Positions 1-64,000 of a stretch of DNA of 64,000 nt are shown here, in pieces. Position 1 is the first letter of the stretch; each line of letters opens with the position of its first letter. The DNA is from Peribacillus simplex (GTDB taxonomy: Bacteria; Bacillota; Bacilli; Bacillales; DSM-1321): assembly GCF_900156045.1 (NCBI RefSeq), contig NZ_FTMX01000002.1:434001-498000 (forward strand), written 5' to 3'. A model generated the notes under the pieces. The model saw only the letters and a list, made by a program, of their open reading frames with translations, was not told the origin of the DNA and made no database searches. The position numbers and the translations under genes were made by a program.

Positions 1-1892
1 TGAAAAAAGGGCGGTGTGACTTGAATGGGGAAAGTGCCGCCTGAACTTGATATTTGAAGGACCATCAAGACGACGCTTATCCCTTTTCCAACATTTCCAA
101 GAACGGAAACGAAGGTGTAGACAATGAGTGTAAATACTGTACTTATCAGAACTGAAAACAGGATGTACTCAAATTTATCCGCTACATAAACACCGATAAG
201 GATGATATTCCCAATAGAAACACTAAGAGCCTGCATTACCCCAATGATGAAAAATATAAGATATCTCCCGATATAAATTTGATACGGGCTGTAGACTTTT
301 TGAGAAACGCCCACGCTAAGCATGGAAATCAATATTGTACCGCCAACCCAAAGGGAAAGTGCCGTAAAGAAAGGGGACATGGCGGATCCATAGTTCGGAA
401 TCGGAAAGAGACTGTGTTTATTGAGCAGCACTGGCTCTGAAAAAAATTCACTTTCTTGTTCAATATCATTCCTTAGGAAATCGATCACTTCTTCCAAATC
501 ATAAGTCTTATCGATTTCCCTCATTTTAGAAGCTAGTGCCTTTATTTTCGTTTCGATTTCCGGAAACTTATTCATTAACTTATCGATATCCCCTGTACGT
601 GTTTCCAATGTTCGATTGGTCTCATTCAACAGCATCCTCACCTCAGGAAGAACCTTGGTTCCCTCCGCCATCGTGACCTGGACATTATTCAATATTGATT
701 CCGTTTCGTTCCAGATTTCATTGAATTTTGGCCCTGTTTCCTTTGAATAACTTTCCTGGAAGCTTGCCAAAACTTGATCATTGTTCCCGCCAAGTTCGAT
801 AAGATTGCCGAAGGCTCGGTTATTCAGCGCTTGAAGTTGGTTCGAAGTATTATCCCTTAATTCATCAACCAGCTGTATTTCTGGCTGAAGCAAGTTTTTC
901 TCATTAAATTGATTGACTCTCACCAATAAATTATACATACTGTCCAAAAGGTACAACTCTTTATTTAGCCTCGTTACCCCTTGTTCCACTAGCTGATTCG
1001 ACTCATTGTCAGGCAAATCCTGACCCGTTAACCTGTTTGCCAGGACTAAAACGGATTCATTATCGCTCCTGATGTTCGCGATATCATTTTTCAAGATGGA
1101 ATTGATTCCTTCGAATGCCTGCCTTGTTGAATCTACATAACTAGAAACGTCCGATACCAATTTGTCCTTCTGCAACGTTATTCCTTCTATTGAATCCAAT
1201 CCATCATTGACCTTCTTAATGATATCTTCAGCCTTTTTAACATGTGTTTGAACGGTTTTGATATTTTGTTCAAGCTCAGGCAGTTGACCCTCTAATAAAT
1301 ACACCATATTCTTCATTTTTTGAATTGTCGGCAACTCGTTTTGCAATGTGATTCCCAGTTCATTAAAGATTGCAAGGATACTCCCACTGGCCGATTTGAT
1401 AAAGGTTTTGCTCACATTGTCCACAATGCTGTTTGCACCCGCTGCCGTAATTTTAGGAGCAATGGAATTTATTTTTTCATTCACATAGTAATCAATCTCC
1501 GCCTTTTTAGGGTCATCGGTCATGATTGTCGCAATATGTTCGGAAAAGTTCTCCGGAATGATTATGGATGCATAAAAATCCCCCTTTTCCACCTTAGCTT
1601 TTGCCTCTTTTTCCGAAGTGAATCTCCAGCCTAAATCCTTATTCTCCTTTAACCCCTCTATGACTTCCTTGCCTATGTTCACGGCTTCGCCATTTAACTC
1701 CGCACCTTTATCATTATTGGCAACACCGACAAGAATTCCCTCCGTATTTGCATACGGGTCCCAAGATGCGACAATATTAAACCACGCATAAATGGAAGGG
1801 ATGAACATGAGAAAAACTACTACGATACAAACAAAGAAATTTTTATAAATGCTTTTTAAATCGTCAATGAAAATTTCCCGAATATTTCTCAA
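1..1892 (-). CDS. YhgE/Pip-type membrane protein, C-terminus outside the window
   Basis: About 630 residues are visible; the gene runs off the left edge. The protein has one N-terminal membrane segment (about residues 15-36), then a long extracytoplasmic region of about 440 residues rich in predicted coiled coil. A block of membrane segments of the ABC-2 permease kind begins near residue 500. This layout is that of the YhgE/Pip family, which includes the phage infection protein and type VII secretion accessory proteins. The ATG upstream runs into a stop after two codons, so the start is TTG at 1892, preceded by GGGGG. What it transports or anchors cannot be read from the sequence. Confidence 0.8.
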   Translation of the reverse strand, partial: MRNIREIFIDDLKSIYKNFFVCIVVVFLMFIPSIYAWFNIVASWDPYANTEGILVGVANNDKGAELNGEAVNIGKEVIEGLKENKDLGWRFTSEKEAKAKVEKGDFYASIIIPENFSEHIATIMTDDPKKAEIDYYVNEKINSIAPKITAAGANSIVDNVSKTFIKSASGSILAIFNELGITLQNELPTIQKMKNMVYLLEGQLPELEQNIKTVQTHVKKAEDIIKKVNDGLDSIEGITLQKDKLVSDVSSYVDSTRQAFEGINSILKNDIANIRSDNESVLVLANRLTGQDLPDNESNQLVEQGVTRLNKELYLLDSMYNLLVRVNQFNEKNLLQPEIQLVDELRDNTSNQLQALNNRAFGNLIELGGNNDQVLASFQESYSKETGPKFNEIWNETESILNNVQVTMAEGTKVLPEVRMLLNETNRTLETRTGDIDKLMNKFPEIETKIKALASKMREIDKTYDLEEVIDFLRNDIEQESEFFSEPVLLNKHSLFPIPNYGSAMSPFFTALSLWVGGTILISMLSVGVSQKVYSPYQIYIGRYLIFFIIGVMQALSVSIGNIILIGVYVADKFEYILFSVLISTVFTLIVYTFVSVLGNVGKGISVVLMVLQISSSGGTFPIQVTPPFF

Positions 1893-2144
1893 AACATACC
1901 CCCGTGCAAATGTATTTTGATACTATTATTCGAAGAAATTTCTTAATCGATACTAAGTAAACATATCCATGGATTTATTGAAACAAATATTCATGATCTA
2001 TCGCACCCATTGAATCAATCTATCGATTCATGCAAGATGGGATTCAAATTCAAAGACTGATTTTTAGTTACAGAATAAACGGCAAAGTGCAAGAACATAC
2101 TATCACAAACTAACTGCAGGGAGTTTTGTAAGGGAGATATAGTC

Positions 2145-2837
2145 ATGTCAGAAGCTGTTGAAATCATCTTTCGAACCATTACCTCTTTTATTTTATTATG
2201 GATATTTGTCCATCTCCTCGGTAAACAGACGATTGCCCAGAGGACTTACCACCTTTATATCGCTTCAATTACGTTGGGGACAATTGCAGGTAATCTAGCA
2301 TTCAATATTAAAATTAAATTCCTGTATTTTATCATAGCAATCATTATTATGGGTACCGTCGTTTTTATGCTGAATCTTCTAGCGGTTCGAAATCCGCGCT
2401 TCGGGAAATGGATCGCCGGAGAACCTGTTACCGTAATTCAAAAAGGGAAAATTCTCGAAGAGTCAATGGAACGAATGGGGTATTCACTGGATTCTCTTAA
2501 ACAGGCTTTGCGTGGAAAAGATATCTTCTACATAGATGAAGTGGAATGTGCCATTTTAGAGATCAATGGTTCCCTTTCTGTATTAAAAAAAGAACAATAC
2601 CAAAATGCGACCAAGCAGGATTTACCTTTACTGCCATCAGCAGGAACTGTACCGATTGAACTGGTCTATGACGGGAAGATCTTATATGAAAACTTATCCA
2701 AACACACCTACGATGACGAGTGGTTAATCTCTGAACTCAAAAAAAGAAATCTTGCTGTTTTTAATATCTCGTATGCTGTCGTAGGGACAAAAGGAAATTT
2801 GTATATTGATTTGATTAAGGATTACTCAAGGGAATAA
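2145..2837 (+). CDS. DUF421 (YetF-type) membrane protein
   Basis: The 230-residue protein has three hydrophobic segments in the first 80 residues, the typical LGKQT...R motif after the first of them, and a C-terminal soluble part with two small alpha/beta repeats. This is the YetF/YkjA/YrbG family. Members occur in spore membranes, and one sits in some mobile spoVA operons. Here the gene stands alone, with a good ribosome site (AAGGGAGAT) and a bidirectional terminator behind it. It could affect spore membrane behaviour, but nothing nearby proves it. Confidence 0.85.
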   Translation: MSEAVEIIFRTITSFILLWIFVHLLGKQTIAQRTYHLYIASITLGTIAGNLAFNIKIKFLYFIIAIIIMGTVVFMLNLLAVRNPRFGKWIAGEPVTVIQKGKILEESMERMGYSLDSLKQALRGKDIFYIDEVECAILEINGSLSVLKKEQYQNATKQDLPLLPSAGTVPIELVYDGKILYENLSKHTYDDEWLISELKKRNLAVFNISYAVVGTKGNLYIDLIKDYSRE

Positions 2838-2932
2838 TCCTTAGCATTTCAGCGAGAATCATAAACAAGATTTAAAAATATCTAATCAATTTTGTTAATA
2901 TCGCATTGAATAATTGGATGGCAACAAAAAAT

Positions 2933-2966
2933 AAAAGTGGTTTTTCCAGAAGAAAAAACCACTTTT
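2933..2966. terminator. Bidirectional rho-independent terminator
   Basis: An AAAAGTGGTTTTT arm pairs with AAAAAACCACTTTT. It has A/T tracts on both sides and lies between the two convergent genes at 2145-2837 and 2982-3506. Confidence 0.85.
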
Positions 2967-2981
2967 TCAGCCTATTATGAA

Positions 2982-3506
2982 TTAACTTTTTTCAATCACG
3001 TTTATCAATTCCCTTAAATAATCCGGCAGATCAGGCGGACGCCTGCTTGATACAAGGTTACCATCAACGACAACGGGCTTATCTATCCAAGTCGCCCCTG
3101 CATTTTCCATATCATCTTTAATGCCCGGTGTACTTGTCACATTCTTCCCTTTTAAAATTTTAGCGGAGATCAACACCCAACCAGCATGACAAATTTGCCC
3201 GATGGGTTTTTTATTTTCTTCCATGCTTTGGATAAGTGATATCACTTCGGGAAACCGGCGAATTTTGTCAGGTGCCCATCCCCCCGGTACAAGAATGGCA
3301 TCATATTCTTCAGCTTTAATACTGCCATACTCATAATCAGATATAGCTGGTACACCATATTTTCCAATGTATGATTCATTCGCCTTTTCTCCCGCGAGGT
3401 GAACAATCGCTCCTTCTTCTTTTAATCGTAAAATCGGATACCAGAGCTCTAAATCTTCAAAATCATGGTGCACAAGACTGATTATTTTCTTTCCTGCTAA
3501 TCTCAT
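2982..3506 (-). CDS. DJ-1/PfpI family protein (type 1 glutamine amidotransferase-like)
   Basis: The 174-residue protein has the flavodoxin-like fold pattern of the PfpI/YfkM/YraA group. DAILVPGGWAPD forms one strand-loop, and the ICHAGW elbow (about residues 105-110) carries the conserved nucleophile cysteine followed by histidine. Family members act as deglycases/proteases in carbonyl and general stress; YraA and YfkM are stress genes in B. subtilis. The start has a strong AAAGGAGAGATTTTC leader. It is monocistronic and convergent with the DUF421 gene. Confidence 0.87.
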   Translation of the reverse strand: MRLAGKKIISLVHHDFEDLELWYPILRLKEEGAIVHLAGEKANESYIGKYGVPAISDYEYGSIKAEEYDAILVPGGWAPDKIRRFPEVISLIQSMEENKKPIGQICHAGWVLISAKILKGKNVTSTPGIKDDMENAGATWIDKPVVVDGNLVSSRRPPDLPDYLRELINVIEKS

Positions 3507-3611
3507 GAAAATCTCTCCTTTTTCGTTCTATTCCCCTTTACCATTCTTCCCTATTACTTCCCTTTATCTACTGCCTGTACACTTACATGCGTTAACCGAT
3601 GCATCAATATT

Positions 3612-4349
3612 CTAAAAATCAACCTTCACCAAGTACAACCCAGCTGCCTCCGCCATACGGCCCGTTTGGATTCTTTCTTTTGACTCTAAAATGCTTGGTA
3701 TATTTTCAGCATCTATTTCCCCCAACCCAACTTCTATCAACGTCCCGACAATCTTTCTAACCATATTATAAAGAAATCCATCGCCACGTACTGTAATTTG
3801 GATGAATCCGGCATTTTCTTCAATATCAATGGAATATATTTCACGCACCATGGATTTTTTCTTGGACTTTGCATTTGAATATGCCGTGAAATCATGTTCA
3901 CCTATAAAATGTTGACATGCCTTTTTCATTCTTGTGATATCCAGCTTTTTCTCTACATGCATACTGTATTTTCGCATGAAAGGATTTGTATATGGCTCGT
4001 TCCAGATCTTATACAAATAGGTTTTATCCTTAGCATTATAACGGGCATGGAAACGCTCAGGAACTAGCCTAACCTCGACAATGCTGATATCTCTTGGTAA
4101 ATACCTATTCAAATAATTCATGATTTCAGCTTCAGTCAGATTTTCACCAATCTTAAAATTGGCGATTTGAGCAAGGGCATGTACACCGGCATCCGTTCTG
4201 CTGCATCCGATGATCTCGATTTTTTCCCCCACCATTTCCGTTAATACATTTTCTATTTTTCCTTGAATCGTATCATCACTATTACCGAGTCGTTGCCAGC
4301 CTTTATAGCGCCCGCCATCATATTGAATGGTCAATTTATAATTGTTCAT
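3612..4349 (-). CDS. tRNA pseudouridine synthase, TruA family (likely second paralogue)
   Basis: The 245-residue protein has the TruA hallmark CSRTDAGVHA (about residues 49-58), whose aspartate is the catalytic residue that converts U38-U40 of the tRNA anticodon arm to pseudouridine. FHARYNAKDKTYLY and GDGFLYNMVRKIVGTL are also typical. In Bacillus the housekeeping truA lies downstream of the ribosomal protein/ecf operon. This gene stands alone, so it is probably the extra TruA copy seen in several Bacillaceae. The start is supported by an AAGGAGG-type leader. Substrate range is not predictable. Confidence 0.9.
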   Translation of the reverse strand: MNNYKLTIQYDGGRYKGWQRLGNSDDTIQGKIENVLTEMVGEKIEIIGCSRTDAGVHALAQIANFKIGENLTEAEIMNYLNRYLPRDISIVEVRLVPERFHARYNAKDKTYLYKIWNEPYTNPFMRKYSMHVEKKLDITRMKKACQHFIGEHDFTAYSNAKSKKKSMVREIYSIDIEENAGFIQITVRGDGFLYNMVRKIVGTLIEVGLGEIDAENIPSILESKERIQTGRMAEAAGLYLVKVDF

Positions 4350-4684
4350 CGCTTCCTCCTTATTTTATTACTGTATAGTCATCTAAACAGAAAATTCTTG
4401 ATAAAATACAAGCCCCCATACAACTCCTGCTGTATGAGGGAACAGATGGCCTTTTCTTAGAAACACATTTAAATTGTTAAGTCGTTAAGGTTTTGTATGA
4501 TAATGATTTATGTAATAATCATGCATCTTATCTATGCCACTCGAAGTAAATCCTAGCTATCAAAGTGAAATGCACTTCTGCATAGTGTACCAAAGCGGGT
4601 AATGTCATGCAACGAACGATTCACCGTCACGTGCAACTTTGTGCAATGCATTAACACACAGGAATAATAAATGAAAAATAAAAA

Positions 4685-4904
4685 GGCTCTTTTCGTAAAG
4701 ATTGTTGTTTTTAAAAACTAAACGATTTAAGGTTGATTGGAGCGCAAGTGCGAGACTCCTGCGGGAGCAGCGGGACAGGTGAGACCCCACAGGCGTTTAC
4801 GCCGAGGAGGCTCACCGCCCGCCCCGCGGAAAGCGAGCATCTGGAGGGAAAATCAACCACACCGCTTTACTTGGTAAATAGCAACAAAGTATGTGAAAAC
4901 AGCC
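4685..4904 (+). mobile_element. MITE-like interspersed repeat, copy 1 (220 bp)
   Basis: This is a non-coding GC-rich element with imperfect terminal inverted repeats. The left end reads GGCTCTTTTCG and the right end, read inward, GGCTGTTTTCACATAC. A second inverted pair GGTTGATT/AATCAACC lies inside. It is flanked by an exact 8-bp duplication, AATAAAAA, at 4677-4684 and 4905-4912. The 8-bp AT-rich duplication and the GGCTCTT ends resemble the ISL3 insertion sequence family. No transposase is present. Apparent reading frames inside it are not real genes, because they are shared shadows of the repeat. Confidence 0.85.
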
Positions 4905-4972
4905 AATAAAAAAGACCCAATCCCCGATTATATCAAGGATTTGAGCCTTTGGCAGTTGATGACCTGTGAGGG
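4905..4972 (-). repeat. Remnant of tRNA-Val 3' end plus terminator (attachment-site-like)
   Basis: The segment repeats the terminator downstream of the complete tRNA-Val at 13.4 kb (TTTGAGCCTTT and the GACCC arm) followed by GACCTGTGAGGG, the last 12 bases of that tRNA. It then diverges sharply. The block fits the distal attachment site of an element integrated at the tRNA 3' end. Copy 1 of the 220-bp repeat has inserted right beside it. Confidence 0.6.
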
Positions 4973-4990
4973 GTTAGTGTGAGCAAGATG

Positions 4991-5014
4991 GTGAGCAGAT
5001 GGTCTGCTACAATT
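4991..5014 (+). repeat. 24-bp direct repeat, copy 1
   Basis: GTGAGCAGATGGTCTGCT plus six bases recurs at 11912-11935 with 22 of 24 identical. Both copies lie just to the right of a partial tRNA-Val copy. This suggests they belong to element ends or to the worn end of an integrase gene. Confidence 0.5.
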
Positions 5015-5212
5015 ATCATTGTGACTAATCGTTTCATTTTCTTCCACAGTCCAGTTAGGGAACAGTAGCTTCGATTTTAATAATTGCTCAAATGACAACC
5101 ACTATAACGTAAATTACCTTTTCTAAAACTAAAAGCAGTTGTATTTTATTTTCTATATCGAAACCTCAAAACAAAAAGGCATGCCTTAAAGGTTAAGGCT
5201 TCTGTGGAATCA

Positions 5213-5533
5213 TTACTTGATAAATCCATTGAGAAATTGATATAACTCTTCTAATTCGCTTTCTTTTGCCACAATACAGTTAGGGTATTGTTTTATCTCT
5301 GCCACGCTGGATAATTTAAAATCATTGGGAGTAGGGAGTCCAGAAGCACATATCATTAAATAGTCAGCAAAGTGAATTAAACCAGTCACTGCTGACGTTT
5401 TTATGGTCATTTGCCCCATTGCTCGCCCCGCAAACAAACCCTTCATTGCACTATTTCCACCTGTTCTTTCTATTACTATTCTACTTTCATCTATTATTAC
5501 TTTTGTTCCTGATTTTAATTCAAAAGTTTTCAT
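5213..5533 (-). CDS. Hypothetical 106-residue protein
   Basis: The protein starts at an ATG with a strong AGGAGG leader. It begins with a beta-rich stretch (KSGTKVIIDESRIVIERTGG) and has a glycine-rich turn (MKGLFAGRAMGQMTIKTSAV). A C-terminal helix follows with EELYQFLNGFIK. The strand pattern resembles small PH-like domains found in short stress or phage-borne proteins, but I do not recognise a family with certainty. It is a single gene within the accessory stretch, between a tRNA remnant and repeat copy 2. Role unknown. Confidence 0.6.
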   Translation of the reverse strand: MKTFELKSGTKVIIDESRIVIERTGGNSAMKGLFAGRAMGQMTIKTSAVTGLIHFADYLMICASGLPTPNDFKLSSVAEIKQYPNCIVAKESELEELYQFLNGFIK

Positions 5534-5645
5534 CTTCTCAACCTCCTACTTGTCCTTTAATATTACAACATCTTTGTATGGAAATGGCTTATATATGTCA
5601 TTTGCTTGAAAATAATCTTCAACTAACATGCCCAGTTTTCTGAAT

Positions 5646-5681
5646 AAGAAAAAGGTTACCGCAACAACCCTTTGTTAAAGT
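5646..5681. repeat. Worn copy of a second dispersed repeat
   Basis: AAGAAAAAGGTTACCGCAAC with the following bases resembles AAGAAAAGGCTGCCGCAGCA at 7842. Related pieces lie at 7356-7385, 8810-8832 and 9962-10012. All are intergenic. Confidence 0.35.
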
Positions 5682-5821
5682 GTTATTATAAAGATTCATC
5701 AACAAGTTTTTTTTGGCAATTTGGGATATTATTTTGGTTTCATCATAAACTTACGCCAATTTCACACAGTATACAGCTAATGTATAGAAGAGAGAGTTAT
5801 GAGTTTAGCCTTGTTAATGAA

Positions 5822-6040
5822 GGCTTTTTTCGTAAAGATTGTTGTTTTTAAAACGAAACGATTTAAGGTTGATTGGAGCGCAAGTGCGAGACTCCTGCGG
5901 GAGCAGCGGGACAGGTGAGACCCCACAGGTGTTTACGCCGAGGAGGCTCACCGCCCGCCCCGCGGAAAGCGAGCATCTGAAGGGGAAATCAACCACACCG
6001 CTTTACTTGGTAAATAGCAACAAAGTATGCGAAAACAGCC
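5822..6040 (+). mobile_element. MITE-like interspersed repeat, copy 2 (219 bp)
   Basis: It is nearly identical to copies 1 and 3 in the same orientation. Unlike them it lacks matching 8-bp flanks (TTAATGAA left, TTTCGTAA right). The right flank TTTCGTAAAGATAAGATTGT instead resembles the left end of the element, so this copy may be the remainder of two adjacent copies joined by deletion. Confidence 0.8.
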
Positions 6041-6151
6041 TTTCGTAAAGATAAGATTGTTGCAATAATTGTTTTTCAACTACATAGGAAAGTTTGTACA
6101 TGTAAAAGCCGGCAGATCAAATAATAATTAAACATTCATGAGGTGAATTTT

Positions 6152-7159
6152 TTGGTAATAAGTATATGGGAAGTAAGTAATGACGAGTATATGTTACAAC
6201 CATTAACAGACGAAATCGTAAAAAAAGCAGAAGAGTTATTTAATGTAAAGTTACCAGACTCCTACATTGCTATTCTTAAGCAACAAAATGGGGGACAACC
6301 CATCTGTAATGCTCATCCGTCTCCTGTTCCTACCGTCTGGGGTGAATCTTTTGTTATAGTGGAACACATTAAAGGGATTGGTGCCGGCAATGGCATTCTT
6401 GGAAATGATTATTACATAAAAGAGTGGGAACTGCCGGAAGGACTTATTTTATTCAATGGAGACGGTCATACTTGGCTCGCTTTTGATTACCGCAATGCCA
6501 CCTCTGATCCACCCATTGTTTATGTAGACGTTGATTTGGAACAAACCATACAAATCGCAGACAGCTTTGAAGAATTTCTAAAAAACCTTTACCTTGAAAA
6601 TGAGGAATTTGATTTTGAGGGAATGGAGGTAAAGGTATACAGTAAACAAGAATTTGAAACGTTTATACAAGAAGATAATGTAGATGAATTAATATATGCT
6701 ATATCGGACCTAGCACAAAGCGATGTGGATTTGAAGTGGTTTGGAAATCAACTTTTAACTTTAAGTAATTATCACGACCGAAATGTGAGAAGTTGGGTTG
6801 CTAACAGTGTTTGGAATTCTCTTACACATAGATTAGATGAGGAAATTCTACATTCATTGATAGAAAATTTTAAGAATGATGTCGATAGTGAAGTTCGAAT
6901 GTTTGCCGAACTTATTCTTGAAAAAGTGAACTATTCCTTCGAACAACTTAAAGAGGATGTCTATAACGGCGAAAGGGTCAGTCTTGCTTTTCAAGAAAAA
7001 CTTTATCACGTTATTGAAGATTCCAATCAATGGCATCTAGCTGACTACGAAACAGATACGCAACAGTCGTTTGATTCAGCAGATGAATTATTAGAACAAT
7101 CCAGGATCGACGGGAAGTCTTTACAAGAAGGGTGGAGCCATATTAAAAAGGCTTATTAG
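6152..7159 (+). CDS. SMI1/KNR4 family protein with C-terminal helical repeats
   Basis: The 335-residue protein has an N-terminal SMI1/KNR4 domain (about residues 15-150). It shows the family's LPDSYIAILKQQNGG and ILFNGDGHTWLAFDYR motifs. The rest is helical and HEAT-like (residues 165-300). SMI1/KNR4 proteins in bacteria are often immunity proteins for polymorphic toxins, but no toxin gene is adjacent. The longest frame opens with GTG at 6143, inside the GAGGTG ribosome site. TTG at 6152, seven bases behind that site, is the better start. The gene lies within the presumed integrated region. Confidence 0.8.
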   Translation: MVISIWEVSNDEYMLQPLTDEIVKKAEELFNVKLPDSYIAILKQQNGGQPICNAHPSPVPTVWGESFVIVEHIKGIGAGNGILGNDYYIKEWELPEGLILFNGDGHTWLAFDYRNATSDPPIVYVDVDLEQTIQIADSFEEFLKNLYLENEEFDFEGMEVKVYSKQEFETFIQEDNVDELIYAISDLAQSDVDLKWFGNQLLTLSNYHDRNVRSWVANSVWNSLTHRLDEEILHSLIENFKNDVDSEVRMFAELILEKVNYSFEQLKEDVYNGERVSLAFQEKLYHVIEDSNQWHLADYETDTQQSFDSADELLEQSRIDGKSLQEGWSHIKKAY

Positions 7160-7240
7160 TCTATTCGTTATCTGTTGGCTAAGTCACTCTATCGAATTAG
7201 TCTTAAGTCACTGTGGTATATGTTGATACTTGATAAAACA

Positions 7241-7270
7241 AAAAAGCTGTCCGGTTCCGGAGAGCTTTTT
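7241..7270 (+). terminator. Rho-independent terminator
   Basis: AAAAAGCTGTCCGG pairs with CCGGAGAGCTTTTT. It sits about 80 bases behind the SMI1/KNR4 gene. Confidence 0.75.
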
Positions 7271-7355
7271 CCTTTGGTTTAAAATAAGGACTTAATCATG
7301 AACAGTGCCTAAGAACAGATCGAAATAAACGGCCATAGTTTGTAGGCTTACTGAA

Positions 7356-7385
7356 CTAACACACCCATTAATTCAACAACAAAAT
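7356..7385. repeat. Worn copy of the second dispersed repeat
   Basis: The run ACACACCCATTAATTCAACA parallels AGCACCCGTTAGTTCAATAA at 7881. It is too short to classify on its own. Confidence 0.3.
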
Positions 7386-7399
7386 TTATTATTATCCTA

Positions 7400-7750
7400 T
7401 TACTTCTCCCAAAGCTCTATACGTCTTCCCTCTGGATCTTCAATCCAAATAAACTTTCCAAATTCATTAATCGTCTTTTCCATAACAAGGGGAACACCCA
7501 TTTTTTCCAGATGTTTGATACTGTCATCCAAATTTTCAACTTGAAAGTTTAACATCACTTGTTGTTCTGTTGGAAAATAGCGGTCATTTTCAGAAAAGAA
7601 GGAAAAGATAGTTTCATTGCCTGGTTGTGGTGTAATAATGGTACCATTCCAATTTTCTATTTCAATTTTCAGGACTTGACTGTACCACTTTTTTATATCC
7701 TCTAGATTTTTAGTCCTCCAAAAGATTCCTCCAAAACCCTTTATTATCAT
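7400..7750 (-). CDS. VOC (glyoxalase/bleomycin-resistance-like) family protein
   Basis: The 116-residue protein forms a single pair of beta-alpha-beta-beta-beta modules. It begins IKGFGGIFWRTKNLEDIKKWY and ends KFIWIEDPEGRRIELWE, both signatures of the VOC superfamily. The C-terminal E of RIELWE is the usual metal ligand. The first-module histidine is replaced (GGIFWRT), so metal binding or glyoxalase activity is uncertain. Members act as isomerases, dioxygenases or antibiotic-binding proteins. Stands alone in the accessory stretch. Confidence 0.82.
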   Translation of the reverse strand: MIIKGFGGIFWRTKNLEDIKKWYSQVLKIEIENWNGTIITPQPGNETIFSFFSENDRYFPTEQQVMLNFQVENLDDSIKHLEKMGVPLVMEKTINEFGKFIWIEDPEGRRIELWEK

Positions 7751-7841
7751 AAGAATCCCCTTCCTAACTCTTAGTTATTAATTTAAATTCTAGTTTTGAT
7801 AGCGAATTCCTTCTTTCACTAACCTGCCCCGTTTGTTCCAT

Positions 7842-7905
7842 AAGAAAAGGCTGCCGCAGCAACCTCCCTTTTTGAAGTAAAGCACCCGTTAGTTCAATAA
7901 CAAAG
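7842..7905. repeat. Second dispersed repeat, longest copy
   Basis: This is the best preserved member: AAGAAAAGGCTGCCGCAGCA, then a short spacer, then AAAGCACCCGTTAGTTCAAT. Pieces of either half occur at 5646, 7356, 8810 and 9962. The whole set lies between 5.6 and 10.0 kb. Confidence 0.4.
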
Positions 7906-8105
7906 TAACAAACAATATTTCATGTCACACAAACAACATTTCCTGTATCTTGTAGTATGTGGCTCGTATCCTTTGTAGCGTTGGTGAACGTGCTAGTTAT
8001 GTTAGTATACTTCCCTTCTTCCCTGGAAGGGCAGTTGTAAAAATCAATGATAGTAAATTATACAAAAATATTTATATTTTTATTTTCGAAACTTTTCAAA
8101 TAAAA

Positions 8106-8130
8106 TGCTACCCATTGAGAATGAGTAGCA
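8106..8130 (-). terminator. Terminator of the secreted protein gene
   Basis: On the minus strand TGCTACTCATT pairs with AATGGGTAGCA, followed by TTTTATTT. It lies just behind the stop at 8142. Confidence 0.7.
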
Positions 8131-8141
8131 AGTAATACGAG

Positions 8142-8549
8142 TTATTTGAAAATAATTTGTAGTTTTCCATATACTTTGCCAGAGGAATATCCATCTTTCA
8201 CATCAACATAAAATTTCCCTATTTTCATACCTGTGAATAATGTATTTCCACCTGCTAAACTATGATAGCCTGTGCACTTTCCAGTACTTGCATTGCAGAG
8301 ACGAGCCCATAAGTTACTATAATTAGTCAATAACATACTTTTAGAAGAGGTCTTTAAATAGATTGGGGAAACTAGTTCTACCTCTAAGTCACTACCTTTG
8401 TTAGGATTTCCAATTTCACCATCCCATTTTCCATCTTCTGTTTGAAAAGAATACTGAGGAACACTTGCTTGAGCAGAAGAAGTACTTAATACCATTCCAC
8501 CTACCAGAACTAACACAAAGGTACTTAAGATTAAAAATAAGCTTTTTAT
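8142..8549 (-). CDS. Small secreted protein, probable AUA start
   Basis: With an AUA start at 8549 the product is 135 residues. It has a textbook signal peptide: MKSLFLILSTFVLVLVGGM, then a cleavage site after SSAQA. That start sits seven bases behind a perfect GGAGGAGG. The first ordinary start (GTG at 8516) lacks a ribosome site and cuts the positively charged part off the signal. The mature part (about 103 residues) is beta-rich with two cysteines in CNASTGKC, which could form a disulfide. I do not recognise the family. It has its own terminator and is monocistronic. Confidence 0.65.
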   Translation of the reverse strand: MKSLFLILSTFVLVLVGGMVLSTSSAQASVPQYSFQTEDGKWDGEIGNPNKGSDLEVELVSPIYLKTSSKSMLLTNYSNLWARLCNASTGKCTGYHSLAGGNTLFTGMKIGKFYVDVKDGYSSGKVYGKLQIIFK

Positions 8550-8968
8550 GTTATTTCCTCCTCCAATCTTTATCCATTTTATAGTATCAGAATAAACTAA
8601 TAATTAAAATAGTTAAAAATAACCAAATCCTCTTATTTTCAAACATCTTTTGGCTGCGTCATCTTCATCAACCTTATTTAAATAAAGTTCATGAACCGAA
8701 AACATCTGTAATTTCGGTTTTCTCTTGTTTAAGCTAAAAGGCGGTACCTCCAAAATTCATCTTATGAACAGAAAACAAAGTTATTAACATAGTTGTGGTT
8801 TTTATTGAAGTAAAGCATCCGCTAGTTTAAGTGGAAATCTTTACAATATTACTTAACAGAAATACAACCATTTCCTTTAAATTAGAAGCTTATAGTGTAA
8901 ATTGGTTTAGTCATTATAATATCAGGGTAATAGTAGTTTTGGCATATAAAAAATAGGGGGAATAAATT
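8550..8968. other. Intergenic stretch without a recognised gene
   Basis: This is AT-rich sequence holding the promoter region of the divergent genes. A worn repeat piece lies at 8810-8832 (AAGTAAAGCATCCGCTAGTT). No open frame with a ribosome site was seen. Confidence 0.5.
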
Positions 8969-9790
8969 ATGAAGGGGTCACTAGATACATATAAATTACT
9001 GGAATTCATCCAAGAAAATAAAGCGGATTTTGAAGATTCATTATTAAATGAAGCATTTAATGTGAAAGACAAAATTGAAGAAATTTTAACGGTCGGTAAT
9101 ATTGACCTGATAAATAATGCCCATAAGCTGGTTCAATACATTATTGAGGCTAGAGAACAAGAACTTCAATCATTCGCTAAGCAAGAAGGTATAGCTTGGG
9201 CGACACACGAAATACCATTATCTTTCAAATTAGAGTGGGTGCAAGCCATTCGAAGAACCTTGTGGAGGTTCCTACAAGAATTTAATGAGGTAAAGAATAA
9301 GGTTATTACTGAAGAATTTTTTTCGGTAGAAAAACAAGTTAATAATCAAGTAGACAGATTTTTAAATGTTTTTTTTATCACATATTCTCAATACAAAGAT
9401 TCGTTGATAATGGCTCAAAAAGAATTGGTTGAAAATCTTTCGGTGCCTATAATACCAATAACACCCTCTATATGCATTTTGCCTCTAATTGGTGCGGTTG
9501 ATCTTTACCGAACGAATATCCTCGAGGAAAAAGTTTTAATAGAGATTGGAAAATTACGTATTCAAACATTGATTATGGACTTATCTGGAATTATGGAAAT
9601 GGAGCCTGAAGTAATTGATCATTTAATGAAGATTATTGACGGCACTTCATTAATGGGATGCACCACTGTGATTACCGGGTTAAGAGCTGAAGTGGTTAGA
9701 AATATGATAAACTTAGGAATGAGATTAAATGAAAAAGCCCAAACATTAGGAACTTTACAACAAGCATTGAATAAATACTTATTAAGTTAA
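8969..9790 (+). CDS. RsbR-type stressosome protein with STAS domain
   Basis: The 273-residue protein has a helical N-terminal sensor half (residues 1-150, RsbR-like). A C-terminal STAS domain (about 160-270) follows, with the usual LIMDLSGI strand and LMGCTTVITGLRAEVV helix-turn. The threonine in TGLR matches the regulatory phosphorylation threonine (T205 type) of RsbR. The T171-equivalent region reads DLSGIMEMEPE, so the first phosphosite may be missing. RsbR paralogues form the stressosome that controls SigB. There is no rsbS, rsbT or rsbU next to it, so this is an orphan sensor subunit. A GGGGGAATAA leader fixes the start. Confidence 0.85.
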   Translation: MKGSLDTYKLLEFIQENKADFEDSLLNEAFNVKDKIEEILTVGNIDLINNAHKLVQYIIEAREQELQSFAKQEGIAWATHEIPLSFKLEWVQAIRRTLWRFLQEFNEVKNKVITEEFFSVEKQVNNQVDRFLNVFFITYSQYKDSLIMAQKELVENLSVPIIPITPSICILPLIGAVDLYRTNILEEKVLIEIGKLRIQTLIMDLSGIMEMEPEVIDHLMKIIDGTSLMGCTTVITGLRAEVVRNMINLGMRLNEKAQTLGTLQQALNKYLLS

Positions 9791-9806
9791 ACACCGAGAA
9801 TCGTAG

Positions 9807-9833
9807 AGGAGGGTCGCTTTGCCGACTCTTTTT
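9807..9833 (+). terminator. Weak terminator behind the RsbR-type gene
   Basis: GAGGGTCG and CGACTC form a short bulged stem followed by TTTTTT, about 20 bases after the stop. Confidence 0.45.
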
Positions 9834-10276
9834 TCTTATTCAATATATTCCGACCACTATCTAAATATTTGTTCCTGCACGGCAGTTACATTATAAAAAC
9901 TAAAGTTAGGGTATTTAATTCATTCGTTTTCTTCTTCAACTATACTGCCTTATAGTAGCATAAAGAAAGAGCTGCCTTAAACACCTCCAATTATCAGCTA
10001 CGGCACCCATAGATGAAGAAGAGAGTCGACAAAACAAACTGTGAAACCCTTGATTAAAGCTATCTGCTAAAATGGAGACGCAATTATTTATTGTAGGGGG
10101 TAAAATCAATTTCTTCGGCGACTCGTTTATAGAATACCGAATTCCGAGGATTTACCACACTACTTTCCTCTTATTCAATAAAAAGGTACGTTGTTAGCGA
10201 GTATACAAAAAGGCCTTTTATACGTTGCTTCCAATTTTCGTCCATTCAAATACCATATTAAATTAGTGTTGGTTCA
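9834..10276. other. Intergenic stretch with repeat debris
   Basis: No gene was recognised. A degenerate piece of the second dispersed repeat (AAAGAGCTGCCTTAAACACC, then CGGCACCCATAG) lies at about 9962-10012. Confidence 0.4.
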
Positions 10277-10447
10277 TTACCAATTTAACCAAACGATAAT
10301 TCCTAAAATGATGATGGGAATGAGGGCCATAAAGATTCCATAAAAAGAAAGTTTAAATTCCTCAGGATTTCCCATAAACGCTCTTTGACCGGCTCTATCC
10401 AGGGAAGGTTTTTGTATTTTACTTTGTTCTTCAGTTTTTTTTCTCAT
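10277..10447 (-). CDS. Small single-pass membrane protein (56 residues)
   Basis: An ATG with an AAAGGGG leader opens a 56-residue frame. A charged N-terminal half (MRKKTEEQSKIQKPSLDRAG) is followed by one hydrophobic segment rich in isoleucine, ending WLNW. A good ribosome site, sensible composition and one membrane span make it a credible small protein. I know of no family or role for it. Confidence 0.6.
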   Translation of the reverse strand: MRKKTEEQSKIQKPSLDRAGQRAFMGNPEEFKLSFYGIFMALIPIIILGIIVWLNW

Positions 10448-10680
10448 CACTTACCCCTTTTATAAATTTGTCAACATTCTTGAATTTCAATAATTTATTA
10501 CTACTATGTTTCGATCGTTCAGAATTCCCAAGTTAATATTAACATAATTATCCAATTTGGTTAAAGCGTGATTAAATTATTTTTCATAGTTTATATGATT
10601 ATTTGGTGCTTGTTGTACTGTGTATTTGATTTTTACATAAGCCTTTTACATAAAGTCCTCCCCTCCTTCAAAAGAAAACA

Positions 10681-10710
10681 CAAAAGCCCGGTAGGATACC
10701 CACCAGGCTT
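10681..10710 (+). terminator. Terminator-like hairpin
   Basis: AAAGCCCGGT and CCACCAGGCTTT form an imperfect stem. It stands free between genes, so what it terminates is unclear. Confidence 0.4.
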
Positions 10711-10862
10711 TACTTGTATAGATATTTTGTTTATTCATCAAGCTTTCTAAGACAACTCCTTTTTCTCTAGGTCTTGTCTTATTGGATACCAGTTTAATTC
10801 CTCACTCAAAAGTCAGCTCCAGAGAGATTCTCCAAGGAGGCTTCTTTTTCTTGTTTTAGATT

Positions 10863-11080
10863 GGCTCTTTGGTAAAAATTGTTGTTTTTAAAACGAAACG
10901 ATTTAAGGTTGATTGGAGCGGAAGTGCGAGACTCCTGCGGGAGCAACGGGACAGGTGAGGCCCCACAGACGTTTACGCCGAGGAGGCTCACCGCCCGCCC
11001 CGCGGAAAGCGAGCATCTGGAGGGGAAATCAACCACACCGCACTACTTGGTAAATAGCAACAAAGTATGCGAAAACAGCC
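10863..11080 (+). mobile_element. MITE-like interspersed repeat, copy 3 (218 bp)
   Basis: Same element and orientation as copies 1 and 2. The left end is GGCTCTTTGG and the right end TATGCGAAAACAGCC. It is flanked by an exact 8-bp duplication TTTAGATT at 10855-10862 and 11081-11088. This is the clearest sign that the element has moved by transposition. Confidence 0.88.
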
Positions 11081-11118
11081 TTTAGATTAAAGTCGAGTCT
11101 CCATTTTCTTAGAGTACA

Positions 11119-11535
11119 TTAATTTATTAGCATTTTATCTAATTCACGAACTTTATCATATGACTCCAATAATTGTTCAGGTATTAATGTTCTCCCATAA
11201 TCCCAAGCATTAGTTTCTATTTCAGATTTTAGCTTTTCTTTTTCTTCTTCGTGACCATACATTAAAATCCTTAAATCATGTTTATTTTTCTTAAAATCTA
11301 AATAATAACCAATCATACGATAAAGAATAATTTTAACAAAGTCTTCCTCTGTCTCTTTAATTCTAATTTTCCCTTTATAACCGTTAACTTGAAGGTAATT
11401 GAATTTTATAGTATTGGTCGATACGTTATAACTCATAGGTGCATTTAGATTATTGTCAAATTCATGAATAATATCCAAATTATGCTCATTTAATGTGTTT
11501 TTAATTATCTTTTCGATATCGCTTATATAAAGCAT
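11119..11535 (-). CDS. Hypothetical protein, possibly a degenerate metallopeptidase-like domain
   Basis: The 138-residue protein has the layout of small zinc peptidase-like proteins. An N-terminal helix is followed by a strand (NTIKFNYLQV), a long helix (EEDFVKIILYRMIGYYLDF), and then EIETNAWDYGRTLIPEQLL. In the usual members the long helix would contain HExxH. Here the matching position reads YRMIGYY, so the zinc site seems lost. This reading is inference. It could be an inactive relative of ImmA/IrrE-like proteins, or an unrelated family. It lies between repeat copy 3 and the second tRNA remnant. Confidence 0.55.
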   Translation of the reverse strand: MLYISDIEKIIKNTLNEHNLDIIHEFDNNLNAPMSYNVSTNTIKFNYLQVNGYKGKIRIKETEEDFVKIILYRMIGYYLDFKKNKHDLRILMYGHEEEKEKLKSEIETNAWDYGRTLIPEQLLESYDKVRELDKMLIN

Positions 11536-11679
11536 TTAACTATCACTTCCCTTTAAAGACTTACTTCATTATAGTAGTAGATTAATTCTTCTTCCTCAAA
11601 TAATTGACCTGTGTTTAAATCCTTCTCAATCCGCCACCAATTAAGTAAATAATACATAATGAATTATATCTTAAAAACA

Positions 11680-11772
11680 AAAAAAGACCCAACCCCCTGT
11701 GATATCAAGGATTTGAGCCTTTGTTAGTTAATGACCTGTAAGGGATTCGAACCCACGACCCCTTCCCTGTCA
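11680..11772 (-). repeat. Partial tRNA-Val(GAC): 3' 41 bases plus terminator
   Basis: The block 11732-11772 repeats the last 41 bases of the complete tRNA-Val (T arm, variable loop, 3' anticodon strand) with one change. The terminator copy lies at 11680-11731. The match stops within the anticodon loop, at CCTGTCA. This is the expected shape of an attachment site left by an element that integrates into the tRNA 3' half. It is not a functional tRNA. Confidence 0.75.
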
Positions 11773-11911
11773 ATTTTGTTTCCTATAATCAAACTGGTTT
11801 AACTGCATTAAATAAGTGTAAAGAAGGTTGATTCCTCAAGGTTTTATAAGGTCTTGATATCAGTTCAGTAAAATAAATAAAGCTCAAAAAAATAATTATG
11901 TTAGCAAATGT

Positions 11912-11935
11912 GTGAGCAGGTGGTCTGCTATAATT
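11912..11935 (+). repeat. 24-bp direct repeat, copy 2
   Basis: It matches 4991-5014 at 22 of 24 bases. A shorter version (GTTAGCAAAATGTGAGCA) lies at about 13337, close to the complete tRNA. It may be an integrase-gene remnant or an arm-type binding site. Confidence 0.5.
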
Positions 11936-11972
11936 TCACTATAAATACTATTAAGGTTTATCAAACACATAA

Positions 11973-11998
11973 AGCCAAAGGGTTTTATAACCCTTTGG
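11973..11998 (-). terminator. Strong hairpin behind the SigH-like gene
   Basis: GCCAAAGGGTT and AACCCTTTGGC form a perfect stem 36 bases behind the stop. A clear T run is lacking, so termination may be inefficient. Confidence 0.5.
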
Positions 11999-12034
11999 CC
12001 AAAAGATCAACTTACTAGTAAACGACTCTTTTAT

Positions 12035-12703
12035 CTATTGAAGGTGACCTTCCATTGCGTGTTTATTTCTAAGTTCTAATAAACTCTCCAATTTTCTCTT
12101 CACTCTCTGCAACGCATTATCTATAGACTTTGCGTGAGTATTTAATTTATCAGATATTTCTATATAAGTAAGGTCCTCTAAGTAAAAAGCCAAAACCTTC
12201 TTTTCTAACGGACTTAGAACCTCAGATAATTTTAATTCCAAGTCATCAGCAGATTCTTTATCTATCAATATCGCAACGGGATCAGAAATAACGGTGTCTG
12301 TCATTACTTCCATAAGAGTATGATCCGGATTTTCTTCATATATAGGCATATCAAGCGAAATAGAAGAATTTAACGGAGTATGTTTTTGACGAGTAGCTGC
12401 CTTGATGGCTGTAATAATCTGTCTGGTGATACATAGTTCTGCAAACGCTTTAAAATAAGATTGTTTCTCGCCATTAAAATCCCTGATGGCTTTAAACAAT
12501 CCTATCATCCCCTCTTGGATAATATCTTCTCTATCTGCCCCAATTAAGAAGTATCTGTTAGCCTTAATCTTTACAAAAGATTGATATTTCTTCATCAGAA
12601 CTTCTAGTGCCTCCATATTTCCTTGCCGGACCTTTTCTATTAATACTCCATCTTCAAAATTAGCACATAGGAATGACGGTTTTTCTTCGATAGCTATACT
12701 CAC
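12035..12703 (-). CDS. RNA polymerase sigma factor, SigH paralogue
   Basis: The 222-residue protein follows SigH (Spo0H) closely. Region 2 has YFLIGADREDIIQEGMIGLF, then AFAELCITRQIITAIKAATR. Region 4 has LEKKVLAFYLEDLTYIEISD and KSIDNALQRVKRKLE. SigH drives early sporulation and competence genes. The normal sigH lies next to rpmG/secE, so this copy, inside a tRNA-flanked island, is probably an extra one. A longer frame reaches 12760, but GTG at 12703 follows GGAGGG by five bases and gives the SigH length. The linker between regions 2 and 4 is divergent (TDTVISDPVAILIDKESADD). It may recognise other promoters. Confidence 0.88.
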   Translation of the reverse strand: MSIAIEEKPSFLCANFEDGVLIEKVRQGNMEALEVLMKKYQSFVKIKANRYFLIGADREDIIQEGMIGLFKAIRDFNGEKQSYFKAFAELCITRQIITAIKAATRQKHTPLNSSISLDMPIYEENPDHTLMEVMTDTVISDPVAILIDKESADDLELKLSEVLSPLEKKVLAFYLEDLTYIEISDKLNTHAKSIDNALQRVKRKLESLLELRNKHAMEGHLQ

Positions 12704-12882
12704 AAAAATCCCTCCACCGGCTGCATTCAGTTGAGCCTTGTTGTTTAAACGGACGCCCATTTTATATGCGATAAATTACGATATTATTTAATAATAACCT
12801 ATAGCACTCACCGATGATATTAGATTATTTCGACAATTAACTACATTCCAATACACCTTTTTTTAGTTAGAAGGCACCGTTT

Positions 12883-12908
12883 ACAGCCGCTTTTTAGGCT
12901 GTTTTATT
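12883..12908 (+). terminator. Hairpin with T run in the leader of the next gene
   Basis: ACAGCC and GGCTGT flank a T-rich loop, followed by TTTTATT. It lies 35 bases before the start at 12942, with no plus-strand gene upstream. It could be an attenuator or simply block read-through. Confidence 0.4.
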
Positions 12909-12941
12909 GCATATCTCTTTTAATTAGGAGAAGATTGGTAT

Positions 12942-13340
12942 ATGAAAAAATACTACATTGTTGCGTTATCAGTGTTGTTATTGCTTGGAGTTTTTTACTG
13001 GTTTTATTCTTCATCTTCACCTAAAGAATTACGCACTTCTGATATGGTTGATATTGAACAACATAGAGAAGTAACGAATGCGGCTGATTATGTTTCGATT
13101 GGATATGGGTTGGAAAATTTGAAAGGTAAAGTTATCGATGAAGGAAGTTCACTTAATAGTACCGACAATGAAGTGTCAGTTGTTGCCTCAGTAGACAACG
13201 ACATTGATGAGGACAGAAAGTATGCTTTACTTGCTTTTGAAGATTATAAACAAGTAAAATTTAAAGTTAAAAATAAGGAGCAGAACCAAGATGATGAAGT
13301 GGCTGATATTTTCCACAACACCCTTCAGAAGTCCCGTTAG
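12942..13340 (+). CDS. Hypothetical exported or membrane-anchored protein
   Basis: The 132-residue protein starts MKKYYIVALSVLLLLGVFYW, a single hydrophobic segment acting as signal anchor. About 105 hydrophilic, acidic residues follow with no cysteines. There is no lipobox. The soluble part does not match a family I know. It is divergent from the SigH paralogue, with about 240 bases between their starts. The two could be functionally linked, for example as regulator and target, but this is only a guess from position. Confidence 0.65.
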   Translation: MKKYYIVALSVLLLLGVFYWFYSSSSPKELRTSDMVDIEQHREVTNAADYVSIGYGLENLKGKVIDEGSSLNSTDNEVSVVASVDNDIDEDRKYALLAFEDYKQVKFKVKNKEQNQDDEVADIFHNTLQKSR

Positions 13341-13400
13341 CAAAATGTGAGCAAATCACTATCGGTGATCAAAATTCATCTAGTAAGACAAAATAAAAAA

Positions 13401-13436
13401 AGGCCCAAACCCTTGTTATTTCAAAGATTTGAGCCT
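13401..13436 (-). terminator. Terminator of tRNA-Val
   Basis: On the minus strand AGGCTCAAA pairs with TTTGGGCCT, followed by seven T. The same hairpin is repeated beside both partial tRNA copies. Confidence 0.8.
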
Positions 13437-13447
13437 TTGTTAGTTGA

Positions 13448-13519
13448 TGACCTGTGAGGGATTCGAACCCACGACCCCTTCCCTGTCAAGGAAGTGCTCT
13501 CCCACTGAGCTAACAAGTC
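13448..13519 (-). tRNA. tRNA-Val (anticodon GAC)
   Basis: The gene folds into a full cloverleaf. The acceptor stem is GACTTGT/ACAGGTC with two G-T pairs. The D arm is GCTC/GAGC. The anticodon stem CTTCC/GGAAG encloses TTGACAG, and the T loop is TTCGAAT. One T-T mismatch lies in the T stem. CCA is not encoded; the discriminator is A. The gene's 3' half is duplicated at 11732 and, shortened, at 4961, so it appears to be a preferred integration site. Confidence 0.92.
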
Positions 13520-13593
13520 GTATGTAAATCAAGCTCTTTAGAGCTTGGTTTTAAACCTTGCTTAGTTAATGACTTCTTTACTGGACAAGATTT

Positions 13594-13622
13594 ATTATAT
13601 AGTGGTATTCAAAATAAAACAA
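13594..13622 (-). promoter_or_regulatory. SigA-type promoter of tRNA-Val
   Basis: On the minus strand TTGTTT (13617-13622) and TATAAT (13594-13599) are separated by 17 bases. They lie about 75 bases before the tRNA 5' end. Confidence 0.65.
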
Positions 13623-14103
13623 GTAGTTTTGTTAAAAAAGTTTTTATCGTAAGTGGCCTGGGAAATTAATCCTTGAAAGTTGCAAGCTTGTAAGAATCAT
13701 TCAATATTTAAACTATTACATCTAAATGAATTCCCTAAATCCGTTATCTCTAGATCTTCGTAAAGCAGCCCAATTGAGAAGGTATCTTTTCTTTGTAGTC
13801 CGATACTGTTGTCGTCTTTATTTTAGTCATACCACTGGTAGCTGACACTGAGTATGGTCATTGTTTTTAAGAACTTGTTCAATAGAGTTTACTCTTTTTT
13901 CCCGATAACCGTTTTTTTGAATAAAGTCAAAGAACAAAAGAAGCCAGCAGGATCTGACCCACCCAAAATTTTTCAGACTAGAATCCAACTAACCATTTAT
14001 GAGGAGAAACCTAGGCTCCTACACATAAGATTTTCTCAACTTTAATTAACAAAATATGATGTCTATGTGCTCAATCTAAGACTTAAGCTAAGCAAAAAGA
14101 TCT
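13623..14103. other. Intergenic stretch with no convincing gene
   Basis: It marks the boundary between the tRNA island and the Cys-rich protein gene. A 63-residue frame at 13854 has no ribosome site and no recognisable composition. No repeats or hairpins of note were seen. Confidence 0.4.
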
Positions 14104-15285
14104 TTACATTGGAGAGGGGAATCTAGCAGCTTGAAAGTTAGTTAAAGGTGCATCTGCTAAAATCTCTCCATTTACACCTGCGCTAAATATTACTTGTACC
14201 CGATCTCCTGCTTTTAACTGAAGGATTGTAGTTACCGATAGTCCAATAGGTCTTGATTTTCCAAAGAAGTCATTAACAGTATCTAAATCATCTCCGTTGA
14301 CGTTAATTGAAATGGATGCGGCAAATCCTTCTTTTGAAGAATGCCTTTTTTTCTCTTTTGAAGAATGACTTTTTTTGCAATAATCACAATTGCAACTATT
14401 TCTTTTGCAATAATCACATTTGCAATTATCTTTTTGGGTTTTTGGGGAATTATCTCTTTTTCTTTTTGACGGACAAAATGAGACTTTTGCTGTTATCTCA
14501 TAAATTCCATTCTCAGTTGGAATAAATGTTGATATATGCGGATTATATTCATTCGCTAAATCAAATTGTTCAGTTTGGTATAAAACTTTTACAGAGGGCG
14601 TAACCGCTGCTTTGTAAAGTTGTGGTGTGTTCTTATTAGCCCTAAACGCAGATGCCCTCACTAGATTATGTTTCTTATTATCACAGTGACAGTCATTATG
14701 TTTCTTCTGGCACAAATGACAGACATCGGTTTTCTTTTGATCACATATACAGTCATTGTGCTTCTTATGGCAGCAATGACATGGATCGCATATACAGTCA
14801 TTGTGTGTCTTATGACAACAATGACAATCATCCGGTTTCTTTTGATCACATATACAGTCACTGTGCTTCTTATGACAACAATGGCAATCATCCGGTTTCT
14901 TTTGAATACAAATACAATCATTGTGCTTTTTATGACAACAATGGCAATCATCCGGTTTCTTTTGGATACAAATACAGTCATTGTGTTTCTTGTGACAAGA
15001 ATGACAATCGTCCGGTTTCCTTTGAATGCAAATACAGTCATTGTGCTTCTTATGACAAGAATGACAATCATCCGGTTTCTTTTGAATACAAATACAGTCA
15101 TTGTGTTTCTTGTGACAAGAATGACAGTCATCCGGTTTCTTTTGAATACAAATACAGTCATTGTGTTTCTTGTGACAAGAATGACAGTCATCCGGTTTCT
15201 TTAGAATACATTTCTTATTAAGATATGTGGTGTCTACAAAGGAATTACAATGTGAAATAGGAAAATGATATTTAATTATAATCAC
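14104..15285 (-). CDS. Cys/His-rich tandem-repeat protein with C-terminal jelly-roll-like domain (probable spore surface)
   Basis: The 393-residue protein has a short N-terminal part (residues 1-28). About nine tandem units of a 20-residue motif follow, typified by KKPDDCHSCHKKHNDCICIQ (residues about 29-205, later units divergent). The C-terminal domain (about 210-393) resembles the TNF/C1q-like domains of BclA-type exosporium proteins: LYQTEQFDLANEY, NGIYEITAKVSF, SISINVNGDD, LSVTTILQLKAGDRVQVIFS. A second Cys/Lys-rich insert (CKCDYCKRNSCNCDYCKK) interrupts it. Collagen-like repeats are replaced by Cys/His units able to bind metal or cross-link. The start is unsettled: GTG at 15285 overlaps AAAGGTG, and ATT a few codons later is possible. 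Confidence 0.8.
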   Translation of the reverse strand: MIIIKYHFPISHCNSFVDTTYLNKKCILKKPDDCHSCHKKHNDCICIQKKPDDCHSCHKKHNDCICIQKKPDDCHSCHKKHNDCICIQRKPDDCHSCHKKHNDCICIQKKPDDCHCCHKKHNDCICIQKKPDDCHCCHKKHSDCICDQKKPDDCHCCHKTHNDCICDPCHCCHKKHNDCICDQKKTDVCHLCQKKHNDCHCDNKKHNLVRASAFRANKNTPQLYKAAVTPSVKVLYQTEQFDLANEYNPHISTFIPTENGIYEITAKVSFCPSKRKRDNSPKTQKDNCKCDYCKRNSCNCDYCKKSHSSKEKKRHSSKEGFAASISINVNGDDLDTVNDFFGKSRPIGLSVTTILQLKAGDRVQVIFSAGVNGEILADAPLTNFQAARFPSPM

Positions 15286-15338
15286 CTTTTTCTTTTTTAT
15301 TTTCTGGTTATTTTATTCATTAAAAGAAAAGGTGTTTG

Positions 15339-15347
15339 TACAATATG
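15339..15347 (-). promoter_or_regulatory. Possible SigK/SigE -10 element
   Basis: CATATTGTA on the minus strand fits CATAnnnTA of mother-cell sigma factors. It lies about 54 bases before the Cys-rich gene. No clear -35 AC was seen at the usual distance. Confidence 0.35.
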
Positions 15348-15522
15348 GTACAAAAGTAAAAATAAATCAAACTCAAACAGCAAAAATCCACTGGTTTATA
15401 TACCGTTCTTAAGAAGGTTGATTGTTAACAAACAGGGATGAAGTTATATTAGCAAATTAACTTCTTAACTTTTTTCAAACATCAACTATCAGGTAAGCTA
15501 GTTCATAAAAAAACACTAAAGA

Positions 15523-15547
15523 AGAACACAAAAAGTGTTCTCTTTTA
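15523..15547 (+). terminator. Free-standing hairpin with T run
   Basis: AGAACAC and GTGTTCT with TCTTTTATTT behind. No plus-strand gene precedes it, so it may end an unannotated transcript. Confidence 0.4.
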
Positions 15548-15984
15548 TTTGTTCAAAAATCCGCTCAATGTATTTATAAAAATGGATACGCTAAACTTCC
15601 TTTCGTTACCTGATGGGCAGAAATTTATTCTAAGAAACTAATAATAGGGAAGGGATTTTTGTGGATGTTAATCGTGGAAACAGATTCTCTCATCTCCATC
15701 TGACAATGAGATGAGGTATCATGCACTTCAGTTATGATTGATGAAGAAGCAGCTATTGTACTTCTGCGAGGATCGTTAGAAGAAAGGTCAGAAGGTGAAG
15801 TTGAAGAGCTTAAAGAAGATGTTACAAAACATTAGTACATATTTTTTGTTATAAATTCAACGCAATATATTAAAAAAGGATTATCTCACCACAACAAACG
15901 AACAAACATTCCCTTTCCACTTGCATATAAAACGTACGTTCGCATATAATGATAGCAAGCAAGTCAGCAAAGGAGTGACAGGGA
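15548..15984. other. Intergenic stretch with a short gene-like fragment
   Basis: A 33-residue frame at 15734-15835 (MIDEEAAIVLLRGSLEERSE...) reads like the end of a broken acidic protein. It lacks a ribosome site and is best taken as a remnant. The rest holds the promoter region of the WYL-like gene. Confidence 0.35.
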
Positions 15985-16206
15985 ATGAAATATATACTTC
16001 GTAAACATATGGAAGAAAATGCTCCATTGGAGATAATTTATCTCTCCGAACAAGGTAAGATTACGCAGCGGAAAATTCAGGTGCTTGAGATTTATCCAGG
16101 CCATATTCACGCATTCTGTTTTCTAAGGCAGACAAAACGGACATTTAAAGTGGCGAATATCCTTTCTGCCCGCCTCATTAAGGCCAGGTTTGACAGGTCT
16201 GGATGA
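15985..16206 (+). CDS. Small stand-alone WYL-like protein
   Basis: The 73-residue protein corresponds to a single WYL-type SH3-like fold. It runs PLEIIYLSEQGKITQRKIQV, then YPGHIHAFCFLRQTKRTFKVANI, matching the WYL domain layout of a strand pair followed by the RTFKV.RI strand. WYL domains bind ligands or nucleic acid in transcription regulators, here without a DNA-binding part. Short single-domain versions are common in Bacillus and uncharacterised. The start has AAAGGAGTGA at the right distance. It is convergent with the pgpA-like gene. Confidence 0.7.
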   Translation: MKYILRKHMEENAPLEIIYLSEQGKITQRKIQVLEIYPGHIHAFCFLRQTKRTFKVANILSARLIKARFDRSG

Positions 16207-16223
16207 CGATTGTTAATCAAGGT

Positions 16224-16793
16224 TCAACCTATTAACTCTTCTTCTTCCTGGATGTCCTTTTCCTGTTCAGTTAATGATTCTTCTTCATCCCTCAGACGAT
16301 GAGCTAACCTTGAGGCGGCACTCGCGGCAATGCTTGCAACGATATCATCCAGGAAGGTATGCACGATTCCTTCTTGCTTCTTATCAAGGTCGTGTATGAC
16401 GCCTATTTTATTTTTATCCAAATGGCCAAAGGTCGTTACAGCAATGCTACCGTAACCGAGTACTGCACCAAAGGCAATCGTTTCATCCACTCCGAATAGC
16501 CCTTCATCAGACTCAACAATCGATTGCAGGGGTTCTGATAGCTTTTTTTGCTCTGCCAGTTTATCCAGCTCCACACCGACTAAAATGGCATGTTGAATTT
16601 CCCTTTTCAACAGGACACGCTCAACGCTGTGGATGCATTCATCCAGCTTAAGGTCAGCTTTGTACGGGAATTGCAATTCATAAACGATTTTTGCAATAGC
16701 CTCCACACTGACACCACGCTCTAATAATGTTCGTTTAGCCGCCTTTGTTACTTCCCTGCTGTGTACGTGTACATCTGCCATTTTATTCGCCAC
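16224..16793 (-). CDS. Phosphatidylglycerophosphatase A-like protein (YutG type)
   Basis: The 189-residue protein matches the PgpA/YutG family in the middle (about residues 40-165). It has GVELDKLAEQ, the DEGLFGVDETIAFGAVLGYGSIA stretch and FLDDIVASIAASAASRLAHR. The reaction would be dephosphorylation of phosphatidylglycerol phosphate in phospholipid synthesis. The protein lacks long hydrophobic helices, as in the soluble Bacillus branch. The last 25 residues are strongly acidic (EEESLTEQEKDIQEEEELIG). It is a single gene; family assignment is good but activity in this branch is less certain. Confidence 0.82.
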   Translation of the reverse strand: MANKMADVHVHSREVTKAAKRTLLERGVSVEAIAKIVYELQFPYKADLKLDECIHSVERVLLKREIQHAILVGVELDKLAEQKKLSEPLQSIVESDEGLFGVDETIAFGAVLGYGSIAVTTFGHLDKNKIGVIHDLDKKQEGIVHTFLDDIVASIAASAASRLAHRLRDEEESLTEQEKDIQEEEELIG

Positions 16794-16970
16794 CTTTTTT
16801 GTATTATTTTTCTATATCCTTGTATTATAGCATCTTATAATTTAAATTTTTAGAAAATATAACGAAAATTTTATATTCCAAATTCTTGTCACGGGAAAAA
16901 GTCGCAAGGCTATGCTAAAATAATCAAGTAAGTTGTTTTTCATTATTATTTATCATTGAGGTGCGGGAGA

Positions 16971-17693
16971 ATGAGTTTACGCAAAGGCACAATTAAAGAG
17001 TACATGTTTAAAAGCGAAGCTTTAGCAGAAGAATTGGAACTACTTGTTTACTTGCCTGCTAATTTTTCGCCATTGTATAAATATTCGCTTGTGATTGCTC
17101 AGGATGGCCGTGATTATTTTCAAATGGGACGAATTGGTCGGGTAGCAGATGAACTGTTAGGGAACGATGAGATCGAGAATATCATCATTGTCGGCATTCC
17201 CTATAAAGACCGCTTTGACCGCAGGCGCAAATATCATCCGGACGGGGAACAGCACAAAGCATACATACGTTTTCTTGCCCATGAACTTGTCCCGTTTTTA
17301 GATGATGAATTCCCAACCTATCAAATGGGACATGGTCGAACTTTGATAGGTGATTCTCTTGGCGGTACAGTTTCTTTATTGGCCGCTCTGCAGTACCCGC
17401 ATACATTCGGGAAATGCATCATGCAGTCGCCACTTGCCAATGAAGCAGTAATGGATGCTGTACGTAATTTTGAGGATCCGCATCTCCTCGAACTTTATCA
17501 TGTGATCGGGACTGGAGAAACAGATGTTCCGACGACGGATGGCAACAAGGCAAATTTCATAGAACCAAATAGGGAATTGCATAAATTAATAAACCAAAAA
17601 GGATTTCCTTGCTTCTATGAAGAATTTGAAGGTAATCATACCTGGAAATATTGGCAGGCAGATTTAAAACGAGCACTATTGGAAATGTTTTAA
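16971..17693 (+). CDS. yjcH: Esterase-family alpha/beta hydrolase (YjcH-like)
   Basis: The 240-residue protein is an esterase D-like hydrolase. It has a GDSLGGTVS nucleophile elbow (serine near residue 125), an aspartate in IGTGETDVPTTDG and a histidine in FEGNHTWKYW as a likely triad. ATG at 16971 behind GGTGCGGGAG is preferred to the upstream TTG. The gene starts the yjcH-yjcG-yjcF run found in B. subtilis. The natural ester is unknown. It may be co-transcribed with the next two genes, though a 90-base gap with its own strong ribosome site separates yjcG. Confidence 0.85.
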   Translation: MSLRKGTIKEYMFKSEALAEELELLVYLPANFSPLYKYSLVIAQDGRDYFQMGRIGRVADELLGNDEIENIIIVGIPYKDRFDRRRKYHPDGEQHKAYIRFLAHELVPFLDDEFPTYQMGHGRTLIGDSLGGTVSLLAALQYPHTFGKCIMQSPLANEAVMDAVRNFEDPHLLELYHVIGTGETDVPTTDGNKANFIEPNRELHKLINQKGFPCFYEEFEGNHTWKYWQADLKRALLEMF

Positions 17694-17783
17694 TTTACTC
17701 GAAATCATCTCTTTGTTATGGTTTCAAGTAAAAACATGTCCAACTATAATACAACAATAAAAAATTATCAGGAGGTTTTATTC

Positions 17784-18299
17784 ATGAAATATGGTGTTGC
17801 AATTTTCCCTTCAAAAAAACTTCAAGATTTAGCTAACTCCTATCGCAAACGGTATGATACGAAATATGCTTTCATTCCACCGCATCTGACGCTTAAACCA
17901 ACGTTCGAAGCGACGGATATGGAAATTTCAACAATCGCGGAGCAATTAAAAGGCATTGCTCAAAAGTGCAGGCCTTTCACGATGAGCGTAACGAAAACGA
18001 AGTCTTTCCAACCCGTAAGCAATACCATTTATTTCAAAGTGGAATTATCCGAAGGGCTTCAAGAGCTTCATGATGCACTTAACAATGAGGACTTCATGAA
18101 AAGTGAAAGTGAACATGCATTTGTCCCGCATATTACCATCGCTCAAGATTTATCCGATAATGAACATTCTGATGTTTTAGGCCAATTAAGCATGCTTGAC
18201 ATCAGCCATGAAGAAGAAGTTAAACGAGTTCACTTGCTGTATCAACTTGAAGACGGGGCATGGACCGTTTATGAAACATTTAGATTAGGAGCTGAATGA
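17784..18299 (+). CDS. yjcG: 2H phosphoesterase-like protein (YjcG)
   Basis: The 171-residue protein has the two HxT/S motifs of the 2H phosphoesterase/RNA ligase group. HLTL is at about 32-35 (PPHLTLKPTF) and HITI at about 112-115 (VPHITIAQDL). Relatives act on cyclic phosphodiesters such as RNA ends or ADP-ribose cyclic phosphate. The frame can be extended to 17718, but ATG at 17784 follows a strong AGGAGGT and yields the length of B. subtilis YjcG. Four bases separate its stop from yjcF, indicating co-transcription. Confidence 0.88.
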   Translation: MKYGVAIFPSKKLQDLANSYRKRYDTKYAFIPPHLTLKPTFEATDMEISTIAEQLKGIAQKCRPFTMSVTKTKSFQPVSNTIYFKVELSEGLQELHDALNNEDFMKSESEHAFVPHITIAQDLSDNEHSDVLGQLSMLDISHEEEVKRVHLLYQLEDGAWTVYETFRLGAE

Positions 18300-18303
18300 T
18301 TTC

Positions 18304-18732
18304 GTGTTTGTAAAAATCGCAGAGAACAGCCAAGAGCTTGAAAATGCATATATGATTCGAAAAAAAGTGTTCGTCCAAGAACAAAACGTCCCTCTTGAAG
18401 AAGAGATCGATGAATATGAAAACGAGTCCACACATTTCGTTTTATATGATGAGCAGCATCAGCCAATCGGTGCCGGCCGCTTCAGAGTCATTGACAACAT
18501 CGGTAAAGTCCAGCGCATTTGTGTACTTACATCGGGTCGTAAGAAAGGTGCCGGCGCCATGATCATGAATGCTATCGAGGAATTCGCAATCCAGCAGGAA
18601 GTGCCTCAATTGAAGCTTGATTCCCAGGTGCATGCTATCCCTTTTTATTCAAAATTAGGGTATGAGATCGTTTCCGACGAATTCATGGATGCTGGCATTC
18701 CTCATAAAACGATGAAGAAAACCATTTTATGA
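18304..18732 (+). CDS. yjcF: GNAT family N-acetyltransferase (YjcF)
   Basis: The 142-residue protein is a single GNAT domain. The N-terminal half has YMIRKKVFVQEQNVPLEEEID. The acetyl-CoA binding part is RICVLTSGRKKGAGAMIMNA with the R/Q-x-x-G-x-G/A pattern. The terminal strands are LDSQVHAIPFYSKLGYE. This is the ElaA/YjcF branch, of unknown acceptor. Start is GTG just behind the yjcG stop. It is followed at once by a strong terminator, so it ends the yjcHGF unit. Confidence 0.88.
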   Translation: MFVKIAENSQELENAYMIRKKVFVQEQNVPLEEEIDEYENESTHFVLYDEQHQPIGAGRFRVIDNIGKVQRICVLTSGRKKGAGAMIMNAIEEFAIQQEVPQLKLDSQVHAIPFYSKLGYEIVSDEFMDAGIPHKTMKKTIL

Positions 18733-18736
18733 TATA

Positions 18737-18776
18737 AAAAGCTGTCCTTTCAGTCTTCTGATTGGACAGCTTTTTT
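18737..18776 (+). terminator. Terminator of the yjcHGF unit
   Basis: AAAAGCTGTCC pairs with GGACAGCTTTT and ends in a T run. Confidence 0.9.
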
Positions 18777-18848
18777 GTTCGTTCATGGACTTAAATATCG
18801 TTTTATAAAAAAAACCATTTGCGTTCAATGGCAAACTCCCCAAAAATA

Positions 18849-18857
18849 CATAGTCTA
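18849..18857 (+). promoter_or_regulatory. Possible SigK/SigE -10 element
   Basis: CATAGTCTA matches CATAnnnTA and lies about 32 bases before the start at 18889. The -35 is unclear. Confidence 0.4.
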
Positions 18858-18888
18858 TATATAGAAAGCAAGAAGGAGGGAAAATTTT

Positions 18889-19152
18889 ATGGGTAACAAT
18901 GAATTTAACCTGGAGGAGTCTCAAAAAAGACTGATGGAACTGCTGGTTTCGAGGACTATGAGAAAACATGGTTTCAAAAAGGAAAAAGTCGATCTAACTG
19001 AAAGAGAGAAAAACAACCTTAAAGAAACCATTCGTTATTTACAAGAGCAATCACAAAAAATCATAAACCAAGAAAAGAACATCACGGAACATGATGTTAA
19101 TCCAGTTACAAATTCCATTCACAACAAATTCAAGGATTCCAAAGATAAATGA
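18889..19152 (+). CDS. Probable spore coat-associated small protein (CotW-like)
   Basis: The 87-residue protein is hydrophilic and mostly helical: RLMELLVSRTMRKHGFKKEK and LKETIRYLQEQSQKIINQEK. Size, charge and position directly before the CotX-type gene recall CotW of the B. subtilis cotVWX set. The leader is AGAAGGAGGG. A possible mother-cell promoter element precedes it. The link to CotW is inferred from pattern and neighbourhood. Confidence 0.6.
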   Translation: MGNNEFNLEESQKRLMELLVSRTMRKHGFKKEKVDLTEREKNNLKETIRYLQEQSQKIINQEKNITEHDVNPVTNSIHNKFKDSKDK

Positions 19153-19324
19153 CGCACCATATCACCTAATCACCCTACTTGCTGGCGAGAAATAAGTAAA
19201 CCGAGACATAGCAGCACTTACATTTCATTCCTAAAGCTCCAGCTTCTTTATTATTCATCCCCCGCACACTAATACTTTCTCTAAGTATTAAAAAAATAGA
19301 CGAATTAACTGATTTATTCGTCCA

Positions 19325-19352
19325 ACCCGATTAATCATCAAAGCATATTTTA
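19325..19352 (+). promoter_or_regulatory. Probable SigK promoter of the cotX-like gene
   Basis: AC at 19325 and CATATTTTA at 19344-19352 are 17 bases apart. This fits the SigK pattern, about 34 bases before the start. Confidence 0.6.
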
Positions 19353-19385
19353 ATAGGGAATAAAACCTAAGGAGGAAAAAACAAC

Positions 19386-19874
19386 ATGAACCAAAATGTA
19401 TATCGTAGCAATTGTAACACACATGACGATTCTGAAAGATCATGGTCGGCTCTAGATTCCGCTTCCAGACATCCCCTGTCAGGATTCTGTAACGACGATG
19501 ACACAAAGATTAGCCAAGAGGCAAGACAGGATAATAATCAAGTACAGCTTTCTGAAGAACTTATTTACATTAAAGATTCTTGTAATGTAAATATCACTTC
19601 AACGGATGTTAAAGCGGCCCTTTCTCTACAAGCTGCCCTACAAGCTGCTATTGCGGTCATCGTAAGCATTTCCATTGCAGATGCTGATAATGCTGAAAAG
19701 ATCACTCAAGAATTAATCCAATCTTCTAATATTAAACAAATCACGCGCCAAAAAACAATTGTTGAAAACAGCCGTGATATCGACATTACAACAACTGATG
19801 CACAAATCGCTCTAAACATCCAACTATTACTGCAACTATTGTTAGCTCTAATCGTGGAAATTGACATTCTTTAA
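19386..19874 (+). CDS. cotX: Spore coat protein with two CotX domains
   Basis: The 162-residue protein has a variable N-terminal part. Two copies of the CotX/CotV repeat follow (about residues 55-105 and 110-162). Each carries an IKxSxxVNITSTDVKAALSLQ-like strand-helix: DSCNVNITSTDVKAALSLQA and ENSRDIDITTTDAQIALNIQ. Hydrophobic alanine/leucine runs follow each. CotX belongs to the insoluble crust/outer coat fraction of B. subtilis spores, where it interacts with CotY/CotZ. No cotY/cotZ gene lies in the window. A SigK-type promoter and a ggaggaaaaaa leader support expression in the late mother cell. Confidence 0.87.
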   Translation: MNQNVYRSNCNTHDDSERSWSALDSASRHPLSGFCNDDDTKISQEARQDNNQVQLSEELIYIKDSCNVNITSTDVKAALSLQAALQAAIAVIVSISIADADNAEKITQELIQSSNIKQITRQKTIVENSRDIDITTTDAQIALNIQLLLQLLLALIVEIDIL

Positions 19875-19890
19875 AAAAATCAACACAAAA

Positions 19891-19914
19891 AGGACACTTC
19901 ACGTGTCCTCTTTT
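19891..19914 (+). terminator. Terminator of the cotX-like gene
   Basis: AGGACAC pairs with GTGTCCT, followed by CTTTTG. Confidence 0.8.
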
Positions 19915-19930
19915 GTCTTTCATGGAGAAA

Positions 19931-20227
19931 CTAGACAATTTTGTTGATAAACCTTCCTTTTCCTGTCATTCCATCCGCTAAATCTTCACTGACCCTCATG
20001 CCCATTTGATATTTATATGTGCCTGCTCCATATGTACTTACCCGATCATTATCTCGTATTTGAAGTAATCCTCCAATGCTTTCCCGTTCCCTTTCCAACA
20101 CCTGATCAAAACGGATAGGTTGAATGGGTGTCGTTCCTTTAACAATTCTTACTTTCTCTGCAGCTTCGACCGTCCTGTTGGCATATTGAATATAATCAAA
20201 TTGTGTGACAGGTGCTATGTATCCCAT
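19931..20227 (-). CDS. Conserved hypothetical protein next to coat genes
   Basis: The 98-residue protein has a tyrosine-rich N-terminus (MGYIAPVTQFDYIQYANRTV) and a central charged helix. The C-terminus is glycine-rich (YGAGTYKYQMGMRVSEDLADGMTGKGR). The AAAGGAGGGG leader is very strong. I do not recognise a named family. Small Tyr/Gly proteins between cotX and yjcD suggest a spore role, but this rests on position only. The last codons include KGRFINKIV, so it could be basic enough to bind nucleic acid. Confidence 0.6.
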   Translation of the reverse strand: MGYIAPVTQFDYIQYANRTVEAAEKVRIVKGTTPIQPIRFDQVLERERESIGGLLQIRDNDRVSTYGAGTYKYQMGMRVSEDLADGMTGKGRFINKIV

Positions 20228-20379
20228 AGTAACCCCTCCTTTTAATTAAATAGTTATGCTGTCATTTAATTACCCATCCGGAACAATAATTTAAACATGA
20301 TTTCTGCATTCTTTTTTCCTAATCTTCTGGTATGATGAGTATTGCCGATATTTTTAATAGATTAGAGGTATCCATTTAT

Positions 20380-22653
20380 ATGAATCAAGCAAAATCTGGC
20401 AATGAAATCGTACATTTACATACCGTTTCAGCTGGTGAGCTGCAGACACTTTTTGAAAAAGGAAAACGTGATCAGCTTTCTTGTATCATTTGTCATAAAC
20501 CAGTGAAATTATTTATTGGCATCCATGAGACACCTTATTTTTATCATAGTGACCCATCGCAAGGACCCTGTGAAATGCCAATTTCAGAACCGATGAACGA
20601 GGACAAGCCACTAGAATATATGGAACAGAATGGATTTAGGATTCCAACATCACGAACCATTACGGAAACAAAAACCATTACAGAACCTTTCCTTAAAAGC
20701 AGGCCCATAACCGGCAATCCGAAATATTCAGATAAACCATATGGTCTGGCACAATCAGAGGAACCATACTTTCAAGAATTATCCTCATCAGGGGTTGTAC
20801 TCGATGCAGAGCAACTCAAGGCGGTAATGACGATCGATGGTCCAATTCTCGTCCTATCAGGAGCAGGAAGCGGGAAAACCCGCGTATTGACGGTACGTAC
20901 TGCCTATATGCTTACAGTGAAAAAAATTGATCCAAAAAGTATCATGCTTGTAACATTTACGGCTAAATCCGCAAAGGAAATGCAGCAGCGTCTGCTCGGC
21001 TATCCTTATATGAAGCCTTCCCTTGTTTCTCAAATCGTTAGCGGGACCTTCCATAGCATCTTTTATAAAATCCTGATTTTCCATGAACCAGCCAAATGGC
21101 AGCGCGATTTCCTATTGAAATGGGAGTGGGAAAAGGAAAAGATATTGAAACAGGCTGGCAGGGAATTGGAACTTGATGATAAGGAATTTGCATATGATCA
21201 AGCCCTTCAACAAATCGGGCTTTGGAAAAACTCTTTGGCCTTTCCAGAAGATATTCACCCTAAGGACGATTGGGAGAAATCGTGTTTATTTTTATATAAG
21301 AAATATGAGGAATATAAACAGCAAACAGGGAAGTATGATTTTGATGATATGCTTGTAGGCTGTTATGTATTTTTAAAGAATCACCCGGATTTTTTAAAGA
21401 AATATCAACAAAGGTTTAACTATTTTTTGGTAGATGAGTTTCAGGATATCAATAAAGTTCAATATGAATTGATAAAACTCCTCTCTGCTGAATCAAAAAA
21501 TGTATGTGCAGTTGGAGATGATGATCAATCCATCTATTCATTCCGGGGAAGCGATCCGAAGTATATTTTGAATTTCAATCATGATTTCCCTCGATCCCAA
21601 GTTGTGAAGCTGACGGAGAATTACCGCTCTTCCCATGAAATTGTCGCTACAGCGAACCGATTGATCAAGCGCAACCAGAACCGGATGGAGAAAAAGATGA
21701 GGGCACAGCATGATTCAGGAAATCCCCCTGTTTTATTTTATCCTTATGATGAGGAATTGGAAGCAACGATGATCGTATCCGATATCCAAGAGAAAATATC
21801 CAAGGGAGCAAACCCTGGGGACTTTGCAGTTTTGTACAGGACACACACGATGTCCAGGGCCATTTTTGAACGGCTAGCAGCTTCCAACCTGCCTTTCGTC
21901 ATTGAAAAGGATGCGGATTCGTTTTATCAGCGCAAGGTCATCCGCGGCATGCTTGCCTTTATGCGCTTGAGTTTGTTTCCTCATGACAGCAAGGCAGCAT
22001 CTGATGTCCTTTCCTCCTTATTCTTAAAGCAAAGTATATTACAGGAGTTAAAAGCAATGACAATATTGCAGGATTGTGATTTTATCGATGCATTTGCTTT
22101 TGTTAAGACAGGACATGCTTTTCAAGAACGAAAATTAAAAACGATTCCAGGACAGATCCGCTCTTTAAAAATTATGTCGCCACTCGTAGCTTTAGAAATC
22201 ATCGAGAAAGATTTAGGATACCAGGAATATGTAAAAAAACGCGGAAATGATGCGAATCTGGAAAAAGGGTCCGATGACATCCGTGACTTAAAGGTGGCAG
22301 CAAATCGATTTCCCACCGTCGCCGCTTTCCTTGAACATGTCGATCATATGACAGCGATGGTCCAGGAGATTAAACAGCTCTCGAAACATTTTAAGGATGC
22401 CATACAGCTTACCACCATACACCGTTCCAAAGGGCTTGAATATAACACCGTATATGTTCTTGCTGCTGTCGATGGCAGCATTCCTCATGATTTCGCACTT
22501 GAATCTTACCGGAAAGGGGAACTTTCCCCTCTTGAAGAGGAAAGACGATTGCTCTATGTAGCGGCAACCAGGGCTAAAAAGGACCTTTACCTTTCCATCC
22601 TGCAAACTAGACGCGGACGTACCGCCCATCCATCGCGTTTTCTGAAGCTTTGA
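20380..22653 (+). CDS. yjcD: UvrD/PcrA-like superfamily 1 DNA helicase (YjcD)
   Basis: The product is about 757 residues. Walker A is at SGAGSGKTRVLTVR (near residue 172), motif II at LVDEFQDIN, motif III at GDDDQSIYSFRGSD, and motifs IV-VI at LTENYRSS, LTTIHRSKGLEY and RRLLYVAATRAKKDLY. It is a 3'-5' helicase of the UvrD class. The N-terminal 130 residues are unusual, with a CIICHKP...HETPYFYH zinc-finger-like start, as in B. subtilis YjcD. ATG at 20380 gives the YjcD length; an upstream ATG at 20332 has no better ribosome site. Role in DNA repair is by homology. Confidence 0.9.
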   Translation: MNQAKSGNEIVHLHTVSAGELQTLFEKGKRDQLSCIICHKPVKLFIGIHETPYFYHSDPSQGPCEMPISEPMNEDKPLEYMEQNGFRIPTSRTITETKTITEPFLKSRPITGNPKYSDKPYGLAQSEEPYFQELSSSGVVLDAEQLKAVMTIDGPILVLSGAGSGKTRVLTVRTAYMLTVKKIDPKSIMLVTFTAKSAKEMQQRLLGYPYMKPSLVSQIVSGTFHSIFYKILIFHEPAKWQRDFLLKWEWEKEKILKQAGRELELDDKEFAYDQALQQIGLWKNSLAFPEDIHPKDDWEKSCLFLYKKYEEYKQQTGKYDFDDMLVGCYVFLKNHPDFLKKYQQRFNYFLVDEFQDINKVQYELIKLLSAESKNVCAVGDDDQSIYSFRGSDPKYILNFNHDFPRSQVVKLTENYRSSHEIVATANRLIKRNQNRMEKKMRAQHDSGNPPVLFYPYDEELEATMIVSDIQEKISKGANPGDFAVLYRTHTMSRAIFERLAASNLPFVIEKDADSFYQRKVIRGMLAFMRLSLFPHDSKAASDVLSSLFLKQSILQELKAMTILQDCDFIDAFAFVKTGHAFQERKLKTIPGQIRSLKIMSPLVALEIIEKDLGYQEYVKKRGNDANLEKGSDDIRDLKVAANRFPTVAAFLEHVDHMTAMVQEIKQLSKHFKDAIQLTTIHRSKGLEYNTVYVLAAVDGSIPHDFALESYRKGELSPLEEERRLLYVAATRAKKDLYLSILQTRRGRTAHPSRFLKL

Positions 22654-22697
22654 CCAAAGCATGCTATCCATTTTAGGAAATGGAAGAAAAAAAAGAT

Positions 22698-22724
22698 GGG
22701 TTCGGACTGGTCTCATCCCGAACC
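22698..22724 (+). terminator. Hairpin behind yjcD
   Basis: GGTTCGG and CCGAACC form the stem. No long T run follows. Confidence 0.4.
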
Positions 22725-22910
22725 ATGTTTAAGACTAGTTTATATTTAAAATTTCGACACTCCTGCCGAAAAACTGGCTTTCCGGGACACGTTAGATGCT
22801 TTCGGCGAGTAGGATTGGCAGGCAGTCGGCATATCTATGGAATCAACTACAACTTTTTTTAAAAAAACTGCAGGCAAACTCGATATCTTCTTAGAGTTGT
22901 CTACAGTCTG

Positions 22911-22938
22911 AAGGCCTGCATGATAGCAGGCCTTTTTT
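22911..22938. terminator. Terminator of spoVIF, bidirectional
   Basis: AAGGCCTGC pairs with GCAGGCCTT; A/T runs lie on both sides. Confidence 0.8.
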
Positions 22939-23192
22939 CATTTTTTATTTATCATATTAGAAATAGTACCGAAATCCAGTTTATTCCCTTCTGCTACGAT
23001 GGAATGGACGATTTTATCTTCCGTCTCTTTATTGACTGGTTTGTTCGCTATTTTTGAAACACGTTTAATGACATTTCTAACAGTTGTTTCATCTTTGAAA
23101 TTGGCTCCTTGCAGCGAGTTTGCCAATTCTAATACATCTTTCATATTTACGCCCGTTTTACCTTCTATGTTTTTAAAAAAGTTATTATCCAT
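22938..23192 (-). CDS. spoVIF: Stage VI sporulation protein F
   Basis: The 84-residue protein aligns well by eye with SpoVIF (YjcC): MDNNFFKNIEGKTGVNMKDV, VRNVIKRVSKIANKPVNKET and DKIVHSIVAEGNKLDFGTIS. SpoVIF is a mother-cell protein needed for stable spore coat assembly and GerE-dependent gene expression. In B. subtilis it also lies beside yjcD, so order is conserved. The leader is GGGAGGGGC. Confidence 0.9.
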   Translation of the reverse strand: MDNNFFKNIEGKTGVNMKDVLELANSLQGANFKDETTVRNVIKRVSKIANKPVNKETEDKIVHSIVAEGNKLDFGTISNMINKK

Positions 23193-23301
23193 ACCTAAGC
23201 CCCTCCCTTTTCTGTACCTATCCTATGGCATTATCAGAAAAATGGTGCTTGGCCCAAACAAAAAAAAAAGGAATAGGCTTCTTCTGCCCATTCCATTTAC
23301 C

Positions 23302-23451
23302 TTAGCAGAAAGAAGCCCCTACAATGATCAATAGGATAAACAATACAACGATTATCGCAAAAGTGGAACCGCCACCGCATCCTCCGCCATAACCGCCGCC
23401 GTATCCATAACCGCTGACGTTACAACAACCGTAGCCACCAAAACCAAACAT
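23302..23451 (-). CDS. YjcZ/YtrH-type small sporulation membrane peptide
   Basis: The 49-residue peptide has a Gly/Tyr/Cys-rich head ([20 protein letters not shown]) and a typical tail, [19 protein letters not shown]. The tail is the signature of the YjcZ family of sporulation peptides. A longer frame reaches 23490, but ATG at 23451 follows GAGGTGAT. It sits among spoVIF and spoVA genes. Confidence 0.88.
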
Positions 23452-23553
23452 ACATATCACCTCGCTCTCGCTAAAGCTTACTGATAACATATGTAGGTCT
23501 GGACAAATATGTATAGGCCATGTCCTAGTCCAGGCTGCCTATTTCCGCTAATT

Positions 23554-23910
23554 TCACCCTTTTGGTCTGAAAACCAAAGCTCCGATGAACCCAAAGACGA
23601 TTGCTGCAGAGATACCGGAACTCGTAATTTCAAACATACCTGTCAGTACGCCAACGAGCCCATGTTTTTCCGATTCCATCATCGCACCGTTCACCAGCGA
23701 GTTCCCAAACGAAACGATCGGTACGGTTGCTCCAGCACCGGCAAAGTCAACAAGTGGCTCATATAAATCAAATCCGCCAAGAACAGCTCCTATTACAACG
23801 AACAAGCTTAACGTATGAGCTGGTGTCAGCTTAGCAACATCGAAAAGAAGCTGGCCAACAACACAGATCAAGCCACCGATGACAAAGGCCCAAAAAAACA
23901 TTGCTAACAT
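23554..23910 (-). CDS. spoVAE: Stage V sporulation protein AE (SpoVAEb type)
   Basis: The 118-residue membrane protein has four predicted helices and the [30 protein letters not shown] motif region. It is the membrane channel part of SpoVA, which moves dipicolinic acid into and out of spores. It overlaps in type with SpoVAC (same FAGAG motif). Sixteen bases follow the spoVAD stop, so it ends the four-gene operon. An AAGGAGAG leader precedes it. Confidence 0.92.
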
Positions 23911-23926
23911 CGAAATCTCTCCTTTT

Positions 23927-24952
23927 TCATGAATTCATCCCATATTCAATGGCCACCGCATGTGCAATGCACGGAATCGTGTCTTTTTGCTGGACGGAAA
24001 GTGGTGACAATAATGCCCCTGTTGCGACAAGCAGGATTTTTTTATATTTACCAGAAATCATCTCGTTTAATATATGACCGTATAAAACCACTGCCGAACA
24101 ACCCGCACCGCTCCCACCAGCCAAAACAGGCTGATCCTTTTTAAAAATCATCAACCCGCAATCCTTGAATTTTTCCTGATTGATGTCACAGCCCTTTTGC
24201 TTTAATAAGTCAATGGCTGCCTTCCTCCCTATTTGACCTAAATCACCAGTAATGATGTAATCATAATCATCCGGGGTCAAATCCGTATCTTTGAAATGGG
24301 CAAGTATCGTATCGACGGCCGCCGGTGCCATCGCTCCCCCCATATTGAAAGGATCTTTCAATCCCATGTCAATGACCTTTCCGATAGTGGCCGAGACAAT
24401 ATGGGGAAATTCCCCTTGCTTGCTTCCATCGGGAGCAACCAGCGCCACCCCCGCTCCTGTTATCGTCCATTGAGCTGTAGGTGGTTTTTGCCCTCCATAT
24501 TCAGTTGGATAGCGAAATTGTTTTTCAACAGCTGCATTGTGGCTCGAGGCGCCTGTCAACACATAGTTTGCCCCGCCATAATTAGTGATGAAGGCAGCTA
24601 GGGCAAGCCCTTCCATTGAAGTGGAACAGGCTCCAAACAAGCCGAAATATGGAATCCCATTCGTTCTGGCTGCAAAGCTTGTAGGTGTAACCTGATTGAT
24701 TAAATCACCCGCCAAAAAAAATTGCACCTGTTCCTTGTTGATCTTACCTTTTTCCAATGCAAGCTCAACCGCTTTTTCCATCAAATGTCGATGTGCCTTC
24801 TCATATGAATCCTGCTCCATCCACAAATCGTCGTATAGGATATCGAAATCACCCGCGATTTCTCCATTTGCTTCAAATGGCCCGCCTGTTACCCCTGTTT
24901 CCAAGATGACCGGTTTATTGGTAAACATCCATGTTTGTTCTCCCTTTAACAC
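23927..24952 (-). CDS. spoVAD: Stage V sporulation protein AD
   Basis: The 341-residue protein shows the thiolase-like fold of Spo[18 protein letters not shown] lies at the former active-site position and [17 protein letters not shown] at the end. SpoVAD binds dipicolinic acid directly. GTG at 24952 opens a product beginning like the family ([10 protein letters not shown]). It lies 3 bases behind spoVAC, with GGGGG inside the spoVAC stop region acting as ribosome site, so translation is likely coupled. Confidence 0.93.
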
Positions 24953-24955
24953 CGC

Positions 24956-25426
24956 TTAGCCCCCAAACATTTGATAAATTGTTTTTATCAACGCCACGAC
25001 AAAGGCTGAAAACACTCCAAATAAAATGACCGATCCGGCCAATTTAAACATATTGGATCCAACACCAAGTACAAAACCTTCCGTCCGATGTTCGATTGCT
25101 GCCGAAATGACTGCGTTACCGAATCCTGTAACAGGGACGGCACTTCCTGCCCCAGCAAACTGGCCAATACGGTCATAAAATCCGAAACCGGTCATCAAAA
25201 GAGCCAGGAACACCATGGTGGCAGTTGTAGGACCTCCAGATGTCTGTTCCGTAAAGTTGAAAAAGTAAATATAGAAGTAGGAAATGGCTTGTCCCACCAT
25301 GCAGAAAATGCCACCTACTAAAAAGGCTTTCAAACAATTCTTCACTATTGGTCTTTTAATTTCATGCTTCCCTTGGAGCTCTTGATACGCATTCTGCTGT
25401 GGGGTCGTTTTCTCCTTGCCGCTCAT
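24956..25426 (-). CDS. spoVAC: Stage V sporulation protein AC
   Basis: The 156-residue protein has a charged N-terminus (about 30 residues) followed by four to five membrane helices. The FAGAGSAVPVTGFGNAVISAAI motif region is typical. SpoVAC is thought to act as a mechanosensitive channel of the spore inner membrane. Second gene of the operon, 15 bases behind the lipoprotein gene. Confidence 0.93.
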   Translation of the reverse strand: MSGKEKTTPQQNAYQELQGKHEIKRPIVKNCLKAFLVGGIFCMVGQAISYFYIYFFNFTEQTSGGPTTATMVFLALLMTGFGFYDRIGQFAGAGSAVPVTGFGNAVISAAIEHRTEGFVLGVGSNMFKLAGSVILFGVFSAFVVALIKTIYQMFGG

Positions 25427-25441
25427 AGCTGAACCTCTCTT

Positions 25442-25939
25442 CTAAATTAATTCTTTTTGAAGTTCTTCGATTTCCTTGAACTTCTTAATTGCCTTTTTCT
25501 CGGGTACATCTTTTTCTTTGAGTAACTCGTTCAATCTTACAGATTCCAAAAAGATTTTATAATCACTTGATACGATAAAATCATTATCGGGAAACTTCTC
25601 TTCCAGATTTTCAGTCACAGTCTTTTCAATTTTCTTCATATGAAAACGTTGCAGGTGCTTAACTTTATAAGCGACGATAATCTTTTTTTCGTTTTTCACG
25701 ACGATCACGTCATAGATGGTGTCTTCATTAGCAACTGTTTCCTTGACCTTTGAGATCAGTCCCTTTTCATCCTTCCCATCCATTCCATTAATGATATCCA
25801 TCGGTTCAGGATTCGTACGTTTAATCATTGCTAAATTTTCCGTTTTTCCATCATTCTTATTGCTGCACCCAGTAAGCACACACAAAATAACCATAAAAAC
25901 CAGCAAGCTGCCCTTAAAATATCTTCCTTGTCTGAACAT
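25442..25939 (-). CDS. YhcN/YlaJ-type sporulation lipoprotein
   Basis: The 165-residue protein has a lipoprotein signal (hydrophobic residues 9-24, lipobox LTGCS). A YhcN/YlaJ domain follows with IVAYKVKHLQRFHMKKIEKT and a C-terminal charged helix. Such lipoproteins locate to the spore inner membrane. They often lead spoVA operons of the second (spoVA2) type, which is the arrangement here. It is the first gene of a unit running to 23554. Confidence 0.85.
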   Translation of the reverse strand: MFRQGRYFKGSLLVFMVILCVLTGCSNKNDGKTENLAMIKRTNPEPMDIINGMDGKDEKGLISKVKETVANEDTIYDVIVVKNEKKIIVAYKVKHLQRFHMKKIEKTVTENLEEKFPDNDFIVSSDYKIFLESVRLNELLKEKDVPEKKAIKKFKEIEELQKELI

Positions 25940-26018
25940 AGATTCACATCCTAATTTATTGTTCTATTGTTATTTTCTTGTTTAACTGTTTTTTTATGAA
26001 TGGTAGGATTAGGAAATA

Positions 26019-26049
26019 AAAAAACCCTTCCGAAATGGAAAGGTTTTTT
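26019..26049. terminator. Terminator, usable on both strands
   Basis: AAAAACCCTTCC pairs with GGAAAGGTTTTT. On the minus strand it lies directly behind the 37-residue gene. Confidence 0.85.
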
Positions 26050-26052
26050 CAC

Positions 26053-26166
26053 TCAATAGCCTTTATTTTTATTGTTATTATTACAGCCACAGTCTTTCTT
26101 GATTTTGACCGGTTGATCTTTTTTAATCGGTTTTGCATAAGCCCATGGATTCTGTTTCTGATTCAA
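26053..26166 (-). CDS. Small basic peptide, 37 residues, probable spore protein
   Basis: TTG at 26166 follows AAAGGAGGAG. The peptide is MNQKQNPWAYAKPIKKDQPV and then a basic, Asn-rich tail with a CGC motif (KKDCGCNNNNKNKGY). It has its own terminator. Composition and position in the spore gene block suggest a spore peptide. The family is not known to me. Confidence 0.65.
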   Translation of the reverse strand: MNQKQNPWAYAKPIKKDQPVKIKKDCGCNNNNKNKGY

Positions 26167-26232
26167 TTTATGACTCCTCCTTTAATATCTTCTATACCAT
26201 ACTATATGAACAAAGAGACAAGTTGTTTCCAA

Positions 26233-26598
26233 TCAAATGTCCATAATTTTGCTGATTATGACCTCAATCATTGCGCCTAATGCTGCTACGGCAAGGATTA
26301 ATATCAATACATCGCCAATAAACCAATGTTGGATATAAAGGAAAACCAGAAAAAGGCTTACCCAGACACCCACGCACCAATAACAGCTTAGCAATTGTCC
26401 AATCCAGCCAAGCAAGCCCTTCTCCTTGGGCATTAAAAATATCTCCACATCCCCTTCATCATTTTTTTCCTCTATCTCTTTAAAAAAGGGGCGGCGGAGC
26501 GGCTCCATGATTTTATCGAAAACGATCAAACGTGTCAGCCTGAAGGAAGCCAAGCCTAATATTATAAATAAGGTGAATTCATTTTGTGGGGGAAACAT
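26233..26598 (-). CDS. yjcA: DUF1360 sporulation membrane protein (YjcA-like)
   Basis: The 121-residue protein has a membrane segment at residues 9-25 with LASFRLTRLIVFD. A soluble charged loop follows, then CYWCVGVWVSLF and a C-terminal helix, as in the DUF1360/YjcA family. B. subtilis yjcA is a SigE-dependent sporulation gene near cot genes. It lies 14 bases behind cotO, suggesting an operon of three genes. Confidence 0.85.
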   Translation of the reverse strand: MFPPQNEFTLFIILGLASFRLTRLIVFDKIMEPLRRPFFKEIEEKNDEGDVEIFLMPKEKGLLGWIGQLLSCYWCVGVWVSLFLVFLYIQHWFIGDVLILILAVAALGAMIEVIISKIMDI

Positions 26599-26612
26599 TT
26601 AATATTGCTCCT

Positions 26613-27188
26613 TCACTTAGATTTTTCAATTATTTTGGCATCGATGATATCCGGCATGCCCACGAAACGAATATGGTTTCCTCTTTTAATCTTCACAGAT
26701 TCCCCCTTCATTCCCAACACATGAAACCGAATCGTTTTTCCGTTAACAATAGCCTCACATAATGGCTTTGGAAAACCTTGATGATTGGATAGACGGGAAA
26801 TGATGTCGCGGGAAGATTCTTTCTTCTCCACCTTTTTCCTTTTTCTCTTAACTGGTTTTTCGTTTTCTTGTTCTATTTGTTCAGGATGTTCCATTTGTTC
26901 AACCGGAGATTGCTCAGGGACATATTGTTCAGTGATTTTCCTTAATCCCGTTATCTCTTTTTCAATTTCCTTCATAGCATCATAAACACCGAATTCCCGT
27001 TTGACTTCTTCGATTTTTTCTTCTTTTTGTCCGGCTTCCTGTAGTTCGGGTTCAGGCTCAACGCTGTCTTTAGGTGTAGCTTTTTTCGTTCGAAAATCAC
27101 TTTGCATATTCCCACGCTGATCTGATATTTTTGCTTGATCGACATATAATAGCGGTTTGGATTCCTTATCGCCATTTTTCTCTGACAT
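26613..27188 (-). CDS. cotO: Spore coat protein CotO
   Basis: The 191-residue protein has a long, charged, low-complexity N-terminal region (residues 1-135) with KRKRKKVEKK. A conserved C-terminal domain follows: SNHQGFPKPLCEAIVNGKTI and VKIKRGNHIRFVGMPDIIDA. This fits CotO (YjbX), a morphogenetic coat protein under SigK control that acts with CotH. It lies 11 bases behind a second cotO-like gene, so the pair is co-transcribed. Confidence 0.85.
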   Translation of the reverse strand: MSEKNGDKESKPLLYVDQAKISDQRGNMQSDFRTKKATPKDSVEPEPELQEAGQKEEKIEEVKREFGVYDAMKEIEKEITGLRKITEQYVPEQSPVEQMEHPEQIEQENEKPVKRKRKKVEKKESSRDIISRLSNHQGFPKPLCEAIVNGKTIRFHVLGMKGESVKIKRGNHIRFVGMPDIIDAKIIEKSK

Positions 27189-27199
27189 GAAAACCCTCC

Positions 27200-27514
27200 T
27201 TAATATCTCAGGATATCCACAGACTGCAGCTGCTCCATATGGTATTGGACAACTTTTTTCCCGAATTTATGCCTTATGAACAAACTGGATTCTTTTTTTT
27301 GCTCCAATTTTCCAAACAGTGTACGGTCATTGATGATGAACTTACAAACAGGTTTAGGTGCAAAGGCTGGAAGCCGGGACAATAGCTCCACCAATTCCTC
27401 GGCAGTATATGAAGTGCTGATATTTTTTTCATTCAAATTAATATGTCTCTTCAGCGGATTGTGTATGGTTTGTTTTCCAGCAGCACAAGGCAGACCAACT
27501 TTCTTCACGTCCAT
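27200..27514 (-). CDS. CotO-like short coat protein
   Basis: The 104-residue protein shares the C-terminal CotO domain pattern: LPAFAPKPVCKFIINDRTLF compared with the FPKPLCEAIVNGKTI stretch of the neighbouring CotO. A fairly hydrophilic N-terminus precedes it. It seems a tandem paralogue that lacks the charged arm. GAAGGAGGGG leader; first gene of the three-gene unit. Confidence 0.65.
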   Translation of the reverse strand: MDVKKVGLPCAAGKQTIHNPLKRHINLNEKNISTSYTAEELVELLSRLPAFAPKPVCKFIINDRTLFGKLEQKKESSLFIRHKFGKKVVQYHMEQLQSVDILRY

Positions 27515-27806
27515 GATTCCCCTCCTTCTTTTTCACGAATAGGGTTGAAAGCAGGTTTTTGCCGACTCTCGCAAACAATGAATATCAGCTCTATGTATCA
27601 TTTATATGAGATTCGCCTTTCTTTATGCTGGAGATGTGCCACTCCCCCCAAAAAGGACATTAACCAATCTTGGATATGTTGGGGATTGGTGGAGAAAACT
27701 AATAAATAATGGCTGTTAAAGGAGCTCCGGAGATGAAAAAAAGTGGAAAGGTTTCAATTGAGGATGTATCAGTTCATACATGCATAGTTGACAATCAACA
27801 AAAAAA
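27515..27806. other. Intergenic stretch upstream of the coat operon
   Basis: It holds the promoter region of the CotO-like gene. No gene or repeat was recognised. Confidence 0.4.
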
Positions 27807-27826
27807 GGGGACCGATATCGGCCCCC
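27807..27826 (-). terminator. Terminator of fabI
   Basis: GGGG-CCGATATCGG-CCCC palindrome, with a T run after it on the minus strand. Confidence 0.85.
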
Positions 27827-27837
27827 CTCATTTACTG

Positions 27838-28611
27838 TCATCCGATTACATGGTAACCGGAATCCACATGGATATTTTCCCCGGTAATTCCGCGGGACAT
27901 GTCACTTAATAAAAATACTGCCGTATCCCCTACTTCTTCAGGAGTCGTTGTACGACGAAGCGGTGCTTCTTCTTCAATCTTCTTTAAAATTGTATTGAAG
28001 TCACGAACACCTTTAGCGGATAAGGTCCGGATAGGTCCTGCTGAAATTGCATTCACTCGAATGTTATCTTTGCCAAGATCACTTGAAAGGTAACGGACAT
28101 TGGCTTCAAGTGAGGCCTTGGCCACTCCCATTACATTATAATTTGGCATGACCCGTTCACCGCCAAGATACGTCATTGTGACGATGCTGCCACCTTCCGG
28201 CATGATTTCCTTCGCCGCTTTAGCTACAGCCGTTAAAGAAAATGAACTGATATTATGGGCAAGCAAGAACCCTTCACGGCTCGTGTTGACGAACTCACCG
28301 TCCAGCTCTTCCTTGTTAGCGAATGCGACACTGTGTACCACGCCATGAATGATACTTGTTTCTTCTTTAATCGTCGCAAAACATTTATCAATGCTTTCAT
28401 CCTTCGTTACATCACATTGCAAAATAATGGAAGACTCCCCTTCCAATGTGGAAGATAGTTCCTTAACGCTTTTTTCCGTACGGTCTTTTCCGTAAGTGAA
28501 GATCAGCTTTGCACCTGCTTTATGTAAGGAACGGGCAACTCCCCATGCAATACTTCTTTTATTCGCAACACCCATTATGACAAACGTTTTTCCTTCTAAT
28601 GAAAAAGTCAT
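27838..28611 (-). CDS. fabI: Enoyl-[acyl-carrier-protein] reductase (NADH)
   Basis: The 257-residue SDR-type protein has the divergent Rossmann start FVIMGVANKRSIAWGVARSL. The catalytic pair is Tyr-x6-Lys in NYNVMGVAKASLEANVRYLS. It closes with GENIHVDSGYHVIG, all typical of FabI. It reduces the enoyl-ACP double bond in the last step of each fatty acid elongation cycle. A FapR operator lies just upstream, so malonyl-CoA should control it together with fabH-fabF. Confidence 0.96.
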   Translation of the reverse strand: MTFSLEGKTFVIMGVANKRSIAWGVARSLHKAGAKLIFTYGKDRTEKSVKELSSTLEGESSIILQCDVTKDESIDKCFATIKEETSIIHGVVHSVAFANKEELDGEFVNTSREGFLLAHNISSFSLTAVAKAAKEIMPEGGSIVTMTYLGGERVMPNYNVMGVAKASLEANVRYLSSDLGKDNIRVNAISAGPIRTLSAKGVRDFNTILKKIEEEAPLRRTTTPEEVGDTAVFLLSDMSRGITGENIHVDSGYHVIG

Positions 28612-28642
28612 CGTATGTGACCTCCTATTTTTAATACAAGTT

Positions 28643-28661
28643 ATTAGTACCTGCTACTAAT
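28643..28661 (-). promoter_or_regulatory. FapR operator of fabI
   Basis: ATTAGTACCTGCTACTAAT is a near perfect inverted repeat of the FapR type (TTAGTACC-n-GGTACTAA). It lies 32 bases before the fabI start. Confidence 0.85.
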
Positions 28662-28744
28662 GACAGTATATCAAATTTCCTTTGATAAAAACACCGTTTT
28701 CTAAAGTCCTGTGGGAATAGCCCTTCAAGAGGGCCTCCTTTGGC

Positions 28745-30124
28745 TTATAGTAAATAGCCCATTAATAATGTTGCTAATCCGAAATAAATAAGAATACTGA
28801 TAAGGTCATTTATAGTTGTAATGAAAGGACCTGAAGCTACTGCTGGATCGATTTTCATTTTATGCATGAGAAGCGGGACGATTGAACCGGCAAGTGTGGC
28901 AACGATCAGAGTTATGAAAATCGAAATACCGACTAATAATCCCAGCATTAAATCACTTTGCCAAAAATAGACAATAAAAGTGATGGCAATTCCGCATGTC
29001 AGGCCAATAATAAGCCCAGTTCCAGCCTCTCTTAGGACTAGTTTCCACTTGCTATCCTGTTCTAATTCACCTGTTGCGATTCCTCTGACCGCTACTGCCA
29101 ATGCTTGGGTTCCTGTATTCCCAGCCATGCCGCCAATCAATGGAATAAATACAGCCAGAATCGCTTTTTGGCTTAGTGTCTCTTCGAATCGGCCGATCAA
29201 ACTTGCAGTCAGCAATCCTAAGAACAAGAGGATGACCAACCAAGGCAGCCGTTTTTTTGCAGCGGAAAATGGACTCTTATCAACATGATCAAGATCAGAT
29301 ATACCTGCCAATTTAGAATAATCATCTGATGCCTCTTCATCCATGACATCAATGATATCATCAACGGTGATAATCCCTAACAAATGGTTTTGGAAATCGA
29401 CGACGGGCACGGCAAGGAAGTTATAGTCCCTGATTTTTCGTGCCACCTCTTCCTGGTCTTCAGATACAGGTACGGAAACTACCCTGTCATCCATTAAATC
29501 ACCGATTAAAGCATCTTCATCAGCAATGATCAATGTCCTGAGCGATAAAACACCAAGCAGCTTCTTATCCTGATCGGTAACGAACACATAATATATCGTT
29601 TCCGCTTCCGGAGCTTCCCTTTTTAAGATCTGCATGGCTGATCGAGCGGTTTCATTTGCTTCAATGGCAATGAATTCTGTCGTCATGATACTTCCTGCCG
29701 TAGATTCCTCATAGTTCAGAAGCTCCTGGATTTCACTTGCCGCTTCATCATCCATGATGGTCAAATAGCTGACGGCCTGCTCATCATTGATTTCATTCAG
29801 GACGTCAGCCGCATCGTCCGCATACATATGGGAAAGCATATCGGCTGCGTAAGAAGGATTCATTTCAGCCAAAAGGCTTTCGTAATTTTCTTCATCTATT
29901 TCTATATTTTCAAACAGGTCCGCCATTTCTTCCGGTGACAAATATGTGTAAACGACGGATCTGAATTCATCTGACAAGCTTGTATAAAATTGAGCCTGAT
30001 CATATGGATGCATTTCAAGGAACTCCGTACGAAACTGATCTAGACTTTCCGTTTTAAGCGCTTCAAGCAAAAACTCGTTATTCATTTGACTGCTCTCCCG
30101 CCCCCGGTCCTTCATCTCCTCCAT
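28745..30124 (-). CDS. mgtE: Magnesium transporter MgtE
   Basis: The product is about 459 residues. It has an acidic MgtE N domain (residues about 20-130), a CBS pair (about 130-260; SIMTTEFIAIEANET, VPVVDFQNHLLGIITVDDII) and five membrane helices. The GNTGTQALAVAVR motif forms part of the pore. MgtE imports Mg2+ and is gated by cytosolic Mg2+ through the N and CBS domains. ATG at 30124 lies nine bases behind AGGAGG and is preferred over the ATG two codons earlier. I see no Mg2+ riboswitch in the short leader. Confidence 0.93.
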   Translation of the reverse strand: MEEMKDRGRESSQMNNEFLLEALKTESLDQFRTEFLEMHPYDQAQFYTSLSDEFRSVVYTYLSPEEMADLFENIEIDEENYESLLAEMNPSYAADMLSHMYADDAADVLNEINDEQAVSYLTIMDDEAASEIQELLNYEESTAGSIMTTEFIAIEANETARSAMQILKREAPEAETIYYVFVTDQDKKLLGVLSLRTLIIADEDALIGDLMDDRVVSVPVSEDQEEVARKIRDYNFLAVPVVDFQNHLLGIITVDDIIDVMDEEASDDYSKLAGISDLDHVDKSPFSAAKKRLPWLVILLFLGLLTASLIGRFEETLSQKAILAVFIPLIGGMAGNTGTQALAVAVRGIATGELEQDSKWKLVLREAGTGLIIGLTCGIAITFIVYFWQSDLMLGLLVGISIFITLIVATLAGSIVPLLMHKMKIDPAVASGPFITTINDLISILIYFGLATLLMGYLL

Positions 30125-30237
30125 AACCATACACCTCCTAAAACATATTTTTTCATTTCCTCGTTTATATTTTATTTTTTTAAATAATACTATACTAATA
30201 CCATAAACATATACAAAACAAACAAAGGGTGTGTCAA

Positions 30238-30981
30238 ATGAACATCGATATCATAGGGGACATTCATGGATGTTTCGCTGAATTCAGGCAGCTGACCGAA
30301 AAAATGGGCTATACATGGGAGACTGGGTTTCCTGTACATCCCTCTGGAAGGATTCTCGGCTTTGTAGGGGATTTAACCGATCGGGGACCAAATTCCCTTA
30401 AAGTAATAGAGGTTGTCCATGAATTAGTCATTAACCAAAATATAGCGAGGTATGCGCCAGGTAACCACTGCAATAAATTGTATCGTTATTTTTCAGGCAA
30501 TAAAGTTCAAATTTCACACGGTTTAGAGACTACTGTAGCAGAATATGAATCACTGAACATTCGGGAGCAGAAGAAGATCCGAAAAAAATTCATGGATCTG
30601 TATGAACGTTCCCCGCTTTATCAACTCATTGATGAAGGGCGATTGATCATTGCCCATGCAGGAATTCGCAGTGACTATATTGGTCAATATAGCAATAAGG
30701 TAAAAACCTTTGTCCTCTATGGTGATATCAATGGCTCCAAACATCCCGATGGGTCTCCGGTCAGGAAAGACTGGGCAAAATCATACAAGGGGGAAACATG
30801 GATCGTATATGGACATACACCAGTCCCTGAAGCTAGACGAGTCAATCATACATACAATATTGATACAGGCTGCGTCTTCGGTGGAAAATTGACGGCTGTC
30901 CGTTATCCCGAAATGGATCTTCAAGAGGTGCCTTCTTCCATGCCTTATATAGCGGAAAAGTTCAGGACATCTTTTGATTAA
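30238..30981 (+). CDS. prpE: Bis(5'-nucleosyl)-tetraphosphatase PrpE-like
   Basis: The 247-residue metallophosphatase has [16 protein letters not shown] and GNHCNK, then AHAG and [21 protein letters not shown]. It hydrolyses Ap4A-type dinucleotides; in B. subtilis PrpE (YjbP) also affects spore germination. ATG at 30238 behind AAAGGGTG is chosen over GTG nine bases earlier. It is monocistronic, divergent from mgtE and followed by a terminator. Confidence 0.9.
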
Positions 30982-30987
30982 CCAAAA

Positions 30988-31014
30988 AAACTCGCCATCT
31001 TGGTGAGTTTTTTT
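30988..31014 (+). terminator. Terminator of prpE
   Basis: AAACTCGCCA pairs with TGGTGAGTTT, followed by a T run. Confidence 0.85.
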
Positions 31015-31071
31015 GCGTCTATCGATTTTTTCATAATCTTGAATTCGTTTTAATGCAGACCGGATATAAAG

Positions 31072-31986
31072 TCAGGAATCCCATCCTTTACTTGCCTCGA
31101 GCAAACGGGTCATATCCTCCGGCAACTCTTCTTGAAACAACATCATTTTCTTGGTGAGAGGATGTAAAAATTTCAATTCAAAACAATGAAGGGCTTGGCG
31201 AGGGATACCTCTCCTATTCCCTCCATATAAATCATCACCAGCCAGCGGGTGACCAATATGCGCCATATGGACCCTGATTTGATGTGTACGCCCTGTTCGG
31301 AGTTCCAAATTAAGGAATGTGTGGGACTCTGTCTGTGCCAATACCTTAAATAGGGTACAGGCATACCGGCCATCCTCCCTGACTTCCCGTTCAATGATGC
31401 TAGTCGACTTTCGTCCGATTGGCGCCACAATCTCTCCTTCAGGTCCTTCAACGATTCCTTCAGCTACGGCTTGGTATCTCCGTTTAACCTGTCCTGATTT
31501 TTGCTGTTCACTTAAAAGGTGATGGATATGCCGGTGCTTGGCAATTAAAACCAAACCTGATGTGTCACGGTCAAGACGTGTAACTATATGGATCGTCGCC
31601 TGTATTCCCGTCTTCCTATAATAACCCGCCAAGCCATTCGCCAGACTGCCGTTGGGATGCTCGCGGGACGGAATGGTATTCATGGAAGGGGGCTTGGCCA
31701 CCACCAATACAAACTCATCTTCATATCTGACGTTCAGGGGGATGGGTTCCGGCAAAAGGCCTTCGCTTGCCTGTTCCGGCGGAAATATGACGGTGACGAT
31801 GTCACCCGTTTCAATCCGCTCCCTTACTGTTACTTCTTCGCCATTCAACTGGATATATCCACCTTTAAACTTAATATCCGTTAATGCTCGTTTTGAAATA
31901 TCGCATTTGCTGAGAAACTCTCGCAATAAAGAGCCAGAATCCTCTTCGAAAACCGACCAGGTCAAAGAAAAGTTTTGATTTGACAT
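31072..31986 (-). CDS. RluD/RluA-family pseudouridine synthase (YjbO-like)
   Basis: The 304-residue protein has an S4-like N-terminal part (LREFLSKCDISKRALTDIKF). The catalytic domain carries HIVTRLDRDTSGLVLIAKH, whose aspartate attacks the target uridine. ELRTGRTHQIRVHMAHIGHP and LHCFELKFLHP follow. It modifies rRNA or tRNA; the exact site is unknown for YjbO. It lies 17 bases behind nadK, in the conserved relQ-nadK-rluD order. Confidence 0.92.
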   Translation of the reverse strand: MSNQNFSLTWSVFEEDSGSLLREFLSKCDISKRALTDIKFKGGYIQLNGEEVTVRERIETGDIVTVIFPPEQASEGLLPEPIPLNVRYEDEFVLVVAKPPSMNTIPSREHPNGSLANGLAGYYRKTGIQATIHIVTRLDRDTSGLVLIAKHRHIHHLLSEQQKSGQVKRRYQAVAEGIVEGPEGEIVAPIGRKSTSIIEREVREDGRYACTLFKVLAQTESHTFLNLELRTGRTHQIRVHMAHIGHPLAGDDLYGGNRRGIPRQALHCFELKFLHPLTKKMMLFQEELPEDMTRLLEASKGWDS

Positions 31987-32003
31987 GAGGTGAATCTATC
32001 TCC

Positions 32004-32798
32004 TTAATTAGCAATAAATGAATCATGCACTCTTTTCCAGAAAGGAAAAGGGCGGAACCTGGCAAATCGGATCTTCTCATCTGCCACTCGGCACTGTATC
32101 GACTTTACATTCTCCTGAAGCAAGGACAAATGGTCGACCGTAATTTGAAAATTGACCGCATTGACCGGTCTGAACATACACGTATGATGTGCCGGCAGCA
32201 AAAGTGGAGATCCTACCGTCCTAAACACCCGGTTATTAATGGATGCCAATTCGGTGATCTGGATGGCATCGATTGATGGATGGACGATGGCCCCGCCAAG
32301 CGCCTTATTATACGCCGTGCTTCCAGATGGCGTCGCAATGCATAAACCATCTCCACGGAATGTCTCGAAATGCTGGCCGCGTATTTCAACGTCCATGACG
32401 AGCGTCCCTTCCACACTTTTGACCGTCGATTCATTCAAAGCCAAAAATCTGGCTTCCCGTCCTCCATGCTGATAACGGACAATCGTTTCGAGCAGTGGAT
32501 ATTCCACTATTTGAAATGGGGTTTTCGCTAATGCTATCACCAATTTTTCAATTTCATCAGGGGTCCAATCTGCATAAAAACCAAGATGTCCTGTATGTAC
32601 ACCGACAAAGGCGGTTTTATCCAATCGATTCTTATAACGGTGAAAAGCATATAATAAAGTGCCATCACCACCGACAGAAATGACAATATCCGGCTGATCT
32701 TCGTCATATTCCAAATGAAAGTCCTGAAGATATGTTCGCATCCTTTGCATTAAAGTATTCGATTTCGCATCTCCTTTTGACGTAATCGCAAATTTCAT
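32004..32798 (-). CDS. nadK: NAD kinase
   Basis: The 264-residue protein has the [16 protein letters not shown] motif (GGDGT, near residue 45) and [20 protein letters not shown] with [20 protein letters not shown], both typical of PpnK/NadK. It makes NADP from NAD and ATP. Start at ATG 32798 behind GAGGTGGG, five codons inside the longest frame. It corresponds to yjbN (ppnKA) in B. subtilis and is grouped with relQ. Confidence 0.95.
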
Positions 32799-32848
32799 GT
32801 AATCCCACCTCACAAATTAGATTTCTTTTCGTTTGCCCATTTATGCGT

Positions 32849-33469
32849 TCAAGAATCTTTCTTCCTGGAAAAAAGACGCTGTGCTTCCTGGATTTCCGTA
32901 CGGATTTGCGACATCTCTGCATCAAGCAGGAAGGCCGCTTCCGCTGCACGTTTGAGTCGCAGTTGGATATCTTCCGGGAAAATGCCTTTATATTTATAAT
33001 TTAAAGAATGTTCAATCGTCGCCCAAAAATTCATCGCAAGAGTCCTGATTTGTATTTCGGCCAGAATATTCTTTTCGCCATGGATCGTCTGGACCGGATA
33101 GCGGATTACAACATGATAAGAACGATAGCCGCTTGCCTTTTTATGGGAAATATAATTCCTCTCCTCGACTATCTCGAAGTCATTGCGACCTCGTAATAGT
33201 TCAACTACCTGTTCGATATCATCCACGAACTGGCACATCATGCGAAGCCCTGCAATATCCTGAATTTCAGTTCCCAATTTATCAATGGGGATATCCTTCA
33301 GGCTCGCCTTATCCAAAATGCTGACAATCGGCTTTACCCTGCCTGTTACAAATTCGATCGGCGAGTGAATATTCTCTCTCTCAAACTGTTTCCTTAATCC
33401 CTTTAGCTTAACCTTTAATTCTTCGACAGCCTGAGTATAAGGCGCCAAGAAATCGTCCCAACTCTCCAT
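32849..33469 (-). CDS. relQ: Small alarmone synthetase RelQ (YjbM/SasB)
   Basis: The 206-residue protein is a single RelA/SpoT synthetase domain. Motifs are AGLRMMCQFVDDIEQVV, GYRSYHVVIRYP, EIQIRTLAMNFWATIEHSL and a helical C-terminus. It makes (p)ppGpp from GTP/GDP and ATP; RelQ forms a tetramer. ATG at 33469 follows AGGTGG. It leads the relQ-nadK-rluD-like unit. RelQ lacks a hydrolase domain, so breakdown depends on the long RelA elsewhere. Confidence 0.93.
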   Translation of the reverse strand: MESWDDFLAPYTQAVEELKVKLKGLRKQFERENIHSPIEFVTGRVKPIVSILDKASLKDIPIDKLGTEIQDIAGLRMMCQFVDDIEQVVELLRGRNDFEIVEERNYISHKKASGYRSYHVVIRYPVQTIHGEKNILAEIQIRTLAMNFWATIEHSLNYKYKGIFPEDIQLRLKRAAEAAFLLDAEMSQIRTEIQEAQRLFSRKKDS

Positions 33470-33475
33470 TGCCAC

Positions 33476-33786
33476 ACCACCTATATCTATCTAAAAAGCG
33501 CCTGTTCAACTCTGGTATGGGCAGAACGCTCTCCTAAATCCAGCAGTCACATGACTTTAAGCCATTTCACCACTGGATCCTATTAAATCTTTTTCTAGCA
33601 TAAGTATGTATTAAATTTCTATATATACGATAATCCATTTTCGTGCTCAACGTTTATATTTTATCATATCCTGCAATTGATTCCTAAATATTCAAGTACA
33701 ATAGCAAAAAATTATTGAATTCAATTTGACAGCTGGAATGGTTCTTATATGATTAACCTAAGAATCAGCCAGAAAGGATGGAACAC
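33476..33786. other. Divergent promoter region between relQ and yjbK
   Basis: The roughly 310 bases hold promoter regions of both units. Hairpin-forming runs occur, but there is no gene; the yjbL gene of B. subtilis is absent here. Confidence 0.4.
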
Positions 33787-34365
33787 ATGAACCAGCATAT
33801 TGAAATTGAATTTAAAAACCTTTTAAGCGAAAAAGAATTTCGTCAACTGATCGAATACTTTCATCTCGGGGCATCGAACTTTAAAACACAGAAAAATCAT
33901 TACTTCGATACACTCGGATTCACTTTGAAAAATCAAGATTCTGCGCTTAGGATCCGGGAGAAAAACGGGCGTTTCGAGCTGACTTTAAAACAGCCCGCGA
34001 CAGAAGGATTATTGGAAACGAATCAAGCTATTCCTGAAGAAACCGCATATGCATTTCTGAATCATAACACATTCCCTGATGGCGAGATCCAACATCTTAT
34101 CCTCGAATGCGGCATTGATCCAAAAGATTTTACCTGCTTTGGGACACTAAAGACAGACCGTCTTGAATTTCCTTACAAAGAGGGGTTACTTGTTTTAGAT
34201 CATAGTTCGTATTTGAATCAGGAAGACTTTGAGCTTGAATATGAAGTGACGGATGCAAAGGCCGGGAAAAAAAACTTCCTGACCCTCCTTGAAACCCTTC
34301 AAATTCCGGTAAGGGAAACCGAAAATAAGGTTAAGAGGTTTTATCGCGCCAAATTCCAGGAATAA
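33787..34365 (+). CDS. yjbK: CYTH domain protein (YjbK)
   Basis: The 192-residue protein starts with the family signature EIEFKNLLSEKEF (ExExK type). It continues with NHYFDTLGFTLKNQDSALRIREKNG and ends KVKRFYRAKF. CYTH proteins bind triphosphates in a beta tunnel; activity may be inorganic triphosphatase. ATG at 33787 is preferred to one three codons earlier because GAAAGGATGG precedes it. Co-transcribed with the next gene (31-base gap). Confidence 0.9.
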   Translation: MNQHIEIEFKNLLSEKEFRQLIEYFHLGASNFKTQKNHYFDTLGFTLKNQDSALRIREKNGRFELTLKQPATEGLLETNQAIPEETAYAFLNHNTFPDGEIQHLILECGIDPKDFTCFGTLKTDRLEFPYKEGLLVLDHSSYLNQEDFELEYEVTDAKAGKKNFLTLLETLQIPVRETENKVKRFYRAKFQE

Positions 34366-34396
34366 TCTTGTTTGAATCCATTCGGAGGTGGAGAGT

Positions 34397-35056
34397 TTGA
34401 AAATCCAAGATTTCAAAACATTTATGGAATTGCAGGCAATCCAGCAATTCACAAATGGCAGCATCACAAGTACAAATTCATCTCGATCCGTTTTCCAGGA
34501 CATGCTCTCGGAACTGGTTTCGGGTGATGCTCTTGAAAGCACTTCGCAGACATTGGGTTCCTTATTATCCAATGTTGAAGCGGAAACGAAATCCTTTCTT
34601 CAACCCGGCGGCCTAACATCCATGAACATCAACCCGATATCCACTGCCCATGCTAACAATCAAAGCAGCAGCGAAACCGCCAAAAACTATGATCACATCA
34701 TCAGCCAGGCGGCCAGTTTATATAATCTCCCGGAAAAACTGATTAAGTCTGTCATTAAACAAGAATCGAACTTCAACCCTGAAACCACCAGTTATGCGGG
34801 TGCTACTGGCCTTATGCAGTTAATGCCAGCAACTGCAAAAAGCCTTGGGGTGGATGATGCAACCGATCCAGAACAAAACATCATGGGCGGGAGTAAATAT
34901 TTAAGTCAAATGATGGCACGATATGACGGGGACATCCAGGTTGCCCTTGCTGCTTATAATGCAGGGCCAGGAAACGTCGATAAATATAACGGCATTCCGC
35001 CCTTTAAAGAAACTCAGAATTATGTCCAAAAAGTTTATGGCACATTTTCAAGTTAA
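34397..35056 (+). CDS. yjbJ: Lytic transglycosylase, SLT domain (YjbJ)
   Basis: The 219-residue protein has a long N-terminal linker (residues 1-105, rich in Ser/Thr/Gln). An SLT domain follows with KQESNFNPETTSYAGATGLM, QLMPATAKSLG and ALAAYNAGPGNV; the glutamate in KQESNF is catalytic. It would cut peptidoglycan to anhydro-muropeptides. TTG at 34397 follows GGAGGTGG by eight bases; the GTG at 34388 overlaps that site. No clear signal peptide is present, as in B. subtilis YjbJ. Confidence 0.88.
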   Translation: MKIQDFKTFMELQAIQQFTNGSITSTNSSRSVFQDMLSELVSGDALESTSQTLGSLLSNVEAETKSFLQPGGLTSMNINPISTAHANNQSSSETAKNYDHIISQAASLYNLPEKLIKSVIKQESNFNPETTSYAGATGLMQLMPATAKSLGVDDATDPEQNIMGGSKYLSQMMARYDGDIQVALAAYNAGPGNVDKYNGIPPFKETQNYVQKVYGTFSS

Positions 35057-35062
35057 TGCAAG

Positions 35063-35098
35063 CTGACCCTGTTTATTTGTGACGGGTCAGTTTTTTTT
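35063..35098 (+). terminator. Terminator of yjbK-yjbJ
   Basis: CTGACCC pairs with GGGTCAG, followed by eight T. Confidence 0.9.
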
Positions 35099-35294
35099 GC
35101 ATGTATACATATGCTTCTTCCACGAACCCAAGAAACAAATGGGAAAGCCCCCCCAAAGGTGTAATTTCCGCTCATTCCCCTGTGTCATACTACAGATGTA
35201 AAATTTTCTTTAAGCTATATATTTGTTATATCAGTACGTCATTGATAAAATATGAATAAATATCAACCATCTTTCTTTAAAAGGAGTAATCAAC

Positions 35295-35699
35295 ATGATG
35301 CAAGGGAACCCTACACCATATGAATTGATTGGAGAAGGGCAATTACACAAATTAATTGATGTGTTTTACTCCAACGTTAGTCAGCACCCGGATCTGAAGC
35401 CAATATTCCCTGACGATTTAACTGAAACGGTCCGTAAGCAAAAACAATTTATGACTCAATATTTAGGCGGTCCCTCTTTATATACCGAAGAGCATGGCCA
35501 TCCTATGTTGCGGGCTCGACATATACCTTTTGAAATTACACCAGAACGTGCGAAAGCATGGCTCTCATGCATGTATCTAGCTATGGACGAAGTTGGCCTT
35601 GAGGGTGAGATTAGGGAGTTTTTCTATCACCGCCTCTATTTGACGGCACAGCATATGATCAATACATCCGGAACTGACGGGAAAGGAGAAGACAGTTGA
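35295..35699 (+). CDS. yjbI: Truncated haemoglobin (YjbI, group II)
   Basis: The 134-residue protein has PYELIGEGQLHKLIDVFYSN, then LGGPSLYTEEHGHPMLRARH. The histidine of ML-RARH is the proximal heme ligand and Tyr/Trp residues fill the distal pocket. Group II truncated globins bind oxygen tightly; YjbI may protect against protein hydroperoxides. The stop overlaps the start of spxH by four bases, showing tight coupling. The leader is AAAGGAGTAA. Confidence 0.93.
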   Translation: MMQGNPTPYELIGEGQLHKLIDVFYSNVSQHPDLKPIFPDDLTETVRKQKQFMTQYLGGPSLYTEEHGHPMLRARHIPFEITPERAKAWLSCMYLAMDEVGLEGEIREFFYHRLYLTAQHMINTSGTDGKGEDS

Positions 35700-36589
35700 G
35701 CGCACAAAAACCAGTTTTCAATATTTCCGATTGGATCAAGACGCAGCATTGCTATGATATAGGAAAAAAGCCAATTGAAATTTATGTTTTTGTTGATCCG
35801 CTTTGTCCCGAATGTTGGGGCTTAGAACCAATTATTAGGAAATTACAGATGGAATATGGCCAATTGTTCAGTTTACGCCATGTTTTAAGCGGTAAGATCG
35901 ATTCTCTTAATATGGGGAAAAATAAAAATTATGAAAACATTGCTCAAGTTTGGGAAAAGACAGCCAGCCGCTCGGGAATGTCCTGCGACGGGAGCCTTTG
36001 GTCTGAAAACCCAATCTCTTCTCCATATACAGCTTCCATCGCAATAAAAGCAGCTGAATTGCAGGGGCGTAAATTGGCCATTCGCTTTTTAAGGCAGCTT
36101 CAAGAATATGTATTTATAGGAAAAAAGGATATATCCAATATCGATGTCTTGACCGAATGTGCCAAAATGGTTGGATTGGATGTGGAGGAATTCCTTTATG
36201 ACATCAATTCTTCCAGTGCAGCCAAAGGCTTTCAATGTGACATGAAAATCACAAGCGAAATGGAAGTGACTGAAATACCTTCCCTTGTCTTTTTCAATCA
36301 AAATATTGAAGAAGAGGGAATAAAAGTTTCAGGTGTCTATTCTTACGAGGTATATGTTCAAATTTTAGAAGATATGCTCAATGGTCTTCCTGCCCCTGCA
36401 AAACCCCCCTCTCTCGAAGAATTTTTACGCTGTTTCAAACTAGTGGCCACAAAGGAAATTGAAACGGTTTATAATATGAATAAGAATAACGTCGAGTTGG
36501 AAATGAAAAAGCTTGTTTTAAAACAGTTGGCAGAGAAAATTCCTGCTAAATACGGAACGTTTTGGAGATATACAAAGAAGCAGTCATGA
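35696..36589 (+). CDS. spxH: ClpXP adaptor SpxH (YjbH), thioredoxin-like
   Basis: The 297-residue protein is a DsbA-like thioredoxin fold with FVDPLCPECWGLEPII (CxxC near residue 41) and a helical insert. It binds Spx and speeds its degradation by ClpXP; stress removes this control. TTG at 35696 overlaps the yjbI stop. The target gene spx lies 7 kb away at 43.6 kb, and mecA and clpB are also in the window. Confidence 0.93.
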   Translation: MSAQKPVFNISDWIKTQHCYDIGKKPIEIYVFVDPLCPECWGLEPIIRKLQMEYGQLFSLRHVLSGKIDSLNMGKNKNYENIAQVWEKTASRSGMSCDGSLWSENPISSPYTASIAIKAAELQGRKLAIRFLRQLQEYVFIGKKDISNIDVLTECAKMVGLDVEEFLYDINSSSAAKGFQCDMKITSEMEVTEIPSLVFFNQNIEEEGIKVSGVYSYEVYVQILEDMLNGLPAPAKPPSLEEFLRCFKLVATKEIETVYNMNKNNVELEMKKLVLKQLAEKIPAKYGTFWRYTKKQS

Positions 36590-36606
36590 ATTTGACTGCT
36601 TTTTTG
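36579..36606 (+). terminator. Terminator of yjbI-spxH
   Basis: AGCAGTC pairs with GACTGCT around the stop codon, followed by TTTTTT. Confidence 0.85.
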
Positions 36607-36620
36607 TTATATATGAAAAG

Positions 36621-36735
36621 GAAAAACCATGCAAATCAAAAGATAGCATGGTTTTTTTTATAAGAAAATAAGGGGATGGGAGAAATTTTTCACGATCAAA
36701 CAAAGGGGTATAAGTTTGTTTGTGATTCACTTCAC
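36621..36735 (-). ncRNA. roxS: RoxS/RsaE-type small RNA, copy A
   Basis: On the minus strand the 51-base block 36667-36717 carries TATACCCCTTTGTTTG and AAATTTCTCCCATCCCCTT. These are the C-rich motifs of RsaE/RoxS that pair with ribosome sites of metabolic mRNAs. A hairpin CCATGC/GCATGG with a T run ends it at about 36621. The length of about 115 bases and the place between yjbH and pepF agree with RoxS. The 5' end is estimated. RoxS is controlled by Rex and ResD, and matching sites lie upstream. Confidence 0.88.
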
Positions 36736-36737
36736 AA
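36720..36737 (-). promoter_or_regulatory. Rex-like operator at the 5' end of sRNA copy A
   Basis: TTGTGATTCACTTCACAA is an imperfect inverted repeat of the Rex type (TTGTGAA-n4-TTCACAA). Its position at the expected transcript start fits repression that NADH would relieve. Confidence 0.7.
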
Positions 36738-36786
36738 TAAATAATATAACAGATAACCTAGTTATGTTTCAACTATATGTGTAACA

Positions 36787-36805
36787 TTTCACAAATTGTT
36801 CACAA
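36787..36805 (-). promoter_or_regulatory. ResD-like direct repeats
   Basis: TTTCACAAATTGTTCACAA holds two TTCACAA boxes 11 bases apart. They lie upstream of the copy A promoter and resemble ResD sites. Confidence 0.5.
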
Positions 36806-36919
36806 TATATATTTTTCATTTTTCGCTTACGTTTCTGGTATATATAGCTAAATAAGAGCACCTTTTTATTTAAATCCATAAGTGTTTTTGAAATCTGATA
36901 AGCATGGGAAAGAATCTAA

Positions 36920-36937
36920 TTGTGAAATGTATCACAA
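36920..36937. promoter_or_regulatory. Second Rex-like operator
   Basis: TTGTGAAATGTATCACAA, a good inverted repeat, lies between the two sRNA genes. Confidence 0.6.
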
Positions 36938-37030
36938 AAAATATTAAATCATTTATTTTTATTTCCTAATCTTTCGTACAACCTTTGTTACAACCGGCAT
37001 CATTTTGTTCCTTTTACTTTTCATGCAAAT

Positions 37031-37150
37031 GAAAAACCCCGTCAAATCACGAAATTTGCTGGGGTTTTCATCTATTTATACGAATAAGGGGATAGGAGAA
37101 ATTTCACGACGAACAAACAAAGGGGTATATGTTTGGGATGTGATAACTTC
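37031..37150 (-). ncRNA. RoxS/RsaE-type small RNA, copy B
   Basis: The block 37082-37135 matches copy A (ATATACCCCTTTGTTTG and AAATTTCTCCTATCCCCTT on the minus strand). An AACCCC/GGGGTT terminator at about 37031-37067 ends it. Its upstream has a weaker TTTGTGCGCAACTTCACA element at about 37196. The C-rich motifs are nearly unchanged while loop sequences differ, so both copies look maintained. 5' end estimated. Confidence 0.82.
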
Positions 37151-37307
37151 TATATCTGTACTATAGCAGATTATATGCCTTAATTGCAAGAACTTTGTGC
37201 GCAACTTCACATTATTGTCATATTCTTAGAATACTGCTTATTTTAAAACATACTATCTAATAAAGCGCAGAAGAGCTTTTACTGCTGCCAGGTTGGAGGT
37301 GACCAAA

Positions 37308-37472
37308 TTGAAAGGCTTTATTCTACTCATACTCTTGATAGGGTCGCTATTTGTCCAGCTGCTCGGTATCATGAACCTCATTCCTCTGTATTTTACCTCC
37401 CCTATTTTATTTTTTGTTTTCTTCATAATTCTTCATAGCTTAAATCAGAGAAATCGTTTTAAAGGATTATGA
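37308..37472 (+). CDS. Small two-span membrane protein (54 residues)
   Basis: TTG at 37308 follows TTGGAGGTG at a good distance. The peptide is MKGFILLILLIGSLFVQLLG, a short loop, a second span (PILFFVFFIILHS) and a basic tail, RNRFKG. The strong leader and terminator at 37492 favour a real gene. No family known to me. Confidence 0.65.
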   Translation: MKGFILLILLIGSLFVQLLGIMNLIPLYFTSPILFFVFFIILHSLNQRNRFKGL

Positions 37473-37491
37473 CGGACATTCATATAAGTTA

Positions 37492-37520
37492 AAAAGGACC
37501 CGAAATGCTCGGGTCCTTTT
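37492..37520. terminator. Bidirectional terminator
   Basis: AAAAGGACCCGA pairs with TCGGGTCCTTTT. It ends pepF on the minus strand and the small membrane gene on the plus strand. Confidence 0.9.
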
Positions 37521-37526
37521 CACATC

Positions 37527-39344
37527 CTATTTATTCAAAAGCTCTTCCAACTCATTTAATTTTTCTTCGAATACATTCATGGCTTCTTGTACAGGTTCGG
37601 CTTTTGTCATATCGACGCCAGCCTTTTTGAGCACTTCAATCGGATAATCGGAACTTCCTGACTTCAAGAACTCCAGATACCTTTTGACAGCAGGCTCTCC
37701 TTCTTCAAGGATTTGCTTGCTCAATGCAGTTGCTGCACTGATTCCTGTTGCATATTGATAAACATAGTAATTATAGTAGAAGTGTGGAATACGCGCCCAT
37801 TCCAAACCGATTTCTTCATCAATGGTCACGTTCTCTCCAAAGTATTTCTTGTTCAGCTCATAATATTCCTTAGTAAGCATATCCGCTGTCAACGCTTCCC
37901 CATTTTGAGCTTTTAAATGAATCGTATGTTCAAACTCTGCAAACATCGTTTGCCGGAACAATGTGCCGCGGAAACCTTCCAGGTAATGATTCAATAAATA
38001 GATGCGTTTCTTTTCATCTTTGATTGAATTCAGTAAATAATCGTTCAACAGGTTTTCATTACAAGTCGATGCAACTTCCGCTACAAATATGGAATAATTT
38101 CCGTATGGATATGGCTGATATTTACGTGTATAGTAGCTATGGACCGAATGCCCAAACTCATGAACGAGCGTGAATAAGTTATTGACGTTATTTTGCCAGT
38201 TCATTAAAATATAAGGATTCGTCCCATATGTACCAGAAGAATAGGCACCGCTTCGTTTCCCTTTGTTTTCATGCACATCGACCCAACGGTTTTCAAATCC
38301 CTCTTTCAAAACGTTCAAATAGTCCTCCCCAAGCGGAGCAAGACCTTTAAGGACATAATCCTTGGCCTGGTCATATGTCACTTCCATCTTCACTTCTTTA
38401 ACAAGAGGGGTGAATAGATCATACATATGAAGTTCATCTAATTGCAGTACTTTTTTACGTAAATCAAGATAACGGTGCAGTAATGGCAAGTTGTCATTGA
38501 CCGTTTTAACGAGATTATCATATACGGTCTCCGGAATGTTATTATTACTTAACGCCGCTTGGCGTGCTGAATCATATTTTCTAACCGTGGCATTGAAGTT
38601 GTGGTTTTTCACTTCACCTGACAGGGTTGAAGCAAATGTATTACGGAACTCTCCATACTTGCTGTATACCCCTTTAAATGCCTCCTCACGTACACGGCGA
38701 TCTTCACTCTCAAGAAAACTGATATACCTTCCGTGAGTAATTTCCACTTCATTTCCCTCTTCATCCTTGATTGTCGGGAATTTCAAATCGGCATTGTTAA
38801 GCATACCGAAAGTATTGCCCGATGCATCAAGTACCTCTGATGCTTGCGCCAATAATTCTTCCTGCTCTGCAGATAAGATATGGGGTCTCTGAAGATTAAT
38901 TTCCTCTAAAGAATGTTTGTATAATTTCAGATCTTCTTTTTCTTCCAAAAACCCTTCCACTTTGTTTTCATCAATACTCAATAGTTCAGGAACCATATAT
39001 GAAAACGCAGCCGCTGCCTGGGCGTATAAAGCTTTTGCCCGATCCTCCATCCCTTGATAAAAAGGATTGGTTGTATCTTGATCATTGCGCATATGTGAAT
39101 AAGAATAAACTTTCCCTAGCTTCTCGAATACCTCATCTTGGAGTTGAAGGGCCGCAAATAATCTTTCTGCGCTTTCTCCCAACGTCCCTTTATGTGCCTC
39201 CGCTTTCTTGAGGTCTTCTTTTACCGCTTTGAAGGCAGCTTCCCAATCTTCCTCGGTTGCGAAGATATCTTCCAGTCTCCAAGTATCTTCAGGAGCTATT
39301 TCACTTCTTGAAGGTAATGTATTCGCTTTTGTTTCCTGTGCCAT
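37527..39344 (-). CDS. pepF: Oligoendopeptidase F (YjbG)
   Basis: The 605-residue zinc peptidase of the M3B family has its catalytic VHEFGHSVHSYYT (HExxH, about residue 375). CNENLLNDYLL and ARIPHFYYNYYVYQYATG are also typical. It cleaves short peptides in the cytoplasm. ATG at 39344 lies behind GGGGAGGAA, 12 codons inside the longest frame. It follows coiA in the direction of transcription, with a gap of 190 bases. Confidence 0.94.
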   Translation of the reverse strand: MAQETKANTLPSRSEIAPEDTWRLEDIFATEEDWEAAFKAVKEDLKKAEAHKGTLGESAERLFAALQLQDEVFEKLGKVYSYSHMRNDQDTTNPFYQGMEDRAKALYAQAAAAFSYMVPELLSIDENKVEGFLEEKEDLKLYKHSLEEINLQRPHILSAEQEELLAQASEVLDASGNTFGMLNNADLKFPTIKDEEGNEVEITHGRYISFLESEDRRVREEAFKGVYSKYGEFRNTFASTLSGEVKNHNFNATVRKYDSARQAALSNNNIPETVYDNLVKTVNDNLPLLHRYLDLRKKVLQLDELHMYDLFTPLVKEVKMEVTYDQAKDYVLKGLAPLGEDYLNVLKEGFENRWVDVHENKGKRSGAYSSGTYGTNPYILMNWQNNVNNLFTLVHEFGHSVHSYYTRKYQPYPYGNYSIFVAEVASTCNENLLNDYLLNSIKDEKKRIYLLNHYLEGFRGTLFRQTMFAEFEHTIHLKAQNGEALTADMLTKEYYELNKKYFGENVTIDEEIGLEWARIPHFYYNYYVYQYATGISAATALSKQILEEGEPAVKRYLEFLKSGSSDYPIEVLKKAGVDMTKAEPVQEAMNVFEEKLNELEELLNK

Positions 39345-39536
39345 AAAAAAATTCCTCCCCATCTTATAGAAACTTGCCATCGGGCTGACTCGTTAAACCG
39401 GATCGAACGCTGCAATACTTCATTCGGCGTTCATTCTTTCTTAAAGTTTTCTTAATTCCCAGTTCTTATTACTATTTCTCCATTAACAAAAATAATCCTG
39501 CCCTTTCATCTGAATTCAAGATAAATAGAGATGTTA

Positions 39537-40745
39537 TCACTGATTATACTGGATATTCCTCTTTTCCATCATCAATTTATGCTTATCATAGAAACTTTTT
39601 TCCAAAATTTGAGCTTGATCACTGGTGAAGGGAAGGGTAAATTCCCTTTCAACTATAAAAACCCCTTCTTTCAGCTTTGATAGATAACCAAATTGCTCCA
39701 AAAGCATGATATATTGACCTACAGGATACTCGATGGGTTTTTCATGAAGCAATGGCAACGGTCTGAACTTTATTTCCCCTTTTTTTGAACGCTTTCTAAA
39801 AACATGGACAATATCAGCGATAGAAATCTTTTCCCCTGTTCTTTTCTCATGAAACACATCCATGTATAACCATGCCTGCCATTCGATCGGGGCAGTTTCG
39901 ATCAACAGCATCCCCCTGACCGGAACACCCACTTCAATTGGAAGTGTCGCAGGTGAAATATGATGTAAATATAGCCCTTCGAAAAAAGGGTCGCATCTCC
40001 GTGCTGTTTTCACTCGATGGAGGGACCAGCCATTTCGTTTATATCTCCATACAGGCAGAAAAGGGAATCGAAAGCAGTTTTGGGGCAATGCCCGACTAGG
40101 GGGAAGGAGCTTTAAAGAAGCTGTTGTCAATTCGGCAAAGACGGTTCTGGGGGTAAAAGGAGTGAGGTTCTTCAATACTGATAAATGATCGGTTTCCGGG
40201 CAATACATCCAAAGGAAAGGATGATGGAAGCTGCCGGTGACGAAGAGCCAGTGGAAGCGGGATAAACTGAATTCATACAAACTTTTCCTTTTCAAGCTTT
40301 TTGCAGCGAGTATCCAAATTGGCTTGATGCCTATGCTTTGATAGGCTTTTGTCCTTTCCATGAATTCAACCTCGGTAATAACTGAGCATTGGAATTCTAT
40401 TGCGTAGCGATTACCTCCTATCACAGCTAAAATATCAGCCCTTTTCTTAATTTCGGGAAGGTAGGCTTCTAGATCCACTTGAAAACCATGTGATAAAAAC
40501 CACTGAAACAATTTTCTTTTTCCCATTAAATGATAGGCGGATTCCGGTTCTGAAGAAGCACGGCATGACGAACTATTTTTATGGGCGAAATGCGGGATCC
40601 TGACTTTTCCCGCTTTGATGGTCATTTCCACCTTGCAGCATGGACAGTAATATTCTGCTGACTTTCTCCATTCATCAATCACGTTTGCCGACATCTTTTC
40701 AGGGAGGGTAATCCATGTCCCATCCTTCTTTATCGCAGTTAGCAT
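39537..40745 (-). CDS. coiA: Competence protein CoiA (YjbF)
   Basis: The 402-residue protein has the CoiA start MLTAIKKDGTWITLPEK. A zinc-finger-like YCPCCKVEMTIKAGKVRIPHFAH follows, then a nuclease-like core: KKRADILAVIGGNRYAIEFQCS with D, E and Q. CoiA promotes recombination during DNA uptake in competence. ATG at 40745 follows GGAGGAG. Its regulator ComK's modulators mecA and comZ are also in the window. Confidence 0.9.
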   Translation of the reverse strand: MLTAIKKDGTWITLPEKMSANVIDEWRKSAEYYCPCCKVEMTIKAGKVRIPHFAHKNSSSCRASSEPESAYHLMGKRKLFQWFLSHGFQVDLEAYLPEIKKRADILAVIGGNRYAIEFQCSVITEVEFMERTKAYQSIGIKPIWILAAKSLKRKSLYEFSLSRFHWLFVTGSFHHPFLWMYCPETDHLSVLKNLTPFTPRTVFAELTTASLKLLPPSRALPQNCFRFPFLPVWRYKRNGWSLHRVKTARRCDPFFEGLYLHHISPATLPIEVGVPVRGMLLIETAPIEWQAWLYMDVFHEKRTGEKISIADIVHVFRKRSKKGEIKFRPLPLLHEKPIEYPVGQYIMLLEQFGYLSKLKEGVFIVEREFTLPFTSDQAQILEKSFYDKHKLMMEKRNIQYNQ

Positions 40746-40803
40746 ACATCTCCTCCTCATCCACTACATTCGCCTGCTTCGCTTAGGATTCCTTTTAATC
40801 CGT

Positions 40804-40827
40804 AAAAAAAAAATGCCTGATCGGCAT
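40804..40827 (-). terminator. Terminator of cls
   Basis: On the minus strand ATGCC-GATCA-GGCAT is followed by ten T. Confidence 0.75.
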
Positions 40828-40839
40828 AAGAGAAAGTAC

Positions 40840-42348
40840 CTAAAGAAGGGGCGAAAGCAATCGGCAAGTGGACTCCAAAACTTTCAAACCGAAATTCCGT
40901 TTGGAAAACGCATCAATCTCCACTTCTTGGGATACCTTTATATCTTCCAAAAAATCATTCACCAGCTGCTGAGTACTTTCCGTCCGGTAGAGAAAAGCAT
41001 TGACTTCGAAATTCAGGTGAAAGCTTCTCATATCCATATTGGTTGTCCCAATTGATGCCAGTTGGTCATCCACGATGATGATTTTACTATGCATGAAGCC
41101 TTCATTATATTGGAATATACGAGCTCCGGAAGCAAGCAATTCGGGAAAATAAGTTCTCGAAGCATGAAATACGATACGTTTATCGGGGTTCTTCGGGACG
41201 AGCAGCCTGACATCCAAACCACTTAAAGCGGCCACCTTCAATGCTTGTAAGATATCGTCATCAGGAATGAAATACGGGGAAGCTATCCAGACGGACTTTT
41301 CTGCTGAAGTGATCATCTTAAAAAAAATGCTTTTTATGATCGCCCACTCACTATCAGGCCCGCCGCCAATCAATTGAATTCCGCCATGCCCGTGATGATT
41401 CGGCAGTCCGGCCATGAGATATTCATCACTTAAAAAACTATTATTGGTGCTATAATACCAATCCTGCAAAAATATGAGCTGTAAAGTCCTGACCGCTTCC
41501 CCCTTTATGATAAGGTGCGTATCCCGCCAAGAACCGAACTTCCGATCTTGTCCCAAATATTCATCCCCAATATTGAGACCGCCGATGAAACCGACAGAGC
41601 CATCTATCACAATTATTTTACGATGGTTACGAAAGTTGAATTTATTATTTAATAAAGGGAGATGCAACGGACCAAAGGCCACCATTTCGGCTCCCGCATC
41701 CTTCAGTTCATCGATATAAGAGCGCGCTAATTTCCAAGAACCAACCGCATCATAGAGAAATCGGACCTCTACCCCTTCTTTTACTTTTTGTATCAAGATG
41801 TCTTTTAACAGTCCGCCAATGCGGTCATCCCTAACAATATAATATTCTAAATGAATATGATGTCTGGCTTTTTTTAATTCTTCGATGATATTGGAAAATG
41901 TCTCTTCACCATTCCTTAAAACCCGCGTTTCAGTCTGAAATGAAATAGGGCTATTCCCTAGCCTATTTGCAAGAGTGATTAACTGCTGAGGGTTCTCGCC
42001 CATTGCCTTAATTCGTTCATTATAATCCGATTCGACGCTTATTTTCACGAACCTCTGTTTGTCCAAAAAGTACTTCTTGCGAAATATTCTCTCTTTCCGA
42101 AAATTACGGCCAAACAAAAAGTAAAAAATGAAACCGATGAATGGGAAAGCTCCAAAAATAACAAGCCATGTTATAGTCTGGATGGGATCTCGGTTTTCCA
42201 TAAAAATGTTGAATCCAACTATCACCAAGAAAAGGGTCAATATAAGGCTAGAATAAAAAAACAGCCCGCCATCGACGCCATTTATTAGAAAATGCCAAGT
42301 ACTGACCAACAAGAGAATAAGCAGACCGACGCCAACTATATTCTTCAC
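40840..42348 (-). CDS. cls: Cardiolipin synthase
   Basis: The 502-residue protein has two N-terminal membrane helices. Two HKD motifs follow: NHRKIIVIDGSVGFIGG (about 230) and MHSKIIIVDDQLASIGT (about 400). They are the two halves of the phospholipase D-like active site. It joins two phosphatidylglycerol molecules to cardiolipin in the membrane. It sits between mecA and coiA, an insertion relative to the B. subtilis order. Confidence 0.94.
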   Translation of the reverse strand: MKNIVGVGLLILLLVSTWHFLINGVDGGLFFYSSLILTLFLVIVGFNIFMENRDPIQTITWLVIFGAFPFIGFIFYFLFGRNFRKERIFRKKYFLDKQRFVKISVESDYNERIKAMGENPQQLITLANRLGNSPISFQTETRVLRNGEETFSNIIEELKKARHHIHLEYYIVRDDRIGGLLKDILIQKVKEGVEVRFLYDAVGSWKLARSYIDELKDAGAEMVAFGPLHLPLLNNKFNFRNHRKIIVIDGSVGFIGGLNIGDEYLGQDRKFGSWRDTHLIIKGEAVRTLQLIFLQDWYYSTNNSFLSDEYLMAGLPNHHGHGGIQLIGGGPDSEWAIIKSIFFKMITSAEKSVWIASPYFIPDDDILQALKVAALSGLDVRLLVPKNPDKRIVFHASRTYFPELLASGARIFQYNEGFMHSKIIIVDDQLASIGTTNMDMRSFHLNFEVNAFLYRTESTQQLVNDFLEDIKVSQEVEIDAFSKRNFGLKVLESTCRLLSPLL

Positions 42349-42430
42349 CTAGACTACCTCCAATTAACAAACACAGGCATATTTATAAAACCTCCATACT
42401 AAGGCAAAAAACATTTATTCTTGGACGAAA

Positions 42431-42456
42431 AGGCCGATTTCTACTGAAATCGGCCT
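42431..42456 (-). terminator. Terminator of mecA
   Basis: AGGCCGATTTC pairs with GAAATCGGCCT; TTTTC follows on the minus strand. Confidence 0.85.
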
Positions 42457-42463
42457 CAACAGT

Positions 42464-43132
42464 CTATGCGAAATATTTATCGACCGTTGTGAATACATCA
42501 TTTTCGATGACTATTTTCCCGTACTCTTCAAGCATGTGCACCGTTATAGGAGACTCTTGACTATATTCCAATAAAAGACTTAAAACATTATCGATTTCTT
42601 CCTCATCAATCTCCGCCTCGGAAAATTCGATATAAAGATAATATTTATTCTGATAAACATAAAGTTTTGTCGTCCATTCATCCAAGCCATGACGCTTGCT
42701 TAATGAAATGACATCTTCAAAATCCTCGAAAGTCGTGATGAATTCAATCATACCATCTTCAAATGTCATGCCGCTTTCTTCATCTTTACCATGAAAATGT
42801 TGATCAAGAAGCGTATCCATCTTGTCTGATACATTCAAATCCCTTAACTTTTCATCTGAAAGAGGCAGCTCGAGTTTCTGACCATCTTTGGCAAGCTGGG
42901 CTTTTGTGACCAAAACTTCCAAGCCTTTTTCAAGGGCTTGAACTTGAATCCATAAGGGTCCTTCAATCATGAATTCTTCTTCTTGATGCACTTCATCCAT
43001 CATTTCCCAAAAAAGTTCCTCACTTCGCTCGCGGCTGTACCAAATTTCCTCGCGATCAAAGCCTCTTTCCTCAATATCTATATAGGAAATATAAAATTTA
43101 ACTGTATCGTCATTAATGCGTTCGATTTCCAT
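42464..43132 (-). CDS. mecA: Adaptor protein MecA
   Basis: The 222-residue acidic protein starts MEIERINDDTVKFYISYIDI and ends in the typical C-terminal domain with YLYIEFSEAEIDEEEIDNVLS. MecA brings ComK and ComS to ClpCP and helps ClpC assemble. Its start has AGGGGAATC, weak but at the right place. The gene follows spx in the conserved order. Confidence 0.94.
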   Translation of the reverse strand: MEIERINDDTVKFYISYIDIEERGFDREEIWYSRERSEELFWEMMDEVHQEEEFMIEGPLWIQVQALEKGLEVLVTKAQLAKDGQKLELPLSDEKLRDLNVSDKMDTLLDQHFHGKDEESGMTFEDGMIEFITTFEDFEDVISLSKRHGLDEWTTKLYVYQNKYYLYIEFSEAEIDEEEIDNVLSLLLEYSQESPITVHMLEEYGKIVIENDVFTTVDKYFA

Positions 43133-43591
43133 GATTCCCCTCTCCCTTCCTTTCTCATTTTGAAGGGATAATAACCCCCAAGCGAAAATTGCTCTTAAAA
43201 GCTCTTTACCCGTAAGTGAATACTGTAAATCATGATAGTCAATAAAACAGACTATTTTACATCATTTTATGACAAAACCTTGAAGAAGGGAAATAAAAAA
43301 CATTACTTATCTAAAAAACAATTGTTTGCCTAATATTCCATTCATTCTATAAAATAATTCATCCTGATGCAACCATCATAATGCTTGATTCAATTTTAAT
43401 CTTACTGCCATTAATGCCTTATTATATACACAGCATGATAAGCTGCATCCTTTATTTATTCTCTAAATGATGACCGATTCAAGGGACCTGCTGCCAAGCG
43501 GAAACGTCGTCTGCGGTCGCCTAAGGATTCTTTTATGTTTCCCTTCATCAAGATAAAAAAATCAGTGAAAAATCGTTATGTATAAAGAAAA
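43133..43591. other. Long spacer between spx and mecA
   Basis: This is mecA promoter territory. It includes CTGCCAAGCGGAAACGTCGT and similar GC-rich debris around 43485-43525, unlike the AT-rich surroundings. No gene was seen. Confidence 0.4.
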
Positions 43592-43617
43592 AGCCCTGCA
43601 CATTTCCTGGCAGAGCT
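43592..43617 (-). terminator. Terminator of spx
   Basis: AGCTCTGC pairs with GCAGGGCT, followed by TTTTTC on the minus strand. Confidence 0.8.
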
Positions 43618-43629
43618 TGAAAGACCTTA

Positions 43630-44025
43630 TTAGTTGACCATACGTTGTGCTTCCCGTAACTGGAAGGTACGGACTTTACGTGGTAAAAAGCGTCTTATCT
43701 CATCTTCATTATAACCAACTTGAAGCCGTTTCTCGTCAAGAATAATTGGACGTCTCAACAGACCTGGATTCTCCTTGATCAATTTATATAATTCTTGAAG
43801 AGGCAGGCTCTCTAAATTTACGTTTAACTTTTGGAAAGTTTTTGACCGTGTTGAAATGATTTCATCGGTTCCGTCTTCTGTCATTCGAAGAATTTCTTTA
43901 ATCTCATCAATCGTTAACGGTTCTGAAAAAATGTTTCTTTCTTTATATCCAATCTCATGTTCCTCTAACCATGCTTTTGCTTTTCTGCATGAAGTACAAC
44001 TAGGTGATGTATATAATGTTACCAT
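43630..44025 (-). CDS. spx: Global redox regulator Spx
   Basis: The 131-residue ArsC-fold protein starts [20 protein letters not shown] with the CTSC redox switch at residues 10-13. The [18 protein letters not shown] stretch and a C-terminal RAxQ-like tail (REAQRMVN) follow. Spx binds the RNA polymerase alpha subunit and turns on thiol-stress genes. Length and motifs are those of B. subtilis Spx (SpxA). ClpXP degrades it through SpxH, which is encoded in the same region. Confidence 0.96.
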
Positions 44026-44856
44026 GTTTACTCACACTCCCTAAATATAGAATCGGTGATCTATGAGGGGAAATCTACTATTAGTATTCATAAGTACCAC
44101 TCTAATTTGAAATAATTTTAAATAAGTATTTCATTTTCTTTATTATACACTAATTTATTTAAAATGAATACCCTTTTTGATATTTGGAAAAATCCTTTTA
44201 AACTTCTAGTTTAGCCTGTACTATAGCTTTTTCTGTTTTTTATGTAATACATTAAAACCGCTTTTTCTAATTGAAAATACCTACCTACCATTCTCATTTA
44301 ACTCTCAATACGGCTTTCATGATTTTTAAATAACCCGTTACTTTTATTTACCCCCAATCTTTTTCAATAAACAAGATCATGTTAATATATTTTCTTTAAT
44401 CAAATGCAAATTCCTCCTTTTACATTAAAAACCATTCTTTTAGCACATATATTTCCAAAAGTAAAAAGATAATTCTAATGAATCAGCGATAAGGGAGCAA
44501 TCTACCACCCAAGAAGTTATAGATATTCATCTTACCGCAAAATATGCACAATAAGAAAAGACAGATTGCCTACAGTAAACAATCCAGTTGCTTTCAGAAA
44601 TCCGCTCTATTTCCGCCGACTGTCTGCCAAGCTTCATCAAAGCAAGCGTCTGTGGGGCACCAAGAGTGTCGCAAATTTCTTCAACTTATTGTGGGTTTCA
44701 TCCTATATTAAACATGAGGGGTAACCAAATCTTCATTTAAAATCATGGTTCGGGGTTCAGAGACTCCTTTTATCGACAAACTCCAAGAAAAGACAGGTTT
44801 CCTCAATTTTCAAAAAATGTTCCGGTTGTTTTCTTGGAACACGTTTTTGTCAAATT
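44026..44856. other. Long regulatory and decayed region upstream of spx
   Basis: About 830 bases without a credible gene. The part next to spx is very AT-rich and likely holds several promoters, as spx does in B. subtilis. Around 44590-44700 lies a more GC-rich patch (TTCCGCCGACTGTCTGCCAA) that looks like decayed repeat or gene debris. Confidence 0.4.
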
Positions 44857-44888
44857 AAAAAGGGCCGGTGAAACAACCGGCCCTTTTT
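44857..44888. terminator. Terminator of yjbC
   Basis: AGGGCCGGT pairs with ACCGGCCCT, with A and T runs on the two sides. Confidence 0.9.
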
Positions 44889-44889
44889 C

Positions 44890-45471
44890 TCAAATTTGCA
44901 CCTCTTTAAAAATATCCGTTTCCTGACCTGCATTCAAGCTTAGCACATCCTCAACATCTTGATAGGATTTCCCATAAAGATCATCATCTTTGTAAGTATG
45001 GATTTCTGAATAAATCTCTTTCATGAAGTCAAAAACGTCTTCTTCATCAACAGATGGATTTGCCGGCCAATATAGGATTTCCATAGGTGTATTCTCCTTG
45101 GTGGCAAGCGATTTTCTGCTGTAGGAAATTGAAGAGGCATGCTGGAATCCTTCCCTTTTATAAAATTTCAGCCTTTTAAATGTATCATCATCATTTTCTT
45201 GTACTGGTTCCACTTCCAGCAAGATCGTTTTCTGCTTTTGTTGCAATTTTTGAATCAATTTCCTTCCTAGTCCCTGCCCTCTTGATTTCTTTGATACAAA
45301 AAGGTAATCAACGAATATAAACTCTTCCCCTTCCACATACAATAAAACATGGTCAGGACCTTCATCCTTTTTATATATTTCCTGCTTATCTTCTAAAAGA
45401 ACTTCTATATGTTCTTTGGATTTCATCTCTTCTATAGGGAAATACTGGTTTAGCTTTTCATACCAATTCAT
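44890..45471 (-). CDS. yjbC: GNAT acetyltransferase (YjbC-like)
   Basis: The 193-residue protein has the GNAT core YLFVSKKSRGQGLGRKLIQKL (acetyl-CoA loop RGQGLGR) and LKFYKREGFQHASSISYSRK. A C-terminal extension of about 75 residues follows (PANPSVDEEDVFDFMKEIYS). It is next to spx, as in B. subtilis, where yjbC-spx form a transcription unit. Here 860 bases and a terminator separate them. Confidence 0.85.
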   Translation of the reverse strand: MNWYEKLNQYFPIEEMKSKEHIEVLLEDKQEIYKKDEGPDHVLLYVEGEEFIFVDYLFVSKKSRGQGLGRKLIQKLQQKQKTILLEVEPVQENDDDTFKRLKFYKREGFQHASSISYSRKSLATKENTPMEILYWPANPSVDEEDVFDFMKEIYSEIHTYKDDDLYGKSYQDVEDVLSLNAGQETDIFKEVQI

Positions 45472-45564
45472 AATTTAATCTCCTCTTTTGCTAGTTTATA
45501 CTTTCCAGATTTTTTCTTATCCACTACAATGGAACTTGAATAGTTTGAAAATATTAGGAGGGTT

Positions 45565-45756
45565 TTGATGATCAGTTACTTTTTGGACTTTTTTTTAGTC
45601 GCTGCTTGCGTTATTGGCATTACAGCTGTGAATGGCGTTGTGACGAATGGCATCGGCGAAAAATGGTTTGGCGGGAAACGTCACTCTCATATTTTCGATC
45701 AATCGAAACGAATTCAGTCAGGGTGGAGTCAAGTTGGCGGGAATAAAAAGCGGTAA
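45565..45756 (+). CDS. Small membrane-anchored protein
   Basis: The product is about 62 residues (ATG at 45568 after GGAGGG). One hydrophobic segment (ISYFLDFFLVAACVIGITAV) is followed by a basic tail, KWFGGKRHSHIFDQSKRIQS. It has its own terminator. The pattern is seen in small conserved Bacillus proteins. Function unknown. Confidence 0.65.
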   Translation: MMISYFLDFFLVAACVIGITAVNGVVTNGIGEKWFGGKRHSHIFDQSKRIQSGWSQVGGNKKR

Positions 45757-45770
45757 TTCAGAGAGAATAT

Positions 45771-45808
45771 GGATGACCGGAAGAATATTCCAAGGTCATC
45801 CTTTTTTT
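45771..45808 (+). terminator. Terminator behind the small membrane protein
   Basis: GGATGACC pairs with GGTCATCC, followed by seven T. Confidence 0.85.
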
Positions 45809-46986
45809 CATGGGGTATAGTCTACTCCTTTTGTATATCGATTTGCTGCATTCCATAATAAGTATTCATCAATACCATTATCATTCAATGCTTTTATTTG
45901 GGCTTCCACTTCTTCCTTGCTATACCTTTGGTAATTCCCCTCACCTAAATATGAGGCAGTAAAATCTTGTAGCCAAGGTCTTGAAGTAGGTGGTGTTTTT
46001 AATTCCTTCAGCTTCCCGTTCTCCAATTTCGCATATTCCTTAACGAGATTATAAGGCTCCAAATCAGGCTTATCGATACCAAAATAAGATGTCCAGTGAC
46101 TCGGATAGATCATCGAGGAGATTACATCAACATTCTCAGAGATTTTTGTGAAGTTTTGCCCAATTCCGGGAGCTTCAGGCAATGTAGCCGCATATCCAAA
46201 AATGTCCACTGACACTTCCACTCCATATGGCTCCAGTTGTTTCCTCGCATAGCTTACGAAATCTGTCACTGCCTGAACCCTTTTGGCTGTATGACTAACT
46301 TTCGCTTCATCATATTCACCGACATCATATTTCAAATCATCTTCTTTATTTTCGAATCCTTCGGGAAAACGGACATAGTCAAATTGAATTTCTTTAAATC
46401 CCATTTTTGCCGCTTCAATCGCAATACCGACATTATAATCCCATACCTCTTTTAAGAATGGGTTAACGAAGGCTTCCCCTCGACCATTCTTCCATACCTT
46501 TTCGCCATCTAAAAAAGACCATTCAGGCTTCTCTTTAGCCAAAAGGGAGTCTTTAAAGACGACTACCCTTGCAATCGGATAAATCTTTTTATCCTCAAAT
46601 TTTTTCAACATTGCCCTAGGGTTTTTTATGTAGTCTTTACCAATCCCAGCATATGGAGAATCGGGATCTTCAGTTTTATACGTAACGTTCCCCCTGTCAT
46701 CCTTAATGTCAATGACCATAGCATTCAAATCGGTTTCATCTACATATTTAATAAGTTCATTCAATTTATTGCCACCCGCTGCAGGTGCTGTCACATATAT
46801 TCCGCGCACAGCATCCGGATAGTCGAATTTCAACCCCGAATCAAAAACAAAACGCGGTACGCTCGCAGGCAATTCTTTATTTTCTAATGCTACCTGCCTG
46901 GTTTCGTTCATGCCTTGCGCATGAACTGGCTGTTGAATCAGGAATATGCACATACCTGTCATCAACCACTTACACATTGGTTTCAT
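45808..46986 (-). CDS. Secreted glycoside-hydrolase-like protein (DUF4015)
   Basis: The 392-residue protein has a signal peptide (hydrophobic segment CKWLMTGMCIFLIQ, then VHAQG) and a TIM-barrel DUF4015 domain: VRGIYVTAPAAGG, NAMVIDIKDDRGNVTYKT, FKEIQFDYVRFPEG, VSVDIFGYAAT and EYLLWNAANRYT. Asp/Glu residues on these strands form the likely active site. The family is listed as putative glycoside hydrolase; substrate is unknown, possibly a cell surface glycan. ATG at 46986 follows GGTGGAG. It lies where B. subtilis has the opp operon. Confidence 0.85.
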   Translation of the reverse strand: MKPMCKWLMTGMCIFLIQQPVHAQGMNETRQVALENKELPASVPRFVFDSGLKFDYPDAVRGIYVTAPAAGGNKLNELIKYVDETDLNAMVIDIKDDRGNVTYKTEDPDSPYAGIGKDYIKNPRAMLKKFEDKKIYPIARVVVFKDSLLAKEKPEWSFLDGEKVWKNGRGEAFVNPFLKEVWDYNVGIAIEAAKMGFKEIQFDYVRFPEGFENKEDDLKYDVGEYDEAKVSHTAKRVQAVTDFVSYARKQLEPYGVEVSVDIFGYAATLPEAPGIGQNFTKISENVDVISSMIYPSHWTSYFGIDKPDLEPYNLVKEYAKLENGKLKELKTPPTSRPWLQDFTASYLGEGNYQRYSKEEVEAQIKALNDNGIDEYLLWNAANRYTKGVDYTP

Positions 46987-47105
46987 TTTCTCCACCCCAT
47001 TCGCCATCAATCATCAATATTCAACAAATATAATAAACCCCTTTCTTTAATACCACAAACAATTAACTTTACTCCTATATCTTTTAAATAATTAAAAAAA
47101 ATGCC

Positions 47106-47297
47106 TTACAAAGTTTCAACCTTAAGAATACGTTCATAATCCTGTATTCCCTTGTGAGTATCCTTCCCTAAAATGGTCCGCTCATTGTGATATATGTTAA
47201 ACGGTTTGATTTTCCTTGAACCCATCATTTCTTCCATGTCAAAAAAAAGAAACGGAAAATCCGTTCTATCGGCTTGATTGCCGTTTCGATTATACAT
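47106..47297 (-). CDS. Possible small protein upstream of the hydrolase gene
   Basis: A 63-residue frame ends FNIYHNERTILGKDTHKGIQ plus a basic tail. The clearest start inside it is near MEEMMGSRKIKP, with GAAGAAATG only a weak ribosome site. The C-terminal half has gene-like composition. It may be a real short protein or a chance frame. Confidence 0.35.
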   Translation of the reverse strand: MYNRNGNQADRTDFPFLFFDMEEMMGSRKIKPFNIYHNERTILGKDTHKGIQDYERILKVETL

Positions 47298-47523
47298 TTA
47301 ATATGAATAAATGCTAAAATACAGTATAGTGGACATTTCGTATTCTCAGAATGGCATCGATACAGGACAAAACGGCCCTCCACAAGATTTAAATGAGCGT
47401 TTTTCCCCATCACAGGAGCACGCACATTTCTTTCAAAGAAAGTGGATTCATTTTATATTTATCCTTACAATAATGAAGAGCGAATATCCATTTATCAATA
47501 AACGCATTTAGAGGAGTGACTAG

Positions 47524-48513
<990 letters not shown>

Positions 48514-48514
48514 A

Positions 48515-48546
48515 AAAAAGACGATCCTCATTGGATCGTCTTTTTT
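48515..48546 (+). terminator. Terminator of trpS, also reading into yjbA end
   Basis: AAAAAGACGATCC pairs with GGATCGTCTTTTT. Confidence 0.9.
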
Positions 48547-49305
48547 TCATAATATCGATGGGCTATCGCCAGCCTCCACTTGCCAAAGCTTTTCAAAAAA
48601 GGGCTGCCCCTTCACAAGGTTTTCACAAAGTTGAAGGTGCTTCTCTGACCAGCCTTCCTTCATTTCTTCATATAACTCAAGCCAAGCTATCTGAAAATCC
48701 ATTTCTTGAATGCTTTCATATTTCTCAGGGGCCCATTCTGTATACCAATAGCGGATTTCAGCTGTGTTTTTCGCAGTGAATAGTTGGTCCATGGCCATGA
48801 ATAGCAATTGCTTAAGCTGTCTTTCTTTTCTTGTCAAACCGTTCATGAATAAGGGAGACGGCGACAAAATATGATATTCTTTCTCAGATGTAGGTTTTTC
48901 AGTAAAGGTGTAATCCATCTCATCATGATTTTCTATCATGTCATAAACAATTTGTTCCTGCCGGGGAATTATTCTGCTTTTCCTAATCGGAATATGATAA
49001 CCTATCGTATCAACAGCTAAAATCCCATTTCCGTCAGTCACGATAAAACAATAGTCAAGCTGAATTCTTTCATGATTTTTCCTTGCATATGCTTTTTGAT
49101 AAACATCATTGAGCAATGGCTTAGGTAATTCTGACAAGTCGTTCTCTATGTAGTGGAACAATGTTGATGACACTTTCAACAAAGGAACTTGATCTAGTAG
49201 TTCGATCCCGTCATCCTTCCTCCATTCATGAAAATGACAAATATTATAGCCGTTTTCTTCTCCTTCAAACCAGTTAACCCATACATCATGAAGATATAGC
49301 ATCAT
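48547..49305 (-). CDS. yjbA: Conserved protein YjbA (DUF3603/UPF0736)
   Basis: The 252-residue protein starts [20 protein letters not shown], has [20 protein letters not shown] in the middle and is acidic. Length and start match the YjbA family, found only in Bacillaceae. Its place between yjaZ and trpS is as in B. subtilis. Function unknown. GAGGGATGA precedes the start. Confidence 0.88.
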
Positions 49306-49410
49306 TCATCCCTCACTTAAACAAATTTCTGTTTGTCAATCAGTATAGGCAGGAACCATACAATTTATTCCTATTCTAGAAAACAGATTAAGAAAAAAAG
49401 AACGTATATC

Positions 49411-50181
49411 TTAACTCTTTTTTGATAAGAATTCTTCAGATTGGATAGTGAATGATTTTTTCACAGAGAGTTTTTCAAAATTTTTCACCAGGTAATAGCC
49501 ACTACAGTATCCAAGCATATATGGATATCCTTTCGCCCCAAGGAGGAGCACATCATGAAGAGGATCTGTTCGTTTTATCATGTGCTTATCCTCTAAATGC
49601 TTATTCCAAAATTCCCGTAGTTTATCTTCCTGATATAACTTAGTCCATTTCGCTAATAATTTTGTTCCTAAATATTTTCCCACCGTTCGTTCCGCCAGTC
49701 CTTCCATGATCATCGTATCCAGGAGAGTGTATTCTTTTTGGTCCTTTTTCAAATGATGCAGGCGGCAAACATGATGATATTCATGAATCAACAGGGCCTC
49801 CATCTCCTTTTCGGCCATCCCCTTGCCGTAAAAAAGGAATAGTTTATCTTTAAATGCCAACCCTGACTTCGTTTCAACTTTTTTATTCCATATCCCTGAA
49901 GACATGAGCGGAAAAATATATATGGGAACATCAGGACCTCCCCAAAGCTTCTTATAAGCCGTAAACAAGCTTTGTGTTTTTTCCCATGCATTATTATCCT
50001 TTAAGTCTTCCCATGTGAGTTTTGTTTTTTGATTCGGCGAATACATGCCATGCTTTAATAAATGATGATAAATCATGTCCACATCAATGTTATTGTTGAA
50101 TGTACTTTTAAGTCTTTCCATCATCTGCAACGGGCGGTTAAAATCCTTCACCAGCCATTCATCGGTTGAAATGACTCCCAT
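49411..50181 (-). CDS. yjaZ: DUF2268 zinc protease-like protein (YjaZ)
   Basis: The 256-residue protein has the HExxH zinc motif in LLIHEYHHVCRLHHL (near residue 130), with a glutamate-rich GLAERTVGKYLG behind it. The arrangement is that of DUF2268/YjaZ. No signal peptide is visible, so it is probably cytoplasmic. Substrate unknown. It follows fabF in the direction of transcription but is separated from it by a terminator. GGGAGATGGG leads the start. Confidence 0.88.
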   Translation of the reverse strand: MGVISTDEWLVKDFNRPLQMMERLKSTFNNNIDVDMIYHHLLKHGMYSPNQKTKLTWEDLKDNNAWEKTQSLFTAYKKLWGGPDVPIYIFPLMSSGIWNKKVETKSGLAFKDKLFLFYGKGMAEKEMEALLIHEYHHVCRLHHLKKDQKEYTLLDTMIMEGLAERTVGKYLGTKLLAKWTKLYQEDKLREFWNKHLEDKHMIKRTDPLHDVLLLGAKGYPYMLGYCSGYYLVKNFEKLSVKKSFTIQSEEFLSKKS

Positions 50182-50274
50182 CTCCCATACACCTCCGCTT
50201 CTATTGACTATCGTATGATTTCAAGAAGGCGGTTGACACATTTTATCTCCCTTGCATTTGCATTTTTTCCTTCA

Positions 50275-50304
50275 AAAAAAAAGAGCAGATCCCAAAAGAT
50301 CTGC
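50275..50304 (-). terminator. Terminator of fabH-fabF
   Basis: GCAGATC pairs with GATCTGC; a run of nine T follows on the minus strand. Confidence 0.9.
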
Positions 50305-50320
50305 CCTTCCTTTTTATAAC

Positions 50321-51559
50321 TTATTGATATTTCTTGAAAAGAATGGTTGCGTTATGTCCACCGAATCCAAGTGAATTGCTGATGGCTGCATTGATTTCGC
50401 CCTTCCTTGCTTGATTCGGAACATAGTCCAAATCACACTCAGGGTCTGGTGTTTCAATATTGATGGTTGGAGGCAAAATGCTGTCCCTAATTGCCTGAAT
50501 CGTGAATATCGCTTCCACACCGCCTGCTGCCCCTAACATATGGCCTGTCATCGATTTAGTGGAACTTATTGCAAGTTTATTAGCATGGTCGCCAAAGACT
50601 TCTTTGACTGCCATCGTTTCGTATTTATCATTGTAAGGCGTACTCGTTCCGTGGGCATTCACATATTGGATGTCTTCCGGATTCAAACCTGCATCCTCAA
50701 TTGCAATTTTCATCGCTCTTGCCCCGCCTTCTCCACCTGGTGCCGGAGCGGTAATATGGAAGGCATCTCCAGTTGAGCCATAACCAGCGATTTCAGCATA
50801 AATCTTGGCTCCCCTATTCAATGCATGTTCAAGATCTTCCAGAACGATGATTCCAGCTCCTTCTCCAATAACGAAACCATCACGATTAAGATCAAAAGGA
50901 CGGCTAGCCGTTTGTGGATCAGGGTTGGTCGATAAAGCCGTATTTGCACAGAAGCCTGCAACCGACATTTTTGTGATTGGCGCTTCGGCCCCGCCTGTGA
51001 TCATCACATCGGCATCGCCCCGTTGAATGGCTTTAAACGCATCACCAATTGAATTAGTTCCTGTTGCACAGGCTGTTACCGTACATGAATTGATTCCTTT
51101 TGCACCAAGTAAGATAGAAACCTGGCCAGCTGCCATGTCCGGAATCATCATTGGTACGAAAAATGGGCTCACCCGTTTATACCCTCTGTTTAAAAAGTTT
51201 TCATGCTGTGTCTCAAGTGTCTCCAGCCCGCCGATACCCGAACCGATCCAGACCCCGACACGTGCAGCATTTTCATCGGTTATTTCCAGCTTGCTATCAT
51301 TATAAGCCATAACGGAAGCTGCAATTGCATAATGGGTAAATCGGTCCATTTTACGTGCTTCTTTACGATTTATATATGTTTCTATATCAAAATCCTTGAT
51401 TTCAGCAGCCACTTTAACGGGATATTCTTCAGCATTCAAACGAGTTAAAGGCCCTATCCCAGATTTCCCCTCGATTATATTCTTCCATCCAGTTTCTGCA
51501 TCATTACCAACTGGAGAGATTGCTCCAATACCTGTTACAACTACACGGCGATTAGTCAT
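50321..51559 (-). CDS. fabF: 3-oxoacyl-[acyl-carrier-protein] synthase II
   Basis: The 412-residue condensing enzyme has the nucleophile cysteine in [10 protein letters not shown], and His in [11 protein letters not shown] and [12 protein letters not shown]. It elongates acyl-ACP with malonyl-ACP. The gene follows fabH by 51 bases and shares its FapR-controlled promoter. The GGAAGGAGCC leader is strong. Confidence 0.97.
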
Positions 51560-51610
51560 TTAAAAATGGCTCCTTCCTATTTTTAAAGCTGTTACGTTTT
51601 ACTTCTTCTT

Positions 51611-52546
51611 TTATTTACCCCACCTAAGAGCGATCGCTCCCCATGTAAGGCCACCACCAAAACCGACCATGACAATCAAGTCATTGTCCTTGATTCTTCC
51701 TGCTTCCATTTCTTCCACAAGAGCCATTGGAATGGACGCTGAAGAAGTATTTCCATATTTATGAATCGTTTTTGTCATTTTTTCAAGCGGGAGATCCAAG
51801 CGTTCCCTTGAGGCTTCCATAATTCGTATGTTTGCTTGATGCGGGACAAGCAGATCCACATCTTCTTTCGTCAAACCAGCTTTGTCCAATACACCCAGGC
51901 TGGATTCACCCATCTGACGGACAGCAAATTTAAATACTTCACGTCCATTCATATGAATGAAATCTCCTTCCTGTAATAAGTGCTTCCCACCGGTTCCATC
52001 TGCGCCTAATTCAAAGGAAAGGACTCCTTTGCCTTCAGATACAGGTCCAAGTACAACTGCACCCGCTCCGTCACCAAAAAGTACAGCAGTGTTACGGTCT
52101 TCCCAATTGGTTACTTTCGAAAGTTTTTCAACACCGACAATCAACACATGCTTATATGCACCTGTTTTAATAAATTGCTGTGCCGTGATCATTGCATACA
52201 TAAAACCGGCACATGCAGCACTTACATCCATTGCAGCTGCCTTCATCGCTCCCAATTTCTCTTGAATCATGCAAGCGACAGAAGGAAACGACTGATCAGG
52301 TGTAACAGTAGCTACAAGAATTAAATCTATCTCTTCAGCAGAAATTTCCGCATTTTTCAATGCAGCTTTTGCGGCTTCATAAGCCATATCTGATGTATCA
52401 ATATCATCATTTGCAATTCTTCTTTCCTCAATACCCGTCCTAGTCCGGATCCACTCGTCGGAAGTGTCCATAATTTTTTCTAAATCCGCATTTGTAACTA
52501 TTTTGTCGGGTAAGTAGCGGCCAAGCCCTAATATCCCAGCATTCAT
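51611..52546 (-). CDS. fabH: 3-oxoacyl-[acyl-carrier-protein] synthase III
   Basis: The 311-residue enzyme has the triad Cys ([11 protein letters not shown]), His ([10 protein letters not shown]) and Asn ([10 protein letters not shown]). It starts fatty acid synthesis by joining a short acyl-CoA (branched in Bacillus) to malonyl-ACP. It is the fabHA position of B. subtilis. A FapR operator lies 43 bases upstream. GGGGATGG precedes ATG. Confidence 0.97.
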
Positions 52547-52588
52547 CTTGCCATCCCCTTATATTTTAATGAGTTATTATAATCATCT

Positions 52589-52607
52589 ATTATTACCTGG
52601 TACTAAT
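52589..52607 (-). promoter_or_regulatory. FapR operator of fabH-fabF
   Basis: ATTATTACCTGGTACTAAT fits the 17-bp FapR palindrome (TTAgTACC-n-GGTACTAA) with one mismatch. Confidence 0.85.
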
Positions 52608-52747
52608 TTTATATAAAAAAAGACTTCCTTGCAAGAGTTAACAGTTTGAAAGCTAAAGAAATCTCTTTCAGAAATCGGACAAGCGCCCATGCCAGGGGAA
52701 ATTGGGGACATACATTATTAATAAAAGGAGAATAGGAGGAATTCATT

Positions 52748-52969
52748 GTGGACATCTTCAATCGCAACAGGGAGAGAAACCCGGATGATCATTTTTCGAA
52801 TTTGATGTTTGGCAGGAAAACTGAACCGGAGCAAGAGGAAGCGAAGGTAGATTACATCCAATTGATGGCGAGCGTTGAAACTTTGATGGGCTTATACAGT
52901 CAATACAAACCGACCATTGATAAAATCAACCTGGACCCATTGATCGCCAAGTTCTTGAAAAAAGAATAA
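52748..52969 (+). CDS. Small conserved protein in the yjzB position
   Basis: The 73-residue protein starts at GTG after AGGAGGAATTCATT. It is charged at first (RNRERNPDD), with a conserved-looking C-terminal helix: YIQLMASVETLMGLYSQYKP and DPLIAKFLKKE. It lies between fabH and comZ, where B. subtilis has yjzB. Function not known. Confidence 0.7.
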   Translation: MDIFNRNRERNPDDHFSNLMFGRKTEPEQEEAKVDYIQLMASVETLMGLYSQYKPTIDKINLDPLIAKFLKKE

Positions 52970-52977
52970 AAAAATCA

Positions 52978-53003
52978 AGGCTGCCCTTTAACCGGACAGC
53001 CTG
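52978..53003. terminator. Imperfect terminator between convergent genes
   Basis: AGGCTG-CC and GG-CAGCCT flank a 7-base loop. On the minus strand the A/T run downstream (TTGATTTTTTT) fits comZ. Confidence 0.55.
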
Positions 53004-53010
53004 CCTTTAA

Positions 53011-53193
53011 TTAACGCTGAGCATCTTGTTTACCAAGCTCATAAGCTTCTTGCATTACGCTTTTAAAAAGCTCCATGAACGGCTCTGCCATCTCCATTGT
53101 GAATGGAATCCCGCTTGCTTCAAGCTTCGCTTTAGCCTCTGGGAAGTACTTCATGGCTATTCCCATAAATTCAAGAGTTTTATCTGAACTCAT
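53011..53193 (-). CDS. comZ: ComG operon repressor ComZ
   Basis: The 60-residue protein, MSSDKTLEFMGIAMKYFPEA then PFMELFKSVMQEAYELGKQD, closely parallels ComZ of B. subtilis. ComZ inhibits comG expression and so tunes competence. GGGGGAAAC precedes the ATG. Its neighbour med is not seen next to it. Confidence 0.85.
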   Translation of the reverse strand: MSSDKTLEFMGIAMKYFPEAKAKLEASGIPFTMEMAEPFMELFKSVMQEAYELGKQDAQR

Positions 53194-53442
53194 TCGCGTT
53201 TCCCCCTATCTAATGAATATTCATCATTATTATCATAATTCCACAAGACCCTTTCGTAAAGGGCGCACATATAAAATCATGAATAGCTTTTGATGTTAAT
53301 TCCTATCCTTGACCATTTTATAGTACAAGACATATAGATTAGAGGCAAATATCCAGTTTTGCCCTTTCCTAATATCGAAAGCTGTCAATTTCATATTTTC
53401 CCGATCATGCGCTTCGCCTTCATATTTGGTTACTCACCCAAG

Positions 53443-54273
53443 TTAGTCTCGCTTTCTCCACTTTTTAAGTAAGTTTAATCGTTTATTATGTTTTCTTTGT
53501 AAAGCAATGCCTTCTTCTGGTTCCATTTTACATTGCACTTCAAATATTGTTCCTTTATTGATTTTAGTTGTTGTTTGGGAAGTGAATGAATCCATACTTT
53601 CACCAAATATTAACTTGGCACATTTATTCCAATGGTCTTCTATACTGCTGCACAATTGGATGTCCCTATCGGAAGAGGAGGTAAGCACTGCTTCCATAGC
53701 GTTAACAAAATCTGTGATATAGAGAGCATCTCCGGTATATTCGGCAGTAATTGCGGCATGGATATCAGACTGTCCAAGCTGGTTGATGCCAGCTTCAAAG
53801 CTCATACCTTCCGATTGCCAAGGTCCATAAATCGTCGGTAAAAATATGATTTTCGCAGAATCTATTTCACGAATCGAGCTTAATATGGACTGAAATATAC
53901 TGACATCTTTTTCAATGGGCATGAAAAGAACGAAATTTGGTGTTTCATCCTTGCCATTTTTGAATTTCTCAATGAAGGAAACGATTTCGCCTATCAGAAA
54001 ATCGATTTTGTCCAATTTTCCGCTTTGAATATCGTAAAGAGATATGAACACCGTGTCCTGCTGTGAAATATCCAATAATTTAAGTTTATTTATCGGAAAG
54101 TATATATAATTTGAATTCCTGCCTATTTCAAGTTCCTTTTCTTCCATAATATATTGACTTGCTTCTGAATCGGCCCAATCGATTCCGATTACTTCTTTAC
54201 CTTGGTTCAACAAATATTGGGTCACATAGAATCCTACAAATCGATAAGTGCCAATGACAATGTTCGTTTGCAT
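53443..54273 (-). CDS. NAD-dependent epimerase/dehydratase-like protein (YjaV position)
   Basis: The 276-residue protein has a Rossmann start NIVIGTYRFVGFYVTQYLL, where the usual GxxGxxG reads GTYRFVG. A typical SDR layout follows (IIFLPTIYGPWQS, ITDFVNAMEAVL). The YxxxK pair is not obvious, so catalysis is uncertain. ATG at 54273 follows GAGGAGG; the longer frame to 54372 overlaps the upstream gene. It is paired with the hydrolase gene at 54376, as yjaV with yjaU. Confidence 0.75.
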   Translation of the reverse strand: MQTNIVIGTYRFVGFYVTQYLLNQGKEVIGIDWADSEASQYIMEEKELEIGRNSNYIYFPINKLKLLDISQQDTVFISLYDIQSGKLDKIDFLIGEIVSFIEKFKNGKDETPNFVLFMPIEKDVSIFQSILSSIREIDSAKIIFLPTIYGPWQSEGMSFEAGINQLGQSDIHAAITAEYTGDALYITDFVNAMEAVLTSSSDRDIQLCSSIEDHWNKCAKLIFGESMDSFTSQTTTKINKGTIFEVQCKMEPEEGIALQRKHNKRLNLLKKWRKRD

Positions 54274-54375
54274 AAATACAGCCTCCTCGTATGCCATCAA
54301 GCCCACTTCACCCGGCACGTCTGGTTTTTTTAGATGCTGTATCGTATGCAAACTATTGTAAAAATATATCACTTC

Positions 54376-55098
54376 TCATAAAATCTCTTCATTCTCATTG
54401 AAAAACTTTTGTATTTGATAGGGGATTTTATAACGTTTTTCGGGCAATATATACGTCAGTTGCAAATCTGTTTTTCTAGCCAGCTGGATTTGCCGATAAA
54501 GGGAGGCTTGCTCTTTCCGTAAGCTTCCAAAAACCTGAATCACTTTCATGGGGATATTCTCTGCGATAACTGAATCCTCAGTGCCCAGGATATGCTGTTC
54601 ACATTCTGCCGGATCGAGCTCATATGCAGCAGCAACCTCTGACAGCCACTTTTTATAGAAGAACTTGTTTTCCTTTTCCTTCTCCAGTTGTGCTTTCAAT
54701 GAAAAAACCGGATCAATCAATACGACAGACCGAATTTTATTTCCAAGTTCATTCATTAGCTTTAGGGCAAGTAGTGCGCCTGTCCCCTCTGCCAATATAT
54801 GAACCCTTTGATTGACTATTTCTTTTTTTATGAAAAGAATATATAGGTTAAGGGAAAGATCCAGTGCTTTAGGACTGCCCCAGTTGGCTCCGTGAAAATT
54901 GGATGAAAATAGCGTGTATCCGTATTCCTTTAAATATTCCAATATCTGCAGCCTGCCAGGATGCTGCAGCCAAAAGCTGCTGTCTTTTTCGACAAAATGA
55001 CTACGGTCTCCAATTACCATTACGGAAAAACCACTGGGCCGCTCTGGATAATAGATGATATTCCATTGGTCATCAATTTGAAAAGTTCGCTGTTCCAT
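54376..55098 (-). CDS. yjaU: Alpha/beta hydrolase-like protein (YjaU)
   Basis: The 240-residue protein shows an alpha/beta hydrolase pattern: SGFSVMVIGDRSHFV, FSSNFHGANWGS and RVHILAEGTGALLALKLMNEL. The nucleophile elbow reads AEGTG instead of GxSxG, so the serine is missing. VVLIDPVFSLK continues the fold. It may be a non-catalytic member. AAAGGAGTTTG leader. Position matches yjaU of B. subtilis. Confidence 0.75.
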   Translation of the reverse strand: MEQRTFQIDDQWNIIYYPERPSGFSVMVIGDRSHFVEKDSSFWLQHPGRLQILEYLKEYGYTLFSSNFHGANWGSPKALDLSLNLYILFIKKEIVNQRVHILAEGTGALLALKLMNELGNKIRSVVLIDPVFSLKAQLEKEKENKFFYKKWLSEVAAAYELDPAECEQHILGTEDSVIAENIPMKVIQVFGSLRKEQASLYRQIQLARKTDLQLTYILPEKRYKIPYQIQKFFNENEEIL

Positions 55099-55394
55099 CG
55101 TTCAAACTCCTTTAAGGAATATTACTACTACTATATTAATTTATGAAGAAATATAGAAAGGGTCAGTGGAAACGCCTAACTTCTTATCCTAAATTAACCA
55201 AGCATGGACGATTTTTGTTTTTATTTTCCCCTTTGAATTCCCATTTGAAGTTTGGAACCAACTTGTCTGCCAGAAAAAGTTCTCTTATGATTTAATGTAT
55301 TAGATTATTTAAAGGTTATTATTAAAAACACGTTTTAACTGTATATTAATTATGGTAAGATAAAAATGAATGTAGTGGAATGAGGTGAAATTCG

Positions 55395-55586
55395 ATGCGT
55401 TATGCTTGGGCAATTTTTTGGACATTCTTATTAGTGCATATGACTGTATATGTTGTTTCTTCCATGATCGGAGTTTCATACGATGCTGCGCAGGGAACTA
55501 TTTTAGGATTAGCTGCTGCTATCCTGATTTGTATCATCCCTGCTATCTTGCCTGCCGGGCCAGCTAAAGACTCTCATCAACATTAA
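55395..55586 (+). CDS. yjzD: DUF2929 membrane protein (YjzD)
   Basis: The 63-residue protein has two membrane helices, MRYAWAIFWTFLLVHMTVYV and GLAAAILICIIPAILP, and a short His-rich tail. It matches the YjzD/DUF2929 family, and yjaU-yjzD adjacency is as in B. subtilis. GAGGTGAAATTCG precedes the start. Function unknown. Confidence 0.85.
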   Translation: MRYAWAIFWTFLLVHMTVYVVSSMIGVSYDAAQGTILGLAAAILICIIPAILPAGPAKDSHQH

Positions 55587-55599
55587 GAAGCAAAAGAGG

Positions 55600-55627
55600 A
55601 CATCCTTTTTAGGATGTCCTTTTTGTT
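55600..55627. terminator. Terminator of yjzD and clpB
   Basis: AGGACATCC pairs with GGATGTCCT; T run on the plus strand. Confidence 0.85.
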
Positions 55628-55668
55628 ATACCGTACTTTGCTTACGTGTAAACTACATTTCAACGTTT

Positions 55669-58257
55669 TTATATGAGGACCAATTCATCATGAATATGAT
55701 CGATCGTTATTTCTTCTTTAAGCTCAACAGTCCCAGCTATGATTTTACGGGCGATTTTCGTTTCCAGATGCTTTTGGATGAATCGCTTCAGCGGTCTTGC
55801 TCCATATACCGGGTCATATCCCTGGTCCGCAATGAATTCCTTAGCCGCTTCTGTGACGTTCAAAACTATATTTTGTTCAGTTAACCTTACCTGTAATTGA
55901 TGAACCATTTTATCCACGATTTCAACGATTTCTTGTTTCGTCAGAGGTTTGAATAAAACAATGTCATCAACGCGATTTAAAAATTCGGGACGGAAATGGC
56001 CTCTTAATTCCTTAAAGACCTGATCTTTTATTTCTTCTTCAATGCCACCATCCTCCCGGTTCGACTGCAATAAGAAATGGGAACCGATATTGGAGGTCAT
56101 GATGATCACCGTATTTTTACAGTTGATTGTTCTGCCTTGGGAGTCCGTTATCCTCCCATCATCTAGCATTTGCAGCAAAATATTGAAGACTTCCGGATGT
56201 GCCTTTTCAATTTCGTCTAATAATATGACTGAGTATGGGTTTCTCCTAACAGCCTCCGTAAGTTGGCCTCCTTCCTCAAATCCAACATATCCAGGAGGTG
56301 CACCAACAAGGCGGGACACTGAATGTTTCTCCATATATTCCGACATATCGATTCGAATCATATGTTCCTCGCTATCGAATAACGTTTCTGCCAAAGCTTT
56401 TACCAATTCGGTTTTACCAACACCAGTCGGCCCAAGAAAAATGAATGAACCGATTGGTCTATTTGGATCTTTAATTCCCGCCCTTGCTCTTAAAACGGCA
56501 TCGGATACGAGTTCCACCGCTTCTCCTTGACCTATTACGCGTTCATGCAGGATATCAGATAGTCGAAGCAGTTTCTCCCTTTCACTTTCCACCAGCTTGC
56601 TTATCGGTATTCCGGTCCACCTTGCAACAATCGAGGCAATTTCCTCCTCCGTCACTTCCTGGCGAAGCAATCGTGATTCCTGTTTTTCCTTTTCCAATTC
56701 GTCTTCCATTGTTTCCAATTCTTTTTGAAGCTGCGGAATCCTTCCATGCCGAAGTTCGGCTGCCCGGTTAAGGTCATAGTCATTCTCTGCCTGTTCCAGT
56801 TCATGACGCAGTTTCTCAAGCTCTTCACGTTTGTCCTGCACCTTTTGAAGTGCTGATTTCTCCATTTGCCACTTGGATTTCATGCTATTCGCTTGATCCT
56901 GAAGTTCTGATAGTTCTTTTTGAAGCACTTCCAGCCTTGCCTTGCTTTGTGGGTCCTCCTCATTTTTCAAGGCCGCTTCTTCAATTTCAAGTTGCATGAC
57001 TTTTCTCGTGATTTCATCCAGCTCGGATGGCATTGAGTCGATTTCCATTCGGATCATCGCACATGCTTCATCCACAAGATCTATCGCTTTATCCGGTAAA
57101 AATCGCTCCGTTATATATCGGTTCGAAAGGACGGAGGCCGCAACGATCGCCCGATCATGTATCCTGACGCCATGGTGAATTTCAAACCGTTCCTTTAATC
57201 CCCGCAGAATTGAAATTGTATCTTCCACATCCGGTTCGGGAACCAGAACCTGTTGGAAACGGCGTTCAAGAGCCGGATCCTTTTCAATATATTGCCGATA
57301 TTCATCAAGGGTCGTTGCACCGATACAATGCAGCTCACCGCGCGCAAGCATCGGCTTTAACATATTTCCGGCATCAAGAGCGCCATCCGTTCTTCCTGCA
57401 CCGACTATTGTGTGTAATTCATCAATGAATAAAAGAATTTTACCGTCACTCTTCTTGATCTCACTCAACACCGCTTTTAGGCGTTCCTCAAATTCACCGC
57501 GGAATTTGGCCCCTGCGACAAGTGCGCTCATATCTAGCGAAAATACGGTCTTATCCTTTAAACCTTCCGGCACATCCTTCCTGACGATCCTTTGTGCCAA
57601 CCCCTCGACAATCGCTGTTTTACCTACTCCAGGTTCTCCAATTAATACAGGATTATTTTTCGTTTTACGTGAAAGGATTCGGATGACGTTACGGATTTCC
57701 GTATCTCGGCCGATTACTGGATCGACCTTCCCCGACTTAACCTCAGCAACGAGATCTCTGCCGTATTTTTTCAGTACTTCATAAGTGCTTTCAGGATTTT
57801 GACTAGTCACTCGCTGATTCCCCCTTATATCGTTTATAACCCGTTTTGCTTTATCATAATCAATTCCATATGTTGAAAAAAGCCTATTTACAACTGTTTT
57901 ATTGACCTGCAACGACGCAAGCAGTATATGTTCGACAGATAAATATTCATCCTCCCACATTTGCATTTCCTTTTCGGCAGCCGACAAAATTTGCTGTAGG
58001 GAGGTTGACATGTAAACCTGGGAAACACTCCCGCTCACTTCCGGTAATCGATTCAGTTCCTTATTTAGCTCTATATCAAATAGATTCATCGGTTTACCAG
58101 ATTCCGATAAAATCCTGATTAATAAACTTTCATCCTGTTCCATTAAGACCTTTAATAAATGCAGCTCCGTCAACTCGGGATTCCCTCTATCTTTGGCTAG
58201 TTCCTGGCCGCCAATGAACGCCTGTTGGGCTCTCTCCGTCATTTTATTAATATCCAT
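55669..58257 (-). CDS. clpB: Disaggregase ClpB
   Basis: The 862-residue AAA+ chaperone has a Clp N domain (1-145) and a first nucleotide site [17 protein letters not shown] coiled-coil middle domain (about 400-530, rich in charged heptads) precedes the second site, [16 protein letters not shown]. It frees proteins from aggregates together with DnaK. ATG at 58257 follows GGGAGGTT. A CtsR box overlaps its promoter. ClpB is not found in B. subtilis 168, but is common in other Bacillaceae. Confidence 0.97.
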
Positions 58258-58303
58258 CTTATAACCTCCCATTCATCTACATCATGAACGAATTACCACT
58301 CGG

Positions 58304-58320
58304 TTTGACCAATTTTGACC
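58304..58320 (-). promoter_or_regulatory. CtsR operator of clpB
   Basis: GGTCAAAATTGGTCAAA, a perfect direct heptad repeat with a 3-base spacer, lies just downstream of the -10 element. Confidence 0.9.
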
Positions 58321-58331
58321 TTTATATTTTT

Positions 58332-58359
58332 ATTATACTTCTAATTTTCCCCATGTAAA
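58332..58359 (-). promoter_or_regulatory. SigA promoter of clpB
   Basis: TTTACA (58354-58359) and TATAAT (58332-58337) are 16 bases apart on the minus strand. Confidence 0.75.
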
Positions 58360-58400
58360 GGAAAGTTATAAAAAATGCAGGAGGTATGGAGGATAAACGA

Positions 58401-58429
58401 AAAAAACCTTTCTTCAAAAAGAAGAAAGG
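58401..58429 (-). terminator. Terminator of the gentisate operon
   Basis: CCTTTCTTC pairs with GAAGAAAGG, and seven T follow on the minus strand. It isolates the pathway from clpB. Confidence 0.85.
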
Positions 58430-58482
58430 CAGACCCATTTGTAAAATGCATAAAATCCCTGATTTGGATGAAACAAAACGGC

Positions 58483-59685
58483 TTATGCTTTTACGGCCGT
58501 TTTATTATAACCATGAAATTCATCGACGAATTGGAAATCTTTATCCGTGCGACCTGCAAGGATCGTATCCCTGAGCAGAATGCCTGCATCGGTCGTATTG
58601 TGGATGATTTCCCCCCACATTCTTGCACTCGTTTGAACATTAGCTGTACGCGGAATGCGTTCCTCTTGATATTCCAAAAATGCCTGTTCAATGTCATTTC
58701 CATGCTTATGAAGCATATCCGACAAATAAGCTGCATCTTCTAAAGCCTGGCAAGCCCCTTGTGCCAAGTATTGAAGCATTGGATGTGCCGCATCGCCCGT
58801 AAGCGTAACCCTTCCTTTAGTCCAATTATCAATTGGTAACCGGTCATACATCGGCCAGCGGCGTTGCCTTTGAATGAATGAAATCGCATTCTGAACAAGC
58901 TCACATGTTCCGGCAAATACACTGTCCATTTCTTCCGGGGTTCCCCATTGATCAGTTTTTTCGTTTTCTTCCGTGTATTGAGAACTTTTGAACACCACTA
59001 CTTGGTTGTAAAGTTCCCCCCTTCTAACCGGGTATTGAACAAGATGAAGGTTTGGCCCAATCCACATATATACATCATCTAAATCTCCATGGCTCGTAAC
59101 CTCTTCCATCGGAATCGCTCCCCTGTATGCAACATATTGAGAGCAGATCGGTTGATCTTCCACAAAAAGTTTCCGTGCCTTGGACCATAATCCATCGGCT
59201 CCAATGACAGCAGTTCCTGAATGTTTAGACCCGTTGGCAGCAGTAACCGTAACTTCACCTTCATTTTCTACTGTTTCAATAATGGTTTGGTTCGTAACCA
59301 GTTCAATATACGGGTTATTTTCACAGGCTTCAGCCAGTACTTTATGCAAATCGGAACGATGCAAGACAACATACGGCGCTCCATATCTTTCTTTATAAAC
59401 ATCACCTAAATCCAAGGCGGAAAGCTCTTTGCCGGAAAAGGCATCCATCAGCACCAACCTTTTTGGAAATACGGCAATTTCATTGATTTTATCCATGACG
59501 CCTAAACGCTGCAATACATTGGTGGCATTTGCTGCAAGCTGAATCCCTGCACCAATTTCTCCAAATTCGGGAGCTTGTTCTAGGACCTTTACATACTGTT
59601 TAGTTTCTGCGATTCCTAAAGCAGTTGCCAAACCGCCAATTCCCCCACCGATAACTATGAATGGTTTTTTTTCTGTGCTCATCAT
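58483..59685 (-). CDS. FAD-dependent monooxygenase, probable 3-hydroxybenzoate 6-hydroxylase
   Basis: The product is about 400 residues. GGGIGGLATALGIA binds FAD, GADGLWSKAR is the DG motif, and LTGDAAHPMLQYLAQGACQA is the GD motif of class A aromatic hydroxylases. In this setting the likely reaction is 3-hydroxybenzoate to gentisate with NADH; salicylate hydroxylases share the same fold. Its place beside the gentisate dioxygenase gene decides the call. ATG follows GGGGGAATTG; two ATGs are adjacent. It is the last gene of the unit, 120 bases behind the dioxygenase gene. Confidence 0.87.
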   Translation of the reverse strand: MMSTEKKPFIVIGGGIGGLATALGIAETKQYVKVLEQAPEFGEIGAGIQLAANATNVLQRLGVMDKINEIAVFPKRLVLMDAFSGKELSALDLGDVYKERYGAPYVVLHRSDLHKVLAEACENNPYIELVTNQTIIETVENEGEVTVTAANGSKHSGTAVIGADGLWSKARKLFVEDQPICSQYVAYRGAIPMEEVTSHGDLDDVYMWIGPNLHLVQYPVRRGELYNQVVVFKSSQYTEENEKTDQWGTPEEMDSVFAGTCELVQNAISFIQRQRRWPMYDRLPIDNWTKGRVTLTGDAAHPMLQYLAQGACQALEDAAYLSDMLHKHGNDIEQAFLEYQEERIPRTANVQTSARMWGEIIHNTTDAGILLRDTILAGRTDKDFQFVDEFHGYNKTAVKA

Positions 59686-59809
59686 CAATTCCCCCTAAAG
59701 TTAGTTGCTTTTAGCCAAAGATGCGGACCAATGCCACAGTAAGCGTTTTCATTCGGCTGGCATTCCATATATTCATCAGGATCAAGCTGAAAGTTCTAAC
59801 AGATTACTT

Positions 59810-60922
59810 TTAAACCAAAACAGGCTTGAATTCACTTTCAATCTTTTGGTAACCATTGTTTGTGTCTAATGACTGTTGCTGTTCCAACTCGAATCTCTCC
59901 ATTATTGGTAGGTCGTTTACCGAGAATAAGTAAGAATCCGCTTCTGCAACGTGCTCATGCCATGCCCAATTCGGAACGACGAAATAATCTCCCTTGGACC
60001 AATCAAAACGCACTCCATTAATAACCGTATAGCCTGATCCTTGATGCACTTGATAAATTGTGGAATGGGTATGGCGATGCGCTTTCGTATGGAAACCTTT
60101 AGGAAGTTTCTGCATCCATGCCCCCATCGTCGGATTGGCAGTTTGGCCATTTGATGGATTGATATATTCCACGGCGAACCCTTCATATGGGTCCGGTTCG
60201 AAATTCATTAATCCTTCTATAGCTGCTTTTGTGCCTTTCCACTTGTAATTGGCAAGCGGAGCCACTTGTGAATAACGGTCGGATACTGGGCGAACCATTC
60301 CGCCTTGATAACGGAGCTCTGAAAAATTATCCGGACGTTTAGGCGTTTCAATCCGATCTGGATATGGTTCAAAGAAAGTGCCACCTATGGAATAGATGGT
60401 CGGGATATCAAGGGCATCCATCCAAATCATCGGTTTTTCGCCAACATGTCCATGACCATGCCATAGGTTTTTAGGCGTGATCAAGAAATCTCCTTCTTCC
60501 ATGAATATCCTTTCTCCCTGTACGATGGAGTAGGCACCTTCACCATTCGTAATGAAACGAAGTGCACTTTGGGAGTGACGGTGGGAAGGGGCCACTTCAC
60601 CTGGCAACAATAGCTGAACTGCTGCATAAAGCGTTTGTGTCGTCGAAGCCCATCCCCAAGGCTGGCGATAAGTAAGGCCAGGGTTTTGAAAATAAATGGC
60701 CCTGCGCTCCCCACCTCGGTCAGGTGTGAAGATTTCAGCTGCTTCCATCAATTTTTTTGTCAAAAGCTCTTCTTTCCATAAATAAGCATGTGCATGAGGT
60801 TTAGGTTCATGGTCCATCAAAGCGGGAATGGCTTCCCACAGTGGCCCAAGGTTATACTGCTGAATATCCTTTGTAAAATCTTTTACGATTGTACTGTTCA
60901 TGTATTCCGATTTTTCAGCCAT
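59810..60922 (-). CDS. Gentisate 1,2-dioxygenase
   Basis: The 370-residue protein has two cupin domains. The first has PSHRHSQSALRFITNGEGAY with the iron ligand pair HxH and a later His (LWHGHGHV). The second has AHRHTHSTIYQVHQGSGY and WHEHV. It opens the gentisate ring to maleylpyruvate with O2 and Fe2+. GGTMAPTMGA-like spacer residues are ordinary for the family. TAGGGATTAAT leads the start. It lies 31 bases behind the DinB-type gene in the same operon. Confidence 0.93.
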   Translation of the reverse strand: MAEKSEYMNSTIVKDFTKDIQQYNLGPLWEAIPALMDHEPKPHAHAYLWKEELLTKKLMEAAEIFTPDRGGERRAIYFQNPGLTYRQPWGWASTTQTLYAAVQLLLPGEVAPSHRHSQSALRFITNGEGAYSIVQGERIFMEEGDFLITPKNLWHGHGHVGEKPMIWMDALDIPTIYSIGGTFFEPYPDRIETPKRPDNFSELRYQGGMVRPVSDRYSQVAPLANYKWKGTKAAIEGLMNFEPDPYEGFAVEYINPSNGQTANPTMGAWMQKLPKGFHTKAHRHTHSTIYQVHQGSGYTVINGVRFDWSKGDYFVVPNWAWHEHVAEADSYLFSVNDLPIMERFELEQQQSLDTNNGYQKIESEFKPVLV

Positions 60923-60952
60923 ATTAATCCCTACTTTCTTTTTTATCTTTCC

Positions 60953-61444
60953 TCACTGGATTTTAGAAAGATTTCGCTTAATTTGATCATAGTGTCCTGA
61001 AACATGCTCATCGATGAAGTGATCGACAATATAAGAAACTGGTTTGTTTCCGAATTTAGCGAAATTCCGGTGTGGCGATTCTTTGGATAGTGTTTCTTCA
61101 TCAAGATTCCCGAGACTGCTCTCCACTTTATATTTAAGCTCCTCCACTTGCTTCATGACATCATCAACAGCGATTTTGTCAGTATCGGTAACTGCTGCCA
61201 ATCGGGCTGGATCTTGCAATCCACGCCCCCATTTGGCCCCAGGCATCGCTATTACAGTTTCCACTTCACCTAACCAGTAAGGAATGGCCTCAGCTAAATG
61301 GGAAAGTATCTGCATGATCGACCATTCATCATCTGACGGCTTAAATCTGATCGTTTCTTCCGATAGGTTTGCCACCGTCTCAAGAATGTGGTCGATTGAT
61401 TGTTGAACCGATTGGATTGATGTCCCGATTTCCTGATAAGCCAT
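60953..61444 (-). CDS. DinB-fold protein, candidate thiol-dependent maleylpyruvate isomerase
   Basis: The 163-residue four-helix protein has the DinB metal site: ILSHLAEAIPYWLGE gives one His and DEHVSGHYDQI gives the HxxxH pair. In Actinobacteria the maleylpyruvate isomerase is a DinB-fold mycothiol enzyme. Bacillaceae have bacillithiol instead, and this gene fills the isomerase gap of the pathway. The thiol partner is inferred. ATG at 61444 overlaps the spacer: only one base separates it from the stop of the upstream hydrolase gene, so translation is coupled. Confidence 0.75.
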   Translation of the reverse strand: MAYQEIGTSIQSVQQSIDHILETVANLSEETIRFKPSDDEWSIMQILSHLAEAIPYWLGEVETVIAMPGAKWGRGLQDPARLAAVTDTDKIAVDDVMKQVEELKYKVESSLGNLDEETLSKESPHRNFAKFGNKPVSYIVDHFIDEHVSGHYDQIKRNLSKIQ

Positions 61445-61445
61445 T

Positions 61446-62393
61446 TTATTTTCCCTCCCCGACACGTCGCACACGGTTTTCAAGATAACCTATTTTGTCG
61501 ATTTCGATTTTGACAACGTCACCATCTTTTAAGAACACTTGTGGGTCACGGGCTACTCCTACCCCGCCAGGTGTTCCTGTGAGTACGATGTCACCTGGTT
61601 CAAGAGTCATTAAATTCGATAAAAATTCAACTAAATACTTCACATCGAATACGAAGTTGGATGTATTCGTTTTTTGGCGTTCTTCACCATTTACCGATAA
61701 TCGGACATTTAAGCCAGATGGATCGGATAGTTCATCGGAAGTGACTAACCAAGGCCCCATCGGAGCACTTCCTTCAACCGTTTTCCCTTGAAGCCACTCA
61801 AGTGTACGCCGTTGGATATCACGGTACGTTACATCATTCGCAATTGTATAACCTGCCACATAATCAAGAGCATCTTCTTTGGATACATTACGTGCCCTTT
61901 GTCCGACTACAAAAGCGAATTCCGCTTCATAATCTAGTTGTTCAGAGATTGGGAAAAACGGTATATCATCCTGGGGACCGATTACTGTATTGGCGAACTT
62001 TGCGAATACCACAGGGAATGGCGGCAGTTCACGACCCATTTCAGCAATGTGCTCACGGTAGTTATGTCCTACACAAATAATTTTGCCTGGCTTTTGGACA
62101 GGTGCCTCAAGCTTGATATTTTCAATTTCATGCACCAATTTATGTCTGAAGGAATCACGATTGTTAATAGCGTAGTCCGCAGCCTTTTTCGCGATGGAAA
62201 GGCTTTCATTCCCTCCCTGTAAAAACGCCTCCATTGTTGCAGGGACATAAGCTTCAGCGATTTGTTCACTGCGAAGTTTCCCTTCGCTTTCAAGAAGCGC
62301 TTGATAGGCATAGTTCAAGTCAACGATTCCATCATTCGGATAAATTGCACCAATACGTTTAAATCCTTGACTGCTGAAAGTTACTAATTTCAT
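61446..62393 (-). CDS. Fumarylpyruvate hydrolase (FAA hydrolase family)
   Basis: The 315-residue protein has the FAH core: ICVGHNYREHIAEMG, DYEAEFAFVVGQRARNVSKE (metal-binding acidic residues) and GDIVLTGTPGGVGVARDP. It cleaves fumarylpyruvate to fumarate and pyruvate, completing the gentisate route. ATG at 62393 follows AAAGGAGAATG; the longer frame to 62471 lacks a ribosome site. First gene of the pathway operon. Confidence 0.9.
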   Translation of the reverse strand: MKLVTFSSQGFKRIGAIYPNDGIVDLNYAYQALLESEGKLRSEQIAEAYVPATMEAFLQGGNESLSIAKKAADYAINNRDSFRHKLVHEIENIKLEAPVQKPGKIICVGHNYREHIAEMGRELPPFPVVFAKFANTVIGPQDDIPFFPISEQLDYEAEFAFVVGQRARNVSKEDALDYVAGYTIANDVTYRDIQRRTLEWLQGKTVEGSAPMGPWLVTSDELSDPSGLNVRLSVNGEERQKTNTSNFVFDVKYLVEFLSNLMTLEPGDIVLTGTPGGVGVARDPQVFLKDGDVVKIEIDKIGYLENRVRRVGEGK

Positions 62394-62785
62394 ATTTTCA
62401 TTCTCCTTTATTAATCTCGATTTTTTAAAATCAATTTTTAATTGCCACCATCCTAGTTCTGCTGGATTCATTTCACCAACCAGAATTTGAAAGGCAATAC
62501 ACCTTATCGATTTTACTTATAGTTAACGTTGTTCACTATTTATATAAATAATAACTTAATTTTCGGAATATTGTCAAGAAAGTATTGCAAATTTTTGTGC
62601 AAATGTTATCATCTACACCATTATGAGTACTTCGGAATCAATTTTAAAATCCGCTAAATTCATTTATTTAATAGGAAAGTATATTGATTGCTTCAAGCAG
62701 CCGGCGGTTTTTGCTAAATTTCATTTATATTTTACAGATTCTGATATACTAGACCTAAATTAAAACAGATTAGGGAGATTGACTT
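62394..62785. promoter_or_regulatory. Divergent control region of the gentisate operon and IclR gene
   Basis: On the minus strand TTGACA (62572-62577) and TATTAT (62548-62553), 18 bases apart, form a strong SigA promoter. TTCGGAAT occurs within the spacer (62562-62569) and again at 62631-62638, as possible regulator boxes. On the plus side TATACT at 62745 is the likely -10 of the regulator gene. Confidence 0.6.
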
Positions 62786-63544
62786 ATGGAAATCGTAAAA
62801 TCCGGTTCGACGATCCAATCATTACAAATAGGGATGAGCATCATAGATTTACTTGCTTCCCAAAGAACTCCTTTAAGATTCTCTGATATTCAGGAATTAA
62901 CGGAAATAACGAAAAGTAACCTCTATAAGTATTTGAATACTTTGACTCAGCTTGAGTTGCTATATCGCGATAAGACAACCGGTATGTATCACCTTGGGAG
63001 CAAACTGATTCAATACGGCATGGCAGCGATAGGAAATGAGGATGTCACGAGCAGAATAACTCCTTATTTACAGGAAATCAGCCACCATACTTCTTGCACA
63101 GTCCTTTTTTCCGTTTGGACATACGATGGACCAATCACGGCGAAAATTTGGAATTCCAACCAAAACTTAAACATCGGGGCACAGTTAGGTACGCGGCTTC
63201 CGCCATCATCCTCGTCCGGTAAGGTATTCACTGTTTTTCAGGATCCTTCCTTGACAGCCGAGTGGATTGAGAAAGATCGTAATGTTACAGGCTCGTTCCT
63301 TAAAGACACAGATGAATATCATGAAATTCGGAAATACAAAATAGCTTTTGCCAAAGAGCCTCTTGTACCTTCTGTTTCCTCCATGTCCATTCCGGTTTTT
63401 AATTATAATTCAGAATTGTTGGGAGCGATCACTGCCGTTGGGTTCACCGAAAGCATTCCAGATCATTATGCAGATCCCTTAAGCGGCTATTTAAGAAAGA
63501 GCTGTTTGGAAATCTCGAAAATATTCGGTTATTCCGCTGAATAG
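62786..63544 (+). CDS. IclR-family regulator of the gentisate operon
   Basis: The 252-residue protein has a winged helix N-terminal domain (LRFSDIQELTEITKSNLYKYLNTL). The IclR effector domain follows with GMYHLGSKLIQYGMAAIG and SSMSIPVFNYNSELLGAITAVGFTE. It is divergent from the degradation operon, so it probably responds to gentisate, 3-hydroxybenzoate or a ring-fission product. GGGAGATTGA precedes the ATG. Confidence 0.92.
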   Translation: MEIVKSGSTIQSLQIGMSIIDLLASQRTPLRFSDIQELTEITKSNLYKYLNTLTQLELLYRDKTTGMYHLGSKLIQYGMAAIGNEDVTSRITPYLQEISHHTSCTVLFSVWTYDGPITAKIWNSNQNLNIGAQLGTRLPPSSSSGKVFTVFQDPSLTAEWIEKDRNVTGSFLKDTDEYHEIRKYKIAFAKEPLVPSVSSMSIPVFNYNSELLGAITAVGFTESIPDHYADPLSGYLRKSCLEISKIFGYSAE

Positions 63545-63545
63545 A

Positions 63546-63592
63546 AAAAAGCAGGAAAAAGGATGGCGATCATTCCTTTTTCCTGCTTTTAG
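63546..63592. terminator. Terminator of the iclR-type gene
   Basis: AAAAGCAGGAAAAAGGA pairs with TCCTTTTTCCTGCTTTT. It can serve both strands and so also ends yjzC. Confidence 0.9.
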
Positions 63593-63597
63593 TTGTT

Positions 63598-63777
63598 TCA
63601 TGGCTTCCGCTTATATGTCCAAATCCGGTTATGATTGGACGTTTCAGGAAAAGAATCCCCTGCATCAAGCTTTACCATTTTCGGATTCACTACCGTGCTG
63701 CCCGTTTCACCGATTTCTACGTAGGTCCCATTATTAGGTGCCTTCTGACCTGGCTTAAATTGGCGATTTTGCCCCAT
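63598..63777 (-). CDS. yjzC: YjzC family protein
   Basis: The 59-residue protein is MGQNRQFKPGQKAPNNGTYV then EIGETGSTVVNPKMVKLDAG, the YjzC signature. ATG at 63777 follows AGGGGTGAAATC. argF lies directly upstream, as in B. subtilis. Function unknown. Confidence 0.88.
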   Translation of the reverse strand: MGQNRQFKPGQKAPNNGTYVEIGETGSTVVNPKMVKLDAGDSFPETSNHNRIWTYKRKP

Positions 63778-63873
63778 AGATTTCACCCCTTTTACATGCT
63801 TTCCCCATTATTATTACCAGTATCCTTACATTCATGTCAGAAAAATTAAGAACATGCATGAAAGCGGCTTGAA

Positions 63874-63908
63874 TCAAAAAGCGCCTGCTCAGGGAGCAGA
63901 CGTTTTTT
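63874..63908 (-). terminator. Terminator of argF
   Basis: CGTCTGCTC and GAGCAGGCG form the stem on the minus strand, followed by TTTTT. Confidence 0.8.
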
Positions 63909-63909
63909 G

Positions 63910-64000
63910 TTATGACATTAAATCCACCAGAACCGCCTTTTGGGCATGCAGACGATTTCCGGCTTGGTGGAAAACGACGGAATTAGGTCCATCGATGACT
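63910..64000 (-). CDS. argF: Ornithine carbamoyltransferase, C-terminal end only
   Basis: The last 29 codons are visible. They encode VVFHQAGNRLHAQKAVLVDL just before the end, the conserved tail of ornithine carbamoyltransferase (ENRLHxxKAV). The gene continues beyond the right edge. It makes citrulline in arginine synthesis. The argF-yjzC order supports the call. Confidence 0.82.
   Translation of the reverse strand, partial: VIDGPNSVVFHQAGNRLHAQKAVLVDLMS

Follow-up and report, generated by a model that had tools for sequence, protein, structure and literature searches.

The locus and its Cys/His-repeat gene

The window, meaning the whole 64,000-nucleotide stretch analysed here, comes from the 6.08-Mb genome of Peribacillus simplex (assembly GCF_900156045.1, contig NZ_FTMX01000002.1, positions 434,001 to 498,000). 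Its minus strand carries an open reading frame that encodes tandem Cys/His units joined to a C-terminal domain, referred to below as the Cys/His-C1q gene. The frame coincides exactly with the one given in a first-pass annotation of this DNA, with 393 codons from a GTG, and the encoded 393-aa protein contains 49 Cys and 33 His. The features of the locus are the following.

13448..13519, minus strand: tRNA-Val bordering the 2.3-kb segment
13528..15841, no strand assigned: 2.3-kb segment of the carriers
14104-15285, minus strand: Cys/His-C1q open reading frame from GTG, 393 codons
14104..15276, minus strand: Cys/His-C1q coding sequence if translation starts at the proposed ATT, 390 aa
14107..14664, minus strand: C1q/TNF-type domain, from sequence profiles
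14326..14454, minus strand: Cys-rich insert, containing CKCDYCKRNSCNCDYC, within a single loop of the C1q/TNF-type domain, from alignment A2 and the insert sequences of the alleles
14677..15201, minus strand: nine Cys/His units, consensus KKPDDCHxCHKKHNDCICxQ
15208..15276, minus strand: N-terminal leader (M)KYHFPISHCNSFVDTTYLNKKC, from alignment A5 and a leader search of 36 genomes
15281..15287, minus strand: Shine-Dalgarno (SD) sequence AGGTGAT, overlapping the GTG and 8 nt before the ATT
15309..15335, minus strand: sigma-K-like promoter candidate AC-N16-AATANNNTA, by eye in nine aligned sequences
15333..15354, minus strand: palindromic upstream element TTTGTACCATATTGTACAAACA, common to a second leader gene
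19386..19874, plus strand: CotX-type spore coat protein (Coat_X, E=1.4e-41)

Among ten neighbouring genes scanned against Pfam, matches were found to PgpA, an esterase, 2'-5' RNA ligase, GNAT, Coat_X and UvrD, together with a WYL match below its cut-off; two genes matched no family. We take the locus to be the yjcH-yjcG-yjcF-cotX-yjcD region of Bacillus. On its left side lies a gene for a sigma-70-family factor with regions 2 and 4 (window 12035-12760).

Whole-protein searches (E <= 0.001) recovered the Cys/His-C1q gene in 8 of 36 Peribacillus genomes, the present one included, and it is thus not essential to Peribacillus spores. Gene order, including the CotX gene about 4 kb away, is the same in the window and the seven other carriers, all of which also align with the window over the flank that holds the tRNA-Val. 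Seven of the eight alleles are open; that of G008 is frameshifted, and since the same assembly also splits yjcD, yjcG and pgpA, the frameshift suggests an assembly error. In 14 of the 18 non-carriers fetched (out of 28), the site is empty, with 39-44 nt (11 genomes) or 95-122 nt (3 genomes) from the tRNA-Val to the WYL side, a distance of 2,314 nt in the window; L092, L097, L098 and L099 had no right-flank match. A FastTree phylogeny of the pgpA-yjcH region from 26 genomes split off the eight carriers together with one genome with an empty site, G021 (support 0.87), the other nodes being weaker, and one gain plus one later loss or replacement is enough to explain the carrier distribution. Taken together, the empty sites and the grouping of the carriers make the gene look like a shallow, recent gain whose unit number is changing fast. 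A mobile-element origin of the 2.3-kb segment was rejected, as a search of each flank separately returned only short repeats within it.

Cys/His units and the C-terminal domain

The repeat region had been described as about nine units of 20 residues, and nine were counted, one of them 15 aa long and the other eight 20 aa. TRF placed a 60-bp array of 7.0 copies at 14792-15210 (91% matches, score 663). Units 1 and 2 have the same DNA, from which units 3 and 4 depart at 4 of 60 bases each; between units 3 and 4 there are 6 differences. The earlier description of the first four units as nearly identical is therefore a fair one. The proposed comparison of repeat number among strains gave 2 to 10 units across the eight carrier genomes: 9 in the present genome (G000), 10 in G020, 2 in G001, 4 in G028, 7 in G016, 7 in G006, 4 in G007 and 7 in G008.

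The pattern C-H-x-C-H-K-x-H-x-x-C-x-C is nearly invariant over the 50 units of the eight alleles, a set that includes the G008 units, one of them truncated. Cys9, His7, His13 and Lys11 are kept in all 50, Cys6, Cys16 and Cys18 in 49 (the loss of Cys16 and Cys18 being that of the truncated G008 unit) and His10 in 46; position 8 is free and may be C, S, L or R. The codons of the kept residues, Cys16 excepted, vary synonymously, so that it is the residues themselves that are kept. Between units, pS was 0.540 and pN 0.119, a pN/pS of 0.22; the corresponding ratios over seven alleles (without G008) were 0.21 and 0.26 for two parts of the C-terminal domain and 1.14 for leader codons 4-23, which show no purifying selection. 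All of these ratios are descriptive, as unit pairs and allele pairs are related. The recurrence of the gene in eight of the 36 genomes and the large excess of synonymous over replacement differences argue that the array is not a product of chance. In a search of 397 genomes of the order, the array alone matched three (E <= 1e-6), all of them in its own genus, and no Pfam or NCBIfam model covering the units was matched.

Sequence profiles support a C1q/TNF-type identity for the C-terminal domain. Against Pfam C1q, the window domain alone scored 18.5 bits (E 0.0024) and the whole protein 15.3 bits, both below the 23.7-bit cut-off. Two family profiles were built, A1 from seven alleles and A2 from 11 rows; the frameshifted G008 allele was excluded from alignments A1 to A5, and the near-identical G020 allele from A2 and A5. 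All 11 family rows of A2 matched Pfam C1q at E <= 0.1. Compared with PDB sequences, the A2 profile reached E 5.1e-5 with single-domain cerebellin-1 and E 7.8e-17 with a three-domain chain; a profile of the alleles alone reached cerebellin at only E 2.7, so that the fold link needs the wider family. A search of the PDB with the full protein gave nothing at E <= 1, and no BxpB chain was among the 29 PDB sequences that the family profile matched. AF2 models, made from three sequences only (alignments A3 and A4: window, L019 and L020), were poor, with a pLDDT of 48 for the domain and 33 for the whole protein. Foldseek returned no hit at E <= 1e-3 for the domain model, nor a C1q chain among the best 50 listed. 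The C1q/TNF-type identity given at first pass is thus supported by sequence profiles, and the structural side consists of a pLDDT-48 model too poor to test the fold.

Two parts of the earlier description need qualification. "BclA-like" is a loose label, as collagen is missing here and BclA_C was matched by 5 of the 11 family rows (E <= 0.1), the window row matching only C1q. The statement that collagen repeats normally hold the place of the units is correct for two of 27 translated relatives: in L043, from another genus, the domain sits on a long (GPT)n stalk, and in L058 there is a short Gly-Pro-rich stretch. It does not apply to the others; among these, L039-L042 have an N-terminus of some 100 residues with many acidic repeats, and in the rest it is shorter. 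The Cys-rich insert noted inside the domain is real; about 43 aa long, it is missing from five relatives in A2 encoded by other genes and was seen by eye in none of the 27 translated relatives.

The domain itself is distributed more widely. Profile A1 found two relatives with different N-terminal regions, in G028 and G016, and profile A2 matched 53 of the 397 order genomes (E <= 1e-4) in 19 of 135 genera, the own genus included. With tblastn, 29 plasmid records matched the domain, 28 from Priestia and one from B. arachidis. Two loci, L100 (P. megaterium 2020WEIHUA_L p3, where the match is split in two pieces) and L101 (P. megaterium Q3 p1), are domain matches with no listed gene beneath them, the plasmid gene table being incomplete. 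A phage origin of the domain was rejected: searched at E <= 0.1, 50,697 phage records gave no match, and the one PHROG match had an E value of 0.91 over 11 residues.

Leader, upstream region and translation start

The N-terminal leader of the Cys/His-C1q protein, IKYHFPISHCNSFVDTTYLNKKC, recurs in a different, nonrepeat Cys-rich protein of the same genome (L002, G000:C19:231570-231824), which has the leader INPFNPIPHCKPFVDTTYLHNKC and was first met as a weak match (E 0.02). Alignment A5 gives the leader pattern IxxxxxIxHCxxFxDTTYLxxKC. A leader profile run against the 36 genomes recovered the eight alleles and L002 at E <= 4.2e-14, the next match having an E value of 0.07. Likeness extends upstream: over the 100 alignment columns before the SD, L002 is 74-79% identical to the eight alleles, compared with 31-34% over the preceding 120 columns. 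The palindrome TTTGTACYATATTGTACAAACA occurs without mismatch in the genome only at L002 and the Cys/His-C1q gene; three alleles, those of G006, G007 and G008, carry a changed form of it. A third site (G000:C27, 2 mismatches) was discarded, as no leader gene was seen by eye behind it. The motif AC-N16-AATANNNTA can be read by eye in all nine aligned sequences (eight alleles and L002). The sigma-K consensus is AC-N16/17-CATANNNTA; the motif found here is short, degenerate and weak when taken alone, and is offered as a promoter candidate through which sigma-K may drive expression. L002 adjoins a multicopper oxidase gene with Pfam Cu-oxidase domains, whose product resembles, at a guess, CotA.

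No canonical start that fits an SD was found before the units in any of the eight alleles. SD-matched codons there (at least 5 bases, spacing 3-11) are, in all eight, an ATA at 5 nt and an ATT at 8 nt, with one further SD-matched ATT in L004. Among window frames of at least 170 aa with an SD match of at least 6 bases (n=24), spacing is 6-9 in 18, and a spacing of -1, the value for the Cys/His-C1q gene from its GTG, occurs in one. L002 has an ATA 8 nt from its SD. Weak canonical candidates with SD matches of 5-6 bases, namely, a TTG in the last unit and a GTG before the domain in L004, L006 and L020, were rejected because starts within or after the units cannot yield a protein with all units. 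RNA structure at the start is unremarkable (MFE -8.9 kcal/mol, z -0.86). Translation of the gene probably begins at the ATT, by way of the SD that overlaps the GTG, with the GTG as a possible alternative; the lack of purifying selection on leader codons 4-23 is a counterpoint to the ATT start.

Similar arrangements were observed at other loci. Of 39 loci scanned, 13 have an SD-supported ATG, L064 has a TTG, and several have no SD-supported start; a relative on pBM600 has an ATG. By eye, the N-terminal ends can be loosely aligned (MKNYY, MKKYY, MSKHY and MKNHY). An ATA 6-7 nt from an SD, with no canonical start there, was seen in L039-L042 (genus g47, presumed to be Priestia) and in L049-L050 (genus g119, same family), which makes these C1q-type relatives candidates for AUA initiation; an in-frame ATG lacking an SD of that kind also lies upstream in L039-L042. 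A 2026 study (PMC13009471) describes AUU and AUA starts with extended SD sequences (infC, ccpN and cvfC1) that were mapped in Staphylococcus aureus, some of them also by reporter assay, and reports that the ccpN AUA is conserved in B. subtilis. The likeness to these genes lies in an extended SD followed by AUU or AUA at normal spacing, read in the present case from the DNA alone.

A proposed role at the spore surface

The Cys/His-C1q protein is, with moderate confidence, a structural component of the spore's outer surface in which a clasped Cys/His stalk of adjustable length would carry a C1q/TNF-type head. The mother cell would produce it at a late stage of sporulation, and its Cys-containing leader would fix it to an inner layer. 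The tandem units would form the stalk between leader and head, and the domain, with a fold assigned from sequence profiles, may form a trimeric head as that fold implies. With four Cys and two or three His apiece, the units probably hold a metal such as Zn2+ while in the reducing environment of the mother cell; the Cys may later form disulfides between neighbouring chains. Collagen repeat number sets the stalk length in BclA, and the observed change from 2 to 10 units would alter the length of the stalk proposed here.

Context is consistent with a location on the spore surface, given cotX 4 kb away and a related Priestia gene, bxpB (BxpB/ExsFA), that is transcribed in sporulation. L043, with the domain on its (GPT)n stalk, and L002, with the shared leader and upstream region beside a multicopper oxidase gene, also speak for the proposed protein. 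The putative counterpart of bxpB in the searches is BMQ_RS26650 of Priestia megaterium QM B1551 (pBM600), which fits by plasmid, size and TTG start; it has a homologous domain (40% identity) and differs in having neither stalk nor insert. The pBM600 study (PMC4674009) gives bxpB a product of about 17 kDa, a TTG start and an RT-PCR signal mainly in mid to late sporulation; it describes only a minor exosporium phenotype for the mutant and a GFP fusion that was not seen on mature spores.

A scaffold made by disulfides only, in which the Cys cross-link an insoluble coat or exosporium lattice and the His are incidental, with no metal, is a possibility to be taken seriously, if a minority one. CotY/ExsY/CotZ (PF10612), CdeC and CsxA are likewise very Cys rich, and the Cys/His-C1q protein shares with them a probable place at the spore surface; Cys-rich proteins are reported to make the basal layers in other spore formers. 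PF10612 was found in 2 of 36 Peribacillus genomes, neither of them a carrier and neither the present one, so another Cys-rich protein could replace it; of the 14 genomes used as controls, that of B. subtilis alone had a match. Rare as PF10612 is in the genus, P. frigoritolerans is reported to have an exosporium. The Cys/His-C1q protein itself matched neither PF10612 nor PF13157 in a Pfam scan at E <= 10, which listed only C1q, and PF10612 proteins are not known to carry a C1q-type head. Against a general scaffold, the gene was not found in 28 of the 36 genomes. The conservation of His bears on the choice: cross-linking needs no His, yet three per unit are kept despite synonymous codon variation, His7 and His13 without exception and His10 nearly so, and for this reason metal binding by the units is favoured over disulfides alone.

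If the units do bind metal, they might instead load Zn, Cu or Cd as a store or shield, protecting the spore or supplying the germinating cell. The density of ligands in the protein and the multicopper oxidase gene beside L002 are compatible with such a role, which we nevertheless regard as rather unlikely: none of the ten neighbours scanned, two of which lack a family match, belongs to a metal-transport or regulator family, and a store would not need a C1q-type head. It is improbable that the gene is an unexpressed or decaying relic with negligible translation from GTG or ATT. The missing canonical start with a usable SD before the units and the G008 frameshift would fit a relic, but purifying selection on units and domain and the seven open alleles argue against it, and the G008 frameshift has the marks of an assembly error. 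Least probable is a tip protein of an ENA-type spore pilus. For such pili, PMC11952670 describes C1q-domain tip proteins (L-BclA and F-BclA), some with Cys-rich or CC-bearing N-termini, but the S-type ENA family PF13157 (as distinct from the F-ENA subunits, DUF4183) occurs in 7 of the 36 Peribacillus genomes and in only one of the eight carriers, the present one, weakly (E 2e-4).

Among described systems, the structural protein proposed here is closest in layout to the BclA-type nap proteins (PF18573; Priestia BclA1/BclA2; F-BclA and L-BclA), which have an N-terminal region, a variable repetitive stalk and a C1q/TNF-type head. Their stalk is Gly-X-Y, whereas all eight alleles here have Cys/His units; the present head also has a Cys-rich insert, and the window domain has no BclA_C match. 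By eye, the leader also seems unrelated to that of BclA and to the exosporium leader motif of the B. cereus group. Both C1q/TNF-headed and Cys-rich spore proteins are already known; no precedent for a C1q/TNF head joined to a Cys/His tandem stalk was found in the open-access literature searched.

A wider reading, put forward tentatively and more likely wrong than right, is that Peribacillus swapped the collagen stalk of a C1q-headed spore fibre for metal-clasped Cys/His modules, their number tuned by repeat expansion, in a lineage mostly without the CotY/ExsY scaffold. With the second leader protein, the Cys/His-C1q protein would then make up a small coregulated set that starts at AUU or AUA via an extended SD. 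Were a C1q head indeed carried on a Cys/His stalk, it would follow that spore fibres can exchange their stalk module for one of different chemistry, which would be useful for metal-binding spores. Should the start codon pattern be real, spore-surface genes would join the few genes known to start at AUU or AUA.

Tandem Cys-rich units are also found in other Peribacillus proteins, the HDDCC-repeat proteins, which have 14-15-aa units of another sequence; no established name for them was met in the literature searched. In one of these, L032 of G016, about eleven full HHDDCCKKKKRCDYD units lead into a Gln-rich stretch and then the same type of C1q domain; L032 also differs in having an ATG with its own SD. 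The L032 array matched 4 of the 397 order genomes, three of them in the own genus; the fourth match (G268) is weak, with 16 stops inside. In the present genome, L113 (G000:C9:122915-123304) runs from an HDDCC array into a Gln-rich stretch and stops short of any C1q-type domain, and L116 (G000:C23:138111-138839) has an HDDCC array in a 278-codon frame without one. With PF10612 in only 2 of 36 genomes, the Cys/His-C1q and HDDCC-repeat proteins are concrete candidates for builders of the spore surface. Further HDDCC-type Cys-repeat loci are present in G016 (L115) and G001 (L112 and L117).
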